This document shows positions 1 through 58,641 of a stretch of DNA of 58,641 nt, piece after piece; the stretch's first letter is position 1; each line of letters opens with the position of its first letter. Location: contig MTND01000029.1 in assembly GCA_002010305.1 (NCBI GenBank), forward strand, positions 1 through 58,641. Reading direction: 5' to 3'. Position numbers and translations under genes: made by a program. Origin of the DNA: Archaeoglobi archaeon JdFR-42 (GTDB taxonomy: Archaea > Halobacteriota > Archaeoglobi > Archaeoglobales > JdFR-42). Under the pieces are notes generated by a model that saw only the letters and a program-made list of their open reading frames with translations, was not told where the DNA came from and ran no database searches.

Positions 1-71
1 ACTTCAAAGCCGAATCAGCAGGAGCCGAATACGTCAGCTATGACTTCGTCTTCGTGGTGGATGCCTTCTAA
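1..71 (+). CDS. C-terminal tail of an unknown protein (partial)
   Basis: An open frame enters from the left edge in frame 3 and ends at TAA 69-71. The visible 22 residues are FKAESAGAEY followed by VSYDFVFVVDAF. The tail is hydrophobic and aromatic and contains no Cys, so no function can be read from it. A T-rich tract follows directly, which supports a real gene end. It could be the tail of a secreted beta-rich protein, but that is only a guess. Confidence 0.5.
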   Translation, partial: FKAESAGAEYVSYDFVFVVDAF

Positions 72-82
72 ATGGTAAATTC

Positions 83-103
83 CCTTTTTTCTTTTTTTAT
101 TTT
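83..103 (+). terminator. T-rich terminator
   Basis: Runs of six and seven T separated by single C or A bases lie 12 bases after the stop codon of the partial gene. Archaeal RNA polymerase stops at T-tracts without needing a hairpin. No stem is visible. Confidence 0.45.
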
Positions 104-190
104 CAGCAGCTCCTCGTGATGTTCAGTCATTGCTGGTTTAGAAGATGGAAACATCAAAAACTTCAAAAACATGAATGATAGTTGTGTTTA

Positions 191-880
191 TCAGATATAT
201 CCCCTTTGAACAAACTCTAAAGGCACTTTTCTGTCATGGATGGCTGTTGCAACAAGGGCTCCGTCAATCCCCATCTCTTTTAGATGCATGAGTTCATCGA
301 GGGATGTAATCCCACCTCCAACAAAAACTCTATGTCTGGACGTAGTATAAACCTCCTCCACAAGAGGGGTACTCACTCCAGACTCTGTCCCCACCAGATC
401 AAGAAGGAGTAGGATGACTCCCTTAAGCTGAAACTCGTTAAAGTATACAATAGCCTCTCTGATATTCATGTTCAATCCTTTTGATATCACATCTCCTCTC
501 CTCACATCTATGCTCACAAATACCTCTCTATCGATGGAAGGAAGGGTGGCCTCATCCATGGTTTCTGTGCCTATGACAAAATCACATGAAAAATTTATGT
601 CATTCATATCCTCAGCCCTGTTTATTCCGATGTCAAGAATAAGGTTTGTCCGTCTGGCGATTTTTTGTATTTCCCCTAGATTTCCTCTTTTTCCTTCTAT
701 CTTATCAAGATCGGCTATGTAGGTATTCAGAGGTTTTACAGTCTCAAAAACTTCCAAAAGGCTGGAGGATTTGCATATCTGGCTGAATTTGTGTATAGGC
801 TGGTATTTTTCTCGCTCTCCTTTTACAGCATGGACAACCATTCCATCCCGGACATCCATAACAAAATACAGGTGAAACAT
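191..880 (-). CDS. HisA/HisF-family TIM-barrel protein (archaeal hisAF-related type)
   Basis: This 229-residue protein has the HisA/HisF (beta/alpha)8 barrel pattern: an Asp-containing first strand (VMDVRDGMVVHAVKG), a mid-barrel YIADLDKIEG strand, a second catalytic-type Asp in VSIDVRRGDV, and the C-terminal phosphate-binding VFVGGGITSLDEL plus GALVATAIH. It is shorter and more divergent than true HisA or HisF. It resembles the methanogen and Archaeoglobus hisA/hisF-related family, whose substrate is not established and which has been linked by context to pterin or cofactor synthesis. It stands alone: its neighbour on the same strand ends 71 bases upstream. An alternative start is Met8. Fold assignment is firm; function is unknown. 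Confidence 0.8.
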   Translation of the reverse strand: MFHLYFVMDVRDGMVVHAVKGEREKYQPIHKFSQICKSSSLLEVFETVKPLNTYIADLDKIEGKRGNLGEIQKIARRTNLILDIGINRAEDMNDINFSCDFVIGTETMDEATLPSIDREVFVSIDVRRGDVISKGLNMNIREAIVYFNEFQLKGVILLLLDLVGTESGVSTPLVEEVYTTSRHRVFVGGGITSLDELMHLKEMGIDGALVATAIHDRKVPLEFVQRGYI

Positions 881-951
881 CCTATCAACCTGAGTTTTGA
901 GATTACATATATCTTACCACTGTATTCTAGGGACTGATAATGTATTAACTA

Positions 952-1650
952 TCAAAAGAATTTACTTCTGAGAGAGACACCCTTAACCTCACACGCTATG
1001 CGATGGATGCATAGCTTGCATTTCTCTTTATTTGGTGTTTTATCAGGGAGGAAGTCATCCAGAATTCGTCTCACTCTCTCTGATATGCGTATCCCCAGAC
1101 GTCTATCATGAATGGTTACCTGATGCTCTCGTATTTCTCCAGTGTTCCAGTAGTACACAAGACCTGTATCATCCACATCGGATCCAGAATCTCGTAAAAT
1201 AAGTACCGCCAGAGCCAGTTTTATTTTATCGGCAGTCCATACACCATGTTTAGGCGGTCTTTTTCTTAGAAAAAGGCACCGGAGAACATCACCATCTTTT
1301 ACCAGTTCATCAAGAATTCCGGCCACTCCTATTTTAGTTGAAGTGATCAGGAGATCATGTTCCAGTGATAGGGTCATATTCAAGCGTTCACATTGCTCCA
1401 TTAAAGGTAGAATTTTACGGAGCGTGACTAATTTCATTCTGATCGTATCCAATTCGGTATCGTAAATCATCGATACATGGTTTTCAACTGCATCAAATAG
1501 GTCCTCACCTTTTAATCCGTTCCTCCATTGGTGGTAGATCTCTCTTGCCACCATACTTTCAATCTCTACATGTTTCCCAAGACTCATATCGAAATACAGT
1601 TTTCTGGGACAGAACAGATACGTTTCGATATCACTGAACCTAACTTTCAC
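952..1650 (-). CDS. Cas4-like PD-(D/E)XK family protein, probably inactive
   Basis: This 232-residue protein has the architecture of Cas4/RecB-type iron-sulfur nucleases. An N-terminal Cys sits in YLFCPRKLYF, and a C-terminal three-Cys group (CKLCIHRIAC) completes the usual four-Cys cluster site. The central GxxD-type motif is present (VAGILDELV). The following E-x-K strand, however, reads CLFLRKRPPK, with Leu where the catalytic Glu is expected, and the QxxxY-type helix reads KLALA. The nuclease centre therefore looks degraded while the cluster is kept. No CRISPR array or other cas gene is in the window, so a CRISPR role is not supported. It is divergently transcribed from the next gene. Confidence 0.7.
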   Translation of the reverse strand: MKVRFSDIETYLFCPRKLYFDMSLGKHVEIESMVAREIYHQWRNGLKGEDLFDAVENHVSMIYDTELDTIRMKLVTLRKILPLMEQCERLNMTLSLEHDLLITSTKIGVAGILDELVKDGDVLRCLFLRKRPPKHGVWTADKIKLALAVLILRDSGSDVDDTGLVYYWNTGEIREHQVTIHDRRLGIRISERVRRILDDFLPDKTPNKEKCKLCIHRIACEVKGVSLRSKFF

Positions 1651-1695
1651 ACATTCCGGAAAATTTTAATGATATATTAATGCTTCCAGATTCTA

Positions 1696-2232
1696 ATGAA
1701 AGAGATCGCTATTGTTATTTCATCTTTCTTGGCTTTTCAGGCCATTCTGGTCTTTCCAGCCGAGGCTGGAGAGCTCCAGGTGGATGCATATTTCAATGGT
1801 AAGCCGGCAACAGTGGATTGGGTTGAAATGATGGAAGGAGAAAACTTCAATATCAGAATTAGTATCAAAGTAAGCTCGCCTGAAGTTGTAGATGTTTTAC
1901 TATATTCTCCTGGTTTTCCCCCTGACGAGCCTCAACCCTTCAGGGTGGTTAAAGGGCCGTCTGGATTTAATCAATTTATGGTGATATCGATGGAAGACAG
2001 CAAAGAACTCACCTGGGTTTTGGAACCTACCGGGGTATGGGTTAATGGAGTGGCTCCAATCAATCTTGTTGTCATATCTGAAAAAGAGGAAAAATACAGG
2101 GAGCATTTCACCATTGCGAAGGTTTACATCAAAAAAGGCTCAGACTTTACAAAATATCCCGTCGTACTTCTTTCTGCTGTGGGAATTGCTGGTTTAATCA
2201 CCCTCCTTCTATGGAAAAAAGATGTTAGGTAA
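1696..2232 (+). CDS. Sarcinarray-like secreted, membrane-anchored protein
   Basis: This 178-residue protein has an N-terminal signal peptide (about residues 1-24, ending PAEAG), a beta-rich outer domain and one C-terminal membrane helix (about 156-172, VVLLSAVGIAGLITLLL) followed by a short basic tail. The pattern NGKPATVD, VVKGPSG, LEPTGVWVNGVAPINL and FTIAKVYI resembles the sarcinarray family described from Methanosarcina, where such proteins occur in tandem sets. Here there is a single copy. The family's function is not known. An AT-rich promoter region (GATATATTAAT, about 1670-1680) lies just before the start. Confidence 0.6.
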   Translation: MKEIAIVISSFLAFQAILVFPAEAGELQVDAYFNGKPATVDWVEMMEGENFNIRISIKVSSPEVVDVLLYSPGFPPDEPQPFRVVKGPSGFNQFMVISMEDSKELTWVLEPTGVWVNGVAPINLVVISEKEEKYREHFTIAKVYIKKGSDFTKYPVVLLSAVGIAGLITLLLWKKDVR

Positions 2233-2236
2233 TTCG

Positions 2237-2248
2237 ATATATTTAAAT
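2237..2248 (+). promoter_or_regulatory. TATA box of the methyltransferase gene
   Basis: ATATATTTAAAT fits the archaeal TATA element. Transcription should begin about 25 bases downstream, near 2269. This places the upstream in-frame ATG at 2258 ahead of the transcript start and favours the ATG at 2279. Confidence 0.55.
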
Positions 2249-2278
2249 AGCATCTGAATGGGATGGGGATGGATAGAT

Positions 2279-2890
2279 ATGGGATATCTGGAGGATAAAA
2301 AACGGGCGAGAACCTTTTACAGGTACTTTTCGAAGATCTATGATTATATTAATCCAATTTTTTATTCAAAAGAAATGCGGGATAAAGTAGTGGAAATGGG
2401 CCGTCTTACCCGAGATATGAGGGTGGTAGAAGTTGGTTGTGGTACCGGTTTCACTTCAGAGGGGATTATCAAGGCTATTGGTATTGAAAATTTAGTCGCC
2501 CTTGACCAGTCTATTCACATGTATAAAAAAGCCAAGGAGAAATTCCATCTTAATTTTGTGTGGGGTGATGCTGAAAATCTACCCTTCAAGGATGATATGT
2601 TCGATGGAGCCATATCTGCTGGTTCCATAGAATACTGGCCGAATCCACAGAAAGGTATAGAGGAAATGTATAGGGTTATAAAACCTGGTTCGTGGGCTGT
2701 GATTATAGGACCAAACAAGCCAAAGAATACATTTTTCAGGTGGATGGCTGAGAGTATAATGCTTTTCCCCACAGTCGAAGAATATGTAACCTGGTATGAA
2801 CAAGCTGGTTTCAAAGATATAGAAGTGGTTGAAATCGGACCAAACAGGCTGTGGAAGCGACTGGCTGTGATTGTAGCGGGGAAAAAATAA
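2279..2890 (+). CDS. Class I SAM-dependent methyltransferase
   Basis: This protein of about 203 residues has the Rossmann methyltransferase signature: motif I VVEVGCGTGF, an acidic second strand LVALDQS, the GDAENLPF motif and the DGAISAGSIEYWPNP motif. The C-terminal WYEQAGFKDIEVVEIGPNR region resembles the MPBQ/MSBQ or UbiE/MenG-like quinone methyltransferases, so a respiratory quinone or methanophenazine ring is a plausible substrate, but this is inference. The start at 2279 is chosen from the TATA position; an in-frame ATG at 2258 would add seven residues (MGWGWID). It is a single-gene unit. Confidence 0.82.
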   Translation: MGYLEDKKRARTFYRYFSKIYDYINPIFYSKEMRDKVVEMGRLTRDMRVVEVGCGTGFTSEGIIKAIGIENLVALDQSIHMYKKAKEKFHLNFVWGDAENLPFKDDMFDGAISAGSIEYWPNPQKGIEEMYRVIKPGSWAVIIGPNKPKNTFFRWMAESIMLFPTVEEYVTWYEQAGFKDIEVVEIGPNRLWKRLAVIVAGKK

Positions 2891-2928
2891 GAAATACAGT
2901 ATGGATGGTTTTATCCGTCTTTTGTCAA

Positions 2929-4029
2929 TTATTTTCTAAAATCATATACGGATTTAATAGGTGTTCCGTCACTGAGGCTAATGGGTTTTGTTACTGAAAG
3001 AGTCTCTCCAAAGGTTGGAACACACATGGATTGCTTTCCGGGCCCTCCAGCTACAATAACCATGATATCTTCTGCTCTTGGGCATATGGGGATCATGGCG
3101 TGATCATCAGTAGAATCAAACCATCTGGGCCATACTCTCATTTTATACATTCCCCTGTCTTTCAGCTTGTATATTGGATTGCGAGCGTGGTTAAATATGT
3201 AGTTTTTCACATCCATTTTGCTGAAACCATCTCTTGCCACAGTCTCTGCGTGTTCTGGACTTAAAATAAGAAGAGGTTCACTCAAGTTGCTATACCATGT
3301 ATTGTTCCCACCGAGCGTGGCCATTGTGTCGGCTGCCGTTGTGAGAATTCCTGCTGCGTCAATGCTACTGTGGTCATTGATATTGTGTGGCCCCTCTCCA
3401 CCAACCACTGTGACTGTACTCACGTCTCTTTCAAATCCTCTTTCCACATGGAGCGGCTCCCATGGGTTTGCTTCCTCGTATTCTGCAATACAGTAGGTAT
3501 ATTTACCGGGATGTCCGTGTGTAGCCTTATCTCCCAGACCAGGCACTGCACCACCAATATTCATGCATATAAGATTTATAGCTCTTCCAATGGTTGCATT
3601 GGCTCTCCATCCTGGTCCAAAGAGGTTGTAACCTGAGTTTATATCCAGTTCCTTTCTGACAGGTCCATTAACTATGATCAGCGGTGAAACGGGATGTGTG
3701 GTCGTCAAGATCCCGTACAGATTGAATTCCTTCTCGACCATGGCCTCCACAGCAGTGATTATCACAGGTAGAAAACCTGGGATACAACCCGCCATAACAG
3801 CGTTAATGGCTATTTTTTCCACTGTAGCCTCTCCGTTCATGGGTGGTATAACCCCCACAATGTCATCTGACTCTCTATCAGTGTATTTCATCATATTTCT
3901 GACCCTTTCAGGAGTAGGTGGGATTATTGGTAATCCATCGATCCATTTTCTTCCATAGAATTCCTTATACACTGCCTCAATGTCGTCAGCAACTTCAATT
4001 ATTTCTGATTTAATAGCTACTTCTCCCAT
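2929..4029 (-). CDS. Conserved protein paired with the UGSC-family protein
   Basis: This 366-residue soluble protein lies four bases downstream of the UGSC-type gene on the same strand, so the two form an operon. It is rich in Gly-Pro-Asn loops (GVIPPMNG, VNGPVRKELDINSG, GGEGPHNINDHSSIDAAG, IVAGGPGKQS) and has conserved-looking Cys at CIPGF, LICMNIG and CPRAED. Pairing of such a protein with UGSC proteins is, to my knowledge, a recurrent arrangement in anaerobes, but the reaction is unknown. The Cys/Asn-rich loops and the redox-type partner suggest a two-subunit oxidoreductase or lyase; this is inference only. Confidence 0.7.
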   Translation of the reverse strand: MGEVAIKSEIIEVADDIEAVYKEFYGRKWIDGLPIIPPTPERVRNMMKYTDRESDDIVGVIPPMNGEATVEKIAINAVMAGCIPGFLPVIITAVEAMVEKEFNLYGILTTTHPVSPLIIVNGPVRKELDINSGYNLFGPGWRANATIGRAINLICMNIGGAVPGLGDKATHGHPGKYTYCIAEYEEANPWEPLHVERGFERDVSTVTVVGGEGPHNINDHSSIDAAGILTTAADTMATLGGNNTWYSNLSEPLLILSPEHAETVARDGFSKMDVKNYIFNHARNPIYKLKDRGMYKMRVWPRWFDSTDDHAMIPICPRAEDIMVIVAGGPGKQSMCVPTFGETLSVTKPISLSDGTPIKSVYDFRK

Positions 4030-4033
4030 GGTA

Positions 4034-4627
4034 TCACCTCAAATACTTCTCTCTGTATTCTCTCTCCAGTTTCTCGGCAGGAGTGGTCAGAACGTATATA
4101 ACTTCGTCAATGGTATGTTCTGCTTTTTTTCTTACCTCCTCTGGAGGTAATCCTCCACTTGGATGAGGAAAACTCGGGATTGGTAGCCCTGGCATTCCTC
4201 TAGCCTGAGCAGCATATTGCCCTAATGGGGCAAATTCACTGGAGCAAATAGTGGCTGTAGGAACACCTTCCTTTTCTAGGGTTATTCCGTCATCGATGGT
4301 CCATGCAGTACAGGATCCACAATCTCCATGTGCTATAACTACAGCATCACATTCCTTTACCAACTCACCAATTAGCTTTTTGTGGGCAGGATTGCTGGCT
4401 GAGTGTTTCCTTCTCCAGATAGAGTCTATTTCATACTGCTTTTCAATGAGTTCTTTAATCCTTCTCAGGAATACGTCTGCGTTTGGTTTGGTATTGTCCA
4501 GAAAGCCAATGGTTCTATTCTGGAGTGTGTTTAGCCTCTTTGCTATTCTATACTCTCTGCCTGATCTCACCTTTCCTACAGGCGTTAGAACTTTCATTCT
4601 CTTCTCTTTTTGTATCGAGACAACCAT
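4034..4627 (-). CDS. UGSC-family protein, cysteine form
   Basis: This 197-residue protein carries the motif G-D-C-G-S-C-T at residues 101-107 (C103, C106). In the UGSC selenoprotein family the first Cys position is selenocysteine; here it is an ordinary TGT Cys codon. Other family marks are GFLDNTKPNAD near residue 41, LVKECDAVVIAHGD, GVPTATICSSEF and the FPHPSGGL stretch. The family is thought to be redox active, with no established substrate. An AGGTGT ribosome site precedes the ATG at 4627; a second Met at residue 11 (MKVLTPVGKV) is a possible alternative start. First gene of the two-gene operon. Confidence 0.78.
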   Translation of the reverse strand: MVVSIQKEKRMKVLTPVGKVRSGREYRIAKRLNTLQNRTIGFLDNTKPNADVFLRRIKELIEKQYEIDSIWRRKHSASNPAHKKLIGELVKECDAVVIAHGDCGSCTAWTIDDGITLEKEGVPTATICSSEFAPLGQYAAQARGMPGLPIPSFPHPSGGLPPEEVRKKAEHTIDEVIYVLTTPAEKLEREYREKYLR

Positions 4628-4668
4628 ATATACACACCTTCCAGGTAGTTTTTACATGAAAAAGTCAA

Positions 4669-4698
4669 TATTAACATAAAAATGTTTCTATTAACATA
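4669..4698. repeat. Pair of TATTAACATA direct repeats upstream of the UGSC operon
   Basis: TATTAACATA occurs at 4669-4678 and again at 4689-4698, exactly 20 bases apart, about two helical turns. The pair lies 42-71 bases ahead of the UGSC operon start and just beyond the 3' end of the neighbouring HTH regulator gene. It could be a binding site for that regulator. No experiment or known site supports this. Confidence 0.4.
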
Positions 4699-4763
4699 CT
4701 GCTAATGAAAGCTATTGACTCAAGTGGTTACTCATAGAAAATAGGAGTAAGTGTCAATATAAG

Positions 4764-5297
4764 TCAGACCAGTTTTTTTACAGCATTTTCAATGGCTTTT
4801 TCCACGCTTCGTCTGGGTCGGATAATGGATACGGGAATTCCTACAATTTTTTCGACAATATTGCTTATAATGGGGGCACATACGAGGGCCATAGCCCCAT
4901 CTTTTTCAGCCATGACTGCTGACACAATAGCTTCTTCTATGGATGTGGCAGGATATTCCCTCACAAGGATCTCTTTTCCCTCCGTCCTTACAATTCTTTC
5001 CTCAATATCCTCAAGGACATGTTTTGCAGCAATGACTGCAATAAAGTCTTTTTCTGGAAGTTTTTCTGCTTTTTTAAGACCCTGTATTATGGCTCTCAGA
5101 GTACTCAGGTTTGGCTCTCTCTCCCCTTTTACAATTTTATATAAGGTACTATATGGAATTCTGCAGAATTCACTGAATTGCAAAAGATTCATTTTCAGTT
5201 CATCGGTTATTATACCACTCAGAGTTTCTGCAAACTTCTTGTTAGATATCATGGCTGCATGAAGTAAGCGGCTGGACAGGTTCATATCCTTCTTCAA
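4764..5297 (-). CDS. HTH (XRE-type) transcriptional regulator with C-terminal sensor-like domain
   Basis: This 177-residue protein has an N-terminal helix-turn-helix (about residues 35-75: LLQFSEFCRIPYSTLYKIVKGEREPNLSTLRAIIQGL) of the Cro/XRE type. A C-terminal alpha/beta domain (about 85-177) has repeated hydrophobic strands (ATSIEEAIVSAVMAEKDGAMALVCAPI). It resembles archaeal predicted regulators of the COG1709 kind. The effector is unknown. It is divergent from the ABC transporter operon and upstream of the UGSC operon, so either could be its target. Confidence 0.78.
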   Translation of the reverse strand: MKKDMNLSSRLLHAAMISNKKFAETLSGIITDELKMNLLQFSEFCRIPYSTLYKIVKGEREPNLSTLRAIIQGLKKAEKLPEKDFIAVIAAKHVLEDIEERIVRTEGKEILVREYPATSIEEAIVSAVMAEKDGAMALVCAPIISNIVEKIVGIPVSIIRPRRSVEKAIENAVKKLV

Positions 5298-5354
5298 GGA
5301 ATAAAAGATATTTAATGTTTTCTAAAAAGGATAGAACTAATCCCGATTGGAGGA

Positions 5355-5364
5355 ATATTTAAAT
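5355..5364 (+). promoter_or_regulatory. TATA box of the ABC transporter operon
   Basis: ATATTTAAAT lies about 29 bases before the ATG at 5388, which predicts a nearly leaderless transcript for the binding-protein gene. Confidence 0.5.
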
Positions 5365-5387
5365 TCTGAGAGATATGATATATCTAC

Positions 5388-6443
5388 ATGGGGTGGAAAT
5401 TAATAGTCTTGTTGTTTGTGACCATTCTGGGAGCTCTCTTTGTAGGGGGATGCACTGAAAGGGGAGATGAAGACTCTCTCTATGTAATTAAAATGTCTCC
5501 AGCCAATATGATAGAACAGTTGAAGCTTGGAGAGATCGATGGATTCATAGCTTGGGAACCCTATAATGCTGAAGCGGTTGAAGGTGGATATGGGAAGTAT
5601 CTGATACATTCCAGGGATATATGGCCGGATCACCCTTGTTGTATCCTGGCCTATCGAGAAGGAGCAAATCTGGACGAGAATACCTTAAAAGCACTGGTGT
5701 GGGCTCACATCAAGGCTACTCAGTTCATTCAAAATCCAGCCAACCATGAGAAAGTTGTAAAGTATGCAGTGGAGTTTACAGGGAAAGAAGAAGCTGTGGT
5801 TAGAGAAGCATTGAAGGATATTGATTTTGTATTTTATCCTGAATCAGAGGAATTCAGAAATTATTATAAGAAACTTGCAGATGCAGGGATTTTGAATAAA
5901 GACCTTCAAGATCTGGGATACAAATCAGAAGATGAGTTTTTCAGTGACTTTCTGATGGAAGAATATTATAACGAAGTAATGAAAAAACTGAAGGAAGATC
6001 CATCATGGAAACCCGGCCCGGTTAGTGAAACAGTTAGAATCGGATTTTTGACAGCAGATCTACATGAGCTCGCCATCTATATTGCTCAGAAGGAAGGATA
6101 TTACGAAGATGTTGGTCTCGTACTAGGGAAAAACCTAATAATAAAGCAATATGCCAATGGGGTATACGCCATGGAAGGATTTAAAGCAGAGGAGATTGAC
6201 GTATCTTATCTGGGTGGGGCTCCAGCAACCCTTAAGCGGATAAACGATAACATTCAGATTCATGTGATTGGTGGTGCAAATAACGTTGGTTCTTCGGTAG
6301 TAGTGGCCAGAGACTCAGGCATTAACAGTATTGAGGATTTAAAGGGAAAGACCATCGCCATACCTGGTTTTGGTACAGTTCAGGATTTCCTACTTAGAAT
6401 GGTGGCTGAAAAAGCAAATCTTAAAATAGTCGTCAAGGAATAA
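5388..6443 (+). CDS. ABC transporter substrate-binding lipoprotein, apparently circularly permuted
   Basis: This 351-residue protein starts with a lipoprotein signal (residues 1-22, LFVGGC with C22 as the lipidated Cys). The rest resembles NrtA/SsuA/TauA-type (COG0715) binding proteins, but with the halves in reversed order. Residues about 33-205 (MSPANMIEQLKLGEIDGFIAW, DIWPDHPCCILA, THIKATEYIN-like WAHIKATQFI) match the part that normally comes second. Residues about 216-351 (VRIGFLTADLHELAIYIAQK, ANGVYAMEGF, IDVSYLGGAPATLKRI, DLKGKTIAIPGFGTVQ) match the part that normally comes first. The protein ends at LKIVVKE, just where the usual fold would run on into the VIKMSPANM strand. It is followed by permease and ATPase genes. 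The substrate is unknown (nitrate, sulfonate, thiamine-precursor or similar anions are typical). Confidence 0.82.
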   Translation: MGWKLIVLLFVTILGALFVGGCTERGDEDSLYVIKMSPANMIEQLKLGEIDGFIAWEPYNAEAVEGGYGKYLIHSRDIWPDHPCCILAYREGANLDENTLKALVWAHIKATQFIQNPANHEKVVKYAVEFTGKEEAVVREALKDIDFVFYPESEEFRNYYKKLADAGILNKDLQDLGYKSEDEFFSDFLMEEYYNEVMKKLKEDPSWKPGPVSETVRIGFLTADLHELAIYIAQKEGYYEDVGLVLGKNLIIKQYANGVYAMEGFKAEEIDVSYLGGAPATLKRINDNIQIHVIGGANNVGSSVVVARDSGINSIEDLKGKTIAIPGFGTVQDFLLRMVAEKANLKIVVKE

Positions 6444-6452
6444 AATAGATAG

Positions 6453-7220
6453 ATGAAAAGCGCGGGTATTCGTCTACTCTCCCTCTTTATTTTTTTCGGG
6501 GGATGGTACGGAATTGCGCTATCAGGTTTAGTTAATCTTCCCACACCCTTTGAGACCTTTCGTACCCTCATAATTCTTTTATTCACTCCAGAAAATGTTC
6601 TGGGCAGAACATTAGTAGAGCACGCTCTAGCCAGCCTTATTAGAGTTCTTAAAGGTTGTTTAATTGCCTTTTCAATGTCAATCCCCCTTGGCATAATTAT
6701 GGGGTGGTTTAGATGGTTTGGTGTATTTGCGTCTACCATGGTGGAAATGTTAAGGCCCATACCACCCCTTGCATGGATACCTCTTGCTTATCTTTTATTT
6801 GCTACATTTGATAATCCTGTCCAGATCGCTCAGATTTTTATTGTGTTTGTTGGAGCATTTTTTCCTGCATTGATAAATACAGTTGATGGAGCAAAAGCAA
6901 CTCCAAAAACACTGATTGAGATGGCTCAAGTATTTGGTGCCAGGGAATCCCAGGTTCTGAGGAAGGTTGTGTTACCTTACACCGTTCCCAATATCATTAC
7001 AGGTATACGAGTAGGTTTGGGAGTAGGGTGGATGACGATTGTTGCGGCTGAAATGGTGGGCGGTTCAGGAACAGGTCTCGGATATTTTATAATCATCATG
7101 TATGAAGTCGGAGGTAGGGTGCCTGAGATCATTTCAGGAATGATCATGATCGGATTGATTGGTTATGGGATGAATGAACTGCTTATGGAGGTCGAGAAGA
7201 GGATGTTAGCATGGCGTTAG
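6453..7220 (+). CDS. ABC transporter permease (NitT/TauT type)
   Basis: This 255-residue membrane protein has an N-terminal hydrophobic helix, several further helices and the cytoplasmic coupling loop of the BPD permease family (EMAQVFGARESQVLRKVVLPYTVPNIITGIRVGLGVGWMTIVAAEM, about residues 164-210). It would form the channel of the uptake system encoded here. It starts ten bases after the binding-protein gene and overlaps the ATPase gene by ten bases, so the three are one operon. Confidence 0.9.
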   Translation: MKSAGIRLLSLFIFFGGWYGIALSGLVNLPTPFETFRTLIILLFTPENVLGRTLVEHALASLIRVLKGCLIAFSMSIPLGIIMGWFRWFGVFASTMVEMLRPIPPLAWIPLAYLLFATFDNPVQIAQIFIVFVGAFFPALINTVDGAKATPKTLIEMAQVFGARESQVLRKVVLPYTVPNIITGIRVGLGVGWMTIVAAEMVGGSGTGLGYFIIIMYEVGGRVPEIISGMIMIGLIGYGMNELLMEVEKRMLAWR

Positions 7221-7933
7221 AGATCAGAGAGATATCAAAGAGTTTTAACGATCTTCCTGTTCTGGATGCAGTTTCCTTTACAGTGGATGAAGGAGAGTTT
7301 GTTTGTGTTGTTGGACCCAGTGGGTGTGGAAAAACAACGTTGCTCAGAATTATCGGGGGCTTGGAACCACCTACGAAGGGGCATATAACAATGGATGGTG
7401 AACCATTAAAGAAAAAAGACATAGGTTTCGTCTTTCAGGAATATGCTCTTCTCCCATGGAGAACTGTGATTGAGAATATTGAGTTTGGTCTTGAGTTGCG
7501 GGGTATTGACAAAACAGAAAGAAAAAGAAGAGCCATGGAGTTGATTGAGCTTGTTGGACTGGAAGGATTCGAGCGAAGTTTTCCCAAAGAGCTATCAGGT
7601 GGGATGAAGCAAAGGGTGGGGATCGCCCGGGCTCTAGCTGTTAATCCAAAAATTCTGTTGATGGATGAGCCTTTTGCCAGCCTTGATGCCCAGACGAGGA
7701 ATAAAATGCAAGAAGAGGTTCTCAGAGTATGGGAAAAAACAAGAAAGACTGTAATATTTGTAACCCATAGCGTTGATGAAGCAGTTTTTCTGGCCGATAA
7801 AGTAGTAGTTCTGTCACGTAGACCAGCCAAGATCTGTAAAGAAATTATTGTGGAAGCTGAAAGACCGAGAGATAGGCTTAACAGAAATCTGATAGAGAAA
7901 AGAAAAGAGATTCTGGATTTGTTATCTCGTTGA
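7211..7933 (+). CDS. ABC transporter ATP-binding protein (NitT/TauT type)
   Basis: This 240-residue ATPase has Walker A GPSGCGKTT (about residues 35-43), Q-loop VFQEYALLPW, signature LSGGMKQR, Walker B ILLMDEPFASLD and the switch His in VTHSVDEA. It resembles SsuB/TauB/NrtD. It energises the permease encoded immediately upstream, with a ten-base overlap. The start ATG at 7211 lies inside the permease end (GTTAGCATGGCG), giving translational coupling. Confidence 0.93.
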   Translation: MALEIREISKSFNDLPVLDAVSFTVDEGEFVCVVGPSGCGKTTLLRIIGGLEPPTKGHITMDGEPLKKKDIGFVFQEYALLPWRTVIENIEFGLELRGIDKTERKRRAMELIELVGLEGFERSFPKELSGGMKQRVGIARALAVNPKILLMDEPFASLDAQTRNKMQEEVLRVWEKTRKTVIFVTHSVDEAVFLADKVVVLSRRPAKICKEIIVEAERPRDRLNRNLIEKRKEILDLLSR

Positions 7934-8066
7934 AAGTAAGTGGATCAGTTGTGTTTGTGATTTCCATTTATCTATGTCTATTGATTCTTGTACCTGTTCG
8001 GTTTTTAATTAAATTTTTAATTAATATTAATGTGTTTTTACAGATTTTGTAAAAACCGATAAACCC

Positions 8067-8075
8067 TTTTATAAA
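8067..8075 (+). promoter_or_regulatory. TATA box of the thioredoxin operon
   Basis: CTTTTATAA lies in an AT-rich stretch. Transcription would begin near 8097, ruling against the upstream GTG start at 8094 and leaving an untranslated leader of about 50 bases before ATG 8151. Confidence 0.45.
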
Positions 8076-8150
8076 GGAACAGGCATAGATGGTGTGTGTA
8101 AGGCCACATCTTACAATCTGTCGGCTCACACTGACGATATGGTGAAGAAA

Positions 8151-8435
8151 ATGCGAGAAGAAACAGTTGAAAGTGAATTTGTGACTATTAAGGTTATAAC
8201 ATCCCCTACATGCCCGTACTGCCCTCAAGCAGTCAAACTGGTTAGAGAGCTTGCTAAAAATGATTCAGGTATAATTGCAGTAGAGTTACCGATTACCACA
8301 TCTCGTGGATATCAAGAGGCTGTGAAATTTGGGATAAGTGGTGTACCCTCTCTGATAATCAACGATAGACACGTAGTTCATGGTCTTCCTTCAAAAGAAA
8401 AGCTGCTAATGGCAATAGAGATGGAAAGGAGGTGA
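8151..8435 (+). CDS. Glutaredoxin/thioredoxin-like thiol-disulfide protein (CPYC)
   Basis: This small protein of about 94 residues has a thioredoxin fold with active site C21-P-Y-C24 (ITSPTCPYCPQAVKLVREL), the cis-Pro motif GVPSLIIN and the closing HGLPSKEKL segment. It resembles the archaeal glutaredoxin-like redoxins that reduce protein disulfides. The start at 8151 is chosen because GGTGA sits five bases ahead of it; upstream in-frame starts at 8139 and 8094 lack such a site. Its stop codon overlaps the ribosome site of the next gene, so the two redoxins are made together. Confidence 0.83.
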   Translation: MREETVESEFVTIKVITSPTCPYCPQAVKLVRELAKNDSGIIAVELPITTSRGYQEAVKFGISGVPSLIINDRHVVHGLPSKEKLLMAIEMERR

Positions 8436-8439
8436 AAAT

Positions 8440-8763
8440 ATGTTGGAAATCAATGAGACCAATTTTGAGAGAGAAGTTCTGAACTCTGAGAAACCTGTCG
8501 TAGTAGATTTTTGGGCTCCTTGGTGTATGCCATGTCTGATGCTTGCGCCGACTTTTGAAAAGGTCTCTCAGCAATACAATGGGAAAGCTAAATTTGCTAA
8601 AGTGAACACGGATAATAACCCCAACATAGCTATGAGGTATGGCGTGTTCAGTATTCCCACCATAATCATTTTCCACAAAGGCGAAGCAGTGGATACCATT
8701 GTTGGTGCTGTACCAGAAAATATGCTCAGATCTAGAATAGATCAGGTTCTTTCAGAGCTGTAA
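8440..8763 (+). CDS. Thioredoxin (CMPC active site)
   Basis: This 107-residue thioredoxin has the WAPWC29MPC32 active site, VVVDFWAPW strand, NPNIAMRYGVFSIPTIIIF with cis-Pro, and VGAVPENML. The middle residues are Met-Pro in place of Gly-Pro, which probably shifts its redox potential. A near-ideal GGAGGTGA site lies five bases ahead of the ATG. Sitting beside another redoxin and a radical SAM gene, it may serve iron-sulfur or thiol maintenance. No thioredoxin reductase gene is in the window. Confidence 0.93.
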   Translation: MLEINETNFEREVLNSEKPVVVDFWAPWCMPCLMLAPTFEKVSQQYNGKAKFAKVNTDNNPNIAMRYGVFSIPTIIIFHKGEAVDTIVGAVPENMLRSRIDQVLSEL

Positions 8764-8856
8764 GGTTAGAGTGTCTAGAATAGAGAAGAACTTCATAGAA
8801 CATTTCTGAATTATCCATGAGTCCGAAATGGCTTAGCAATAGATAGCCAGAATTAC

Positions 8857-9567
8857 GTGAGAAAAGTTATGAAGTTGAGAGTAACAGGATTACATGTAGA
8901 CGGAAAGAAAGGCAGACTGGAACTGGCAGGGTGTAATCTCCGTTGTCCTTACTGTGTTCATACAAACCTCCCATTTTATACCCTGACAATAGATACCATC
9001 TTTGAGAGGTTGGAAGGAATCGAATCAATATATGTTGGTGGAGCCGAGCCTCTCATACAGAAAAGGGCTCTGATACCACTATTAAGGGAACTCGGAGAGA
9101 GGGGTGTGTATATAACGTTGAAAACGGATGGAGCTGATAGTAGAGCTTTAGAGTCGGTTTTACCATATGTTGATCGAGTTGTGATAGAGTTAAAAGGAGA
9201 TCTGGATGATGAAATAGCGTTGAAGACGTTAACGGGGCTGGACGATAAGCCATTAAAAAGATATATTAGAGAATTTAAGCGTAGCATCAGGCTGGTTAAA
9301 AACAAGAAAACCAGGCTCTGGATCAGAGTGATACCGGGCTTTGTTAACCCAATTAATTTCAGAAAAATGCTGGAAGAGATAGGAGAAGTTGAGGAGATAA
9401 TGTTGTATCAATTTTTAAGTGATCCATCTTACGATAAACCTTTTGGAGAACATAACATGAAACCAGAATGGGAACTGGTGGAAGAACTGGCCGTAATTGC
9501 GCTAGATTTCTCCTCTAAAGTTATACAGTATGGAGATAACCATGAAATCAAAGTGAGGGGTGTATGA
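8857..9567 (+). CDS. Radical SAM protein (pyruvate formate-lyase activase-like)
   Basis: This protein of about 236 residues has the CxxxCxxC cluster motif at residues 26-33 (AGCNLRCPYC). A GGAEPL motif follows for SAM binding, then YITLKTDG and VVIELKGD strands. It resembles archaeal COG1180 activase-like proteins, whose targets are mostly unknown. The GTG at 8857 and the ATG at 8869 are both possible starts; neither has a clear ribosome site. Its last four bases overlap the start of the TrmB-like gene, so the two are co-translated. The nearby ferredoxin could supply electrons. Confidence 0.83.
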   Translation: MRKVMKLRVTGLHVDGKKGRLELAGCNLRCPYCVHTNLPFYTLTIDTIFERLEGIESIYVGGAEPLIQKRALIPLLRELGERGVYITLKTDGADSRALESVLPYVDRVVIELKGDLDDEIALKTLTGLDDKPLKRYIREFKRSIRLVKNKKTRLWIRVIPGFVNPINFRKMLEEIGEVEEIMLYQFLSDPSYDKPFGEHNMKPEWELVEELAVIALDFSSKVIQYGDNHEIKVRGV

Positions 9568-9941
9568 TGAGATCCATTTATGAAATTCTGAATTCTCTGA
9601 CATGTGATGATGTTTTAACCTGTTTTTATGGGTTGAAAGAGCTGGATGCCCAAGTTTATAAAGTCCTTGTAAAAAAAGGTCAGATGAAGATAGATGAGAT
9701 AAGTACCATTTTAGAGCGCAGAGAGAATACCGTATACAAGTCTCTCCAAAGGTTGATGGCCCACGGACTGGTAATCAGACGTCAAGAAATACTACGAAAA
9801 GGTGGATATTATTTTCTGTATCAGGCTATTGATCCATCTAGGGTTGTTAATGAAATGAAAGAGGTTCTGAAGGAATGGTATTCGAAAATACAGGATGTTC
9901 TAGATGAGTTTCATAAAGAAGTGCTGTCAGATGAGATGTAG
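9564..9941 (+). CDS. TrmB-like winged-helix transcriptional regulator
   Basis: This 125-residue protein has a TrmB/MarR-like winged helix (about residues 20-85: LKELDAQVYKVLVKKGQMKIDEISTIL, RRENTVYKSLQRLMAHGLVIRRQEI), followed by a helical C-terminal stretch (VVNEMKEVLKEWYSKIQDVLDEF) likely to dimerise. There is no effector domain of the larger TrmB proteins. It overlaps the radical SAM gene by four bases, so it may regulate its own redox cluster. Confidence 0.8.
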   Translation: MMRSIYEILNSLTCDDVLTCFYGLKELDAQVYKVLVKKGQMKIDEISTILERRENTVYKSLQRLMAHGLVIRRQEILRKGGYYFLYQAIDPSRVVNEMKEVLKEWYSKIQDVLDEFHKEVLSDEM

Positions 9942-9952
9942 TGGAGGTTAGG

Positions 9953-10063
9953 ATGCATGGCAGATCAGTGGAACTAGAAAAGGTATGGAGTCCAGTAAAG
10001 GAATGTGGAAATGAAAAACAGTCTCCAGAGATAGGATGGGATAAATATGAGCGATTCCGGTAA
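9953..10063 (+). CDS. Possible 36-residue small protein
   Basis: An ATG at 9953 lies four bases after a good GGAGGT site (9943-9948) and opens a 36-codon frame ending at TAA 10061-10063. The product starts MHGRSVELEKVWSPVKECG and ends DKYERFR, with one Cys and no membrane segment. It overlaps the start of the ferredoxin gene by 17 bases, as coupled genes do. The ribosome site and position between two real genes are the only support; it may be a leader or chance frame. Confidence 0.3.
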   Translation: MHGRSVELEKVWSPVKECGNEKQSPEIGWDKYERFR

Positions 10064-10235
10064 CTCCGTCGTCTCTCTTGGATGTAAGGGGTGTGGGACA
10101 TGTATACAGGTTTGCCCTACAAATGCCCTCATAACCAATGGAGGAAAGGTAGTTAGGGTGGATATGGAAAAATGCACGTTATGTATGGAATGTATCAGGG
10201 CCTGCTCAAACAAAGCTCTCTTTCTTATGGATTGA
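10047..10235 (+). CDS. 2[4Fe-4S] ferredoxin
   Basis: This 62-residue protein has two complete cluster motifs, CKGCGTCIQVCP (C13, C16, C19, C23) and CTLCMECIRAC (C43, C46, C49, C53). It is of the bacterial-type dicluster ferredoxin size and should be a small cytoplasmic electron carrier. It closes the redox cluster that begins at 8.1 kb and may serve the radical SAM enzyme encoded there. Confidence 0.9.
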   Translation: MSDSGNSVVSLGCKGCGTCIQVCPTNALITNGGKVVRVDMEKCTLCMECIRACSNKALFLMD

Positions 10236-10261
10236 GCTGACTTGTCCTCTTTACAGCATCG

Positions 10262-10732
10262 CTACTTTTTAAGCCAGTCACCTAAATACAGCCGATATGT
10301 TTTTCCAAATCGCTCTCGGTAGATGATACCCTTGTTTTCAAGTTCTTTTAAAATAATGCTGATCTTGGCCTTGGAGAATCCAGTTTTGAATCTGAGAGAG
10401 TCCTGAGTTATTCCTTCGTGTTCTTTGATGATATTGATTATCAGAGATTCGTCCTTGTCCATCACTCGCTCCACTACATTGATGAGTTCATCACTATTCT
10501 TTTCTTCGCTAGTTGTCTCGGATTCCCTCCCTGGGGCCATGACAATGTAGATAATAACGGCCAGGATAGCTATCAGGAAAGGCCATGTTGGAAAGCCTAT
10601 GGCACCCATCATACCCATCATACCCATATGGCCTCTCATGGGATTGGTGAACCATGTTATAGAATACAGGAGCAGGAACACTGCCAGGAAAATGCCTATT
10701 GATACTAATACTCTTTCGTTTTCCCTGTTCAT
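10262..10732 (-). CDS. Membrane-anchored winged-helix regulator
   Basis: This 156-residue protein has two N-terminal membrane helices (about residues 8-28 and 48-66) with a Met/Gly-rich loop between them (MRGHMGMMGMMGAIG). A C-terminal winged helix (about 85-150: ESLIINIIKEHEGITQDSLRFKTGFSKAKISIILKELENKGIIYRERFGKTYRLYL) follows. It resembles the archaeal COG2512 membrane-associated regulators. The Met-rich outer loop could sense a metal such as copper, but this is inference. It is divergent from the cytochrome maturation operon, whose promoter carries a perfect palindrome, so it is the obvious candidate regulator. Confidence 0.85.
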   Translation of the reverse strand: MNRENERVLVSIGIFLAVFLLLYSITWFTNPMRGHMGMMGMMGAIGFPTWPFLIAILAVIIYIVMAPGRESETTSEEKNSDELINVVERVMDKDESLIINIIKEHEGITQDSLRFKTGFSKAKISIILKELENKGIIYRERFGKTYRLYLGDWLKK

Positions 10733-10885
10733 ATCAACACCCTTGGTTTGTATAAGTGATTTCTACTTTGGTATTTATTAATGTATCCTTGTTTAGGGAA
10801 CTTCTAACATAACCCATCAATGTAACCGACAGATTTGGCTTGATAAATAATGTTATTGCTTTTTTCAGTTCTTTTTCAACCAAAA

Positions 10886-10918
10886 CTTATAAATATCCAA
10901 CTTTACAGTAGCTGTAAA
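10886..10918 (+). promoter_or_regulatory. Promoter with palindromic operator ahead of the cytochrome maturation operon
   Basis: A TATA box CTTATAAATAT lies at 10886-10896. A perfect inverted repeat TTTACAG-TAG-CTGTAAA lies at 10902-10918, covering the expected transcription start near 10917. This is the classic position for an archaeal repressor site. The start codon follows at 10937. Confidence 0.6.
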
Positions 10919-10936
10919 TTAGATAGAGGGATAATA

Positions 10937-11521
10937 ATGAAAGTGCAATCACTACTGATTGTGTATATACTGGCTCTGTTATTTGCTCCAGGAACGGTAG
11001 TAGCAGAAAACATAACTCTTACGGATACAAAAGTAGCCACAGAAGTGTATTCGCTGGATGTGATCGAAAAGCAGAATCAGGTAACATCCAAAGTGTTCTG
11101 CCCTTGTGGTTGTGGAGAAATTTTGATAGACTGTCATTGTGATACGGCTCTTTCTGTTAAGGATGACATAGCAAGAAGGATTTCAGAGGGCTCTTCACCG
11201 GAACAAGTATTATCCTATTTGATCGCTCTCTATGGTACTAGTATACTAGTGGATGAAGATGTGGCAAAAATCAGGAAATCAGGAGAGAAAAGTGGAAAGA
11301 ATCTTGTACCTCTTTATATAGCCGCTGCAAGTATATTCGGAATAGTGGGCTATTATTACGGTAGGTCGAGGCAGGGAGGTTCTGAGTATAGGTATGAAGA
11401 AAAGGTAGAACGGGAGTTAAAAAAGAAAACTAAAGTCAGCAAACCGAAAAAACGGTCATCTGGGCATGACAGCACTAAAAAGAAAAGTACAAAAAGAAGA
11501 GGGACCAGAAAAAGGAAATAA
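10937..11521 (+). CDS. CcmH-like cytochrome c maturation protein, archaeal form
   Basis: This 194-residue protein has a signal peptide or anchor (about residues 1-23), then the redox region KVFCPCGCGEILIDCHC (C55, C57, C59, C66, C68). Next come a helical VKDDIARRISEGSSPEQVLSYLIALYG segment, a membrane helix (about 134-152) and a Lys/Arg-rich tail. The helix pattern after the Cys motif is that of CcmH, which reduces apocytochrome thiols outside the membrane. CcmH normally has one CxxC-type pair; here there are five Cys. The start at 10937 follows GAGGG and the promoter; an upstream in-frame ATG at 10850 precedes the TATA box. First gene of the operon. Confidence 0.8.
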   Translation: MKVQSLLIVYILALLFAPGTVVAENITLTDTKVATEVYSLDVIEKQNQVTSKVFCPCGCGEILIDCHCDTALSVKDDIARRISEGSSPEQVLSYLIALYGTSILVDEDVAKIRKSGEKSGKNLVPLYIAAASIFGIVGYYYGRSRQGGSEYRYEEKVERELKKKTKVSKPKKRSSGHDSTKKKSTKRRGTRKRK

Positions 11522-11532
11522 GGAGTGTCGTA

Positions 11533-12651
11533 ATGAAAAAATTTCTCATCTTGCTGTTAGTAATAGCGCAAATTTCAGTGGTTAGTGGAGCTTCTCTTAC
11601 AGTAAATTTTCTCGGGTTTCAGGAGAACGAGTCCGTTCAGGTGAAGATATATGACGAAGGTTTTAAAGAAGTGTACAATGACACGTTGACTGATGGAGTG
11701 TTAACCCTGAACAATTTGAAAGAAGGTTTGACGTACCACATTGTTTCCCAGTATAAAGGCGTGTTGTATGGAAAAACAGTAGTCCTGAATAACAGCGAAA
11801 CAATTGAAATTCAGCTTTACGAGCCCACTGATGATGCTTCTCTTATTATCTCACCCTTCCATCACATACTGATCAAGCCAGCAGGAGATTTGTTTGAGGT
11901 TATTGAAGTCATCTCTTTGGAGAACACTGGTGATAAAGCCTTTAAGGGTGAATTAAAAATAAAGCTCCCTGATGGATTTGTTCAGGTTAAGTCCCCAGAA
12001 ATTCCGGGTATAGTAGAGCAGGACGGTGTTAGGTTTGATTATTCATTGCCACCAGAGCAACCTGGCAGATTAGTTTTGATTTATTATCTCCCTGTACTTA
12101 CATTTGAGAAAGTAATGGATTTTGACACTTCTACGATGTCGATCTTGATCGAAAATGGAGAAAATATACTGCTTGATTATTCCAATCTCCAGCCTGAAGG
12201 AACTGTGACTTTCAATAATAAACAGTACTATGCTCTTTATCAGACCAATGGAAGTAAAGGAGATGTGGTAACAGTAACCTTTAAATCTTTCGGAACACCA
12301 CCGCAAGATACTCCACCTCTGGGAGAGGGAGAAAAATCAGGGAAGTATTTTTCAACCACAGTGGCCTGGATAGGAACAGGAGTGATCCTCGTCCTGATCT
12401 TCTTCGTAGGGTACATAAACTATCAATCAAGGATGCCTTCTCTGGAAAAACTTGAAGCTCAGAAAGAATCCCTGCTTGCAGTTCTTGAAGAACTCGAGAA
12501 AGATTATGAGGATGGAAAGCTGGACGAGGAGGAATACGCGAGACTTAAGGCAAAGTATAAAAAAGAGGCCATGAAAGTTATGGCCAGACTTGACCGTCTG
12601 AAAGAGAAGCAAGGTGACCATGAGGAGGATTACGATGAAGAGGAGGAATAA
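11533..12651 (+). CDS. Secreted-domain membrane protein with CcmI-like cytoplasmic tail
   Basis: This 372-residue protein has a signal peptide (about 1-19), then beta-rich extracytoplasmic domains. The first resembles a carboxypeptidase-regulatory-like fold (SLTVNFLGFQENESVQVKIYD...LNNLKEGLTYHIV). One membrane helix follows (about 278-296), then a charged coiled coil LEELEKDYEDGKLDEEEYARLKAKYKKEAMKVMARLD. That last element is like the helical hairpin seen in CcmI and in other small anchored proteins. CcmI holds apocytochrome for haem ligation. This gene lies between the CcmH-like gene and ccmE, and ccmE starts inside its end, so a role as apocytochrome chaperone is a reasonable inference. I know no named family for the whole protein. 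Confidence 0.75.
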   Translation: MKKFLILLLVIAQISVVSGASLTVNFLGFQENESVQVKIYDEGFKEVYNDTLTDGVLTLNNLKEGLTYHIVSQYKGVLYGKTVVLNNSETIEIQLYEPTDDASLIISPFHHILIKPAGDLFEVIEVISLENTGDKAFKGELKIKLPDGFVQVKSPEIPGIVEQDGVRFDYSLPPEQPGRLVLIYYLPVLTFEKVMDFDTSTMSILIENGENILLDYSNLQPEGTVTFNNKQYYALYQTNGSKGDVVTVTFKSFGTPPQDTPPLGEGEKSGKYFSTTVAWIGTGVILVLIFFVGYINYQSRMPSLEKLEAQKESLLAVLEELEKDYEDGKLDEEEYARLKAKYKKEAMKVMARLDRLKEKQGDHEEDYDEEEE

Positions 12652-13009
12652 GTTAATTGGGGGAGCTGTTATAATTATATTTGCACTGTATGTAGTTGCC
12701 ACATTTGCAGCTAATCTGACACCCTATATGGAAGTGTCTGCCGTTGTGGCGAAGGGAGAGGCTACCAATGTACAGGTTAATGGGACTATTGTGAATGGCT
12801 CCACAACTTTCGATGGCACTACAAACACTCTCACATTTCAGATTACCGATGGGAAGCAGGTTATTACAGTAGTACATAGTGGGCGAATCAATAATTATCA
12901 GGAAGGCAATCCAGTTGTTGTTAAGGGAGATTACAAGGATGGAATTTTTTATGCAGAGGAAGTCCTTGTAAAATGCCCCAGCAAGTATGTTGAAGTGAAG
13001 GAGGAATAA
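12635..13009 (+). CDS. ccmE: Cytochrome c maturation haem chaperone CcmE, CXXXY type
   Basis: This 124-residue protein has one N-terminal membrane helix (about 8-26) and an OB-fold beta barrel (VVAKGEATNVQVNGTIV, LTFQITDGKQVITVVHSGRI, NPVVVKGDYKDGIFYAEEVLVKC). The haem-attaching residue is Cys114 in C-P-S-K-Y, not the His of Escherichia coli HxxxY. This CXXXY form is known from archaea and some sulfate reducers and marks the System I* version of the pathway. The ATG at 12635 is chosen because AGGAGG lies six bases ahead; the gene overlaps the previous one by 17 bases. Confidence 0.92.
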   Translation: MKRRNKLIGGAVIIIFALYVVATFAANLTPYMEVSAVVAKGEATNVQVNGTIVNGSTTFDGTTNTLTFQITDGKQVITVVHSGRINNYQEGNPVVVKGDYKDGIFYAEEVLVKCPSKYVEVKEE

Positions 13010-13011
13010 TC

Positions 13012-14940
13012 TTGGACATTGGAAGTATCCTCATATACGCTTCGTTGTTAGTGGGGCTTTTTTCATTGGTTGGGCTTATTGAAGGAATTAGAAAGGAGAG
13101 AAAAAGAGATATCAGGAATGCCAGACAGGGGATTGTACTGATATCCCTTCTCGTAACAATTGCCTCCATGATCCTATTCTACTATTTCCTCACAAGGGAT
13201 TTCAATGTCCTTTATGTGGCCATGTATTCAGATCGGTATCTCTCCACCTTTTATACCATCAGTGCTTTCTGGGCTGGCTCACAGGGGTCTATGCTTCTGT
13301 GGGCATGGATCCTGTCTCTCTTTATGGTAGGGATTGTCCTAAAAGACAGAAATGACAAGCTTACCAATCTGGCACTGGTGTTCCTTTTATCAGTAGAAAT
13401 ATTTTTCCTGTTGCTCTTATCTTCAGTCCTTGATCCCTTTGAAAGGCTTGAATTTATGCCGATGGATGGACAGGGTTTAAATCCTCTGTTGAGGGATCCA
13501 GGAATGGCCTTCCATCCTGTGACACTTTTCATAGGATATGCCGGTTTAACAATTCCTTTTGCATATGCTCTCGCAGGAGTAATCCTTGAAGAAGATATAT
13601 GGGTTTTCAGGATCAGAAAATGGACTCTGTTCTCTTGGGCGTTTCTGACCCTTGGAATTGCCTTTGGTGCTGAATGGGCTTATACCACCCTTGGATGGGG
13701 TGGTTTCTGGGGATGGGACCCTGTGGAGAATTCGTCTTTGCTTCCGTGGTTAACTGCAACTGCCTTCCTTCACAGCGTTATGATCCAAGAAGCTAAAAAA
13801 GGTATGAAATTATGGAACATATTGCTGGCTTTTGCCACCTTTGAGTTCGTGATATTCGGGACATTCCTTACGCGAAGTGGTGTAATTTCTTCAGTACATT
13901 CTTTTGGCCAATCCGGTGTTGGACCTGTATTCGGGGTCTACATGATTCTGATTCTGTTGATGACAGTCCTGATAATTTATAAAAAATATGATACAATCAG
14001 GAGCAGGGATGTTATCGAGAGCATGTTATCCAGGGAGTCTACATTTCTCCTGAATAACCTCGTACTGGTAGTTGCAGCCCTCACCATATTCTGGGGTACC
14101 ATATTTCCCATATTGTCGGAAGCGGTTGAGGGTTACAAAATCACAGTTGGTCCCCCCTTCTATAATCTGATAGAGATACCCTTGGGAGTTGCTCTTGTAG
14201 TATTGATGGGATTGTGTGTGATAGTGGGCTGGAGGAGGTTTGATCCAAAGAAATTTATGAATCAGGTAAAATATCCAGGTGTTGCAACCGTTGTGGTCGG
14301 GATAGTCTCTTTTATAGCTGGTTTTGGAATACCTGCAACCATAGGATTAGCCATCCTTGCCTTTGTGCTATCAACTCATGTCAGACAGTACGTTATCGAT
14401 TATAGAGAGTTTGCTGAGAAGGCTAACCCAAGGAGGGCCAATCCAATAAAAGTAGTGTTAAAGAAACGAAGGAGATATGGTGGGTACACGGTTCACCTGG
14501 GCGTGTTTCTGATATTCCTTGGCACCATCGGTGGGTGGATGTATGACTCAACCCATGAAGTATCATTAAATCCTGGACAGGCCATTACATTAAAGGACTA
14601 CTCCTTTGTTTACAAAGATGCAGGATTTTCCGAAGATAAAGTAAAGAGGACTTGGATGGTTCAGATAGATGTATATAAGAATGGTGAGTTCGTTGGAACA
14701 TCGTATCCTAAGATAGAACAGTATATACGTACAGGGCAGGATATAGTGAAGGTAAGCATAATTTCCACTCTGTCGAAAGATGTCTATATAATCTTGGAAG
14801 GTCTCAGCAATGGGGTAGCTTATTTAAAAATTAAGTTCCTCCCTCTTATGTGGATGATATGGGCTGGAGTCTCCCTCATGATGGTAGGTGTGGTGATAGC
14901 GTTATTCCCCAGGAGAATGATAAGGGAGATTGTGGAATGA
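13012..14940 (+). CDS. ccmF: Cytochrome c haem lyase subunit CcmF
   Basis: This 642-residue polytopic membrane protein contains the haem-handling WWD signature (WGGFWGWDPVENSSLLPW, about residues 224-242), flanked by the expected helices and a large periplasmic region near the C-terminus (about 500-600). CcmF joins haem, delivered by CcmE, to CxxCH sites. The start is TTG at 13012, two bases after the ccmE stop and preceded by GGAGGAAT. No ccmA, ccmB or ccmC gene is in the window; they would have to lie elsewhere. Confidence 0.95.
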   Translation: MDIGSILIYASLLVGLFSLVGLIEGIRKERKRDIRNARQGIVLISLLVTIASMILFYYFLTRDFNVLYVAMYSDRYLSTFYTISAFWAGSQGSMLLWAWILSLFMVGIVLKDRNDKLTNLALVFLLSVEIFFLLLLSSVLDPFERLEFMPMDGQGLNPLLRDPGMAFHPVTLFIGYAGLTIPFAYALAGVILEEDIWVFRIRKWTLFSWAFLTLGIAFGAEWAYTTLGWGGFWGWDPVENSSLLPWLTATAFLHSVMIQEAKKGMKLWNILLAFATFEFVIFGTFLTRSGVISSVHSFGQSGVGPVFGVYMILILLMTVLIIYKKYDTIRSRDVIESMLSRESTFLLNNLVLVVAALTIFWGTIFPILSEAVEGYKITVGPPFYNLIEIPLGVALVVLMGLCVIVGWRRFDPKKFMNQVKYPGVATVVVGIVSFIAGFGIPATIGLAILAFVLSTHVRQYVIDYREFAEKANPRRANPIKVVLKKRRRYGGYTVHLGVFLIFLGTIGGWMYDSTHEVSLNPGQAITLKDYSFVYKDAGFSEDKVKRTWMVQIDVYKNGEFVGTSYPKIEQYIRTGQDIVKVSIISTLSKDVYIILEGLSNGVAYLKIKFLPLMWMIWAGVSLMMVGVVIALFPRRMIREIVE

Positions 14941-15596
14941 TGGAAAGAAAGGAAAGATCTATCAGAGCTGCAGGAATCAGGGTGATGATGGGTGTGGTGG
15001 CGGTACTCCTGTTGATCCAGCCTGCTTTGGGGGTTACTCTCAACGAAGTGCAAAAAGACCTGATATGTTCGTGTGGGTGTGGCAAGATTCTCGAAAATTG
15101 TGACTGTCAGGCCGCTGGAACAATGAGACAGGAAATCCAGCAGATGATTGCCATGGGTTACAGCAGAGATAGGATCATAAAGGAAATGCAGAATATGTAT
15201 GGGAAAGAAATCCTTGCCAACCCACCAAAAGAAGGATTTTTCCTTACCTTATGGACGTATCCGGTTATAGGTCTGGCAGCTGGAGCACTGGTGATTTACA
15301 TCATAAGCAAAAAACGTAATGTTACCTGGTATATGGATCCAGATGATGTGATAAACGTCGAAGAAGAGGACTTTGATCTCGAAATGGATGAAGAGGACTA
15401 TGTGGCTATGAGAGCTAAAAAGAAAGAGCATACCGTTCAGGAGTTTGAAGAAGAAGACTATCTCGAAGGTGAAGAAGAATCGGGAGAGGAATTAGAAGAG
15501 GAGTTTGAAGAAGAATCGGAAGATCTTGAAAAGAAATACGAAGAAATTCTGAAGCGAGAACTTGAAAAAAGACTGAAAAAAAGAAAGAGGGAATGA
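14940..15596 (+). CDS. Second CcmH-like cytochrome c maturation protein
   Basis: This 218-residue protein starts at an ATG that overlaps the ccmF stop by one base. It has a hydrophobic N-terminal segment (about 13-30), then DLICSCGCGKILENCDC (C43, C45, C47, C54, C56) and a MRQEIQQMIAMGYSRDRIIKEMQNMYG helix pair as in CcmH. A membrane helix lies near 100-118, followed by a very acidic tail ending in a Lys/Arg cluster. The Cys pattern C-x-C-x-C-x6-C-x-C is the same as in the first gene of the operon, so the two are paralogues, probably working as a pair on apocytochrome thiols. Confidence 0.78.
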   Translation: MERKERSIRAAGIRVMMGVVAVLLLIQPALGVTLNEVQKDLICSCGCGKILENCDCQAAGTMRQEIQQMIAMGYSRDRIIKEMQNMYGKEILANPPKEGFFLTLWTYPVIGLAAGALVIYIISKKRNVTWYMDPDDVINVEEEDFDLEMDEEDYVAMRAKKKEHTVQEFEEEDYLEGEEESGEELEEEFEEESEDLEKKYEEILKRELEKRLKKRKRE

Positions 15597-15597
15597 G

Positions 15598-15936
15598 GTG
15601 CTCTGTCATTTACCCCTCTTTTTGCCGATTTTCGGCCTTGTACTATTTTTATTTTTTCCTTTACCGGTAGCCGTCCCCCTGTATCTGGTTGTTGTGGGTA
15701 TATCCTATTTTCTCTTCAAAAAAACTGTGGATATAATGAGAAAACCTGTATGCACCGGTAAAGAAGGGCTAATTGGCCTTACATGTAAAATTGTTGAAGT
15801 GGATGAAAGTGGAACAACGGGAATTGTTCAGGTATTGGACGAATACTGGAGAGCAAAAAGTGATGAAGGCATGAGAATAGGAGAGAAGATGGTAGTTAAG
15901 GGTTTTGATGGGAGTACTATACTCCTTGGAAAGTAG
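15598..15936 (+). CDS. NfeD-like membrane protein
   Basis: This 112-residue protein has two closely spaced N-terminal membrane helices (about 5-40) and a small C-terminal OB-type domain (KPVCTGKEGLIGLTCKIVEVD...AKSDEGMRIGEKMVVKGFDGSTILLGK) that matches the short NfeD family. NfeD proteins usually partner stomatin-like proteins in membrane quality control; none is seen here. It begins at GTG one base after the previous stop, so it is the last gene of the cytochrome maturation operon. Confidence 0.72.
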   Translation: MLCHLPLFLPIFGLVLFLFFPLPVAVPLYLVVVGISYFLFKKTVDIMRKPVCTGKEGLIGLTCKIVEVDESGTTGIVQVLDEYWRAKSDEGMRIGEKMVVKGFDGSTILLGK

Positions 15937-16059
15937 TTTCTAATTGATATGAGAATTAGCATCACTGTATGAGTTTTTAGCCTTTCCTTGACGAGGTCTA
16001 AATGTTTGTTGAAAAAATTACTTATTAAATAACGAACTCCTTCAGATGGTGATGAAAAA

Positions 16060-16479
16060 ATGAAGGATATTCCTGAAGATGTTGTAAGGTTAATTGAAAA
16101 ACCCATGATCGCCAGCCTAGCCACCTCTATGGATGATCAGCCACATGTCGCTCCTGTCTGGTATCTTTACGAAGGTGGAAAGATTTACATCTCCACTTCT
16201 GGTAAAAAAGTGAGAAATATCAGAGGAAATCCTAAAGTTGCCATTTCTATCGAAGAGAGTGAAAAAGGCATTCCTGGTTGGAGGGTGATTCTCCTTGGTT
16301 CAGCCTCAATTATAGAAGATAAAGAGATCATTAAAAACATCAGCAAGAGAATTTTTACCAGATATAGAGGAGAAGATATGAGCAACTGGGGAGATCATCT
16401 TAGAAAAATAGTAACTGATCCGCCAGAGACTTCTGTCGTTCTTGAGGTTGAGGTAGAGAGAATAATTCCTCCCGAGTAG
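16060..16479 (+). CDS. Pyridoxamine 5'-phosphate oxidase-like flavin/F420-binding protein
   Basis: This 139-residue protein has the split beta-barrel pattern of the PNPOx-like superfamily: MIASLATSMDDQPHVAPVWYLYEGGKIYISTSGKKVRNIRGNPKVAISIEE. These small dimers bind FMN, haem or F420 and carry out redox or protective reactions. The family alone does not fix cofactor or substrate. A GGTGAT ribosome site lies five bases ahead of the ATG and a TTATTAAATAA promoter element near 16020-16031. It stands alone. Confidence 0.8.
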   Translation: MKDIPEDVVRLIEKPMIASLATSMDDQPHVAPVWYLYEGGKIYISTSGKKVRNIRGNPKVAISIEESEKGIPGWRVILLGSASIIEDKEIIKNISKRIFTRYRGEDMSNWGDHLRKIVTDPPETSVVLEVEVERIIPPE

Positions 16480-16683
16480 TTTCTATATATAGAAAATTTA
16501 TAGCTTAATCTCGATTCTTGCATTTTTGAAAGAAAAAATTGTTCTGAATTTGTATTTATCTCCTGTAAACGATTATAAACCGTAATGGCGTATATGGGAG
16601 AGCGAGGATCCAGTTTTGATCTCCAGTCATACAGGATAGATATAATGGGTTCTACAGCATTGAATTGTACAGGTGAGGAATAA

Positions 16684-17061
16684 ATGAAAAGAAACAAGTT
16701 GATAATCGGATTCGGAATCGCCCTCTTTATTGTGATTGCTAGTGGAACTGTCAATGCCATGATGATGGGTGGCATGGGATACGGAAGAACAGGATGGAGT
16801 TATGGTATGGGCGGAATGTCCGGTATGGGTGGTATGGGCTATGGAATGGGATACGGAATGGATGCTCCAGGAGGATATGGTCAGAATCCCTATTATGGTG
16901 GATGCTCTATGATGGGTGATTATGGCTATGGGCCCTATGGATATGGTTCTGGATATGGAGATGAGAGACATCCCGTATATGGAAATTATATTCCGGGCAT
17001 CAATGTACCACAGAAATCCACTCTGAGTAACATCTTTTCCTTCTTCAGAATGGGCCTCTAA
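16684..17061 (+). CDS. Met/Gly/Tyr-rich secreted protein
   Basis: This 125-residue protein has a signal peptide (about residues 1-25, ending TVNA), then a low-complexity region made of GMGGM, GYGMGYGMD, YGYGPYGYG-type units (about 26-97) and a more ordinary C-terminus (IPGINVPQKSTLSNIFSFFRMGL). It has one mature Cys. Many exposed Met residues suggest binding of soft metals such as copper, or a structural surface role, but neither is shown. A 32-codon frame ends directly at its ATG (TAA-ATG). No homologue family is recognised. Confidence 0.7.
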   Translation: MKRNKLIIGFGIALFIVIASGTVNAMMMGGMGYGRTGWSYGMGGMSGMGGMGYGMGYGMDAPGGYGQNPYYGGCSMMGDYGYGPYGYGSGYGDERHPVYGNYIPGINVPQKSTLSNIFSFFRMGL

Positions 17062-17075
17062 AACTAATACACTCT

Positions 17076-17091
17076 CTCCCCTCTTTTTTCC
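17076..17091 (+). terminator. T-rich terminator
   Basis: CCCCTCTTTTTTCC follows the stop of the Met-rich protein by about 15 bases; a six-T run suits archaeal termination. Confidence 0.35.
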
Positions 17092-17121
17092 TAATTTGAA
17101 ACGATAAAAGAAATTTATAAC

Positions 17122-17523
17122 TCATATCAGAGTATCAGGATCATTCTTGAGGACCGCACTCCACCACCACATGGCCATATCTACCAGATCTTTGCTGAAA
17201 AGTCCAGATAATCGGTACTCTCCTTTTTTAATGGATATCAGTCCAGCCCCCAGCAACTTATTTCTCATAGAGTAGAAGGAAGAACGCCCCATATTCAGGG
17301 TTTTCATAGTCTCTTCCCATTCATCCACCCTCAATGGCTCCTTTGATTTTTGTCTCTCTTCTACAATGTTAATGAATTCCATGGCTTTCAGAGCCACTTC
17401 TTCTTTCCGGAATAAACGTCGCATCAACTCAAGAAAAGGATTTTTTGATTGAGTGATTCTTGCATAGGTCTCAGAGCGGATGACAATAGAAGTGGAGGTT
17501 CTGGGAGCATCCTTTACTTTCAT
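17122..17523 (-). CDS. Small winged-helix-like protein, unknown role
   Basis: This 133-residue soluble protein has a C-terminal stretch that reads like a winged helix ([39 protein letters not shown], about residues 68-107), followed by a Trp-rich helix [10 protein letters not shown]. The N-terminal part is helical and basic ([28 protein letters not shown]). It is most likely a DNA-binding regulator. Its target cannot be told; a TATA-like element lies about 25 bases ahead of the start (TATATAAAG-type sequence at 17547-17556). Confidence 0.6.
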
Positions 17524-17617
17524 ACTCCTGAATGGATTTAAAAAATATATAAAGGGTATGGTTAGATAGCTAGATATACTGTAAATGCATGTTCAGCTTG
17601 ATTTTCGCGATTCCTGG

Positions 17618-17797
17618 CTATGCAAGAGGTTTCCCAGCAATTCCAAGGTTTTCCTTCGGCTCTTCTCTGATTACAACCCATACCTTTTCAGGAGTTGTTC
17701 CGAGTGTCTCACAAACGGTGCTGGTAATGGCCTCAATAAGCTTCCTTTTGGTCTCCCGTGGACGCCCTTCATACATGGTTACTTCTATCAGGGGCAT
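17618..17797 (-). CDS. 4-oxalocrotonate tautomerase family protein
   Basis: This 59-residue protein begins MPLIEVTMYEGRP, so removal of Met exposes the catalytic Pro1. The rest matches the family closely: KRKLIEAITSTVCETLG, then the VWVVIREEPKENLGIAGKPLA closing segment with the catalytic-type Arg39 region. Such proteins form small oligomers that catalyse enol-keto tautomerisation; the substrate is unknown. The gene is short and easily missed. The two longer frames on the plus strand over the same bases are shadows. Confidence 0.85.
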   Translation of the reverse strand: MPLIEVTMYEGRPRETKRKLIEAITSTVCETLGTTPEKVWVVIREEPKENLGIAGKPLA

Positions 17798-17880
17798 GAT
17801 TTTGAATCTATTTTGATAGTATTTACCATTTTTGAATCAAAAAGCGTAGGAGAATAACTTTTTCTGATATGGAAAGGGAT

Positions 17881-17889
17881 ATATATAAT
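17881..17889 (+). promoter_or_regulatory. TATA box of the dCMP deaminase gene
   Basis: GGATATATATAATGG is a strong TATA element. Its centre lies 25 bases before GTG 17908, which points to a leaderless message starting at that codon. Confidence 0.55.
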
Positions 17890-17907
17890 GGATAAATGCT
17901 GGGTTAT

Positions 17908-18354
17908 GTGCGTCCGACCCTTGATAAGTACTTTATGGAAATTGCCAGAGTTGTGGCAACTCGTTCTACCTGTTTGCGGAACAACGTTGGGGCTGTGATT
18001 GTAAGGGATAAACAGATTCTATCCACCGGCTACAATGGTGCTCCTTCTGGTCTGCCTCATTGCTTAGATATAGGTTGCCTTAGAGAAGAACTGAAGATTC
18101 CTTCAGGAGAGAGGCATGAATTGTGCAGGGCAGTACATGCAGAGCAGAACGCTATTATCCAAGCGGCTGTACATGGAGTTAGCCTAGAAGGGGCTACCAT
18201 ATACACAACCCACCAGCCATGTATAATGTGTGCCAAGATGATAATAAATGCAAAAATACGAAGGGTTGTATACGGAAAGAAATATGCCGATACCAACGGA
18301 CTCCAATTTCTCAGGGATGCTGGAATTGAAATTGTGTATATCCCCACAGAATAG
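17908..18354 (+). CDS. dCMP/cytidine deaminase family zinc enzyme
   Basis: This 148-residue protein has the zinc deaminase motifs: [11 protein letters not shown] (His-Ala-Glu, zinc His and catalytic Glu) and [12 protein letters not shown] (two zinc Cys). It also has [14 protein letters not shown] and the extra [10 protein letters not shown] segment typical of ComEB/dCMP deaminases. It would make dUMP from dCMP for thymidylate synthesis. GTG 17908 is preferred because the family starts at MRPxxDxYFM and the TATA position predicts a leaderless start here; the upstream ATG at 17896 would add four residues. Confidence 0.9.
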
Positions 18355-18416
18355 GTTCTCTAGAGCTAATGAGTAATAAAGGAAAATTGTATGACATACG
18401 TAATACAAAACATACT

Positions 18417-18427
18417 CTTTTATATTT
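18417..18427 (+). promoter_or_regulatory. TATA box of the peptide-radical SAM operon
   Basis: CTTTTATATTT lies about 25 bases ahead of the second Met codon (18446) of the peptide gene. This gives the peptide and radical SAM genes their own promoter, separate from the deaminase gene. Confidence 0.45.
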
Positions 18428-18439
18428 TTCAGTAGGGTT

Positions 18440-18541
18440 ATGTTCATGCACCAGGATGTAATGACCTACAGACTTGAGTGTGAAGCAGAAGATGGGGGTC
18501 TGACCCATTACGTGATGATGGGTGACAACTCCCCCTTCTAA
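18440..18541 (+). CDS. Short peptide, candidate precursor for the adjacent radical SAM enzyme
   Basis: A 33-codon frame runs from ATG 18440 to TAA 18539-18541, 15 bases ahead of the radical SAM gene. The product begins MFMHQDVMTYRLECEAEDGG and ends LTHYVMMGDNSPF. It has one Cys, a Tyr-Arg-Leu-Glu-Cys core and a Thr-His-Tyr-Val stretch, and no membrane segment. A leaderless start at Met3 (18446) fits the TATA box better and would give 31 residues. A very short gene directly before a SPASM radical SAM enzyme is the layout of ribosomally made, post-translationally modified peptides, such as the CbpA/CbpB-type cassettes. Whether it belongs to any named precursor family cannot be told here. Confidence 0.6.
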   Translation: MFMHQDVMTYRLECEAEDGGLTHYVMMGDNSPF

Positions 18542-18556
18542 TTTTTTGGTGGTATT

Positions 18557-19822
18557 ATGGCAGAAAAAGAAGGTTTGATTCCACTGGATCATCCTACTCT
18601 GGAAGCATATCTTGATCCCGATTCAGGTTTTTGGGCCATATCCGGTAAGGAAGGGCTCTCTCAGGAAGTAGAGGCATTATGGAAATCTCGAAGACAGGAA
18701 CTTATTGAAAAAATGAGGAAATACAGGTTTGAAGTGAGATATAGTACAGCCTACATTAATCCGACAGATTTGTGCAATGCCTCCTGCCCCTATTGCTACT
18801 TACCTGATGAAGTAAAGGATCGTGGAAAAAGCATGGACTATGAAACTCTCTGCCAGATTCTGGAAGGTCTGGAAAAACTGAATGTACAATGGGTTGTATT
18901 TCATGGGGCAGAACCCCTTATTGTTAAAGAGATTCTCTTTAAAGCAATGGACGAGTTTGAATTTAATTATGGGATTCAGACCAATGGGCTCCTACTGGAG
19001 CCTTCTGATATGGACTTCATTATGGAAAGAAAAGCCAATCTTGGCGTCTCTCTGGATTCGCCTTTCAGAGATGTAAATGATATACTTAGAGGTACCGGGC
19101 ATTTTAAAAAGGTCTCAGAAATCCTAGATTATATGGAAGGATACCCTGGGATGAGCGTGGTAACCACCATAAACAGGTATAATTACCCTCATCTTGCTGA
19201 AATGGTTGATTTTCTTGCTGGTAAGGTCAATGTAATCCTTATGAATCCTGTTAGAGGGACGAGCTCAGGAGGAAGGGCCCTTAGACCACCAGTTGAAGAA
19301 TCTGCCATAGAGTTTATCAGAGCTGTGGAGAGAGCTATTGAACTATCTATGGAGGGTCAGAGAATCGTGATTGGAGATTTTGCCAATATGATCCTGGGAA
19401 TTGTAGCTCCAACTTCGCGGGTTTTGCAGTGTGATATCAGCCCTTGTGGTGGGGGAAGGAGATTCGTGTCCATTACCGCTGACAAAATGGTGTATCCGTG
19501 TGGAGAGTTTATTGGTATGGAGGAGTTTGCCCTTCCTTTTGATGTGTTTCTGAAAAGTACTCTCTCTGGGGATATACCTTTCATGGAAGTCAGAGAGAGA
19601 AAAGTTGAAGATATACAAGAATGTGCTTCCTGTGTTTACAGGCACATATGTGGGGCTCCCTGTCCCGGAGAGGTGTATTCTGAAAAAGGATCTCTTCTTG
19701 AAAAGAGTCCCTACTGTGAGTTTTATAAGCGAATTATAGATCATGCGTTCACTGTGATATCAGAAGGAAGAGAGAGATACGTTATACGAAATGAGAAAAT
19801 GAAGATGTTGTACAGGATCTAA
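18557..19822 (+). CDS. Radical SAM/SPASM peptide-modifying enzyme
   Basis: This 421-residue enzyme has the radical SAM cluster motif C73NASC77PYC80, a VVFHGAEPL SAM-binding strand and IQTNGLLL. A Cys-rich C-terminal SPASM-type region holds C292, C297, C315, C356, C359, C365, C369 and C387, enough for two further iron-sulfur clusters. SPASM enzymes typically form crosslinks or epimerise residues in short peptides. An N-terminal segment of about 55 residues could bind a leader. A GGTGGT site lies just ahead of the ATG, and the candidate peptide gene is 15 bases upstream. It resembles peptide-modifying CbpB-like enzymes; the assignment to that subfamily is from memory and unverified. Confidence 0.85.
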   Translation: MAEKEGLIPLDHPTLEAYLDPDSGFWAISGKEGLSQEVEALWKSRRQELIEKMRKYRFEVRYSTAYINPTDLCNASCPYCYLPDEVKDRGKSMDYETLCQILEGLEKLNVQWVVFHGAEPLIVKEILFKAMDEFEFNYGIQTNGLLLEPSDMDFIMERKANLGVSLDSPFRDVNDILRGTGHFKKVSEILDYMEGYPGMSVVTTINRYNYPHLAEMVDFLAGKVNVILMNPVRGTSSGGRALRPPVEESAIEFIRAVERAIELSMEGQRIVIGDFANMILGIVAPTSRVLQCDISPCGGGRRFVSITADKMVYPCGEFIGMEEFALPFDVFLKSTLSGDIPFMEVRERKVEDIQECASCVYRHICGAPCPGEVYSEKGSLLEKSPYCEFYKRIIDHAFTVISEGRERYVIRNEKMKMLYRI

Positions 19823-19859
19823 AGAGACTTCTATAGAGAAAAAAGCCATACCTTTAACA

Positions 19860-20576
19860 TCACCACAACTCTAGTTCAAAGTTTCTGTTAAGGGTGAGCA
19901 TATGCCCTCTCAGATCGATAAGTGGGTCCAGAGATTGTTTAACTTCCATTTTAAAACCGTTATCAGCCATCTTCCTGAAATAAAGAGTCACATCAAACAG
20001 TTTCTGAAGTATATTCTGTTTTGTTTTATCGATCACACCAGTCGGGTAGAAATGAACGATAAAGTTACCATTATACTCTGATCTGACAAAATCAAGGGCT
20101 TTTAGCAGTGCTTTAAATCCCTCTTCACCATAATAGTTAACGAAGTAATGCCATCCAAATGCAAATATGGCCAGTTTTCCCTTTACTTCCTTCATATAAC
20201 CATCTAACTTTGAGATGTATTCGAAAAGACTCTCTTCCCCAGTTCTGCCCTCTGGAATATATATCATATTATTACCGAATAATTTATCTGTGTTTCCTCC
20301 AAGCTTCAATATATCTATCTCATTCAGTTTGGGGATCTCTATCTGATATTTATGTTTAAGTATCTCTATGATTCTTTTTATCCTTCTGTATGGTGTGTTG
20401 CTATATATGCTGAACAGAATCCTGTATTGCTGGGAGTGAAGTGAAGGAATAAGGTATTTGAACATGAAGGAAAGGACTGGTGGGGGAGAGTCATACATTA
20501 TTAAGATGGTGCTGTCCTCAACAAATCCTCCTTGGAGTATCTGATCTATTTTTGGATGGCCAGTGGAGATGGTCAT
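19860..20576 (-). CDS. RecA/KaiC-like (RAD55/GvpD-type) protein lacking a P-loop
   Basis: This 238-residue protein opens with MTISTGHPKIDQILQGGFVEDSTILIM, the standard start of KaiC/RAD55-like ATPases. The Walker A position, however, reads YDSPPPVLSF with no Gly-Lys-Thr. The Walker B-like strand KLAIFAFGWHYFVN also lacks the acidic residue. It is therefore likely a non-ATP-hydrolysing relative, perhaps a regulator or binding partner. The start at 20576 has GGGTGA four bases ahead; the frame stays open 62 codons further upstream, but that part lacks the family pattern and overlaps glmM. It ends close to the radical SAM gene on the opposite strand. Confidence 0.7.
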   Translation of the reverse strand: MTISTGHPKIDQILQGGFVEDSTILIMYDSPPPVLSFMFKYLIPSLHSQQYRILFSIYSNTPYRRIKRIIEILKHKYQIEIPKLNEIDILKLGGNTDKLFGNNMIYIPEGRTGEESLFEYISKLDGYMKEVKGKLAIFAFGWHYFVNYYGEEGFKALLKALDFVRSEYNGNFIVHFYPTGVIDKTKQNILQKLFDVTLYFRKMADNGFKMEVKQSLDPLIDLRGHMLTLNRNFELELW

Positions 20577-20682
20577 GATTTCACCCTGTTTATGATAATA
20601 CTCATTATTATTAATAAAATTAACCCTTGGAATACATGTCGTCTGGAAAATATAAAAAGTGTATTCTAGAGTGAGGATTGAG

Positions 20683-22023
20683 TCAGGAAAGTATACTGGA
20701 CACTTCTCTTTTACCAAACTCAAGGAGGTCTTTTGCCCGGTTTTTATCCATAGATTCAGCAAAAATTCTGATTAAAGGCTCTGTTCCCGATGGTCTGATA
20801 AGAACCCATCCATCTTCGAAATTCAAACGGACGCCATCGGTAAAATCTCCATCTGGAAATCTATTTTTGAGTTCTTCCATAACTTTATTCCTGTTTTCAC
20901 ATGGAATTTTTTCTTTAATCATGTAGTATGAGGGCATATCTGACACAAGGGATGAAAGATCACTTTCCACAATCATTTCAAGAATTTTTGCCACAGCCAT
21001 CCCGCCATCTCTACAATACTGATGTTCCGGGAAGATTAGCCCCCCGTTTCCCTCTCCACCAAATACTGCACCCTCCTCTTTCATAACCTTTGCAACAGTA
21101 GGACTGCCTACTCTGGTGTAAATTACACTCCCGCCATGTTCCTTAACAACATCTTCTACGATCTTGGATGTGCTGATTGGAATAACCACCACTCCACCAT
21201 TGTGTTTATTGACGTATTCCCGAGCCAATAAAGCAAGAAGCACATCTTCTCTGATGAAATTTCCTTTTTCATCCACAAATACAGCCCTGTCGGCATCTCC
21301 ATCATGGGCAACTCCCAATTCTGCACCAATCTCTCTGACAACCCGTTTCAGTTCATTCAGCGCGTGCTCTTCTGGCTCAGGTTGTCTTCCCGGAAACATC
21401 CCGTCCAGATGACAGTTGATACTGATTACTCTGCAACCCAGCTTTTTCAGGATGCTGGGAGTGGTGAGAGATCCAACACCATTTCCCCCATCCACCACCA
21501 CTGTGAACCCCCGTCTTTTAATGGACTCAGAATCCACCCTGTCCACGATTCCGTTTACATACATATCCAGGCATGAATCGTGGAATAGCTGCCCTATCTC
21601 GTCCCAGCTCACCTTTTTAAAATTTCCAGAAAAAAACAGCTTTTCAGACTCTCGATCCATTTCATCTGTGAACTCAGTACCATCTTCCTGAATGAATTTA
21701 ACACCATTGTATTCCTTTGGATTGTGGCTGGCAGTGATTATGACACCTGCATCGGCATTGTTTTTGACATAATATTGAATGGCAGGAGTTGGAGATAGAC
21801 CCAGATCTACAACGTTCGAGCCTGTGGACAGTACCCCGGCAATAAGGGCATTTTTCAACATGGAGCTTGATATCCTGGCATCCATCCCAACAGCAATTGT
21901 ACCTTCTACCATGGATCCTATGACCCTTCCAAGGTTCATTGATATCTCTGGAGTGAGTTCTGTATTTGCTATTCCTCTAACCCCATTGGTTCCGAATAGC
22001 TGCCTATTTTTACTGTTCTCCAT
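20683..22023 (-). CDS. glmM: Phosphoglucosamine/phosphohexomutase GlmM
   Basis: This 446-residue enzyme has the phosphohexomutase hallmarks: FGTNGVRGIAN at the N-terminus, the phosphoserine loop ITASHNPKEYNG, the metal-binding GVAHDGDADRAVFVD, the sugar-binding GGEGNGGLIF and the C-terminal phosphate clamp VLIRPSGTEPLIRI. It converts glucosamine-6-phosphate to glucosamine-1-phosphate (or the related mannose or glucose step) for cell-surface sugars. It overlaps the moaE gene upstream by 14 bases, so both are co-transcribed. Confidence 0.93.
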   Translation of the reverse strand: MENSKNRQLFGTNGVRGIANTELTPEISMNLGRVIGSMVEGTIAVGMDARISSSMLKNALIAGVLSTGSNVVDLGLSPTPAIQYYVKNNADAGVIITASHNPKEYNGVKFIQEDGTEFTDEMDRESEKLFFSGNFKKVSWDEIGQLFHDSCLDMYVNGIVDRVDSESIKRRGFTVVVDGGNGVGSLTTPSILKKLGCRVISINCHLDGMFPGRQPEPEEHALNELKRVVREIGAELGVAHDGDADRAVFVDEKGNFIREDVLLALLAREYVNKHNGGVVVIPISTSKIVEDVVKEHGGSVIYTRVGSPTVAKVMKEEGAVFGGEGNGGLIFPEHQYCRDGGMAVAKILEMIVESDLSSLVSDMPSYYMIKEKIPCENRNKVMEELKNRFPDGDFTDGVRLNFEDGWVLIRPSGTEPLIRIFAESMDKNRAKDLLEFGKREVSSILS

Positions 22024-22699
22024 CTACCCACCTCTCTCCATCTTCCAAAACTTCCTTTTTCCATATCGGGACGAGTTTTTTTACCAGCTCCATGGAGTTT
22101 ATAATAACGGGCCATACATCCTGTCGGTGCCCTCCAGCTACAACAACATGAACTATATCGTCTCCAGCTTTGATTTTTCCAGTTCGATGGTAAATCCTGA
22201 CATCCACGATTCCATGGCTATTTCTTAGCTCGTTTTCTATTTCTCGCAGCTTGTCTCTCACTATTTCGTCATAGCTATCGAATTCGAGATGCAATACCCT
22301 TTTTCCTTGCTCGATTCCTCTAACGATACCACTGAAAGTGACAATGGCACCTGCTCTGTTAATCTCTTCATTGCTTTTAATTTTTCTGATGAGGGATGGC
22401 AAAGTCTCAAACTCTTCTAGGTCCTCTACTTTTTTATCAAAATCCGGATCTTCAGGGTCGAGATACGGAATATTTTTAAGACCATCCTCCAGATGGTAAA
22501 TAACGTAATCCGCTCCAAGAAAGGATAGGAGTTCATTAGCTCTGTCTATATCTGGTGGTAGTGAGATTTTTATATTATCGAAAGATATAGCCAGCTCTTT
22601 CTGGTTGCCACTTACCACAGCCACCTTACCCTTTGGAGATAATCTGCTTGAAACCTCTTCGACGGTTTTATAATCTCCCTTTATTGCGAAAAATCTCAT
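22010..22699 (-). CDS. moaE: Molybdopterin synthase catalytic subunit MoaE with N-terminal extension
   Basis: The C-terminal part of this 229-residue protein (about 110-225) matches MoaE: GAIVTFSGIVRG, VLHLEFDSYDE, DVRIYHRTGKIKAGDDIVHVVVAGGHRQD, and the catalytic-type Lys region VPIWKKEVLEDGERWVDG. MoaE inserts sulfur into precursor Z with MoaD. The first 110 residues form an extra alpha/beta domain with no motif I can name; similar extended forms occur in methanogens. Molybdopterin or tungstopterin enzymes, such as formylmethanofuran dehydrogenase, would need this product. Confidence 0.85.
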   Translation of the reverse strand: MRFFAIKGDYKTVEEVSSRLSPKGKVAVVSGNQKELAISFDNIKISLPPDIDRANELLSFLGADYVIYHLEDGLKNIPYLDPEDPDFDKKVEDLEEFETLPSLIRKIKSNEEINRAGAIVTFSGIVRGIEQGKRVLHLEFDSYDEIVRDKLREIENELRNSHGIVDVRIYHRTGKIKAGDDIVHVVVAGGHRQDVWPVIINSMELVKKLVPIWKKEVLEDGERWVDGEQ

Positions 22700-22731
22700 A
22701 CATGATTGTGGGGTAATGGGTGTAGATAAAA

Positions 22732-22914
22732 CTATCGAGAGTCTCCGATTCTGTGACCGAGGCCTGTAATTTTCTCGATTATTTTTTCTATTATCTGACC
22801 TTTATCTCCCTTAATCTGTACCTTCACTGTCTTTTTGAATAGGTCTCCTTTCACTTGCTTCACTCCTTCTATTTTAGAAATCGCATTTTTGATAGTCTCA
22901 ATACACCTTCGCAA
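22732..22914 (-). CDS. Detached C-terminal heavy-metal-binding (HMA) domain of the copper ATPase
   Basis: This frame from TTG 22914 encodes 60 residues (RRCIETIKNAISKIEGVKQV, then the VKVQIKGDKG strand, ending GLGHRIGDSR). It is an HMA domain missing only its first strand. That strand, LEILVPTMHC, is the tail of the ATPase in the other frame. Reading the two together with a one-base backward shift at the TGC codon (22911-22913) gives a perfect M-H-C-R-R-C metal motif. It is therefore the broken end of the ATPase, not an independent gene, unless frameshifting or separate initiation occurs. Confidence 0.75.
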   Translation of the reverse strand: MRRCIETIKNAISKIEGVKQVKGDLFKKTVKVQIKGDKGQIIEKIIEKITGLGHRIGDSR

Positions 22915-25181
22915 TGCATTGTGGGGACTAAAATTTCCAATTCCTCTGAAGTGGTAACTTTTTTAGTGGCGCGTTTCTTTCGAATTGGTGGTATTAAACG
23001 TACACCAAAGGAATTCAGGAGTACCACACTTACACTCGCTGCCATTGCCATCATGGCCCATACCGGATGGACAAGACCTGTGATGGAGAGAGGCACTCCC
23101 AGCCCGTTAAAGGAAAAAGCTAATGCGAGGTTCTGTTTTGTTTTTCTGTAGCTAGTTTTTGCGATATGATATGCGTCCATAATGGCCCCAAGGCGGTTGC
23201 CTGTTATGATAATATCAGCGCTCTCTATGGATATGTCTGTTCCTGTAGCGAAAGCAATTCCAACATCAGCTTGCGTCAGAGCTGGAGCATCATTAATACC
23301 ATCACCCACCATGGCAACTCGAAAACCCTTTTTCTGAAGCTCTCTGATATGTTCTGCTTTTTCTTCTGGTAGTACTCCAGCTATCACCTCGTCAATTCCT
23401 GCTTTTTTTGCAATGGCCTTTGCAGCCCTTTCATTATCTCCAGTGACCATGATGGGGTCCATTCCGGCTCTCTTCATGTCTTCTATGGTCTCATAAACGT
23501 CCTCTTTCAGAGTGTCTCCCAGACCTATTATTCCTGTAAGTCTCTTGTTTATGGCTACGAGAGCGATACTCATTCCCTTGTTCTCCAGTTTATCGATAGC
23601 ATTTTTTGCTGAAGTGATGTCTATCCCTCGTTTGATCATAAGTTCTATATTGCCCACAAGAACAGGTAACCCTCCTGCAATTCCTTCGACTCCAAAGCCT
23701 GACAGGCTTGAAAATTTTTCCACCTGTTTCAGGGATATCCCCTTCTCTCTTGAATCTTCAACTATAGCCTTTGCGAGGGGATGCCCAGAATATTGTTCAA
23801 GAGAAGCAGCGATGGCCATAAGATCTCCTTCTTTTCCATTTAGAGTTATGATCTCCATTATATGGGGCCTGCCAGTTGTGAGGGTTCCAGTTTTGTCGAG
23901 AATAATTTTTTGCACATCCTTGAATATCTGAAACACCTCACCACTCCTCATCAGTATCCCTTTTGTGGCTGCTTCCCCACCTCCCCGAATCATGGCAAGA
24001 GGTGTTGCCATTCCTAGAGCACATGGGTATCCCATAACCAGAGCTGCAAGACCAGCAAAGATGGCCCTTTTGAAGTCAAACATTTCCATGAATAGCCACA
24101 TCCCAAGAGTCCATATAGCAACACTTAAAGCAGCGAAGATCAATACGAAAGGAACATAATACATTAGTATTTTATCCACAAGCTGAAGAACCCCAGGTTT
24201 TAAAGCTCTTGCCTCTTCTACATGCTGGGCAATCCGGTATAGAAAACTCTCTTCCCCTACCCTGGAGACTTTTACAAGTAGAGCACCAGTTAGATTAATA
24301 GAGCCTGAAATCACCTCCCCTCCCTTAGATTTTTCAACAGGGATGCTCTCTCCAGTAACAATGCTTTCATCAATGGCGCTCTCACCTTCTACCACAGTAC
24401 CATCCACAGGAACAGTCTCTCCCGGTTTTATTCTGACTAAAGCTCCTTTTTTAACAGACTCAATGGGTATTACTCTCTCTTCTCCTTCAATCACCACTCT
24501 GGCTTTCCGGGCTTGCATCTGGAGAAGCCTCCTCACTGCCTCTGAACTTTTCATTCTCACTCTGAGAGATACATATCCTGAGAGTATATGGTATCCTGTA
24601 ACAAACACAGAAACAGCAAAAAAGTCCATTTTCGGGAACTCTGGGAAAATAAATCCAAGAAAGCCACCAGTAAGACCTCCAAAGGCACTGAACTCCATAA
24701 GGACATGTTGATTGAGTATACCCCTCTTCAAGGAAAAGTAAGCCATTTTCAGAATGGGCCGTCCTAGGACAAACACCATGGTGAGAGCAGTAGCGATCAT
24801 CAGATAGATAGGATAGTATCCCTGAACTCCAGCCTTCATAACCACCATGAGAAACACTGAAATTCCAACCAGAGTTCCTGCATATTTCAATCGTCTCTTT
24901 TCCTTGGTTAGTTCTCTCTCTTCGTCTTCAAAAGATCTCATTTTATCCAGATCTCTCACAGTATATCCGAGGTTTTCCAGTATTTTTTCAAGCTCAGGGG
25001 AGTCAATTACACGGGGATCAAATTCGATCATGACTTCCTCATGGGCAAGACTCACACTCACCCTTTTTACTCCTTGAACTTGGGAAAAAGCCTTTTTAAT
25101 GGTTTCAGAGCAGAAAGAGCAGGATAAACCACCAATCTTAACATGATGTCTTCTAACTGATGTGGCTGATTGCCCGTACAT
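22869..25181 (-). CDS. copA: Copper-type P1B ATPase, C-terminal domain frameshifted
   Basis: This 770-residue transporter has an N-terminal HMA domain with C21SFC24, paired N-terminal helices, TGES (277-280), a membrane metal motif YPC (385-387), the phosphorylation site DKTGTLTTG (D429), a HP motif (SGHPLA), TGDN and GDGINDAPAL. P1B ATPases of this type export Cu+ or Ag+. The usual CPC is YPC here, an atypical first residue. The protein ends LEILVPTMHCEGVL and a few out-of-family residues; the rest of a C-terminal HMA domain continues in the -1 frame. The gene starts 11 bases after its likely regulator. Confidence 0.92.
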   Translation of the reverse strand: MYGQSATSVRRHHVKIGGLSCSFCSETIKKAFSQVQGVKRVSVSLAHEEVMIEFDPRVIDSPELEKILENLGYTVRDLDKMRSFEDEERELTKEKRRLKYAGTLVGISVFLMVVMKAGVQGYYPIYLMIATALTMVFVLGRPILKMAYFSLKRGILNQHVLMEFSAFGGLTGGFLGFIFPEFPKMDFFAVSVFVTGYHILSGYVSLRVRMKSSEAVRRLLQMQARKARVVIEGEERVIPIESVKKGALVRIKPGETVPVDGTVVEGESAIDESIVTGESIPVEKSKGGEVISGSINLTGALLVKVSRVGEESFLYRIAQHVEEARALKPGVLQLVDKILMYYVPFVLIFAALSVAIWTLGMWLFMEMFDFKRAIFAGLAALVMGYPCALGMATPLAMIRGGGEAATKGILMRSGEVFQIFKDVQKIILDKTGTLTTGRPHIMEIITLNGKEGDLMAIAASLEQYSGHPLAKAIVEDSREKGISLKQVEKFSSLSGFGVEGIAGGLPVLVGNIELMIKRGIDITSAKNAIDKLENKGMSIALVAINKRLTGIIGLGDTLKEDVYETIEDMKRAGMDPIMVTGDNERAAKAIAKKAGIDEVIAGVLPEEKAEHIRELQKKGFRVAMVGDGINDAPALTQADVGIAFATGTDISIESADIIITGNRLGAIMDAYHIAKTSYRKTKQNLALAFSFNGLGVPLSITGLVHPVWAMMAMAASVSVVLLNSFGVRLIPPIRKKRATKKVTTSEELEILVPTMHCEGVLRLSKMRFLK

Positions 25182-25192
25182 AAGCTCTCTCC

Positions 25193-25723
25193 TTATCCTG
25201 ATTTTCTGAGGATATCCACAAGGGCTCTGTTTAATATGTTCACAGTAATATGATCAATAAAATGCTCTGTCGAGCAATAAGGACAGGCTTTTAAATTCTC
25301 GGCTGTTTCTACTATCTGATCCCAATATCGGTCTTTTACTTCCTGAATGACTCTTTCAAGAGATTTTTTTGTAAATTCTATGGCCGGAGAAAGAGCTTCA
25401 TCAAAATTGTCAGGCATGGTTTGATGAATGAAAAGGGTGTTAGAAGCATAATACTTAAGAATTCCTCCTTTTGTCTCCCTCAATTCGGTAAGTTCAATCA
25501 ATCCTGCTTTTTTCAGTATATCTACATGATGTCGGATTGTAGTTGGAGCCTTTACGATGCCATGTTCTTTCAGCTTTTCCACAATTTCCATGATGGAGCA
25601 GCTTTGACGGGAAAGTATGTCCAAGATAGCAACTCTGATAGGATCTTCAAGGGCTTTGGCTTTCTCTGAATCGATTGAGACGATATTTCTGATTTCAACT
25701 TCTCTTTTAAACTGATTACTCAT
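25193..25723 (-). CDS. ArsR-like winged-helix regulator of the copper ATPase
   Basis: This 176-residue protein has an ArsR-type winged helix (about 22-95: KALEDPIRVAILDILSRQSCSIMEIVEKL, APTTIRHHVDILKKAGLIELTE). A helical region follows, then C-P-Y-C near residue 148 with nearby His residues (STEHFIDHI), a plausible metal sensor. It is co-transcribed with the copper ATPase 11 bases downstream. A TAGTA-N4-TACTA palindrome lies just ahead of its start, suggesting autoregulation. Confidence 0.85.
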   Translation of the reverse strand: MSNQFKREVEIRNIVSIDSEKAKALEDPIRVAILDILSRQSCSIMEIVEKLKEHGIVKAPTTIRHHVDILKKAGLIELTELRETKGGILKYYASNTLFIHQTMPDNFDEALSPAIEFTKKSLERVIQEVKDRYWDQIVETAENLKACPYCSTEHFIDHITVNILNRALVDILRKSG

Positions 25724-25733
25724 ATCATGTACA

Positions 25734-25747
25734 TAGTATTGCTACTA
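25734..25747 (-). promoter_or_regulatory. Small palindrome ahead of the copper regulator
   Basis: TAGTA-TTGC-TACTA is a perfect inverted repeat 11-24 bases before the regulator's start codon, next to an AT-rich promoter-like stretch (AAAAAATATTTAG on the minus strand). The site is short and could be chance. Confidence 0.35.
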
Positions 25748-25843
25748 AATATTTTTTACCATTTAAGAGTTTATAGTAATATTATGAAGAATTTCGTAAT
25801 TATATTATATAGAAAATGATGAGCTCTGGTTATACTATCGAGA

Positions 25844-26386
25844 CTATGTTTTACTGTTGTCAGTGAATGCTGGCAATAAAATGGATTTACAGGCCTGGGG
25901 TGAAACAACTCTCTCCTGGATAGTTATCGTACCACCTTCGATAAAGAGTTCAGCACAGGTGGGAAAGGAAAGTCTTGGCATGGTGGGGCTGCCCGGACAT
26001 ACCAAGATTGCATGGGGGAGCTGTTCTAGCATGAATCTGTGAGCATGGCCAAACACAAGGACATCCACACCCATCTCCTTGGCCAGATACCCCAGACCGG
26101 TTAGATCATTAAGATGTAGCTGTCCCTGATGAACAACTCCGATTGTTATATCCTTGAATGAAAAGGTGATTTGCTCAGGTAATCGATTTTTTAAGTGAGA
26201 TGTGTCAGAATTTCCATGAACAGCATACAGTTCTTTTTCTTTCAGAACTTCATATACTTCCTCTGTAGTAAAATCTCCGGCATGAACTATTATTTCTGCT
26301 TCGTCGATAAGGCTAGCAAGGGTTGGAGGGGGATTCCAGGATTTCATATGAGTGTCAGCCAGTAAAACAATTTTATCTCTTTTCAT
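25844..26386 (-). CDS. Metallophosphoesterase (YfcE/MJ0936 type)
   Basis: This 180-residue enzyme has the dimetal phosphoesterase motifs in order: LLADTH, IVHAGDF, AVHGNSD, GVVHQGQ and VFGHAHR. The family hydrolyses phosphodiesters with Mn or similar metals; its natural substrate in archaea is not settled. Its ATG overlaps the rpiA stop by four bases (ATGA), so it is the last gene of the mtaD-surE-rpiA operon. Confidence 0.9.
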   Translation of the reverse strand: MKRDKIVLLADTHMKSWNPPPTLASLIDEAEIIVHAGDFTTEEVYEVLKEKELYAVHGNSDTSHLKNRLPEQITFSFKDITIGVVHQGQLHLNDLTGLGYLAKEMGVDVLVFGHAHRFMLEQLPHAILVCPGSPTMPRLSFPTCAELFIEGGTITIQERVVSPQACKSILLPAFTDNSKT

Positions 26387-27063
26387 GGTTTTCTCCTTTC
26401 GAGTTTTTCGATTCTACCTCTTTTTCCCACGTAAACTTCGTTAACCAGCCTGGAGGGGAATATTCCATTTTCCACCACTCCAGGTATATTGTTAACCTCT
26501 TTTTCAAGCAATTCTGGAGCATCTATCTCTCCAAAGTTCCAGTCGATTATGAAATTACCGTTGTCGGTGATGACTGGGCCGACTTTTTTGTTGGCAAGTC
26601 TCACAGTTCCATCTCCCCTGATTGATTGCAGGTTTTTCATCACAGTAATACTGGCTTCAGGAATCACTTCAATCGGTACGGGGTATGTTAGGGTATTGAC
26701 AACCTTACTGCCGTCAACGATAATTATGAAGTTTTTTGAAGCATGAGCAACTATTTTTTCCATAGTATGTGCCCCTCCACCTCCTTTTATTGCATTAAAT
26801 TCTGGATCAACCTGATCAGCCCCATCTACTCCTAGGTTCAGTTCAGGGTATTCCTGCAGGCTGACTACATGAACACCCTGTTCGATAGCTATCAATTTGC
26901 TCTGATAGGAAGATGGAACACCATAAATTTCGATACCCTCTTCCCGGATTCTTTTTCCAAGACTCATGATGAATTCTGCAACCGTTGAACCACTTCCGAG
27001 TCCTATAATATCTCCATCTTTGATCTTGCTTGCAATAAATTCTCCAACAATTTTTTTATCCAT
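26383..27063 (-). CDS. rpiA: Ribose-5-phosphate isomerase A
   Basis: This 226-residue enzyme shows IIGLGSGSTVAEFI, LGVDGADQVDPEFNAIKGGGGAHTMEKIVA (catalytic Asp and phosphate loop) and VDGSKVV. It interconverts ribulose- and ribose-5-phosphate, giving ribose in organisms that use the ribulose-monophosphate route. The start at 27063 follows GGAGGT by seven bases and overlaps the surE stop by one base; a longer upstream frame inside surE lacks support. Confidence 0.94.
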   Translation of the reverse strand: MDKKIVGEFIASKIKDGDIIGLGSGSTVAEFIMSLGKRIREEGIEIYGVPSSYQSKLIAIEQGVHVVSLQEYPELNLGVDGADQVDPEFNAIKGGGGAHTMEKIVAHASKNFIIIVDGSKVVNTLTYPVPIEVIPEASITVMKNLQSIRGDGTVRLANKKVGPVITDNGNFIIDWNFGEIDAPELLEKEVNNIPGVVENGIFPSRLVNEVYVGKRGRIEKLERRKP

Positions 27064-27851
27064 CAATCTACCTCCATCCATTGGTTCAGGATTCTCAGAT
27101 CTATCCTTGCTGTGCAATCAAGGGTTATGGGAGTAACAGAGATAAAGCCATTTTTCAGAGCGTGGACATCAGTGCCCTCTTCTGCTCCTCCAAACTCGGT
27201 GCCATCAATCCAGTAGTATGGTCGTCCTCTCGGATCCAGCCTCTTATCAACAGAGGTTGTGAAAACACGTCTTGCAAGTCTGGTGATTTTTACCGGTGTA
27301 TCTCCCCTCACTCCTTTTGGAATATTCACATTGAGGATATCCACTCCATCTGGTAGTTTTTGTTTCAGGACTTTTCTGGCTAATTGTCTGAGAATTTTTA
27401 TTGGAACTGCAAAATCTTTTTTTATAAATCCTAAATGAAATTTTTCAGTCTGATCTTCTACTTCCATAGATATTGCTATGGAAGGGGATCCCTGGGTTGC
27501 TCCTTCAAGAGCCGCACCAACTGTCCCAGATGTGGTAATGGCCTCTGTGGAGAGGTTTTCCCCAAAATTGATTCCTGAGATTATCAGATCCGGGATCTCC
27601 TGAATAACAGCATATATACCGATAATAACAGAATCTGTTGGTGTTCCTCCGACAGCATACGCGTCTATACCATTTACTCTGGTTTTAAAAACCCTGATGG
27701 GTTCAAAAATAGACAGTGCTCTCCCAACACCACTTTTCTGAGTAGCAGGAGCTACTACATAAATCTTTCCAAGATCTTTTATCGCTTCATAGGCGGCATG
27801 GATACCCGAGCTATAAACTCCATCATCGTTGGTTATCAGAATTTTTTTCAT
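27063..27851 (-). CDS. surE: 5'/3'-nucleotidase SurE
   Basis: This 262-residue enzyme has the SurE signature ILITNDDGVYSSG at the N-terminus (metal-binding Asp pair), VVAPATQKSGVGRALS, GTPTDSV and ISGINFGENL. SurE removes phosphate from nucleoside monophosphates. Lying between mtaD and rpiA, it fits a nucleoside and ribose salvage operon. It starts 15 bases after the mtaD stop. Confidence 0.94.
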   Translation of the reverse strand: MKKILITNDDGVYSSGIHAAYEAIKDLGKIYVVAPATQKSGVGRALSIFEPIRVFKTRVNGIDAYAVGGTPTDSVIIGIYAVIQEIPDLIISGINFGENLSTEAITTSGTVGAALEGATQGSPSIAISMEVEDQTEKFHLGFIKKDFAVPIKILRQLARKVLKQKLPDGVDILNVNIPKGVRGDTPVKITRLARRVFTTSVDKRLDPRGRPYYWIDGTEFGGAEEGTDVHALKNGFISVTPITLDCTARIDLRILNQWMEVD

Positions 27852-27866
27852 GATCTTGTCTCCATT

Positions 27867-29135
27867 TCAATCATCCATGAACTTTTGTTTCATTCGTTCT
27901 ATCTTTCCTATAATCTTTTCCTCGTTTAATGTCAGGATGTTTCTATCCTCCATAACCACCCTACCATTGATGATGGTGTGAGTGACATCGCAACCTCGCC
28001 CGGAATACACGAGATTATTGAGAGGATTATATGAAGGATGATGGTTGATTCCTGATATATCGATTATGATTATATCAGCAAGCTTTCCTATTTCAAGTTC
28101 TCCTCCATTAAGGCCATAGGCTTTGTATCCATTGACGGTTGCCATCTCGATAACCTCTCTTACTGATATGGCATCGGCCCTTCCAGTTACCACTTTCTGA
28201 AGTAATGGAGTGATTTTAACTTCTTCAAATAGGTCATAAGAGTTATTTGAAGCTGCCCCATCAGTCCCAAGACTGACATTTATACCCTTTCTAAGGAACT
28301 GGAAAACAGGACTGATACCAGCTGCAAGTTTCAAATTGCTTACTGGATTGTGGACCACATTGGTTTTGCTGTTTTTTAGCATCTGGATCTCCTCATCGCT
28401 AACCCAGACGCAATGGGCCAGTATTGTGTGCTCATCCAGAAATTCAAGATGATAAAGAAGCTTAATCGGGGTGGCTCCACATTGCCTTTTAACCTCCTGT
28501 ATTTCCCACTGATTTTCAGAGGCATGGATGTGAACAGGCACTCCATCTTCCTTAGCAGTCTCTTTTACAGTCTCGAGGAATTTAGGAGAGCATGTATATG
28601 TAGAATGAGGACCATATAGGGGATATATAATCTCGCTTCCTTTCCACTTTTTTACAAATTTCATGCCTATTTTCAATTCTTTCTCTCCTCTTTCCTCGTC
28701 ACCACGATCCGCCATTCCATAACATAAACAACCCCGTATACCAGCTTTTATGGCAGCTCTGGCCACTTCATCCATTTCCACATACAGATCAGAAAAACAG
28801 GTGGTGCCGGTTCTTATCATCTCAATAATTCCTAACAAGGAACCGTAGTAAACATCCTCAGAGGTAAGCTTCCGTTCGGCAGGCCATATCTTCATTTGAA
28901 GCCATTTCTCTAAGGGAAGATCTTCAGCAAAGCCTCTAAAAAGGGCCATGGCCAGATGAGTATGGGCGTTCATAAGACCGGGCATAACAATATTTTTCCG
29001 AGCATCGATAGTTTTTTCGCCTCTAATCTTCTCTTTTCCGATATACTGGATTTTTCCATCAGAAATTCCAACTTCTCCCTCAGTCAGGAATCCGGATACA
29101 TATAATCGGGCATTTTTAATTCTCAGTTCGTACAT
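27867..29135 (-). CDS. mtaD: 5-methylthioadenosine/S-adenosylhomocysteine (or 5'-deoxyadenosine) deaminase
   Basis: This 422-residue amidohydrolase has PGLMNAHTHLAMALFRG (metal His pair), HIHASENQWEIQE, LAHCVWV and LGTDGAASNN (metal Asp). This matches the MtaD family, called DadD in methanogens, which deaminates adenosine-type by-products of SAM enzymes. That suits a genome with many radical SAM enzymes, which release 5'-deoxyadenosine. The start is set at Met 29135 (MYELRIKNARLYV), where the family begins; an in-frame upstream start would add eight residues. First gene of the operon. Confidence 0.92.
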   Translation of the reverse strand: MYELRIKNARLYVSGFLTEGEVGISDGKIQYIGKEKIRGEKTIDARKNIVMPGLMNAHTHLAMALFRGFAEDLPLEKWLQMKIWPAERKLTSEDVYYGSLLGIIEMIRTGTTCFSDLYVEMDEVARAAIKAGIRGCLCYGMADRGDEERGEKELKIGMKFVKKWKGSEIIYPLYGPHSTYTCSPKFLETVKETAKEDGVPVHIHASENQWEIQEVKRQCGATPIKLLYHLEFLDEHTILAHCVWVSDEEIQMLKNSKTNVVHNPVSNLKLAAGISPVFQFLRKGINVSLGTDGAASNNSYDLFEEVKITPLLQKVVTGRADAISVREVIEMATVNGYKAYGLNGGELEIGKLADIIIIDISGINHHPSYNPLNNLVYSGRGCDVTHTIINGRVVMEDRNILTLNEEKIIGKIERMKQKFMDD

Positions 29136-29207
29136 CAGGCAGAATATAAAACTGCACAATACTTAAATATTAGCGTATCTCTCACCTTAATGCTGGTAGG
29201 TGAGATG

Positions 29208-30362
29208 ATGGAAGGAGCAAAACGCGTTCAGGGTATTTCCACCTCGATGATACGAAAAATGTTTGAAATGGCCCAGAAAATGAAAGGCAGAGAAGTTATA
29301 AGTTTGGGTCTTGGAGAACCTGATTTTGATACGCCAAAAAGTTTGTGTGATGAAGCATATAAGGCTATGCTGGAGGGGTTCACCCACTATACTTCCAATT
29401 TCGGAATTCCAGAGCTTAGAGAAAAACTGGCTGAAAAATACACTAGGGAGAATGGATTTGAAGTTACTCCTGAAAATGTGATGGTTACGGTCGGAGCCTG
29501 TGAGGCTCTGATGATCACCGCTCTTTCCCTTTTCGAGGAGGGAAGTAAAATTATAATTCCATCTCCCAGTTTTGTTGGGTATTATGGTTATGCCAGTCTT
29601 ACTGGATGTAGGGTGGTGGATTTAATAACCACGGATGAGGACGAATTTGAAGTCAATCCGGACACTCTGAATGAAGTTGCCAGTAAGGATATCTCCTTCA
29701 TGCTGGTTAACTCCCCCAATAATCCAACTGGAGCTGTAATCTCGGAGGATAAGGTTAAAGCGATTGCTGAAATAGCTGAAGATAATGACATCTGGATAAT
29801 AAGTGATGAGGTATACGAGAAGATAGTATATGATCGTCCCCACACAAGCTTCGGAAAATATTATGATAAAGTTATAACGATTGGAGCCTTTTCAAAAACC
29901 TTTGCTATGACGGGCTGGAGAGTTGGATATGTTATAGCTAGGGAAGATCTTATTGAGAAGATGCTTCGTGTCCATCAGTATAATGGAGTATGTGCTCCTG
30001 CTTTTGCCCAGAAAGCAATAGCCAATGTTCTGGATACAGATATGGCCTTCGTGGGTGAAATGGTATCCGAGTTTAGAAGGCGGAGGGATCTGGTAGTAAA
30101 AAGGCTGAATGAGATGAATGGTATTTCCTGCGTGAAACCTCATGGTGCCTTTTATGTGTTTCCCAGAGTGAGCGGAACTGGTATGGATGGAGAAGAGTTT
30201 GCCATGAAGCTATTTGATGATAAAGGGGTTGTCGTGGTTCCAGGAGGCGCTTTTGGCCCTGAGAATGAAGGTTTCATTAGAATCTCTTATGCAACGAGTT
30301 ATGAGAGGTTAGAAAGGGCTATGAACCTTATGGAAGAGTTTGTGAATGAAAATAAGAGATAA
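29208..30362 (+). CDS. Class I/II PLP-dependent aminotransferase
   Basis: This protein of about 384 residues has EVISLGLGEPDFDTP, NSPNNPTGAV, ISDEVYEKIVYD, the PLP-binding Lys in TIGAFSKTFAMTGWRVGY and the substrate-binding Arg in FIRISYA. It is of the AspC/alanine-aspartate type of fold group I. The exact amino donor cannot be fixed. The ATG at 29208 has AGGTGA four bases ahead; ATG 29190 is an alternative leaderless start given the TTAAATAT element at 29163-29170. It is divergent from mtaD. Confidence 0.9.
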   Translation: MEGAKRVQGISTSMIRKMFEMAQKMKGREVISLGLGEPDFDTPKSLCDEAYKAMLEGFTHYTSNFGIPELREKLAEKYTRENGFEVTPENVMVTVGACEALMITALSLFEEGSKIIIPSPSFVGYYGYASLTGCRVVDLITTDEDEFEVNPDTLNEVASKDISFMLVNSPNNPTGAVISEDKVKAIAEIAEDNDIWIISDEVYEKIVYDRPHTSFGKYYDKVITIGAFSKTFAMTGWRVGYVIAREDLIEKMLRVHQYNGVCAPAFAQKAIANVLDTDMAFVGEMVSEFRRRRDLVVKRLNEMNGISCVKPHGAFYVFPRVSGTGMDGEEFAMKLFDDKGVVVVPGGAFGPENEGFIRISYATSYERLERAMNLMEEFVNENKR

Positions 30363-30409
30363 AGTAAATCTCTCTTTTATATTTCTGTTCATTTTGTTCA
30401 GCATTTTAT

Positions 30410-31327
30410 TCAGTCTCCAAAAGTAATAATTGGAGAGGTGGCCAGTCGTTTTGCCCCAAGTTTTCTTAGAGTAGGTTTAAGGAATTTTACTTGAGATCTA
30501 TCCAGTATAATGTGCATGGCCACTCCACCCTTGGATAGGGTGGAAATGGTAGGGTCAAACCCCATTTTTGTAAGATAATCTTTTATTCTCTGGACATCTT
30601 CTTCCTCGGGAACGTTGAACACAAGACTAACAAAATTCTGAGATTCAAGTACTTCCTTTACATCTGTCACTAAGTTCTCCATCACCCTTCTTTTTCTCTC
30701 GTTTTTCAGAGATTCCCTACTTGCAATAAAAATGGATTGAACCTCTCTATTAAGGACATCTATTATTCTGGCTCCATTCTCTCTGAGTGTAGTTCCTGAT
30801 TCTGTCACTTCTAATATTATATCTGCTTCAGGGTTAGGTGAGATTAGAGCGGCTTCTGTTTTCCCGATCGGATCATACACAATGGCATTAAGCCCCTTAT
30901 CTCTTGCGTACTGTTTTGCCAGTTCTGGGAATTCAGAGGCGAACATCACTTCCTTATCGCCCACGATAGATATGAAATCTTCTATGCTATGTACATCAGG
31001 ATACATCTCTTCAGATACGGCCACAACGAGCTTGGTGGGACGGAATTTTAATCGGGCTAAAGCAGCCACTTTCGTTTCCATATCAGAAAATTTAAATTTC
31101 GAGTTCTCAAAGATATCTTCTCCCGTAAATCCACCATCGCCTTTCCCCCTCATAACATAAAAGGGCATGATCTGAGGCCTTACCTGTTTGAATATAATGT
31201 CGGGATGATCTACTCCGATGAGATATCCTCTTTCAGTTTTTTCGAGACGATATCCTGCTTCAATAAGGGCATTCCACACTCGTTCTTCAAGGTGACCATC
31301 GGGAAAGTAAATCTTGACCTGATCCAT
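30410..31327 (-). CDS. hisG: ATP phosphoribosyltransferase HisG, long form
   Basis: This protein of about 305 residues catalyses the first step of histidine synthesis. It shows VKIYFPDGHLEERVWNALIEAGY, the FVMRGKGDGG-like region YVMRGKGDGGFTGEDIF, LARLKFRPTKLVVAVSE, the PRPP-binding EVTESGTTLRENGARIID and a C-terminal regulatory domain (LVFNVPEEEDVQRIKDYLTKMGFDPTISTLSKGGVAMHIIL). The C-terminal domain marks the long, histidine-inhibited form that needs no HisZ. Start at 31327 (MDQVKIYF); an in-frame ATG at 31345 is possible. Confidence 0.93.
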   Translation of the reverse strand: MDQVKIYFPDGHLEERVWNALIEAGYRLEKTERGYLIGVDHPDIIFKQVRPQIMPFYVMRGKGDGGFTGEDIFENSKFKFSDMETKVAALARLKFRPTKLVVAVSEEMYPDVHSIEDFISIVGDKEVMFASEFPELAKQYARDKGLNAIVYDPIGKTEAALISPNPEADIILEVTESGTTLRENGARIIDVLNREVQSIFIASRESLKNERKRRVMENLVTDVKEVLESQNFVSLVFNVPEEEDVQRIKDYLTKMGFDPTISTLSKGGVAMHIILDRSQVKFLKPTLRKLGAKRLATSPIITFGD

Positions 31328-31432
31328 ATACGGCCATCCTCTCATGGAGGGATTATAAACTTTTCTGTAGTATCCTTAAAAAAATAACTTTGAGAAAAAG
31401 GATATCTGTGAGTTTAATATGCCTTTCTCCGA

Positions 31433-31567
31433 CTAAAATCTGTTTCTTTTCTGGTAACAATCCCGACAATACACAGCTCTACCTTCAGTAGGCCTGAAAG
31501 GTACTTCTGCCTCCTTGCCGCAATCGCTACATGTAATTTTATACATTTTTCGCTCTCTATAATTCAT
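31433..31567 (-). CDS. Small zinc ribbon protein, CxxC-x17-CxxC
   Basis: This 44-residue protein contains C13SDC16, exactly 17 residues, then C34RDC37, followed by a basic tail YQKRNRF. The spacing is that of the small CxxC-x17-CxxC zinc-binding family known from methanogens. A GGTGG site lies four bases ahead of the ATG. Its function is unknown; size and basic tail suggest nucleic acid or ribosome contact. A palindrome GCAGTT-T-AACTGC lies 22 bases before the start. Confidence 0.8.
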   Translation of the reverse strand: MNYRERKMYKITCSDCGKEAEVPFRPTEGRAVYCRDCYQKRNRF

Positions 31568-31588
31568 TTTTCCACCTGTTTAAACACA

Positions 31589-31601
31589 GCAGTTTAACTG
31601 C
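31589..31601 (-). promoter_or_regulatory. Palindrome GCAGTT-T-AACTGC ahead of the zinc ribbon gene
   Basis: A perfect inverted repeat with one central base. The same half-site recurs as AACTGC-T-GCAGT at 31777-31788, at the promoter of the nearby winged-helix gene, so one regulator may bind both. Confidence 0.45.
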
Positions 31602-31758
31602 ATTTATTTACGTCAACATACAAAAAGAGAAAATCTCTTTTCATCTGTTGCAAGTAGTACTCTCCAATAACTAGTTAATAAATCTTCCTGTAGGTAAAGT
31701 GGTTTATTTATTGTGATATTCATTGATTGAAGTCATGAGATAGATGTTTCTACCGCAA

Positions 31759-31788
31759 TTTTTAAATATCCTAGTGAACTGCTGCAGT
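31759..31788 (+). promoter_or_regulatory. Promoter and operator of the winged-helix gene
   Basis: A TATA box TTTTTAAATA lies at 31759-31768. AACTGC-T-GCAGT lies at 31777-31788, just before the expected transcription start near 31790. The placement suits autorepression. Confidence 0.5.
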
Positions 31789-31798
31789 CTCATGCGGA

Positions 31799-32062
31799 GT
31801 GGTCGTTTTTGTTGTTAGAGATGGAAAACCCGTTGAGTCACTACCCCCCAGTGCGAAGCTTATCTACAAAATTCTTGAGTACAAAGGAGAACTAACTCAA
31901 AAAGAAATTGTTGAGGAGTCAATGCTTCCGGTGAGGACTGTCAGATATGCTATCCGGAGGTTAAAAGATTCAGGAATAATAGTAGAACGATTCAATTTTA
32001 AGGATGCCAGACAGACCATTTATTCTCTAAGAACACATAAGGGAGAATGCTATGACCATTGA
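31799..32062 (+). CDS. Winged-helix transcriptional regulator
   Basis: This 87-residue protein is almost wholly a MarR/Lrp-like winged helix: PPSAKLIYKILEYKGELTQKEIVEESMLPVRTVRYAIRRLKDSGIIVERFNFKDARQTIYSL. A HTH helix TVRYAIRRL and a wing FNFKDARQTIYSL are clear. The start is GTG 31799. It has no sensor domain, so it may respond to a metal or redox state through its C-terminal His/Cys (HKGECYDH). Matching palindromes at its own promoter and at the zinc ribbon gene suggest its targets. Confidence 0.82.
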   Translation: MVVFVVRDGKPVESLPPSAKLIYKILEYKGELTQKEIVEESMLPVRTVRYAIRRLKDSGIIVERFNFKDARQTIYSLRTHKGECYDH

Positions 32063-32076
32063 TGGTGAATAAACCT

Positions 32077-32979
32077 TTAACGGAAAACAGGCCCTCCTAT
32101 CTGCCACATGAGTATCAAAATAACAATAGCATAGAACATAGATACTTTCCTGACAGTCCATACTCCTCTTATTATATCCTGGTCTACTGGTTCCCTTCCG
32201 GCTATTATGCGATAGTGCCCAATTTTTTCAAGAGTAATGCCCAGACATCCTGCCATGGCAGAGATGGGATAGCCCCCATTTAATTTGACATGCCTGAAAC
32301 GTGCTACTGTTTTTATACACAGAGGCTTGACGGCCATGAAAAAAGGGATTGAAATTCTTGATGGTATAAAATTCAAAATATCATCCAGCCTTGCAGGAAT
32401 TTTTCCAAAGTCTCTGAATTTGGGAGTTTTATACCCAACCATAGCATCAAGTGTGTTGATGGCTCGAAATGCAAGGGCTCCAGGTAATCCTAGGAGAAGG
32501 TAGTAAAAAAGGGGAGAAATAAACCCGTCTACTATGTTGTCTCCCAAAGACTCTATAACAGCAGAAATCAGGTGAGGTCTGTCGAGATTGGAAACATCTC
32601 TGCTTACCATCATCTGAACCTTTTCTTTTTTGATTCCTGTATTGAACACATCTAGGGCATGAGCATCCAGAGATTTAAGAGAGAATGTAGATTTTAAAAA
32701 GAATACCGACAGAGCTATTACGGCAATTCGATCGATGAACCCTCCCCTCATTTCAAGATGAGAGATCAGAAAAACAGGAAGGATAAACAGTCCGATAATC
32801 AGACCAGAAAGCAATCCTCCGTTCAGGATACCGATTAGCCCGTATCTTCTGGTGGTTTTACTGTCGATAATCTCTATCAGTTTTCCAATCCAGACTACCG
32901 GATGAATCTTGGAAGGCATCTCCCCAATTACTCTATCCAGAATGAGAGACAGCAGGAGTATCAGGAGTTCTATGGCCAT
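32077..32979 (-). CDS. cbiB: Adenosylcobinamide-phosphate synthase CbiB
   Basis: This 300-residue membrane protein matches CbiB/CobD: LILDRVIGEMPSKIHPVVWIGKLI at the N-terminus, MVSRDVSNLDRPHLISAVIESLGDNIVDGFISPLFYY, and RAINTLDAMVGYKTPKFRDFGKIPARLDDILNFIPSR. It attaches the aminopropanol-type side chain during cobamide synthesis, which methyl-transferring archaea need. It is the last gene of the ppsA-hpt-dph2 run, starting five bases after dph2. Confidence 0.95.
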   Translation of the reverse strand: MAIELLILLLSLILDRVIGEMPSKIHPVVWIGKLIEIIDSKTTRRYGLIGILNGGLLSGLIIGLFILPVFLISHLEMRGGFIDRIAVIALSVFFLKSTFSLKSLDAHALDVFNTGIKKEKVQMMVSRDVSNLDRPHLISAVIESLGDNIVDGFISPLFYYLLLGLPGALAFRAINTLDAMVGYKTPKFRDFGKIPARLDDILNFIPSRISIPFFMAVKPLCIKTVARFRHVKLNGGYPISAMAGCLGITLEKIGHYRIIAGREPVDQDIIRGVWTVRKVSMFYAIVILILMWQIGGPVFR

Positions 32980-32983
32980 GTCT

Positions 32984-33958
32984 TCACCCTGGTATCCAGT
33001 CCAGTGAATACGACTCCCATGGTTTTTTCCCTACGATAATCTCCAGTTCTTGAAAAGATATAATGGGTTTTGAGAAATTACTCCAGTCATCAAAGGTTAT
33101 TCTAGGACATGCTGTATTTACAAAGAAATCGTAGGGTAGGTTATCTATTTTATCGGGTGTTATTTCATCCACTACTATCAGATCTGCATGAAATCTATCA
33201 TTCGCAATATTCCTTGCTTCTCTGGCCAGTGTAAGCCTAAACTGTCCCGGTTTCTTTGATAACAGTATTCCGCATGTTTTCATGTCCATACATCTGGTCA
33301 TGAGGAGATATCTTCTTTTGATCATGTTCTCTGGAGTCACAAGGTCGACCTCTCCTGAGAGAGGATTCAGTCTACAGACTTTTTTACCTGAGTATATGGC
33401 CGCTCCAACAGGATGGAAGAGCCCATCTCCAATGAACAAGATCATATCACAGTTTTTCACAGCAGTATAGTTGCATCCCAGCACTTGCCCGGGAAAGCAT
33501 ACCCTGTCATCGCCTTTATTGAGCTCAACAGTGAACCCTGCTTCTTCCAGTATGTGTTTTACTTGAGGAAGCCTATGAGTATACTGTGCTGTAGAAATAA
33601 GGCAGATCTTACCATCTAATTGAGAAAATGCCTTTCTGACAATTTCTGGATTGTATTCAACAAAATAAGGGACGAAGAATATTCTATCATCTTTATAAAG
33701 AGGAGTATGCCCAGCATGAATCAGGTAGTCTACCGTGTCAAGGAGAGCCGTATCGATATCACAGGCCCCATAGGAATGTTCTCCTGAAAATATAGGTTCA
33801 AGTCCTATGGCTTCGAGGACGGTTGCAATTTGAATGGACAATCGTTTCAACCCATCGGGGAGCTGAACTCCCACCAGTTTTCCATCCTTTCTTTTAATCT
33901 CCTCTCCAATTCTTTGTATTTCTTCAAGAAAGGATTTTAACGCCGTTTTCATCAACAT
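32984..33958 (-). CDS. dph2: Diphthamide biosynthesis enzyme Dph2
   Basis: This 324-residue protein is the archaeal Dph2 that starts diphthamide formation on the His of elongation factor 2. It is a non-classical radical SAM enzyme with three widely spaced cluster Cys, visible here as [18 protein letters not shown] and [22 protein letters not shown] is the usual N-terminal motif. It overlaps hpt by 35 bases. This gene is strong evidence that the host is an archaeon. Met3 (33952) is an alternative start. Confidence 0.94.
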
Positions 33959-34478
33959 CTATCTTGACCAGAGTTTTAATATCATATCCTTCTGCCCGTA
34001 CTTTTTCTGCTCCATCTCCTCGTTCAATCACAGCGACAATATCTTGAATAATTGCTCCAGCTTTTTCAAGGGCCTGGATTGTGGCAATCATGGTACCGCC
34101 TGTGCTCACCACGTCATCTACTATAAGGACATTGTCTCCTTCATCTACACCGTTCAGATAGAGCTCTCCTTTTGAGTAGCCAGTAACCTGATGCACCGCA
34201 ATCTCTCCTGGGAGATTATATTTTCTTTTACGAAGAATAACTAAGGGAATGTCTGTGGTGAGTGAAAGAGCGGTTCCCACATGGATACCCATGGCCTCTA
34301 TGGTAACAATCTTGTCCACATCTAGATTGGCTATTTTAAGAATTGATGTCACGACCTCTCTGATCAGTTCAGGAGCAAGTTGAGGAACTCCATCTGAAAT
34401 TGGATGGATAAAATATGCATACTTACCTCTCATCACTACCGGAGCGTTTAAAAGAGACGTTTTCAGCCTGTCCAGCAT
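33924..34478 (-). CDS. hpt: Purine phosphoribosyltransferase (archaeal Hpt type)
   Basis: This 184-residue protein has the PRPP-binding motif [16 protein letters not shown] and the archaeal Hpt pattern [47 protein letters not shown]. It salvages hypoxanthine, guanine or adenine; the exact base preference is not readable. Its ATG overlaps the ppsA stop by one base, and its end overlaps dph2. Confidence 0.9.
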
Positions 34479-36739
34479 TACTGATTCCTCACGTTCTCAA
34501 GCATGAGTCTTTTTTCAATTCTGGCTACTGTCTCCCTTACGATGGCTACAGCATCAGGGTTTGCAGAAACACTATCAATGCCAAGTTTGACAAGTTTTTC
34601 CACGACATGGGGGTATGAACCAGCCTGACCACATATAGATGTTTTAACCCCGTTCTCTTTACAGATTCTGATCACCCGTTCGATGAGCTTCATCACAGCT
34701 GGATGAGTCTCATCGTACAGGAAAGAAACATTCTCGTTGTTTCTATCCACTGCAAGGGTATATTGAGTAAGGTCATTGGTTCCAAATGACACGAAGTCTA
34801 TTCCTTCTTTTACCAGATCTTCTATGATCAAAGCAGAGGCAGGAGTTTCGACCATTATCCCAACTTCTATTCGTTCTAGATCAAGTCCTTCTTCTTCCAT
34901 AATCTGTTTAGCTTTCCGCACTTCCTTTGGATGGATGATAAGAGGGAGCATAACGCCAAGGTTAGAGTACCCCATCTCGATAAGTTTCTTAATGGCTCTG
35001 ATCTCCAGTCTGAAATGACTCTCTTCCTGTAAATCCCTTCGAATCCCCCTGTATCCGAGCATCGGGTTGGCTTCTATTGGTTCTCTTTCACCCCCCTCCA
35101 TATTTCTGAACTCATCGGTGGGCGCATCAAGGGTTCTTACCCACACGGGTTTTGGGTAAAAAGCTTCAGCAACCGTCTGTATGGCCTGAGCCAGCTCTTT
35201 TATGTATTCTTCCTCCTCCCCATCCTCTATGTATTTCATAGGGTGTTTTTTGAGTCCAAGAATAACATGCTCTATTCTGAGCAGCCCCACTCCATCGGCG
35301 CCAGTTTCAGCTGCACGCTTTGCAGCTTCTGGAATGGAGACGTTTACCTTAACATCAGTGGCGGTTATGATAGGAGAATAAGCAGTAACAAGATCTCTGA
35401 CTCTCTCTTCTTTTGCCTCTTCTGTTTTTACGGTCCCGCGATATACCACACCACGCTCACCATCAACAGTAATAACCATGTTGTCTTTCAATAGTGTTGT
35501 TGCTTTTTTTGTTCCTACTACTGCTGGAGTTCCAAGTTCTCTGGACACTATAGCTGCATGGCAGGTTAAACCACCCTCATCAGTGACTATCGCCCCGGCT
35601 CTTTTCATGGCAGGAACCATATCGGGCGTGGTCATTTTTGTTACTAGAATGTCTCCTTCCTGGACTTTATCCAATCGAGAGGCATCATTGAGGATTTTTA
35701 CCTCACCGGTGGCCATACCGGGAGAGGCACCGAGACCCTTCAATAAAACCTCACCCTCTGAGGGAGTTGGTTTTTCCATTTCACCTTTGATAGTTGTTAT
35801 GGCCCTGGACTGCACTATATAGATCTCACCTCTCTCTATGGCCCATTCCACATCCTGTGGATGGCCATAAAGGTCCTCTATGACCTCTCCGATAGAGACT
35901 AGTTTCTGAATCTCCTCTTCAGTTAAAGCAAAAGACTCTCGCAGGGAGTTGTCTACCTCTTTTTCTATGGATTCGCCAGTTTCTGGATCTCTAGTGATCA
36001 TAATACTCTTGGTTCCCAGTTTTTTCTCTATTAGTTTCTTGTTATCCCGGTCGAATATATAGGTGTCCGGGCTTACTTTGCCAGATACAAGGGCCTCTCC
36101 TAGGCCCCAGGTCGCCTCAATAATAGCAAGTTTTTTACCAGTAACGGGATGAGAAGTAAACATAACACCTGATTTTTCTGCGTTGACCATTTTCTGGACC
36201 ACAACTGCGATACTGACAGAACCAAGATCAAAGTTCTGCTGGGCCCGATAAAATATGGCTCGAGAAGTATATAAAGAGCTCCAGCATTTTTTCACGTATT
36301 TTACAACATTTTTTTTACCCTTAATGTTGAGATACGTATCCTGCTGACCTGCAAAACTGGCTTCAGGTAAGTCTTCTGCCGTAGCGGAGCTTCGAATTGC
36401 GACAAAGACCTCTTCTCCTTCTTGTTTGCACAGTTGTTCATATGCTTTTTCTATCTCTTTTTGAATGTTTGCTGGAATTTTGGCCTGCTCTATTAATTCC
36501 CTAATTTCAGCAGAACGTTCTTTCAAAACAGCAGAATCATTTACATTGAATTCAAGTAAAGACTGAATTTTGTCTTTTAAACCAGCTTTTTCTATGAATT
36601 CCTTGTATGTAAGACTATCCACCACAAATCCATTCGGGACTGGAATCTCATTACGGAGCATCTCTCCCAGATTTGCACCTTTCCCTCCGGCAATGTTAAT
36701 GTCTTTAGCATCCAGATCACTAAGCCAGACTATCCCCAT
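34478..36739 (-). CDS. ppsA: Phosphoenolpyruvate synthase
   Basis: This 753-residue enzyme has the full PpsA layout: an N-terminal ATP-grasp domain ([38 protein letters not shown]), the phospho-His swivelling domain with [21 protein letters not shown], and the C-terminal PEP/pyruvate barrel ([37 protein letters not shown] with its Cys). It makes PEP from pyruvate for gluconeogenesis, as in organisms that build sugar from C2/C3 units. It shares a promoter region with divergent serA. Confidence 0.96.
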
Positions 36740-36769
36740 CCCTTATTCCTCCATTTACTTGGGTTGAAA

Positions 36770-36792
36770 ACTATATATATTAATACTTAAAA
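36770..36792. promoter_or_regulatory. Divergent promoters of ppsA and serA
   Basis: TATATATATTAA on the minus strand sits about 35 bases ahead of ppsA. TACTTAAAAC on the plus strand sits about 29 bases ahead of serA ATG 36817, predicting a nearly leaderless serA message. Confidence 0.45.
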
Positions 36793-36816
36793 CTTTCCTA
36801 ACTGTTGGGTGAGCGC

Positions 36817-38415
36817 ATGGTGTACAGAGTGTTGATTTCTGACAACATCTCCGAAGAAGGTGTAAAACTTCTTAGGAGAGAAAAAGACATTAAAGTAGAT
36901 ATTAAAACAGGTCTTTCAGAAGAAGAGTTGATAGAGACTCTGGGAGATTACCATGGCCTTATCGTGAGAAGTCAGACGAAGGTTACGAGGAAAGTTATAG
37001 AGAGTGGGGTAAATCTCAGAGTGATAGGAAGAGCCGGTGTCGGCGTTGACAACATCGATGTAGAAGCAGCAACTGAACGAGGAATAGTTGTTGTCAATGC
37101 TCCCGAAGGTAATACGGTATCTGCTGCAGAGCACACGATAGCCATGCTCCTCTCTCTTTTGAGGAAAATTCCATCAGCCAACGAATCATTAAAGAGGGGT
37201 GAATGGGATCGGAAGCGGTTTATGGGGGTTGAGTTCAGAGGAAAAACCCTTGGAATTATAGGTCTGGGGAGAATCGGTTCTCTAGTAGCATCGAAAGCCA
37301 TGGGGCTGGAAATGAAGGTACTGGCGTACGATCCATTTATAACCAAAGAGAGGGCAAGAGAATTGGGTGTTCCACTCACATCTCTCCAGGAGGTAATAAT
37401 GAAATCTGATTTTCTCACAGTCCATACCCCACTGACCAAGAACACCTATCATCTCATAGATGAAGAAAAATTCAGCATGATGAGGAGAGGGGTGTATATT
37501 GTTAATTGTGCTCGTGGGGGAGTAATAGATGAAAAAGCCCTGTATGAGGCCATAAAAAGTGGTAAAGTGGCGGGGGCAGCTCTTGATGTATTTGAGGAAG
37601 AACCTCCTAGAAACTCTCCCTTACTGGAACTTGAGGAAGTGGTGGTGACACCCCATATAGCTGCTTCAACTGTAGAAGCCCAGAAAAGTGTTGGAGTTAT
37701 CATCGCAGAAGAGGTGATCAGTGCCTTGAAAGGGCTACCTGTGCGGAATGCGGTAAACCTTCCATCGATAAAGGCAGAGGATTATGAGTTTATAAGACCA
37801 TTCATGTTCCTTGGAGAGAAAATGGGAAGACTTGTGGCAAGTCTTGTAGACAGCGAAATAAATGAGGTAAATGTGAAATATTATGGTACTCTGTCTGGAA
37901 GGGACACTGAATATGTAACCCGATCTGTATTAAAGGGTATAATGGAGCATATACTGGGGAGTGGAATCAATCTTGTAAGTGCTCCAATGATTGCAGAGTC
38001 CAGGGGTATCAAGATAGTCGAGAGCAGTACATCTGAGACAGATAACTACACAAATCTCTTAGAAGTGGTTCTAAGAGGTAAGAATGTAGAGAGAAAAGTA
38101 CTGGGAACATCATTTGGAAAACAGGATGTCAGGGTTATCAAGATAGGTGATTATAATGTCGACTTAATTCCAAAAGGACATGTCATAATATCCCTGCATG
38201 AAGATCGACCTGGGGTTATAGGTAGAGTTGGGACGTTATTAGGTCAGAACAATATCAACATAGCCAGGATGCATGTCGGGAGGATTGTAGATGAGCCTGG
38301 GGGGATAGCAATAATGGTTCTAAGTATAGATAATCCTCCTTCCGAAGAGGTAATCTCTTCTATGGAAAAGCTGGAAGGAATAATCAATGCAATTCATATT
38401 TATTTCGGTGGTTAA
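36817..38415 (+). CDS. serA: D-3-phosphoglycerate dehydrogenase
   Basis: This 532-residue enzyme begins serine synthesis. It has the NAD-binding LGIIGLGRIGSLVA, the catalytic RGGVIDEKAL and PHIAASTVEAQ motifs, an intervening substrate-binding-type domain, and a C-terminal ACT domain (VIISLHEDRPGVIGRVGTLLGQNNINIARMHVGR) typical of the long, regulated form. The start ATG 36817 has GGTGA five bases ahead; a TTG at 36805 would add four residues. The Ntn-hydrolase gene follows by two bases. Confidence 0.96.
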   Translation: MVYRVLISDNISEEGVKLLRREKDIKVDIKTGLSEEELIETLGDYHGLIVRSQTKVTRKVIESGVNLRVIGRAGVGVDNIDVEAATERGIVVVNAPEGNTVSAAEHTIAMLLSLLRKIPSANESLKRGEWDRKRFMGVEFRGKTLGIIGLGRIGSLVASKAMGLEMKVLAYDPFITKERARELGVPLTSLQEVIMKSDFLTVHTPLTKNTYHLIDEEKFSMMRRGVYIVNCARGGVIDEKALYEAIKSGKVAGAALDVFEEEPPRNSPLLELEEVVVTPHIAASTVEAQKSVGVIIAEEVISALKGLPVRNAVNLPSIKAEDYEFIRPFMFLGEKMGRLVASLVDSEINEVNVKYYGTLSGRDTEYVTRSVLKGIMEHILGSGINLVSAPMIAESRGIKIVESSTSETDNYTNLLEVVLRGKNVERKVLGTSFGKQDVRVIKIGDYNVDLIPKGHVIISLHEDRPGVIGRVGTLLGQNNINIARMHVGRIVDEPGGIAIMVLSIDNPPSEEVISSMEKLEGIINAIHIYFGG

Positions 38416-38417
38416 GT

Positions 38418-39113
38418 ATGTGCACCACAGGGGCAATAAAGCTGGAGTATTTTATTTTATTTAAAACCAGGGATCCTGTTAAAGGGATGAAAGTAGAAGA
38501 AGAAGTAAAAAAAGAAGAAAATGTTTTGCTGATTACCAATGAGGATGGGGTGTACGGAGGACTAAATTCAGAAGGGATCGCTGCAGTATGTTCAGTCGTA
38601 CGATCCGGAGAAGAATACGATACTGAGAAGTTCATAGGAAATGTAATTCCTGAAATATTAAAAGAACCTGAGGTTGATAAGGCAGTTAAAGTTGCACAGG
38701 CAGAGCTGGTTAATTTCGCCCCTGGAAATCTGATCATCTGTAGTATGGATAGATGTTTCGTTATTGAATCTTCAGAGAAGGAGTCAGTAGTCAGAGAAGT
38801 AACGGATAAAGTTGTCAGGACAAATCACTTCATATATCTGAGTTATGGCCCAAAACGGATTGCAGAGTATCCAAGCACCTTCCATAGATACAAGCGAGCG
38901 AGAGAGTTGCTGGAGTATGCAAAGGAATTTGAGGATATAAAGTCCTTGCTGAAAGACCATGAAAATGGTCCCTCAGATAACTCAATCTGCAGACATGGAG
39001 ATCGGTTTACCTCATCTGCTTTTGTTATAGAAACAGCTCCTAGAGCCCTTTATTATGTGTCCGGTCATCCATGCGAGGGTGAATTCAAGCGGTTCTCCTT
39101 TGAAGTAGAATAA
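38418..39113 (+). CDS. N-terminal-nucleophile hydrolase-like protein (C45/acyltransferase type)
   Basis: This 231-residue protein begins M-C-T-T-G, so Cys2 would be the nucleophile after Met removal. Family-like motifs are GVYGGLNSEGIAAVC (near residue 44), VVRTNHFIY (near 128), and the closing TSSAFVIETAPRALYYVSGHPCEGEFKRF. These match the penicillin acyltransferase/C45 branch of Ntn hydrolases, which cut or make amide bonds. The substrate is unknown. It lies two bases after serA, so the two are co-transcribed, though a link to serine is only suggested by position. Confidence 0.72.
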   Translation: MCTTGAIKLEYFILFKTRDPVKGMKVEEEVKKEENVLLITNEDGVYGGLNSEGIAAVCSVVRSGEEYDTEKFIGNVIPEILKEPEVDKAVKVAQAELVNFAPGNLIICSMDRCFVIESSEKESVVREVTDKVVRTNHFIYLSYGPKRIAEYPSTFHRYKRARELLEYAKEFEDIKSLLKDHENGPSDNSICRHGDRFTSSAFVIETAPRALYYVSGHPCEGEFKRFSFEVE

Positions 39114-39149
39114 TAACTTTTTTAATCTCTATGAGATGAGTATCCATGG

Positions 39150-39704
39150 ATGTCTGAAAAAAATATGGGTGATCTGGAACTTGAAGGGATACTTCAGGCT
39201 GCGAAAATGATGTCTGTGGTAGCAAGAACGGCCCCTAAAACAAGAGGTGTGGATGATATAGTTGTTAAACTCGTTGCCGGTAAAGAAGTGGAACTCATAG
39301 CAGATAAACTGGATGAAATGGGTAAAAAAAGAAACAGAAGATCCCACTTGATTAACGCAGAACACTTGAGGAAAACCCCGGCATTGTTGCTCATAGGGGT
39401 CAAGTACTCAAAAGGAGCAGGTCTTGACTGTGGTGGATGTGGGTTTGAAACATGCTCAGAATTCAATTCTACAGAGCAACGTCATCTAAATGACTATTAT
39501 GGACCCAACTGCATAATGAAAGTGATGGATCTTGGTATTGCTATCGGTTCTGTTGTGAAATTTGCAGGGGAGTTGTGTGTTGATAACAGAATCATGTATT
39601 CAGCAGGAAGTGCTGCTATACAACTCGGGCTAATGGATGCACAGATATGCTTGGCTGTCCCTCTTTCAGCAACGGGTAAAAATATCTACTGGACAGGATG
39701 GTAG
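39150..39704 (+). CDS. DUF2148 ferredoxin-like domain protein
   Basis: This 184-residue protein matches the DUF2148 family, with the Cys cluster LDCGGCGFETCSEF near residue 91, the N-terminal LQAAKMMSVVARTAPKTRGVDDI and the C-terminal AAIQLGLMDAQICLAVPLSATGKNIYWTGW. Members probably hold an iron-sulfur cluster and occur in anaerobes; the reaction is unknown. Start at 39150; Met6 at 39165 is an alternative. Confidence 0.85.
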   Translation: MSEKNMGDLELEGILQAAKMMSVVARTAPKTRGVDDIVVKLVAGKEVELIADKLDEMGKKRNRRSHLINAEHLRKTPALLLIGVKYSKGAGLDCGGCGFETCSEFNSTEQRHLNDYYGPNCIMKVMDLGIAIGSVVKFAGELCVDNRIMYSAGSAAIQLGLMDAQICLAVPLSATGKNIYWTGW

Positions 39705-39746
39705 AGTGGAAAAATATAACATTGTAATGCTATGCTTGACCGTTTA

Positions 39747-39803
39747 TCAACAAAGTTGACAATATGGTAAACTTCGTTTACTACTTGTCAGCATAGCTGA
39801 CAA
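39747..39803. repeat. Cluster of inverted repeats between two genes
   Basis: Four elements are packed in 57 bases: TCAAC-AAA-GTTGA (39747-39759), GTTGACAA (39755-39762), GTAAAC-TTC-GTTTAC (39767-39781), and TTGTCAGC-ATA-GCTGACAA (39785-39803, a perfect 8-base stem). The middle TTGTCAGC arm could pair with either flanking copy. The cluster lies upstream of the TATA box (39846-39855) of the next gene, so it may be an operator set, or a terminator region for the gene before it. Confidence 0.55.
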
Positions 39804-39845
39804 TGTCCTAAAATTCTTGGTGTAAAAGGTATGAGATGAGAGGTT

Positions 39846-39855
39846 AAGTATATAT
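39846..39855 (+). promoter_or_regulatory. TATA box of the homocitrate/isopropylmalate synthase family gene
   Basis: AAGTATATAT lies about 30 bases before ATG 39880, giving a leader of only a few bases. Confidence 0.5.
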
Positions 39856-39879
39856 GATAGTTTTATTCTGTTAAATGCA

Positions 39880-41040
39880 ATGTATTCTTTAAATCCGTGG
39901 ACCGGTAAAAAAATCAGAGAGTTTCAAATCTGTGATAATACTCTTAGAGAAGGAGAGCAAGCTCCTGGGGTAGCTTTTGCTGTAAATGAAAAAATTGCCA
40001 TAGCCTCAATGCTGGATGAAGTGGGTGTAGAGGTAATTGAGACCGGATTTCCGGCTGTGTCAGAAGAAGAGAGGGTTGCTATAAAGAAAATCACAGAGTT
40101 GGGATTGGACGCCAAAACTAGTGGTTTGTGTAGGGCCAGTAAGACTGATGTGGATCTCGCAGCAGAATGTGATCTTGACTGGGTTAGTATTTTTGTTGCC
40201 ACATCAGATCTACATTTGGAGTATAAATATAAATGTTCCAGAGAAGAAATAGTAGAGAAAATGGTAGATGCCCTGACAAGGGCAAAAGAATACGGTTTAA
40301 AGGTTAGAGTTGCGGCTGAAGATGCTACAAGAACAAATTTAGAGTTTTTAAAAGATTTTTACGTATCGGCAGAGCAGAATGGAGCGGATATGGTGAGTAT
40401 TGCTGATACTGTAGGTATACTGAATCCATCATCCACAGCTTACTTGGTTGAGGAAGTCAAAAAAGAAATATCTCTACCTGTGGCAGTCCATTTCCACAAT
40501 GATCTTGGTATGGCTACAGCCAACACTCTAACTGCTCTTGAACATGGGGCTTATCAAATTCAGACCACGGTTAACGGGATCGGTGAAAGAGCAGGAAACG
40601 CCTCTCTTGAAGAGGTCGTGGTCTCTCTGAGAGTGCTGTATGGAATTGAAAAATACAGGGCAGAGTGGTTGAAAGAAATTAGCAGAATGGTTGAGGAGTT
40701 CAGTGGAGTGAGTACAGCACCTACTAAGCCTGTTGTCGGTAATCATGTATTTACCCATGAGTCCGGGATTCACGTGGCTGCTGTGGTGGAAAATCCAAGT
40801 ACCTATGAGCCATTTTCTCCAGAAATGGTGGGAATGGAGCGGAGGTTTATAATAGGAAAACATACCGGAAAAAAGGCTTTACGAGCTTTGCTTGCGAAGG
40901 AAGGAATCTATATTGAAGAAAATGAATTGAGTAAACTCCTGAAGAATATCAAGGTAAGAAGTGGAAGGTTTAAGGAAAGTTTTACTGTTCGTGAACTTGT
41001 CACTATGTTGAAATCAGAAAAGCTTGAGAAGAAGGCCTGA
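39880..41040 (+). CDS. 2-isopropylmalate/homocitrate synthase family protein (AksA/NifV-like)
   Basis: This 386-residue protein has the LeuA-family barrel motifs DNTLREGEQAPGVAF (metal Asp, catalytic Arg), AVHFHNDLGMATANTL (metal His pair), TVNGIGERAGNASLEEV and the HESGIHVAAV plus GKHTGKKAL helical-domain motifs. It lacks the C-terminal leucine-regulatory domain of LeuA. Its size and motif set fit AksA, which makes the homocitrate chain of coenzyme B in methanogens, or NifV; LeuA or citramalate synthase functions cannot be excluded. Confidence 0.85.
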   Translation: MYSLNPWTGKKIREFQICDNTLREGEQAPGVAFAVNEKIAIASMLDEVGVEVIETGFPAVSEEERVAIKKITELGLDAKTSGLCRASKTDVDLAAECDLDWVSIFVATSDLHLEYKYKCSREEIVEKMVDALTRAKEYGLKVRVAAEDATRTNLEFLKDFYVSAEQNGADMVSIADTVGILNPSSTAYLVEEVKKEISLPVAVHFHNDLGMATANTLTALEHGAYQIQTTVNGIGERAGNASLEEVVVSLRVLYGIEKYRAEWLKEISRMVEEFSGVSTAPTKPVVGNHVFTHESGIHVAAVVENPSTYEPFSPEMVGMERRFIIGKHTGKKALRALLAKEGIYIEENELSKLLKNIKVRSGRFKESFTVRELVTMLKSEKLEKKA

Positions 41041-41049
41041 TGATCTATA

Positions 41050-41078
41050 GGATAGATAAGGCTATCCCTTTATGGTAT
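41050..41078 (+). terminator. Hairpin plus T-tract terminator
   Basis: GGATAG (41050-41055) pairs with CTATCC (41062-41067) over a six-base loop, followed by a T-rich stretch. It lies ten bases after the stop of the synthase gene. Confidence 0.5.
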
Positions 41079-41087
41079 TTTTTCCAT

Positions 41088-41827
41088 TTAAAGAAACCCC
41101 AGCAGTCTGATACCCATATAGAGTAAAAAAAGGCCAAAAGCCCTTTGAATCCATTTTGTTTTAATGGATTTGAGAGATCGGGCACCTAATTGAGCTCCAA
41201 GGACAACACCAAGGGCAATGGGGATAGCTAACTGGAGATCCACATTTCCGACTATGTAATGGGATATGGACCCGAAGAGACCAGTAAACATCGTGAGGAA
41301 AAGAGATGTTGCAACCGCCTCTCTGGCCGAAACTCTGTACACAAGTAACAGAAGGGGCATAAGGATCACACCTCCTCCTAATCCAAGGAATCCTCCTGTT
41401 ATACCGACAATGAGGCCCATCAGCCCATATTCAATTCTGCTGACTTTTCGTTCTGAGAGGGGTATATCCCTCGAAAAAATCAGTCTTAGAGAGGGATATA
41501 TCAGGAAGATGCCGAACACTCTTTCTATGGTTTCAGAAGAGAAAAAAGATGTTAGATACGCTCCCATAAATACTCCGATAACGGCAGTGGATATCAGAGG
41601 AATAGACATCTCCATCCTGATAAATCCCTCTTTTCTATAAACTAGTGATGAAGACAGAGAAGTGAAGAACACAGCTACAAGACTGGTTCCTACAGCTATA
41701 TGGGCATTAATACCGAAGTATAGAATCAGAACCGGGATAAGAAAGACTCCACCTCCTACACCAATAAGGGAGGAAACTATACCAATTGCGAGGGAAATAA
41801 GAAGAAAGGTGATAAAGGGAATTGCAT
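41088..41827 (-). CDS. TauE/SafE-family membrane permease with a disrupted start
   Basis: The family-matching frame runs from about 41822 to 41088. It holds two halves with the repeated glycine motif (IGVGGGVFLIPVLILYFGINAHIAVGTSL upstream of position 41672, and GFLGLGGGVILMPLLLLVYRVSAREAVATSL). Members move sulfonates, sulfite or other small anions. A GGAGGT site precedes ATG 41827, but that ATG is one base out of phase with the long frame, and no ATG, GTG or TTG lies in frame before GTG 41672. Starting at 41672 would remove the first glycine motif. Either one base is missing after ATG, or an unusual start (for example ATT 41822) is used. It lies just after the acyl-CoA ligase gene. Confidence 0.72.
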
Positions 41828-41837
41828 CTACCTCCAG

Positions 41838-43478
41838 TTATTTAGACTGATGCCATTCTTGGTCTCTGAGTACCCGTCTGAGTATTTTCCCTACAGGGGT
41901 CTTTGGCAAATCGTCCCGTATTTCCACGGCTCTCGGGACTTTATATGCGGCGAGTTTATCTTTGCAAAATTTTATAATATCTTTTTCAGTTACCTTACCT
42001 TTGAAATCCTCTCTCAGCACGACAAAAGCTTTAGGAACCTCCCCTCTGTATGTGTCAGGTGAGGACACCACGGCAACCTCTTTTATTGCAGGATGACCGT
42101 AGAGAACGTTTTCCACTTCATCTGGCCATACTTTATACCCGGAGACATTGATCATATCCTTCTTTCTGTCCACGAAATAGAAACACCCTTCCTCGTCCAT
42201 GTAACCAAGATCTCCAGTGTATAGCCACCCATTTCTGATGGCTTTCTCGGTCTCTTCTGGTTTGTTCCAGTAACCTTTCATTATCTGAGGACCTTTTCCG
42301 ATCAGCTCTCCTACTTCGCCGGGTTTAAGTTCTTCTTCTCCGGTGTCTACATCTACTACCTTAACCTCTGTATCCGGTATGGGAATGCCGATCAGTTTCT
42401 CTCTTACCATTCCTAGTGGCGTACAAGTTAGACAGGGACTTGCCTCAGTAAGTCCCCAGGCTTCTATGATGTCCACTCCTGTGACTTCCTTCCAGCGTCT
42501 TTTGACCTCTGGAGGTAAAGGAGCAGCAGCACTGAAACACACCTTAACTGAAGAAAAGTCAGTCTCATCTATCTCAGGATGGTCAAGAAAAGCTATGTAG
42601 GCTGTTGCCACACCGTAAAAGAAAGTAGGCCTGAATTTGTTTACAGCTTTGAGCACTTCTGTCGGATCAAACCGCTCTATAAGGACTATTGTGCCGCCAA
42701 CATATATGTGGGCGTTCATACACCAGTTCATCCCATAAATATGGGATACCGGAAGGAATATGATGGCTACTTCCTGCCCTTCTTTAGCATTCCACCATAC
42801 CATTTCCTGAACCTGATCTACAAGCAAGTTATAGTGGGTGAGCATGGCACCTTTGGGAACCCCTGTGGTCCCACCTGTGTACTGAAGGACGGCCAGATCT
42901 TCTTTGGGATCTATTGGAATGTCAGGGGGATCAGGTAGATGTTTGGAGATTAGCTGGACCATGTCGTGTGTGCCATCAGGAGGATCTGTTTTTCCCGACA
43001 AGGAAAGGAGGGGAGGGAGTAAATCTCCTCTCCCTGTAACAATGATCTCTTCAAGGCTGGTCATTTCTTTAATGTTTTTAACCACAGGGTAGAGCTCATC
43101 AAGGGTTATTATTATTCTGGCTCCAGAGTCATTCACCTGATGTGCAAGCTCCTTTTCCCTATACATTGCGTTGCAGGCCACTACCACTCCACCAGCCATC
43201 ATAGTTCCATAGTATGATACAATAAACTGTGGTATATTTGGGAGATAGATGGCCACTCTGTCTCCTTTCTGAATTCCAAAGTTGTAGAGAGCAGTCGCAA
43301 ACCTTTCTGCGAGTTTATTCAGCTCAGAATATGTATACTCCACACCACGATGGATAATAGCAACTCTATCAGGGAATTTTCTAGCAGAATCCCTCAAATT
43401 CTCATAAAGAGGTTTCACCGGATAATCGATGGAGTGAGGTACGTGGGGTGGATAGAGTTTAAACCACGGTTTTTCCAT
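41838..43478 (-). CDS. AMP-forming acyl-CoA synthetase
   Basis: This 546-residue enzyme has the ANL superfamily motifs: phosphate loop LQYTGGTTGVPKGAMLTH, EAWGLTEASP, LYTGDLGYMDEEGCFYFVDRKKDMINVSGYKVWPDEVENVL and the C-terminal catalytic Lys in PKTPVGKILRR. It activates a carboxylic acid as its CoA thioester with ATP. The motifs fit medium or long-chain fatty acids better than acetate, though the chain length cannot be read. The TauE-like gene follows on the same strand. Confidence 0.92.
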   Translation of the reverse strand: MEKPWFKLYPPHVPHSIDYPVKPLYENLRDSARKFPDRVAIIHRGVEYTYSELNKLAERFATALYNFGIQKGDRVAIYLPNIPQFIVSYYGTMMAGGVVVACNAMYREKELAHQVNDSGARIIITLDELYPVVKNIKEMTSLEEIIVTGRGDLLPPLLSLSGKTDPPDGTHDMVQLISKHLPDPPDIPIDPKEDLAVLQYTGGTTGVPKGAMLTHYNLLVDQVQEMVWWNAKEGQEVAIIFLPVSHIYGMNWCMNAHIYVGGTIVLIERFDPTEVLKAVNKFRPTFFYGVATAYIAFLDHPEIDETDFSSVKVCFSAAAPLPPEVKRRWKEVTGVDIIEAWGLTEASPCLTCTPLGMVREKLIGIPIPDTEVKVVDVDTGEEELKPGEVGELIGKGPQIMKGYWNKPEETEKAIRNGWLYTGDLGYMDEEGCFYFVDRKKDMINVSGYKVWPDEVENVLYGHPAIKEVAVVSSPDTYRGEVPKAFVVLREDFKGKVTEKDIIKFCKDKLAAYKVPRAVEIRDDLPKTPVGKILRRVLRDQEWHQSK

Positions 43479-43634
43479 TCCAATTCCTCCTGATCTTACC
43501 TTATTTTGTCAGCAATGTAGTTCATATATATTGGCTTTGTCAAATTACCTTAACAATCCTTTAAAAGTTTTTTCAGTTTTTCGGTTGATATTGGTGGAGT
43601 TGTAGAAATATGGACTCTCAGGGTTAGATTATTG

Positions 43635-43659
43635 CCCCCTCCTTTGGGTTATCAGGGGG
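43635..43659 (-). terminator. Stem-loop at the end of the corrinoid cap-domain gene
   Basis: CCCCCT (43635-43640) pairs with AGGGGG (43654-43659) over a 13-base loop. The stem overlaps the stop codon of the minus-strand gene, where it could end transcription or stabilise the 3' end. Confidence 0.4.
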
Positions 43660-43954
43660 TATCTAAACCCCACTGACTCTTTAAGAAATTGATTCCGTTA
43701 AGAAATGTATTAAAACTCATCAGGAGCTCAGGAAGAAAATACCGTCTCCGTTCGTACAGATTGATACTTTCTCTGAGTCCATCCACCAGGCTCTCAATAA
43801 TACTGGCTGGATTAATTCCACAATCAAGACATATCTGAAGGCACTGTATCAATCTCTCTTCATCTGATAGAACTACTGCACTTTTCACTTTTTCTTTGAA
43901 CTCAAGCTCTACACCTGATAGTCTACTTTCCAGACTCATGTTTCCGATTTTCAT
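43652..43954 (-). CDS. Stand-alone corrinoid-protein cap domain
   Basis: This 100-residue protein reads like the helical N-terminal (B12-binding-2) cap of MtaC/MttC-type corrinoid proteins: DEERLIQCLQICLDCGINPASIIESLVDGLRESINLYERRRYFLPELLMSFNTFLNGINFL. The usual following cobamide-binding domain with its DxHxxG motif is absent, and none is found in any frame downstream. An AGGTGA site lies six bases ahead of the ATG. It may regulate or bind a corrinoid protein, or be a remnant. It is next to the hydrogenase maturation genes. Confidence 0.72.
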   Translation of the reverse strand: MKIGNMSLESRLSGVELEFKEKVKSAVVLSDEERLIQCLQICLDCGINPASIIESLVDGLRESINLYERRRYFLPELLMSFNTFLNGINFLKSQWGLDTP

Positions 43955-44123
43955 TTAGTCTCACCTGTGTATATATCAAATTCTTATATCTCTAAATATG
44001 ATATATCTTGTTGTGTAAACTGTATCGGAAAAAGTAAGATTTATGGTTTTTCAGGATGAATACGATGTACTGTTAGTTCATCCAGCCTTTTTTACCAGTC
44101 TCATGCATTTTTATATTTACATT

Positions 44124-45230
44124 TTACCTTCTAACTCCTCGACTGGCCCATATACTACATATTCCTTCAAAACTTACCATACATGGGCCTACAGGATTTT
44201 TCGGTGTACATCCCTTCAGGAAAAGAGAGCAATCATCAGGTGTTATCAGTCCTCGAAGTACTTCTCCACACCTACACATCCTTTTTCTCTTATCCTCTTT
44301 TGGTGAAAAACTTTCGAAGACATCCTCATAAACTTTTATGGCGTTAAATTGATCATATTTATCTTTTATATTACCTCCAGACTCCTTTACCACTCCGATA
44401 CCTCTCCATTCCCAGTCTTCTTTTTCGAATACTTCCTTCATAACCATCTGAGACTTCTCGTTCCCTTCGTAGCTTACTGCTCTGGGATATTCATTTAGTA
44501 TTTCCTTCTCCCCTTTTTTTATCATATCAACAAGCATGTAAATGGCGAGCATAACATCATCCGGGTCGAATCCAGCTATAACCTGGGGAACTCTATGTCT
44601 TTTCAGGATGTTTTCATAGGCCTTCACTCCAACGATTGTTGAGACATGTCCTGGATTGATGAATCCATCAATTTTGATCTCTCCGAGAGATGCCAGGTGA
44701 TCCATAGCAGGTAGAAAAAACCTGTGAGACGATAGCACGCTGAAATTTTCGATTCCATCAAGAATTGCAAGGGCTGTAGATGGCATGGTGGTTTCAAACC
44801 CTATCCCGAAATGTACAACGGGTTTTTTATTTTTCTTTGCAATTTCCAGTGCGTCAAATATGCTGTAGACCACCCGGATATCATGTCCCTTGGCTCTGTA
44901 ATAAAAAAGAGATCTACCCTCAAAAGGAACTCGTGCCATATCCCCAAAGGTTGTTAGGGTTATGTCAGTTTCTTGGATCAAGTGAAACACTCGTTGGAGA
45001 TCTGTGTCGGGTATTATGCAGACTGGGCAACCAGGACCACTAATGAGCTTGAGATTATCCGGCATCAGGCTTCTCAGATTAAAACGGGTGATAGTATCTT
45101 CGTGAGTCCCACAGAGATGCATTATTCGTATTTCATCTTCATTTTCCATCTCTTTTCGAATCTTGGATGCTACTCCCTTTATTCTATCTCTGAGGGGTAT
45201 GGTCACAGGGACTTTATTAATTCCTTCCAT
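44124..45230 (-). CDS. hypD: Hydrogenase maturation factor HypD
   Basis: This 368-residue iron-sulfur protein matches HypD: RIMHLCGTHEDTI, LISGPGCPVCI, TTFGDMARVP, HFGIGFETTMPSTA, FINPGHVSTIVG, and the C-terminal cluster Cys RKRMCRCGEVLRG, DCSLFLKGCTPKNPVGPCMVS. With HypC it assembles the Fe(CN)2CO unit of [NiFe] hydrogenase. It overlaps hypC by 28 bases. Confidence 0.97.
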   Translation of the reverse strand: MEGINKVPVTIPLRDRIKGVASKIRKEMENEDEIRIMHLCGTHEDTITRFNLRSLMPDNLKLISGPGCPVCIIPDTDLQRVFHLIQETDITLTTFGDMARVPFEGRSLFYYRAKGHDIRVVYSIFDALEIAKKNKKPVVHFGIGFETTMPSTALAILDGIENFSVLSSHRFFLPAMDHLASLGEIKIDGFINPGHVSTIVGVKAYENILKRHRVPQVIAGFDPDDVMLAIYMLVDMIKKGEKEILNEYPRAVSYEGNEKSQMVMKEVFEKEDWEWRGIGVVKESGGNIKDKYDQFNAIKVYEDVFESFSPKEDKRKRMCRCGEVLRGLITPDDCSLFLKGCTPKNPVGPCMVSFEGICSIWASRGVRR

Positions 45231-45421
45231 ATTTCCTCCATCTGTCTTGCCTCATCTTCATTCACTTTTTGAATTGCAAATCCAACGTGAACGAGAACGT
45301 ACTCCCCAACCTTCAATTCATCGACAAGATCTATCCTGACTTTTCTCTTGGTTCCACCAAAATTGGCTACTGCGTAAGGATACTCGATTTTTTCTACTCT
45401 TCCCGGAAAAGCAAGGCACAT
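45203..45421 (-). CDS. hypC: Hydrogenase maturation chaperone HypC
   Basis: This 72-residue protein begins M-C-L-A-F-P, with the essential N-terminal Cys2, and has GGTKRKVRIDLVDELKVGEYVLVHVGFAIQKVNEDEA. HypC carries iron between HypD and the large subunit. A GAGGG site precedes the ATG. It overlaps hypD, and the pair is divergent from hypF-hypE. Confidence 0.96.
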   Translation of the reverse strand: MCLAFPGRVEKIEYPYAVANFGGTKRKVRIDLVDELKVGEYVLVHVGFAIQKVNEDEARQMEEIWKELIKSL

Positions 45422-45510
45422 ATAATCCCTCCAGTGTATTTTTCATCGTCATCATGGTAATCTTCATCTGATTCAGAATCAACCGTCCATATAATTTGTG
45501 ATGCAGACAT
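45394..45510 (-). CDS. Possible acidic micro-protein leading into hypC
   Basis: A 38-codon frame from ATG 45510 encodes MSASQIIWTVDSESDED followed by an Asp/His-rich DYHDDDEKY stretch and a short hydrophobic end. AGGAGTG lies a few bases ahead of the ATG. The frame overlaps the first 28 bases of hypC in another phase. It might be a metal-binding small protein or a leader coupling hypC translation; it could also be chance. Confidence 0.3.
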   Translation of the reverse strand: MSASQIIWTVDSESDEDYHDDDEKYTGGIICALLFREE

Positions 45511-45599
45511 ACCCACTCCTGTTGTAAAACTACTCTCGAACACATATATTTATCTTCGATAATCATTATATATCCCTTACCCATTATATAGGTTTTCAG

Positions 45600-47897
45600 A
45601 TGTATAAGCTAACTGTTACAGGCACTGTTCAGGGTGTGGGTTTTAGACCATTTGTTTACAGAGTTTCTAAAGCTCTCTCCTTGAGAGGATATGTCAGAAA
45701 TACAGGAAATGGGTCAGTTGAGATACTCATCGACAAAAATCCTGAAAAACTGATCAGTGTGATGAAAAAGGAATGCCCTCCGTTTGCACATATAGAAAAG
45801 ATAAAGGTGGAAAAAATAAACAGGAATCCACCTGAGGATTTTTTTATATGGAAAAGTACTGAAGGGACCGGGGAAATTTCTTTACCCCCTCCGGATATTG
45901 CAATCTGTGATAACTGCTTAGAAGAACTTTTTGACAGTAGAGACAGAAGATTTTCATACCCTTTTATCTCCTGTACTAATTGTGGTCCGAGATTTTCAGT
46001 TACCAAACAGCTTCCTTTTGATAGAGCAAATACGTCTTTTAGTGAATTTCCACTGTGTGAAGAGTGCACCTTTGAGTATCAAGAGATGACAGACAGAAGA
46101 TACTATGCACAATCCATCGCCTGTGGTGAATGTGGACCAGACTATATGATTTTGGGAAGGAACGAAAGAGGGATTAAAGCTATACAAAAAGTTGCGAGAT
46201 TTATAGATTCTGGAAAAATAGTAGCGATAAAGGGGTATGGGGGATACCACATAGCATGTCTTGTAGACAGATCAGTTGTAGAACGATTACGAGAAATGCT
46301 GAAAAGGCCCCAGCAACCTTTTGCAGTAATGGTGAGAGATATTGAAAAAGCCAAGCAGATTGCAGAAATTGATGAGTTAAACGCTAAAGAGATACAAAGC
46401 TTTATAAGGCCCATTATGGTTGTGAAAAAGCGACAGGGAGTTGATTTTAGCGCTGTTGCCCCCGGATTGGATACTATTGGCATCATACTCCCCTATGCTC
46501 CACTACACCACCTTCTGTATCACTTTCTCCATGCAGATGTTGTGGTTATGACCTCTGCCAACATGCCAGGAGAACCGATGTATATAGATGAAAAGGTCTC
46601 CAGACTCCCGGTGGATGCGATCCTATCTCACAATCTTGAGATCGTAAACAGAGTAGATGATTCTGTAATAAAAATTGTAAATGAACGAAGACTTATAATT
46701 CGGAGATCCAGAGGATTTGTCCCCTCTTCCCTCAATGTAGACTTAGATATAAAAGCCATTGCTGTTGGAGCAGAGCTTTATAACTCCATTACGGCTATTA
46801 AAAATAAGAAAGCTGTCATCTCTCAGTATATCGGAAATACTGGGAATTATAGAACCTTTAAAGAGTTTTTTATGAAGGCTGTAGACCATCTGATGTCCTT
46901 AATCCGCGTGGACAATCTCGATGTGATCTTTTCAGACTTTCATCCACAGTATAATACATCTATTTTTGCAGAAAAATATTCTAAGAAGATGGATTGCAAA
47001 CTTGTGAAAGTACAACATCATTTCGCTCATGCCATGTCTGTTATGGCGGAGAAGGAAATGGAACGAGCCATCGCAATTGCTGTGGATGGTGCCGGGTATG
47101 GATTTGATGGGAATTCCTGGGGTGGAGAAGTCCTCTTGCTGGATTTTGAGAATGGAGATTTCAGAAGACTCGGTCACATTGAAGGAATACAACTCATTGG
47201 AGGAGATCTCGCTACAAGGTTCCCTCTTAGAATACTTTTCTCAATAATATATGGGAAAACAAAGTCCTGGGATGTTCTTGAACCTTATGAGACATATCTG
47301 AGGGCAGGCGAGTCCTTTGATATATTTTCAGCACAGATGGATAAGCATGTTGCAACCCCCATCGCCACATCTGCAGGAAGGTATATGGATGCGATATCAG
47401 CAATGTTGGAACTCTGCTTTGAGAGAACATACGAAGGAGAACCCGCAATGAAACTGGAAGCCATTGCAAAGAATTCAGAATCATATTATAAACCAGATAT
47501 AAAAACACGTAAAGAAATCTCTCGGTTCTCTTCACCTTGTGTAGAGGAAGATTTGAGGATGGAAGATGGCAGGGTAAAAATTCTTGAGGTATCTGGAGTC
47601 ATCTGTGACTCTCTAGAGAGATACCTCGCAGGAGAACCGAAAGGAGAGCTGGCCTTTCAGATGATCGATTATCTTGCTAAAGGACTGGGGGAAATAGCCA
47701 CAAAAATGGCAAGGAAATATTGTGCTGACATTGTTATGAGTGGGGGTGTTGTCTATAATTCATATTTTACAGAAATTATTGAAAGGTTATCTGAAGAGGA
47801 TGGAATTAGTGTTTTCACACCAGAGCAGGTACCATGTGGAGATAATGGAATAAGTTTTGGGCAAATATATTCTGGAAAGTACTTGGAGAGGATGTAA
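45600..47897 (+). CDS. hypF: Hydrogenase maturation carbamoyltransferase HypF
   Basis: This 765-residue protein has the HypF order: acylphosphatase domain (GTVQGVGFRPFVYRV, near 8-22), two zinc-finger segments (CDNCLEELF...CTNCGPRF and CEECTFEYQ...CGECGPDY), a YrdC-like domain (IKGYGGYHIACL, RPQQPFAVMVRD, TSANMPGEP) and a C-terminal Kae1-like domain (VQHHFAHAMSVMAE, AVDGAGYGFDG, MSGGVVYNSYF). It makes the carbamoyl group that becomes the active-site cyanide. A TATA box at 45564-45575 predicts an almost leaderless start. hypE follows directly. Confidence 0.97.
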   Translation: MYKLTVTGTVQGVGFRPFVYRVSKALSLRGYVRNTGNGSVEILIDKNPEKLISVMKKECPPFAHIEKIKVEKINRNPPEDFFIWKSTEGTGEISLPPPDIAICDNCLEELFDSRDRRFSYPFISCTNCGPRFSVTKQLPFDRANTSFSEFPLCEECTFEYQEMTDRRYYAQSIACGECGPDYMILGRNERGIKAIQKVARFIDSGKIVAIKGYGGYHIACLVDRSVVERLREMLKRPQQPFAVMVRDIEKAKQIAEIDELNAKEIQSFIRPIMVVKKRQGVDFSAVAPGLDTIGIILPYAPLHHLLYHFLHADVVVMTSANMPGEPMYIDEKVSRLPVDAILSHNLEIVNRVDDSVIKIVNERRLIIRRSRGFVPSSLNVDLDIKAIAVGAELYNSITAIKNKKAVISQYIGNTGNYRTFKEFFMKAVDHLMSLIRVDNLDVIFSDFHPQYNTSIFAEKYSKKMDCKLVKVQHHFAHAMSVMAEKEMERAIAIAVDGAGYGFDGNSWGGEVLLLDFENGDFRRLGHIEGIQLIGGDLATRFPLRILFSIIYGKTKSWDVLEPYETYLRAGESFDIFSAQMDKHVATPIATSAGRYMDAISAMLELCFERTYEGEPAMKLEAIAKNSESYYKPDIKTRKEISRFSSPCVEEDLRMEDGRVKILEVSGVICDSLERYLAGEPKGELAFQMIDYLAKGLGEIATKMARKYCADIVMSGGVVYNSYFTEIIERLSEEDGISVFTPEQVPCGDNGISFGQIYSGKYLERM

Positions 47898-48938
47898 ATG
47901 AAGATGATACGAATAGAGGATGGTGCTGGTGGTAAATACATGGGAGAATTTCTTAAAAAATATGTGATTCCAAAATTTAATGCAAAGGTTGGAGAGATAT
48001 CTCTTTCTGATATGGAAGATTCATCCGATATCAGCTCAGAGATGGTTTTCACTACAGATACATATGTGGTTGATCCGCCAGTATTTCCTGGTGGGAGTAT
48101 AGGCAGTTTGGCCGTGTGTGGGACAGCTAACGATCTTGCAGTTATGGGAGCAAAACCAGCCTACATGTCTCTTTCTCTGGTGATTCAGGAAGGATTCCCT
48201 TTGGACACCTTTGAACAGGTACTCGACCATCTGAAGCAATGGACAGATGTAGTGGATATTAAAGTAATTACCGGAGATACCAAGGTGGTGAATTCAGGTA
48301 TCGGTATTGCCATCAACACTAGTGGTATCGGAGTTAGAAACCCCCATCTGGAAGAGAATCTCAAAGTGCTGAGAGAATTCAGAGAATATCCCTTCCAGTG
48401 GATCAGAGATAGGGGGCTTTCGGAAGGAGAATCCATCATAATAACAGGAAACATAGCTGAGCATGGAGTTACTATAATGAAAAGCAGAGACGAACTGGGA
48501 TTTGAAATAGATGTGAAATCAGATGTTTTTCCTGTATGGCTTTTTGTGAAAGACATCTTGGATGTTGGGGGGATTACTGCAATGAAAGACCCCACAAGAG
48601 GTGGGATTGCAGGAGTTCTTAACGAGATAGCGGAAAAAAGTAGAGTTGGAATGCTAATTCATGAGGAGATGATCCCTATCAGGGAAGATGTGAAAGGATT
48701 TTGTGAAGTACTGGGTCTTGACCCATTAACCATGGCCAACGAAGGAATTGTTGTGATGGGGGTAGTAGAAGAACTGGCAGAAGATGTGATCAGGGCTCTT
48801 AAAAAGACTGGCCAAAAGAATGCGACCATAATTGGTAAAACAACTTCTGATTTTGAGGAAGTTGTAATGGAAACTTCAGCGGGAACCACCAGAGTAATTC
48901 CACCACCTACATCAGATCCTATACCACGAGTGTGCTAA
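47898..48938 (+). CDS. hypE: Hydrogenase maturation dehydratase HypE
   Basis: This 346-residue enzyme belongs to the PurM-like family. It has EDGAGGKYMGEFLKKYV, FTTDTYVVDPPVFPGGSIGSLAVCGTANDLAVMGA, KDPTRGGIAGVLNEIA, and the C-terminal PIPRVC, where the last residue, Cys346, takes the carbamoyl group and is dehydrated to cyanide. It starts directly after the hypF stop. Confidence 0.97.
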   Translation: MKMIRIEDGAGGKYMGEFLKKYVIPKFNAKVGEISLSDMEDSSDISSEMVFTTDTYVVDPPVFPGGSIGSLAVCGTANDLAVMGAKPAYMSLSLVIQEGFPLDTFEQVLDHLKQWTDVVDIKVITGDTKVVNSGIGIAINTSGIGVRNPHLEENLKVLREFREYPFQWIRDRGLSEGESIIITGNIAEHGVTIMKSRDELGFEIDVKSDVFPVWLFVKDILDVGGITAMKDPTRGGIAGVLNEIAEKSRVGMLIHEEMIPIREDVKGFCEVLGLDPLTMANEGIVVMGVVEELAEDVIRALKKTGQKNATIIGKTTSDFEEVVMETSAGTTRVIPPPTSDPIPRVC

Positions 48939-48991
48939 GCCGGTTCATTTTGCTATTCATTTTAAAAATAGATTTATAGGGAATTTCTTTT

Positions 48992-49033
48992 GGAGTTAAT
49001 GTATTTTTACACTTTTTTGAGCTTTTTAACTCC
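48992..49033. repeat. Inverted repeat upstream of the hydrogenase genes
   Basis: GGAGTTAA (48992-48999) and TTAACTCC (49026-49033) are perfect complements 26 bases apart, inside the 214-base space between hypE and the small-subunit gene. The loop and downstream flank are T-rich, so it may end the hypFE message, or the two arms may be operator half-sites. A TATA-like TTTTTATAC lies at 49095-49103. Confidence 0.4.
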
Positions 49034-49152
49034 TTTCAATTGTTTTCTAAACTAACTCTAAATTTTTCTCATTTAAACGTGTTGGTGGAAAAATTTTTAT
49101 ACTCTTTATTTCACATATATAATCATTTCTTTTAGAAGAGGGAGGAGGATAA

Positions 49153-50076
49153 ATGGTAAATGTAGTTTGGATGCAGGGGGCTACAGATAATGGATGCCTG
49201 GTCTCTTTTTTGAATGCACAGCAACCAGATGTATATCAGGCGATAGAGAAACTGGGTGTTGAGATAAGCTATCAGAATACTATAAATCCTTCCAGTGGTA
49301 AGGACGCTATCGAAACTTTAGAGAGATTCATAACAGGCAAAGATCAATTGGATGTACTAATTGTTGAGGGAGCTATTCCAAGAGGACCAAATGGTACAGG
49401 TATGGCGTGCTTTATAGGGCCTCGGAGCTTTGCTCAGTGGGTCTCTGAACTTGCACCGATCTCAGAATATGTTCTGGCTGTTGGAACCTGTGCCGCTTTT
49501 GGAAACATACCGGCTGCTGAACCTAACCCTACTGATGCAACCGGTTTGCAATGGCATAAAAAAGAATTTGGTGGCTTTTTAGGTAAGGATTTCAGGTCAA
49601 AAGCAGGTCTACCAGTAATAAACATATCCGGATGTCCGGCTCATCCAGACTGGGTTATGCAAACTCTTGTGGCAGTCCTCCTGGGTAAAAAGGTGGAACT
49701 GGATGCATATAATCGTCCTAATGATTTCTTTGGAGAAGATATAACGGTTCATGACGGTTGCTCTCGAAATGATTACTTCTCCTTTAAGGTTGCTGCAGAG
49801 AAGTTCGGGGATAAAGGGTGTCTATACAGGAACTTGGGATGTGCTGGGCCCCATACAAACAGTGATTGCAATAATCGGACTCTATGGAATCGCCAGAGTA
49901 GTCTTACCAGATGTGGTATACCCTGCCATGGGTGCACTAATCCTGACTTTCCTGAGGCCTATATGCCGTTTTTCCAGCGACGTAGAGAAGTTGGAGATGG
50001 ATGGAAGGTTGTACCTTACATAATCGGTGCAGGATTCATGAAACTTGCCAAGCCGTCAAGGCTCAAGAATGAATGA
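49153..50076 (+). CDS. [NiFe] hydrogenase small subunit, cytoplasmic, with Asp in the proximal cluster site
   Basis: This 307-residue iron-sulfur subunit starts directly at VVWMQG with no Tat signal, so it should stay in the cytoplasm. Cluster ligands can be followed along the chain. The proximal site has D12-N-G-C15 where CxxC is expected, then C113 (VGTCAAFG) and C161 (SGCPAHP). The distal site has H200, C203, C223 and C230. The medial site has C239, C258 and C261. C223-C230 is one residue longer than usual. The first proximal ligand is thus Asp in place of Cys. A strong GGAGGAGGAT site precedes the ATG. The large subunit follows 10 bases later. The hydrogenase subgroup cannot be fixed by eye. 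Confidence 0.92.
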   Translation: MVNVVWMQGATDNGCLVSFLNAQQPDVYQAIEKLGVEISYQNTINPSSGKDAIETLERFITGKDQLDVLIVEGAIPRGPNGTGMACFIGPRSFAQWVSELAPISEYVLAVGTCAAFGNIPAAEPNPTDATGLQWHKKEFGGFLGKDFRSKAGLPVINISGCPAHPDWVMQTLVAVLLGKKVELDAYNRPNDFFGEDITVHDGCSRNDYFSFKVAAEKFGDKGCLYRNLGCAGPHTNSDCNNRTLWNRQSSLTRCGIPCHGCTNPDFPEAYMPFFQRRREVGDGWKVVPYIIGAGFMKLAKPSRLKNE

Positions 50077-50086
50077 GGTGAAAATA

Positions 50087-51574
50087 ATGGCTGAACTCGA
50101 CCTTAGCCCTATAACTCGAATTGAAGGGCATCTGGATTTTAAAATAAACGTGGAAAATGGTGTAGTGACCGATGCCAAGGCTATTGGCGCATTGTTCCGG
50201 GGTTTTGAGTTAATTCTTAAAGGGCGCGATCCTCTTGATGCTCTTGTAATAACTCCCAGGATATGCGGTGTTTGCCCTACTTCTCACAACGATGCTTCCG
50301 CGAGAGCTCTTGATAACGCTCTCAATGCAAGTATTCCCGAGAATGGATATCTGATGCGTAGTATACTCCTAGGGACGGAGAATTTGATGAGCCATGCAGC
50401 TCATATGTATGTCCTTTTTGGCCCAGATCTGGCCAATAAGAAATACGAGGGGCATGAGGCTTATCCAGAACTGGTGAAACGTTTTGCACCCATAACCGGT
50501 ACTTCTTATAAAGGAGCGGTGTTTGCCAGGATAAAACTCGATGAGATTTTCGCCATTTTTGGAGGTAAACATCCTCATACCACGTTCGTGCCTGGTGGAG
50601 CTCCTGTTCGACCTCAGCTTAACGACATAACTAGGGCTCTTAGTATATTTATGCAAGTACAGGATTTCTTGGAGAACACTACATTAGGTTGTTCTGTAGA
50701 ACGCTGGCTGGAGAACAAGAGCCTAAAAGATGTAGTATCTTGGCTTGAGGAAGATGAAAAGCACGCTAATAGCGATCTGGGCCTTTTCATACGTTTTGGT
50801 ACGGAGCTGGGATTCCATAAGCTTGGTCCTGGTCCAGGGAATTTTCTATCGTATGGTGTATATGCCCAGGCCGATGGTAAGAACTGGTTGCCTGCAGGGT
50901 TCTATGATGGAAAACATCACAGTCTGGATCAGAGCAAAATTGAAGAGCATATCAGATATTCTTGGTATACTGGTTATGAAGGTGGGCGCCATCCAAGCGA
51001 AGGTGTGACTGAGCCATACTATGAGGAAGGTGAAAAGTACACCTGGGCAAAATGCCCCCGATATCAGGGAATGCCAGTTGAGGTTGGCCCTCTGGCGAGG
51101 ATGATAATAGATAAAGATCCAGTGGTTCTTGATCTGGCTAAGGAATATGGTCCATGTGTTTATACTCGAGTCCTTGCAAGACTTCATGAAGCTGTACGTC
51201 TGGCAGCAAAAATAAAGGAATGGTTGCTGGAACTGGACCCTGGAAAGCCTTTCTTTGGTAGCTATGATAAAGTAAGTAATGCTGAGGGTATCGGTTTGAC
51301 GGAGGCTGCAAGAGGTGCGTTGGGACACTGGATTAAAATTAGAAATGGAAGGATAGATAACTATCAGGTGATAACACCTACCGCCTGGAATGTTTCACCT
51401 AAAGATAGTAATGATGTCCATGGTCCAATCGAACAAGCGGTAATAGGTACTCCCGTGGAAGATGAAAACAACCCGATCGAAGTACAGCATGTGATACGAA
51501 GCTACGATCCGTGTATAGCATGTACAGTGCATGTGATAACACCAAAAAAGAGTTACCATCTTAAAGTGGTTTAA
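50087..51574 (+). CDS. [NiFe] hydrogenase large subunit
   Basis: This 495-residue catalytic subunit has the N-terminal DLSPITRIEGHLDF, the L1 motif RICGVCPTSH and the C-terminal L2 motif DPCIACTVH, which together supply the four Cys that hold nickel and iron. Thirteen residues (VITPKKSYHLKVV) follow the L2 His and would be cut off after nickel insertion, probably by the protease encoded next. The start at 50087 has GAGGTGA five bases ahead. No cytochrome b, HdrA-like or F420-binding partner gene is adjacent, so its electron acceptor is unclear. Confidence 0.96.
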   Translation: MAELDLSPITRIEGHLDFKINVENGVVTDAKAIGALFRGFELILKGRDPLDALVITPRICGVCPTSHNDASARALDNALNASIPENGYLMRSILLGTENLMSHAAHMYVLFGPDLANKKYEGHEAYPELVKRFAPITGTSYKGAVFARIKLDEIFAIFGGKHPHTTFVPGGAPVRPQLNDITRALSIFMQVQDFLENTTLGCSVERWLENKSLKDVVSWLEEDEKHANSDLGLFIRFGTELGFHKLGPGPGNFLSYGVYAQADGKNWLPAGFYDGKHHSLDQSKIEEHIRYSWYTGYEGGRHPSEGVTEPYYEEGEKYTWAKCPRYQGMPVEVGPLARMIIDKDPVVLDLAKEYGPCVYTRVLARLHEAVRLAAKIKEWLLELDPGKPFFGSYDKVSNAEGIGLTEAARGALGHWIKIRNGRIDNYQVITPTAWNVSPKDSNDVHGPIEQAVIGTPVEDENNPIEVQHVIRSYDPCIACTVHVITPKKSYHLKVV

Positions 51575-51599
51575 TTTCCCCCCATCTTTTTTTATTCAG

Positions 51600-52070
51600 G
51601 TGGTGGAGTTGAAAATAATAGGGTTAGGCAATCCCATAATGGGGGATGATGGTTTAGGGATATATGTAATCAAAGAGCTTAAGAAACATACAATCGCTGG
51701 AGTGGAACTAGTTGAAGGTGGTACATCAGGTATTGGTTTGCTCAGACATCTTAAAGGGGAAAAAGAAGTCATCATAGTTGACGCTATAAAAAGTGGTTCC
51801 CCTCCAGGTACTATCCACCAGTTGAATGAAAGTGATTTTACCAATCCAGAGTTTGAATTCATATCGCTCCATGAGATTAGTTTATCACACGTCTTGGCTC
51901 TAGGAAAGGAATTATTTCCAGATGTTTTCCCAGAGAACATAGTAATTTATGGCGTTGAAGTAAAGGATATACAGATGGGAATGGAGTTAAGTGAACCTGT
52001 AAAAAAAGCTTTGCCACGGCTTGTTGAGTTGCTACGCTCCAGAATGGAGCAGAATGCAGGTACCGTTTGA
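51600..52070 (+). CDS. Hydrogenase maturation protease (HyaD/HycI family)
   Basis: This 156-residue endopeptidase has IIGLGNPIMGDDGLGIYVIKEL, VELVEGGTSGIGLL, EVIIVDAIKSGSPPGTIH and the ISLHEISL nickel-binding His region. It removes the C-terminal tail of the large subunit once nickel is in place. The start is GTG at 51600 or 51603 after AGGTGG, 25 bases from the large-subunit stop. Confidence 0.94.
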   Translation: MVELKIIGLGNPIMGDDGLGIYVIKELKKHTIAGVELVEGGTSGIGLLRHLKGEKEVIIVDAIKSGSPPGTIHQLNESDFTNPEFEFISLHEISLSHVLALGKELFPDVFPENIVIYGVEVKDIQMGMELSEPVKKALPRLVELLRSRMEQNAGTV

Positions 52071-52111
52071 AAAGTGGAACACGTTTTCAGTAAGGTACTG
52101 GAGTCTTATAA

Positions 52112-52143
52112 TGTCGCATAACCTTGCGGCAATATTTATTTTT
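52112..52143 (+). terminator. Hairpin plus T-tract terminator of the hydrogenase operon
   Basis: TGTCGCA (52112-52118) pairs with TGCGGCA (52125-52131), with one G-U pair, over a six-base loop, and is followed by ATATTTATTTTTT. It lies 42 bases after the protease stop. Confidence 0.55.
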
Positions 52144-52271
52144 TGAGGATAGAGGTGTTATTAGTTTGCTGTTCAGATATAACCCTCTGTATACCTTTTA
52201 GTAAGCTATAGACGGCAGATGGAAATAAAAAATAAATAAAATCAATAACATCCTATATCTGGAGGGCTGAT

Positions 52272-52463
52272 GTGAAAGACGAAGAGATTCTAAAAATTGC
52301 TCTGGAAATGGAAAAGAAAGCCATTCAGAGATACAGAGAGATGAGAGAAAATGCCAGTCATGAGGCAGCAGATCTGCTGGATTTTTTAATAAATGAGGAA
52401 AAAGATCATTACAGAGTGATTGACGAGAAATTGAAGGCAATAAAGCTTCTCAAAAGAGAGTAG
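52272..52463 (+). CDS. Half-size ferritin/rubrerythrin-like protein
   Basis: This 63-residue protein is a two-helix hairpin carrying one set of ferritin-type ligands: E14 with Y21 in the first helix and the E43-x-x-H46 motif (NEEKDHYR) in the second. Full ferritins and rubrerythrins have two such sets; a dimer of this protein could rebuild the diiron site, as in encapsulated-ferritin-type proteins. It starts at GTG after GGAGGG and overlaps the convergent gene's end by 14 bases. It may store or detoxify iron near the hydrogenase genes. Confidence 0.72.
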   Translation: MKDEEILKIALEMEKKAIQRYREMRENASHEAADLLDFLINEEKDHYRVIDEKLKAIKLLKRE

Positions 52464-53592
52464 GAACATGGAACATAAGAAATGTTACAATCCCCAGTAT
52501 GGTAGTCAGGGTCAAAAGTTTTTTGGAGATGGTTCTCTCTCTGATGTACTCTCCGAGCACTTCTGTGCAAGCAACAACAAGAATTGAAAATACCAAAAGA
52601 AGGGTAAATGAAACCGAGAGAGGAGTATTTTCTAAGGGTCTAAAATATTCCCAGATCTTAAGTGTGTAGTAGAACACAGCAACAAATTCTATTATTGCTG
52701 CCGCAGCCTGAAGAGATGATGTCCTCGCTTGCAATTCTGTGTTCTCCTTATTTCTTAACATATCCAGTCTCAGCGAAACAAGGCTGAAGAGATCCCGGAT
52801 TCCATTAAGGGTTTGCTCGAATTTTGATTCAAAGTATTTCATATTCTCAAGGAGTTCTTTCTGCTCGGTTACTCTCTCCTTCAGCAATCCACCAATTTCT
52901 GTAGAGATGGTTTCGGATTTTACGATGGATGAAAATACCTCTTCATTTATATCTTTAAACTGCATAAATTTTCGGAAAAAATCCATATTGTATGCCTGAA
53001 CTTCAGAGAGTATTTTCTCAAGCTCGGTGATCTGGTTAGACTTAGTAATTATATTTGATAGTCTGGATACTTCTTGGATAATTTTGCTCTCTTCTTCCGA
53101 TATTATCTTTGCTCTGAGATTGCTCTCTTTGATCAGAATATCTGTTTTGATCATCTCCGTTAGCAGCGCTGGAATTAGGTTGTAGAATAACACCTCATTA
53201 AATTCAGAATCTAGCAGGATTTTCTCACTATCTACAGGATCTAGTTTAAATTTTCCGAATTTAAAGTCACTGAAAGTATTATCTGCATCTGTTAGTTCAA
53301 CAGTCATCTGAGTCAAGTAATCTATAGGGGTCTCCATTTTGTTATCAGAAACAACGAATATCACGTTTTCATATTTTCCTAGGAGGATATTATCTCCTGA
53401 AGCGATTACTTCTACATACCCATATTTTTTATGAGCAGGTTTCATAGATATGTTTGAATTTTTTAAGTAGTCCATAACTCTTTCCAGATCCTCAAAATGG
53501 AAAAACTGGTAGTGATATGGATTCATATAGGGAAATATGGTCGACATAAAAAAATGTTTTGGGCTTATTATTGCATATTTTGATGTAGTCAA
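52450..53592 (-). CDS. Coiled-coil protein with C-terminal membrane helices, partner of the AAA ATPase
   Basis: This 380-residue protein has a soluble alpha/beta N-terminal region (about 1-130), a long helical, coiled-coil-like stretch (about 155-290, for example ISEEESKIIQEVSRLSNIITKS) and three membrane helices (about 294-312, 325-345, 358-376). There is no signal peptide, so the N-terminal bulk is probably cytoplasmic. No family is recognised. It lies 36 bases downstream of the AAA ATPase gene in the hypB-hypA transcription unit, so it is likely the membrane-bound substrate or effector of that ATPase. Confidence 0.75.
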   Translation of the reverse strand: MTTSKYAIISPKHFFMSTIFPYMNPYHYQFFHFEDLERVMDYLKNSNISMKPAHKKYGYVEVIASGDNILLGKYENVIFVVSDNKMETPIDYLTQMTVELTDADNTFSDFKFGKFKLDPVDSEKILLDSEFNEVLFYNLIPALLTEMIKTDILIKESNLRAKIISEEESKIIQEVSRLSNIITKSNQITELEKILSEVQAYNMDFFRKFMQFKDINEEVFSSIVKSETISTEIGGLLKERVTEQKELLENMKYFESKFEQTLNGIRDLFSLVSLRLDMLRNKENTELQARTSSLQAAAAIIEFVAVFYYTLKIWEYFRPLENTPLSVSFTLLLVFSILVVACTEVLGEYIRERTISKKLLTLTTILGIVTFLMFHVPTLF

Positions 53593-53628
53593 GTTTGATA
53601 ATTAAAAATAATCTTTAAGTTACAAAGT

Positions 53629-54429
53629 TTATCTCCATATCCCTGATTCTATGCATTCTATCACAGTGTACTGCTGTGCATCTCTGATTGTAGGATTTGG
53701 TATGTTCTGCAATCTCTTAAGAACACGTTCTGTTATCTGAATTATTGTATCCCTTTCCAGATCACTGTTTTCGAGGAGTCTGGATATAACAGGCTTCATA
53801 CTCTCAATATCCACGTGGGGGATTTCGACTGGATACAATCTGGATTTTATGGCCCCATCTACTAGGTCAATCCTGTTCGTTGTAGCAAAAAACATGACAT
53901 TTCTAGGATCCAGTTCATCCAGCTCATGAAACAGAACAGAGTTTATCGAATAATGCCACTCTTTTGCAGCTTCTATTCCTCTGGCCAGTATAAAGCTCTC
54001 TATGTCATCAAAGAGTAAAATTACTTTTATCTGGTTCCCAGCAGCTTCAGTAGTGTTATATTTGCTAAATATCATAGAGGTGACATCATTAAATATTTGT
54101 TTAAGCGTTCTCTCTCCCTCTCCCCATTTTGGGCTGGCAATACTGGCTCCATCTACAAAAACCAAAAAAACTCCAATTTCTCCAGATAAATCCTCATATA
54201 TCTCTCTAGCGATCTGTTTTACCAGTTCAGTTTTACCAGTTCCAGGAGGACCGTAGATTAGAAACCCTTTGAATGGGGGTTTGATGGTGTTGCCTTTACT
54301 TTTAAAGAAGTATCGAACCACACGGAATATGGTCATCTTTCTTATGTTCAGTTCATCAACTAGTTCCACTCTAGGGATCTCATCCCCTCTATACAATTTA
54401 GTCAGTGTGTTCAAACCAATCCCTTTCAT
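53629..54429 (-). CDS. AAA+ ATPase coupled to hypA
   Basis: This 266-residue protein is a single AAA+ module: Walker A GPPGTGKT (60-67), Walker B VILLFDD (136-142), sensor 1 FFATTNR (181-186), and an Arg pair region SRLYPVEIPHVD with the C-terminal lid. It has no protease or extra domain. The pore-loop area reads ASPKWGEGERT. Its ATG overlaps the hypA stop by four bases, which means coupled translation with a hydrogenase nickel-insertion gene. Such small AAA proteins often act as remodelling chaperones (MoxR/CbbQ-like roles), but the target is unknown. Confidence 0.85.
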   Translation of the reverse strand: MKGIGLNTLTKLYRGDEIPRVELVDELNIRKMTIFRVVRYFFKSKGNTIKPPFKGFLIYGPPGTGKTELVKQIAREIYEDLSGEIGVFLVFVDGASIASPKWGEGERTLKQIFNDVTSMIFSKYNTTEAAGNQIKVILLFDDIESFILARGIEAAKEWHYSINSVLFHELDELDPRNVMFFATTNRIDLVDGAIKSRLYPVEIPHVDIESMKPVISRLLENSDLERDTIIQITERVLKRLQNIPNPTIRDAQQYTVIECIESGIWR

Positions 54430-54803
54430 TCAAATCCTTCCGCCTTCATGGATCTTATGATGAATTCGTTCCCTTCAACAATATTAACTCCACCTGCACA
54501 TCTGGGACAGTTAAAAGATGGTTGTGTCTGATGAAACGGAGTATCATCCAAGATCTTCAGCCTGCCCCTGTATCCGCATTGGATGCATTCAACAGAACCT
54601 TTTTTAGTTTCGATAACCAAGTGAGAGCCTTGAAGAACTGTACCTTCTGTCAGAATCTCATAAGCGAATATCAGTTGTTCAGGATTGAGAAATCTGAGTT
54701 CTCCGATAGTAATATGCACTTCATGCACCCTTTTCACATTGTGCTCTGTCACCTCTTTCAGGAGGATGTCCACCATCTGTTTAACCGCTGAAAATTCGTG
54801 CAT
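54426..54803 (-). CDS. hypA: Hydrogenase nickel-insertion protein HypA
   Basis: This 125-residue protein starts M-H-E-F-S, giving the nickel-binding His2, and has a zinc site with CIQCGYRG and CPRCAGG. HypA passes nickel from HypB to the large subunit. The start at 54803 follows GAGGAC; an upstream in-frame start would hide the essential His2. Its stop overlaps the AAA ATPase start. Confidence 0.96.
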   Translation of the reverse strand: MHEFSAVKQMVDILLKEVTEHNVKRVHEVHITIGELRFLNPEQLIFAYEILTEGTVLQGSHLVIETKKGSVECIQCGYRGRLKILDDTPFHQTQPSFNCPRCAGGVNIVEGNEFIIRSMKAEGFE

Positions 54804-54838
54804 GGAATCGTCCTCTATTATCATTCATTAACAGAGAG

Positions 54839-55501
54839 TCACAGGTTTAACTTCCTGGAAAGGGCAGATATTCCCGATCCAGTTTTTGCACTGGTGCGAA
54901 CAACGGGTATTCTGGAGTTTATTTTCCTGATATCCCCCTCGAGTTTATTCAGATCGATCTCTATTAAGGAGGCAAGATCAACTTTATTGAGGGCGACTAC
55001 ATCTACTGTCTGGAATGTTAAAGGATGTTTAACAATTATATATGGACTCTCCACCACACTTACCACTGCCACTCTTTTATGGGCACCTAGCGGAAAATCG
55101 GCCGGGCAGATTATGTTACCAACATTTTCAATAAATAAAAGGTCCAGATCATTGAGATCCAGCCTTTCCAGTGCTTTGGCTACGAGATTCGCATCAAGGT
55201 GGCACTCGCGTCCAGTGTTTATCTGGACTACAGGTATGTTATGCTTTCCAAGAATTTCCATATCAATGGTTGTTGTTAAATCACCACCGATCACACCTAT
55301 TTTGTAACGGTCTTTAAGTTTTTCAATCAGTCGATCCATAAGGCTGGTCTTTCCAGAGCCAACCGACCCCATAAAGTCAATTGAAAGTATCCCATGGTCA
55401 TCTAAAAGTTTTTTATTGGCTTCAGATAGCTCAAGATTCCGTTTCTGGAGGTTTATATCCAGCTCGATATCTAGTCCCTCTTCATCTTTAATTACTTCCA
55501 T
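54839..55501 (-). CDS. hypB: Hydrogenase nickel-incorporation GTPase HypB
   Basis: This 220-residue GTPase has the P-loop FMGSVGSGKTSL, VIGGDLTTTID, the metal-site motif INTGRECHLDA, IENVGNIICPADF and the guanine motif ALNKVDLA. It lacks the poly-His N-terminus of some HypB proteins. It powers nickel delivery with HypA, which follows 35 bases downstream. Confidence 0.97.
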   Translation of the reverse strand: MEVIKDEEGLDIELDINLQKRNLELSEANKKLLDDHGILSIDFMGSVGSGKTSLMDRLIEKLKDRYKIGVIGGDLTTTIDMEILGKHNIPVVQINTGRECHLDANLVAKALERLDLNDLDLLFIENVGNIICPADFPLGAHKRVAVVSVVESPYIIVKHPLTFQTVDVVALNKVDLASLIEIDLNKLEGDIRKINSRIPVVRTSAKTGSGISALSRKLNL

Positions 55502-55551
55502 TATCTACTATCCTCCGTGATTTCGGAATATACCAATAATAGAAAACCGGA

Positions 55552-56724
55552 TCATCGTTCTCTCGTTCGAACCCGAATTGCTTCATACGCTCTTTCTCGT
55601 TCCCGATGGAGAGACTCAAAGGTCTCTGGTGGTACTGCATCTGATCTCCTTTTCAACGTAATGGCTTCGCTGGAACATTGAGCAATACACAGACCACACC
55701 CCACACACCAGTCTTCATCAACCACAGCTATATCGTCAAGAGAGACGGCATCCACAGGACAAATATCTACACAGCTCCCACATGCAGTGCAAAGCTCTTC
55801 ATCAGTCTCTCTGAGGAAGTATGTTGCTATGATCTGATCTCTTGGAACCATTCTCCTCTTAATCGCCCCCAGATTCCAACAGGCACAACCGCAGCAATTG
55901 CAATTGTGCAAAATTCCTTCTTGTGTGTTATCAGTGAAATGGACAAGACCTGCCTCCTCTGTCTTCCGAATTATATCTAAAGCCTCTTCCTTGCTTACTT
56001 CTCTTGCTAGACCTGCTCTTATCAATTGCTCAGCAAGTTCGTTGAACTTGATACATACTTCTTCTGGGTGACCACAGTGCTCTCCATTTGCCAGTTCGTA
56101 TCTGACTCTACAAGCACAATGAGCAACCGCGATCTTTCTAGCCTTCCTGACTATCTCCACTATCATCTCATGGGGGTATATAGCCTGTTCAGGTTGAAGA
56201 CTCTCAATTGATATGTTAATTGGGATATACCGGAAATTCTGAGGTGATACATCCCCTTTATCAGGAAAATGGTATTTCCAGTAGATATCCACAAATTTTT
56301 TAGTCAGGGCATCACGTTTTCCAGCCCAGAACCAGGCTTGTGTGAACCCATAGCCCCTTCGTAGCAAGGCATATCCCTTCTCACCGTTTTCCATCTCTCC
56401 AGTGTATAGAAATCCTCTTTCGGCCAGCCTGTCTAGAATCGGTTCAAGTTCTTTCTCTGGCATTGATGCAGTGGCAGCGATCTCACTAATGGATGTCAGT
56501 TCTACTGGTACCGGCTTTGCAGGCACTGATAACAGGGCCCGAGCCTCTTCTGGAGTAAAAGACAACTGTAGTAGTTTTACTAAATCCTCGATATTTGATA
56601 ACCAGCCAAGATATACCATAGATAGGTATGAAGCCAGTTCAAGGTACACGTTCTTGGACAGATTTTCACCTCCTGGTTTAATCCATATTAGATGTAATGT
56701 ATGGGGATAATTTCCCCTTTTCAT
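55552..56724 (-). CDS. Winged-helix/4Fe-4S multidomain iron-sulfur protein
   Basis: This 390-residue protein begins with a helical, winged-helix-like part (about 60-110: SISEIAATASMPEKELEPILDRLAERGFLYTGE). A Cys-rich core follows (AHCACRVRYELANGEHCGHPEEVCIKF, then HNCNCCGCACW), and two ferredoxin clusters close it (CTACGSCVDICP and CVGCGLCIAQC). Proteins with this build occur in anaerobes beside redox enzymes; the function is unknown. A perfect GGAGGTGA lies four bases ahead of a CTG at 56661, so the real protein may begin there (about 369 residues). It lies 50 bases upstream of hypB on the same strand. Confidence 0.85.
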   Translation of the reverse strand: MKRGNYPHTLHLIWIKPGGENLSKNVYLELASYLSMVYLGWLSNIEDLVKLLQLSFTPEEARALLSVPAKPVPVELTSISEIAATASMPEKELEPILDRLAERGFLYTGEMENGEKGYALLRRGYGFTQAWFWAGKRDALTKKFVDIYWKYHFPDKGDVSPQNFRYIPINISIESLQPEQAIYPHEMIVEIVRKARKIAVAHCACRVRYELANGEHCGHPEEVCIKFNELAEQLIRAGLAREVSKEEALDIIRKTEEAGLVHFTDNTQEGILHNCNCCGCACWNLGAIKRRMVPRDQIIATYFLRETDEELCTACGSCVDICPVDAVSLDDIAVVDEDWCVGCGLCIAQCSSEAITLKRRSDAVPPETFESLHRERERAYEAIRVRTRER

Positions 56725-56821
56725 CTCTGATCTCAGATAACATGATTAAATCTGACCTATTATTCATATATACCTTATTAATACGGGTATATTAACATTT
56801 ATCTAAAAAATTGAAATTAGG

Positions 56822-57772
56822 TCATATTCTCCACAGAGTCCATCGAGTTGAATGGGAGGGATATTCCTCGTCAGACTCTCCATTTTCTAGGGCAATCATT
56901 TCTTTAAGCCGATTACGTTTTTCTGGAGTGCTCTCGGGAATGCTAGCATGCAAGTCCTTCAAATGCACGTTATAGTCTTCTCCTACTGGACAAACCTCCC
57001 AACATCTGAGACAACCTCCATAAGCGCCAGCACCTGTTCTCAGAGCCTGCCAGAAATTTACTGTTTCCATGCTCCTTATAAGACTCTTCGCCTCTTCTTT
57101 GGTTTCGGCATCTATGATGTGGTGCAGATGGCGGAAAAGGGCTGCCACACCATACCTCTGAGCCTGGGTACTACAACGCCGTTTATCTATATTCCAATGA
57201 CCAACGGCATCTGAAGGGCAGGAAAGGAGACATCGACCACATTTTGGACCCAAACAAACAGGATTCTTTAATCTTTCATCTGGTTCAAGGGGAAAATCTG
57301 TGAGAATTGCTTGGAGGTATACTCTAGGGCCAAACTGAGGTGTTATCAAATTCAAATTCAGGCCTAGAGTTCCCAAACCTGCTTCTACCGCAGCATGTCG
57401 GAGAGAAATAGATCCATAAGTCCCTCTCTTGAGAGTTGGATCTGTATAGTTCTGAGCGACAGGGAAAGCCCGGAATCCCTGCTCTTCGATGAAATAACTG
57501 ATTCCAAGAGCTATTGTGTCTAATCGGCCCATAACCAGATGAGGTACATAAAGACGGGTACTCAAATCCCGGGCCCGAAAAATTCCCCATGGAACTCGCT
57601 TGGCTATAACGATAACAGAAGAACACTCATCCCAGATACGTTGTGGTGTTTGAGGCCATCGTGGATCCGGAGGATTTAGATTAAGCTCTTCAGCAGGAGC
57701 AATACCTGTCAGGTCTACGCCCAACTCCTGTGCTTTAGCTTTTATTAGTCGGGAATTTTCAGTTCTACTCAT
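56822..57772 (-). CDS. QueG-like iron-sulfur protein (epoxyqueuosine reductase family relative)
   Basis: This 316-residue protein resembles the iron-sulfur half of QueG: an N-terminal LIKAKAQELGVDLTGIAPAEEL, the region SISLRHAAVEAGLGTLGLNLNLITPQFGPRVYLQAILTD, and Cys-rich cluster motifs CLGPKCGRCLLSCPSDA and CLRCWEVCP. Related proteins reduce epoxyqueuosine or act in reductive dehalogenase-like and corrinoid-linked reactions. The exact role is open, and queuosine itself is not expected in archaea, so another substrate is likely. A 21-base palindrome sits 20 bases ahead of the start. Confidence 0.8.
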   Translation of the reverse strand: MSRTENSRLIKAKAQELGVDLTGIAPAEELNLNPPDPRWPQTPQRIWDECSSVIVIAKRVPWGIFRARDLSTRLYVPHLVMGRLDTIALGISYFIEEQGFRAFPVAQNYTDPTLKRGTYGSISLRHAAVEAGLGTLGLNLNLITPQFGPRVYLQAILTDFPLEPDERLKNPVCLGPKCGRCLLSCPSDAVGHWNIDKRRCSTQAQRYGVAALFRHLHHIIDAETKEEAKSLIRSMETVNFWQALRTGAGAYGGCLRCWEVCPVGEDYNVHLKDLHASIPESTPEKRNRLKEMIALENGESDEEYPSHSTRWTLWRI

Positions 57773-58150
57773 AGTATCTCCTCTTTTTTAGGATAGAATC
57801 TACTATTCTATCGTTTCTATGGAGTTAATTCTCTGTATTCATATGTTACTTTTTCCTTAAAGGATTTTCCAGTATTCAGAAAATGTGCTTAATCCATTTG
57901 TTAATAAAAATAAAATAATAAATGATTAGTAGAGAAACTCTTTTAGAGAAGAAAGACTTATAATCATGGCTGATTTCTGATATTTATCCAGAGGAATGCA
58001 AATTGATTATTTTTAGACAAGATTGTAAATTTTTAGGGAGGATAATGGGAGAATATAACTCTATTAATTGATTTTTATGCATGATGATGAGAAAAGTTTA
58101 TGGAGAATAAGATACACGGTATGAAATAATAGAACCTGTTCAGCATAGGT
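57773..58150. other. AT-rich region between divergent genes
   Basis: This 378-base stretch holds the promoter side of the QueG-like gene, including the 57792-57812 palindrome, then a long AT-rich tract with many short T and A runs (57840-58100). No open frame with a ribosome site, no tRNA-like fold and no repeat array was seen. It may be regulatory for the genes at the right edge. Confidence 0.5.
57792..57812 (-). promoter_or_regulatory. Palindromic operator ahead of the QueG-like gene
   Basis: GATAGAAT-CTACT-ATTCTATC is a perfect 8-base inverted repeat with a five-base spacer, 20 bases upstream of the ATG at 57772. Its position suits a repressor site. Confidence 0.5.
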
Positions 58151-58411
58151 ATGGGTATAACAAACAGGTTGAATAACATGGTTGTAAAAGTAAAATGGTT
58201 TGTGGGGACCATCTCTCCCCCTAGAATAGTTCCTCCGGTCTTGGAAGAGGTCGATCTAGCTAATTTTAAATGCGCAAGAAGATTTTTAGTGGAAGCAGAA
58301 AATATATTCTACCGAGATGTTAACTGGAAAATTTTTTGTAGAGTCTTAGACACCAGTCCTGACGATCTATGCAGGCAATTGAGTATTTATTATCTCTCTG
58401 CCTGTACATGA
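58151..58411 (+). CDS. Possible small protein, unknown
   Basis: An 86-codon frame (MGITNRLNNMVVKVKWFVGT...SPDDLCRQLSIYYLSACT) lies between the AT-rich region and the cytochrome gene. It has three Cys and no clear membrane helix. The ribosome site is weak (AGGT close to the ATG); Met10 at 58178 is another start. No family is recognised. The composition is ordinary for a real soluble protein, but the evidence is thin. Confidence 0.35.
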   Translation: MGITNRLNNMVVKVKWFVGTISPPRIVPPVLEEVDLANFKCARRFLVEAENIFYRDVNWKIFCRVLDTSPDDLCRQLSIYYLSACT

Positions 58412-58471
58412 GTGGTAATGGGTAGTTTGAAATGACAACTGATCTGGTTATACACGAATGGGAGATGAATA

Positions 58472-58641
58472 ATGAGTAGAAAGATCCTTTTAGCTATATC
58501 AGTAGTATCTCTCATATTTATAGTGGGTCTCAATACAGTCTCCATCTTCACAGCCTCCCACTCCCTCACCAACATCTCCCAGCCAGGCAACCAGATCTCG
58601 TGTGAAACCTGCCACAGCCAGATCCAGAGAGAACTGAACAA
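58472..58641 (+). CDS. Start of a secreted c-type cytochrome (partial, probably multihaem)
   Basis: The frame starts at ATG 58472 after GGAGATGA and runs off the right edge. It shows an N-terminal membrane or signal segment (SRKILLAISVVSLIFIVGL, residues 2-20), a short linker, and a haem-binding site C-E-T-C-H at about residue 48. The context QPGNQISCETCHSQI resembles large archaeal multihaem cytochromes. The cytochrome maturation operon at 10.9-15.9 kb would serve it. The number of haems cannot be known from this window. Confidence 0.8.
   Translation, partial: MSRKILLAISVVSLIFIVGLNTVSIFTASHSLTNISQPGNQISCETCHSQIQRELN

Follow-up and report, generated by a model that had tools for sequence, protein, structure and literature searches.

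The substrate-binding protein (SBP) encoded at positions 5388–6443 of the window—the whole 58,641-nucleotide stretch of Archaeoglobi archaeon JdFR-42 DNA that was analysed—is an NMT1/SsuA/TauA/NrtA-type lipoprotein in which the C-terminal half of the normal fold precedes the N-terminal half, the chain being cut at the first crossover between the lobes. Taken as a whole, it is very probably a functional, anchored SBP permuted at the hinge, within an archaeal family that permutes repeatedly. A first-pass annotation of the sequence had described the reversed halves and could not see the age and wide distribution of the permutation, or that the SBP family contains others. The gene is built as follows:

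5388–6443, plus strand: SBP open reading frame, a circularly permuted lipoprotein of 351 aa in the order signal, C-half, linker, N-half
5388–5453, plus strand: lipoprotein signal peptide with lipobox, ending at Cys22 (VGGC), read directly from the sequence
5475–5492, plus strand: hinge-strand residues SLYVIK at the new N-terminus (model strand, residues 9–14)
5478–5987, plus strand: C-half of the normal fold (LYVIKMSPANM to MKK) with the EP and DIWPDHPCC motifs (NMT1_2 profile 156–250; doubled profile)
5988–6032, plus strand: linker LKEDPSWKPGPVSET, between the former C- and N-termini (alignment A1; AlphaFold model)
6033–6440, plus strand: N-half of the normal fold (VRIGFL to LKIVVKE) with the DLHxL and GGAPATLKR motifs (Pfam NMT1 profile 6–114; doubled profile)
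6423–6434, plus strand: hinge-strand residues KIVV at the new C-terminus (model strand, residues 325–328)

The reversed order is borne out by profile and structure-database matches that split into two. Residues 33–126 match the end of Pfam NMT1_2 (profile positions 156–250 of 252) and residues 229–341 the start of Pfam NMT1 (6–114 of 216), with scores in two blocks of 100 bits for PF13379 (cut-off 24.7) and 46 bits for PF09084 (cut-off 20.5). TIGR01728, the SsuA family model, also matches in two stretches, at 109 bits, below its cut-off of 163.5. Among PDB sequences, NrtA, CmpA and SsuA align by their C-half alone to residues ~30–126, and TauA and SsuA by their N-half to residues ~253–337. The protein is NMT1/SsuA-like in sequence over both lobes, carries an export signal and lipid anchor, and is accompanied by cognate permease and ATPase genes; the usual sequence of N-lobe half before C-lobe half is what it reverses. 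For rotation typing, family members were de-rotated to normal order, the alignment was doubled (316 + 316 columns) and every open reading frame was aligned to it, the first matched column giving the cut. Against this doubled profile of normal-order chains (L = 316), the window SBP aligns once over its entire length, at columns 128–444 with 433 bits, so that it starts and ends at column 128, whereas complete normal-order members start at columns 304–316 or 0–9. The reversed order is kept in more than 45 proteins, which excludes a chance origin.

An AlphaFold model of the mature window SBP, made with family alignment A1, is one compact protein with a pLDDT of 94.5 and a pTM of 0.90, and pLDDT falls below 50 in the first four residues alone. 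The first-pass annotation had placed the break at the strand that joins the lobes. The model agrees, with the nuance that hinge-strand residues form a strand at both new termini (residues 9–14 and 325–328). The linker between the halves is variable in sequence and length in alignment A1 and has little secondary structure in the model. In a Foldseek search in chain order the best solved match was OpuAC (E 1.8e-5, TM 0.37–0.48, rmsd 8–14 Å); a sequential search cannot superpose a permuted chain, and the low TM-scores to solved proteins follow from this, since permuted chains cannot align sequentially with normal ones. No solved structure colinear with the window SBP was found, all solved members found being in normal order.

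Full-length colinear homologues were found in 21 of 60 related genomes, the window's own included (51–59% identity), plus one fragment at a contig end, and separate searches with each half gave the permuted order in every one of them. Some of the genomes with a window-order homologue are single contigs. The lipobox cysteine is kept in all Archaeoglobi homologues, and the window order also occurs in other families of Halobacteriota and in Methanomassiliicoccales. In nucleotide comparisons dN/dS was 0.03–0.08 in eight close pairs (dS was saturated in a ninth), and the window SBP is under purifying selection. The first-pass annotation had allowed for an assembly error, in which a tandem pair of normal-order genes collapsed into an apparently single permuted gene. 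The window genome is a 42-contig draft, and a relative (L039) does carry tandem SBP genes, with another NMT1_2 gene directly upstream. Against this stand the same order at 51–59% identity in independent genomes, single-contig ones among them, and the purifying selection on the permuted gene. The probability of such an artefact is negligible and the window order is not a misassembly. The circular permutation that had been suggested is thus backed by colinear homologues, purifying selection, a confident predicted fold and the existence of normal-order sisters.

The permease and ATPase genes reported downstream are in place and conserved in relatives, and a regulator gene lies divergently upstream:

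6453–7220, plus strand: ABC permease (BPD_transp_1, SaoP/NtrB/TauC-like; profile matches), adjoining the SBP in most loci
7211–7933, plus strand: ABC ATPase (SaoA/TauB-like; profile matches and locus comparison)
4764–5297, minus strand: divergent HTH regulator with a PrpR_N-like part, with homologues in 29 of 61 contexts

The regulator is conserved beside permuted and normal-order SBPs alike. Between it and the upstream genes, the interval 2929–4627 (minus strand) encodes a UGSC-family protein (PF24696; NF041046 above cut-off) adjoined by a 366 aa protein with no Pfam or NCBIfam match; no RNA element was found in Rfam near the SBP. The SaoX/SaoP/SaoA system (NCBIfam NF040735 etc.) resembles this locus in that its models for a related SBP, permease and ATPase give matches, and in the nearby UGSC-family gene. 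Membership was rejected, as the scores lie far below the cut-offs (SaoX 47.5 vs. 300; SaoP 138.6 vs. 295; SaoA 263 vs. 360). SaoX is itself in normal order, and a later part of its profile (129–228) matches the start of the window SBP.

Other loci offer clues to the ligand. In a class-level relative (L039, genome G057) genes at 6651–9825 (plus strand) encode a cysteate synthase (TIGR03844, 360 bits; cut-off 324.9) and a sulfopyruvate decarboxylase (TIGR03845, 185 bits; cut-off 148), and are followed immediately by a second NMT1_2 SBP and the permuted SBP. The two enzymes catalyse steps of coenzyme M biosynthesis, and the cluster possibly serves the import and synthesis of coenzyme M or a sulfonate. 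In Ferroglobus-type loci, an AcsV-like corrinoid activator and an MtrH-family methyltransferase are encoded upstream of the permuted SBP (L050, 6457–9296, plus strand; L058, 8554–9495, plus strand). Judged from gene content, the likeliest ligand would be a sulfonate, or some other small anion with a connection to C1 or coenzyme M metabolism; because the SBP neighbours differ between lineages, the ligand may differ too. In one further locus (L144, 3965–6645, plus strand) a permuted SBP comes immediately after a Cache-domain histidine kinase; it has neither a permease nor an ATPase next to it and may act as a sensor.

The closest normal-order relatives are bacterial, from Desulfosarcina cetonica, a Dehalococcoidia MAG and two further bacterial MAGs. 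They share 33–43% identity with the window SBP, measured by half, and have the DLHxL and DIWPDHPCC motifs in common with it. A close relative is present in 25 of 297 Desulfobacterota genomes (24 plus Desulfosarcina), always in normal order, and among 251 Chloroflexota genomes the Dehalococcoidia genome alone has one above threshold. No permuted bacterial member passed the E 1e-28 threshold in these 297 Desulfobacterota and 251 Chloroflexota genomes; permuted forms were found solely in archaea, in two phyla. A few archaeal members are in normal order (L113, L134, L245 and L246). One normal-order SBP makes up the last part of a bacterial protein of 535 aa (L092, 385–1989, plus strand), which carries ~230 additional residues at its N-terminus.

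Aligned to the doubled profile, the family shows five chain orders: normal (column 0) and cuts near columns 68, 90, 127 (the window order) and 168. Proteins of the window class start near column 128 and end near 127. The column-68 class, from Methanomassiliicoccales, starts near 68–72 and ends near 68, several members being classed by their end column and not their start column because the N-terminal piece has diverged. The column-168 class, from seven genomes (L130 and L239–L244), runs from near 171 round to near 166. The cut near column 90 was given little weight, as it consists of two single cases (L138 and L141), each from a single draft genome. Each chain ends no more than about five residues from its own cut; the exceptions are L138, with its C-terminal anchor, and L110, whose end has diverged. 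A column-68 form was modelled with a pLDDT of 87.2 and a pTM of 0.86 and is predicted to fold well; in Foldseek a column-68 relative matches SsuA, NrtA and Thi5 across ~235–290 columns, through its normal-order part. In L138 (4936–6123, minus strand; cut near column 90) a PGF-type membrane anchor sits at the new C-terminus; L185, its sister in normal order, has such a C-terminal anchor too. One window-order SBP with degraded motifs opens a protein of more than 900 aa (L235, 1–2700, minus strand), the remainder of which has the look of fibronectin-type and beta-helix repeats; re-use as a surface protein is possible.

Permutation by duplication predicts intermediates in which two copies are fused (PMC3320104), and such doubles are present in this family:

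L117, 5385–7754, plus strand: fused double of column-68 copies, upstream of a permease and an ATPase
L118, 4669–7047, plus strand: fused double of column-68 copies
L221, 394–2691, minus strand: fused double of column-68 copies
L223, 397–2706, minus strand: fused double of column-68 copies
L234 (genome G1344), 2231–4423, plus strand: fused double of 731 aa with two window-order copies

The four column-68 doubles, each from a different genome, are 766–793 aa long. Copy-to-copy identity is 86% in L117 and 73% in L118, so that these are not assembly duplicates. The window-type double comes from one draft genome only. Its first copy has lost conserved motifs (HPCC has become HPGS, and GSPP has become DPAS) and looks like a decaying copy on its way out. 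The fused doubles look like the intermediate step of permutation by duplication.

Trees of the de-rotated sequences require at least 7 order changes with 64 rows and at least 10 with 78 rows, fused double copies being scored as a separate state. Three more hinge-cut proteins (L087, L139 and L140) sit on a long branch elsewhere in a wide tree and were excluded from these counts. In AU tests a single clade was rejected for the window order (p = 0.018, a modest value, with groups named once a first tree was in view), for the column-168 order (p = 0.0005), and for all normal-order proteins together (p = 0.025; 8e-66 with L253 included). A single origin of the column-68 cut was not rejected (p = 0.336), and a separate column-68 origin for L112, which had been considered, is unsupported. 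L253 (1423–2640, plus strand) is in normal order and nested inside a column-168 clade (100/100), a placement that suggests a switch back to the ancestral order. Trees built separately from the N-halves and C-halves both recover most of the main groups, with few extra changes, which argues for one gene that was rotated and is not obviously chimeric; a chimera of two unrelated SBP genes was rejected on these grounds. The exact number of order changes is uncertain because the deep Thermoplasmatota branches, including the base of that clade, have no more than moderate support; some rows are long.

That the order changed recurrently is well supported by these sequence trees. An account with one old hinge permutation in an archaeal ancestor, followed by reversals only, would suit the fact that most archaeal members near the window share its order, and it gains from the moderate support for the deep Thermoplasmatota branches. 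We consider it unlikely: reversals are themselves permutations, the cuts at columns 68, 168 and 90 need extra events, and one-clade histories were rejected for both the window order and the column-168 order. Repeated rotation within a single archaeal ABC SBP family is the likely history. It would comprise at least 10 changes, five cut sites, a reversion to ancestral order in L253 and fused doubles as working intermediates, while the anchor and the operon stayed fixed.

The best explanation for the route of repeated permutation is tandem duplication, fusion and trimming. The gene would be duplicated in tandem and the copies fused in frame; once the outer parts, now redundant, were lost, the chain would begin at a new point, and the anchor segment would be kept in front at each rotation. 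The first-pass annotation had proposed duplication and trimming for the window gene. The fused doubles in relatives lend this proposal indirect support, as does a seam in the recently rotated L141: GTPGVKD precedes the mature N-terminus in its normal-order sister L169, and GTPKVKD is internal in L141, between the old C- and N-termini. For the particular event behind the window gene, duplication and trimming is the course we infer. Circular permutation has a second recognised route (PMC3320104), fission and fusion, by which halves that were once separate genes would have been rejoined in the opposite order. We regard it as a decidedly poor candidate here, as separate-half genes were not seen in any locus, fused doubles of the kind expected from duplication occur in five genomes, and L141 retains the old mature N-terminal linker internally, as fusion of whole copies would leave it. 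As to function, NMT1/THI5-like folds include enzymes, and the homologue beside the histidine kinase lacks a neighbouring permease or ATPase, so that an SBP-derived enzyme or sensor (cf. THI5-like proteins) might be considered in place of a transporter component. For the window gene this is very improbable, given that a permease and an ATPase are encoded beside it and beside most homologues, and that these proteins bear a lipoprotein signal or a membrane anchor. As a component of an ABC importer, the permuted chain would fold to the usual two-lobed NMT1/SsuA-type binding protein, with the lipidated cysteine tethering it close to the hinge and the old N-lobe half last in the chain. The ligand would be held between the lobes and handed to the permease and ATPase whose genes follow directly; the window SBP presumably serves in transport in this way.

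Circular permutation is usually studied as something that happened rarely, once and long ago, or else as a laboratory device for making sensors from binding proteins. OpuAC (PDB: 2B4L/2B4M) is a circular permutant among the glycine-betaine and molybdate binding proteins (CPSARST, PMC2395249). It resembles the window SBP as a two-lobed SBP of permuted order, and is the best full-length structural match to the model in chain order. Identity is 13–14% and TM at most 0.48, however, and the window SBP has no OpuAC Pfam match, its halves matching NMT1/SsuA instead; the two look like independent cases of the same kind. The Treponema pallidum lipoprotein MglB-2 (Tp0684) is a natural permuted SBP conserved in a bacterial group, with glucose binding and domain closure kept (PMC4990184); it differs in its Type I/cluster B fold, its family, its single permutation and its cut. 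SsuA, TauA, NrtA and CmpA represent the sequence family of both window halves, and their systems have permeases and ATPases of the same TauBC/NrtBC kind, but the solved members found are in normal order. In the open-licence literature we found no papers on circular permutation in archaeal SBPs of this type and no published SBP family with repeated rotation. Single natural permutants are already known; what is new is repeated rotation in one operon-linked family with living intermediates.

For sequence annotation, a consequence is that profile databases match such permuted SBPs in pieces only. For transport, the family suggests that the ABC importer tolerates binding-protein anchors at quite different positions. 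With many permutants, several cuts, normal-order sisters, an apparent reversion and fused doubles, this one family makes the duplication-and-trimming model directly testable.
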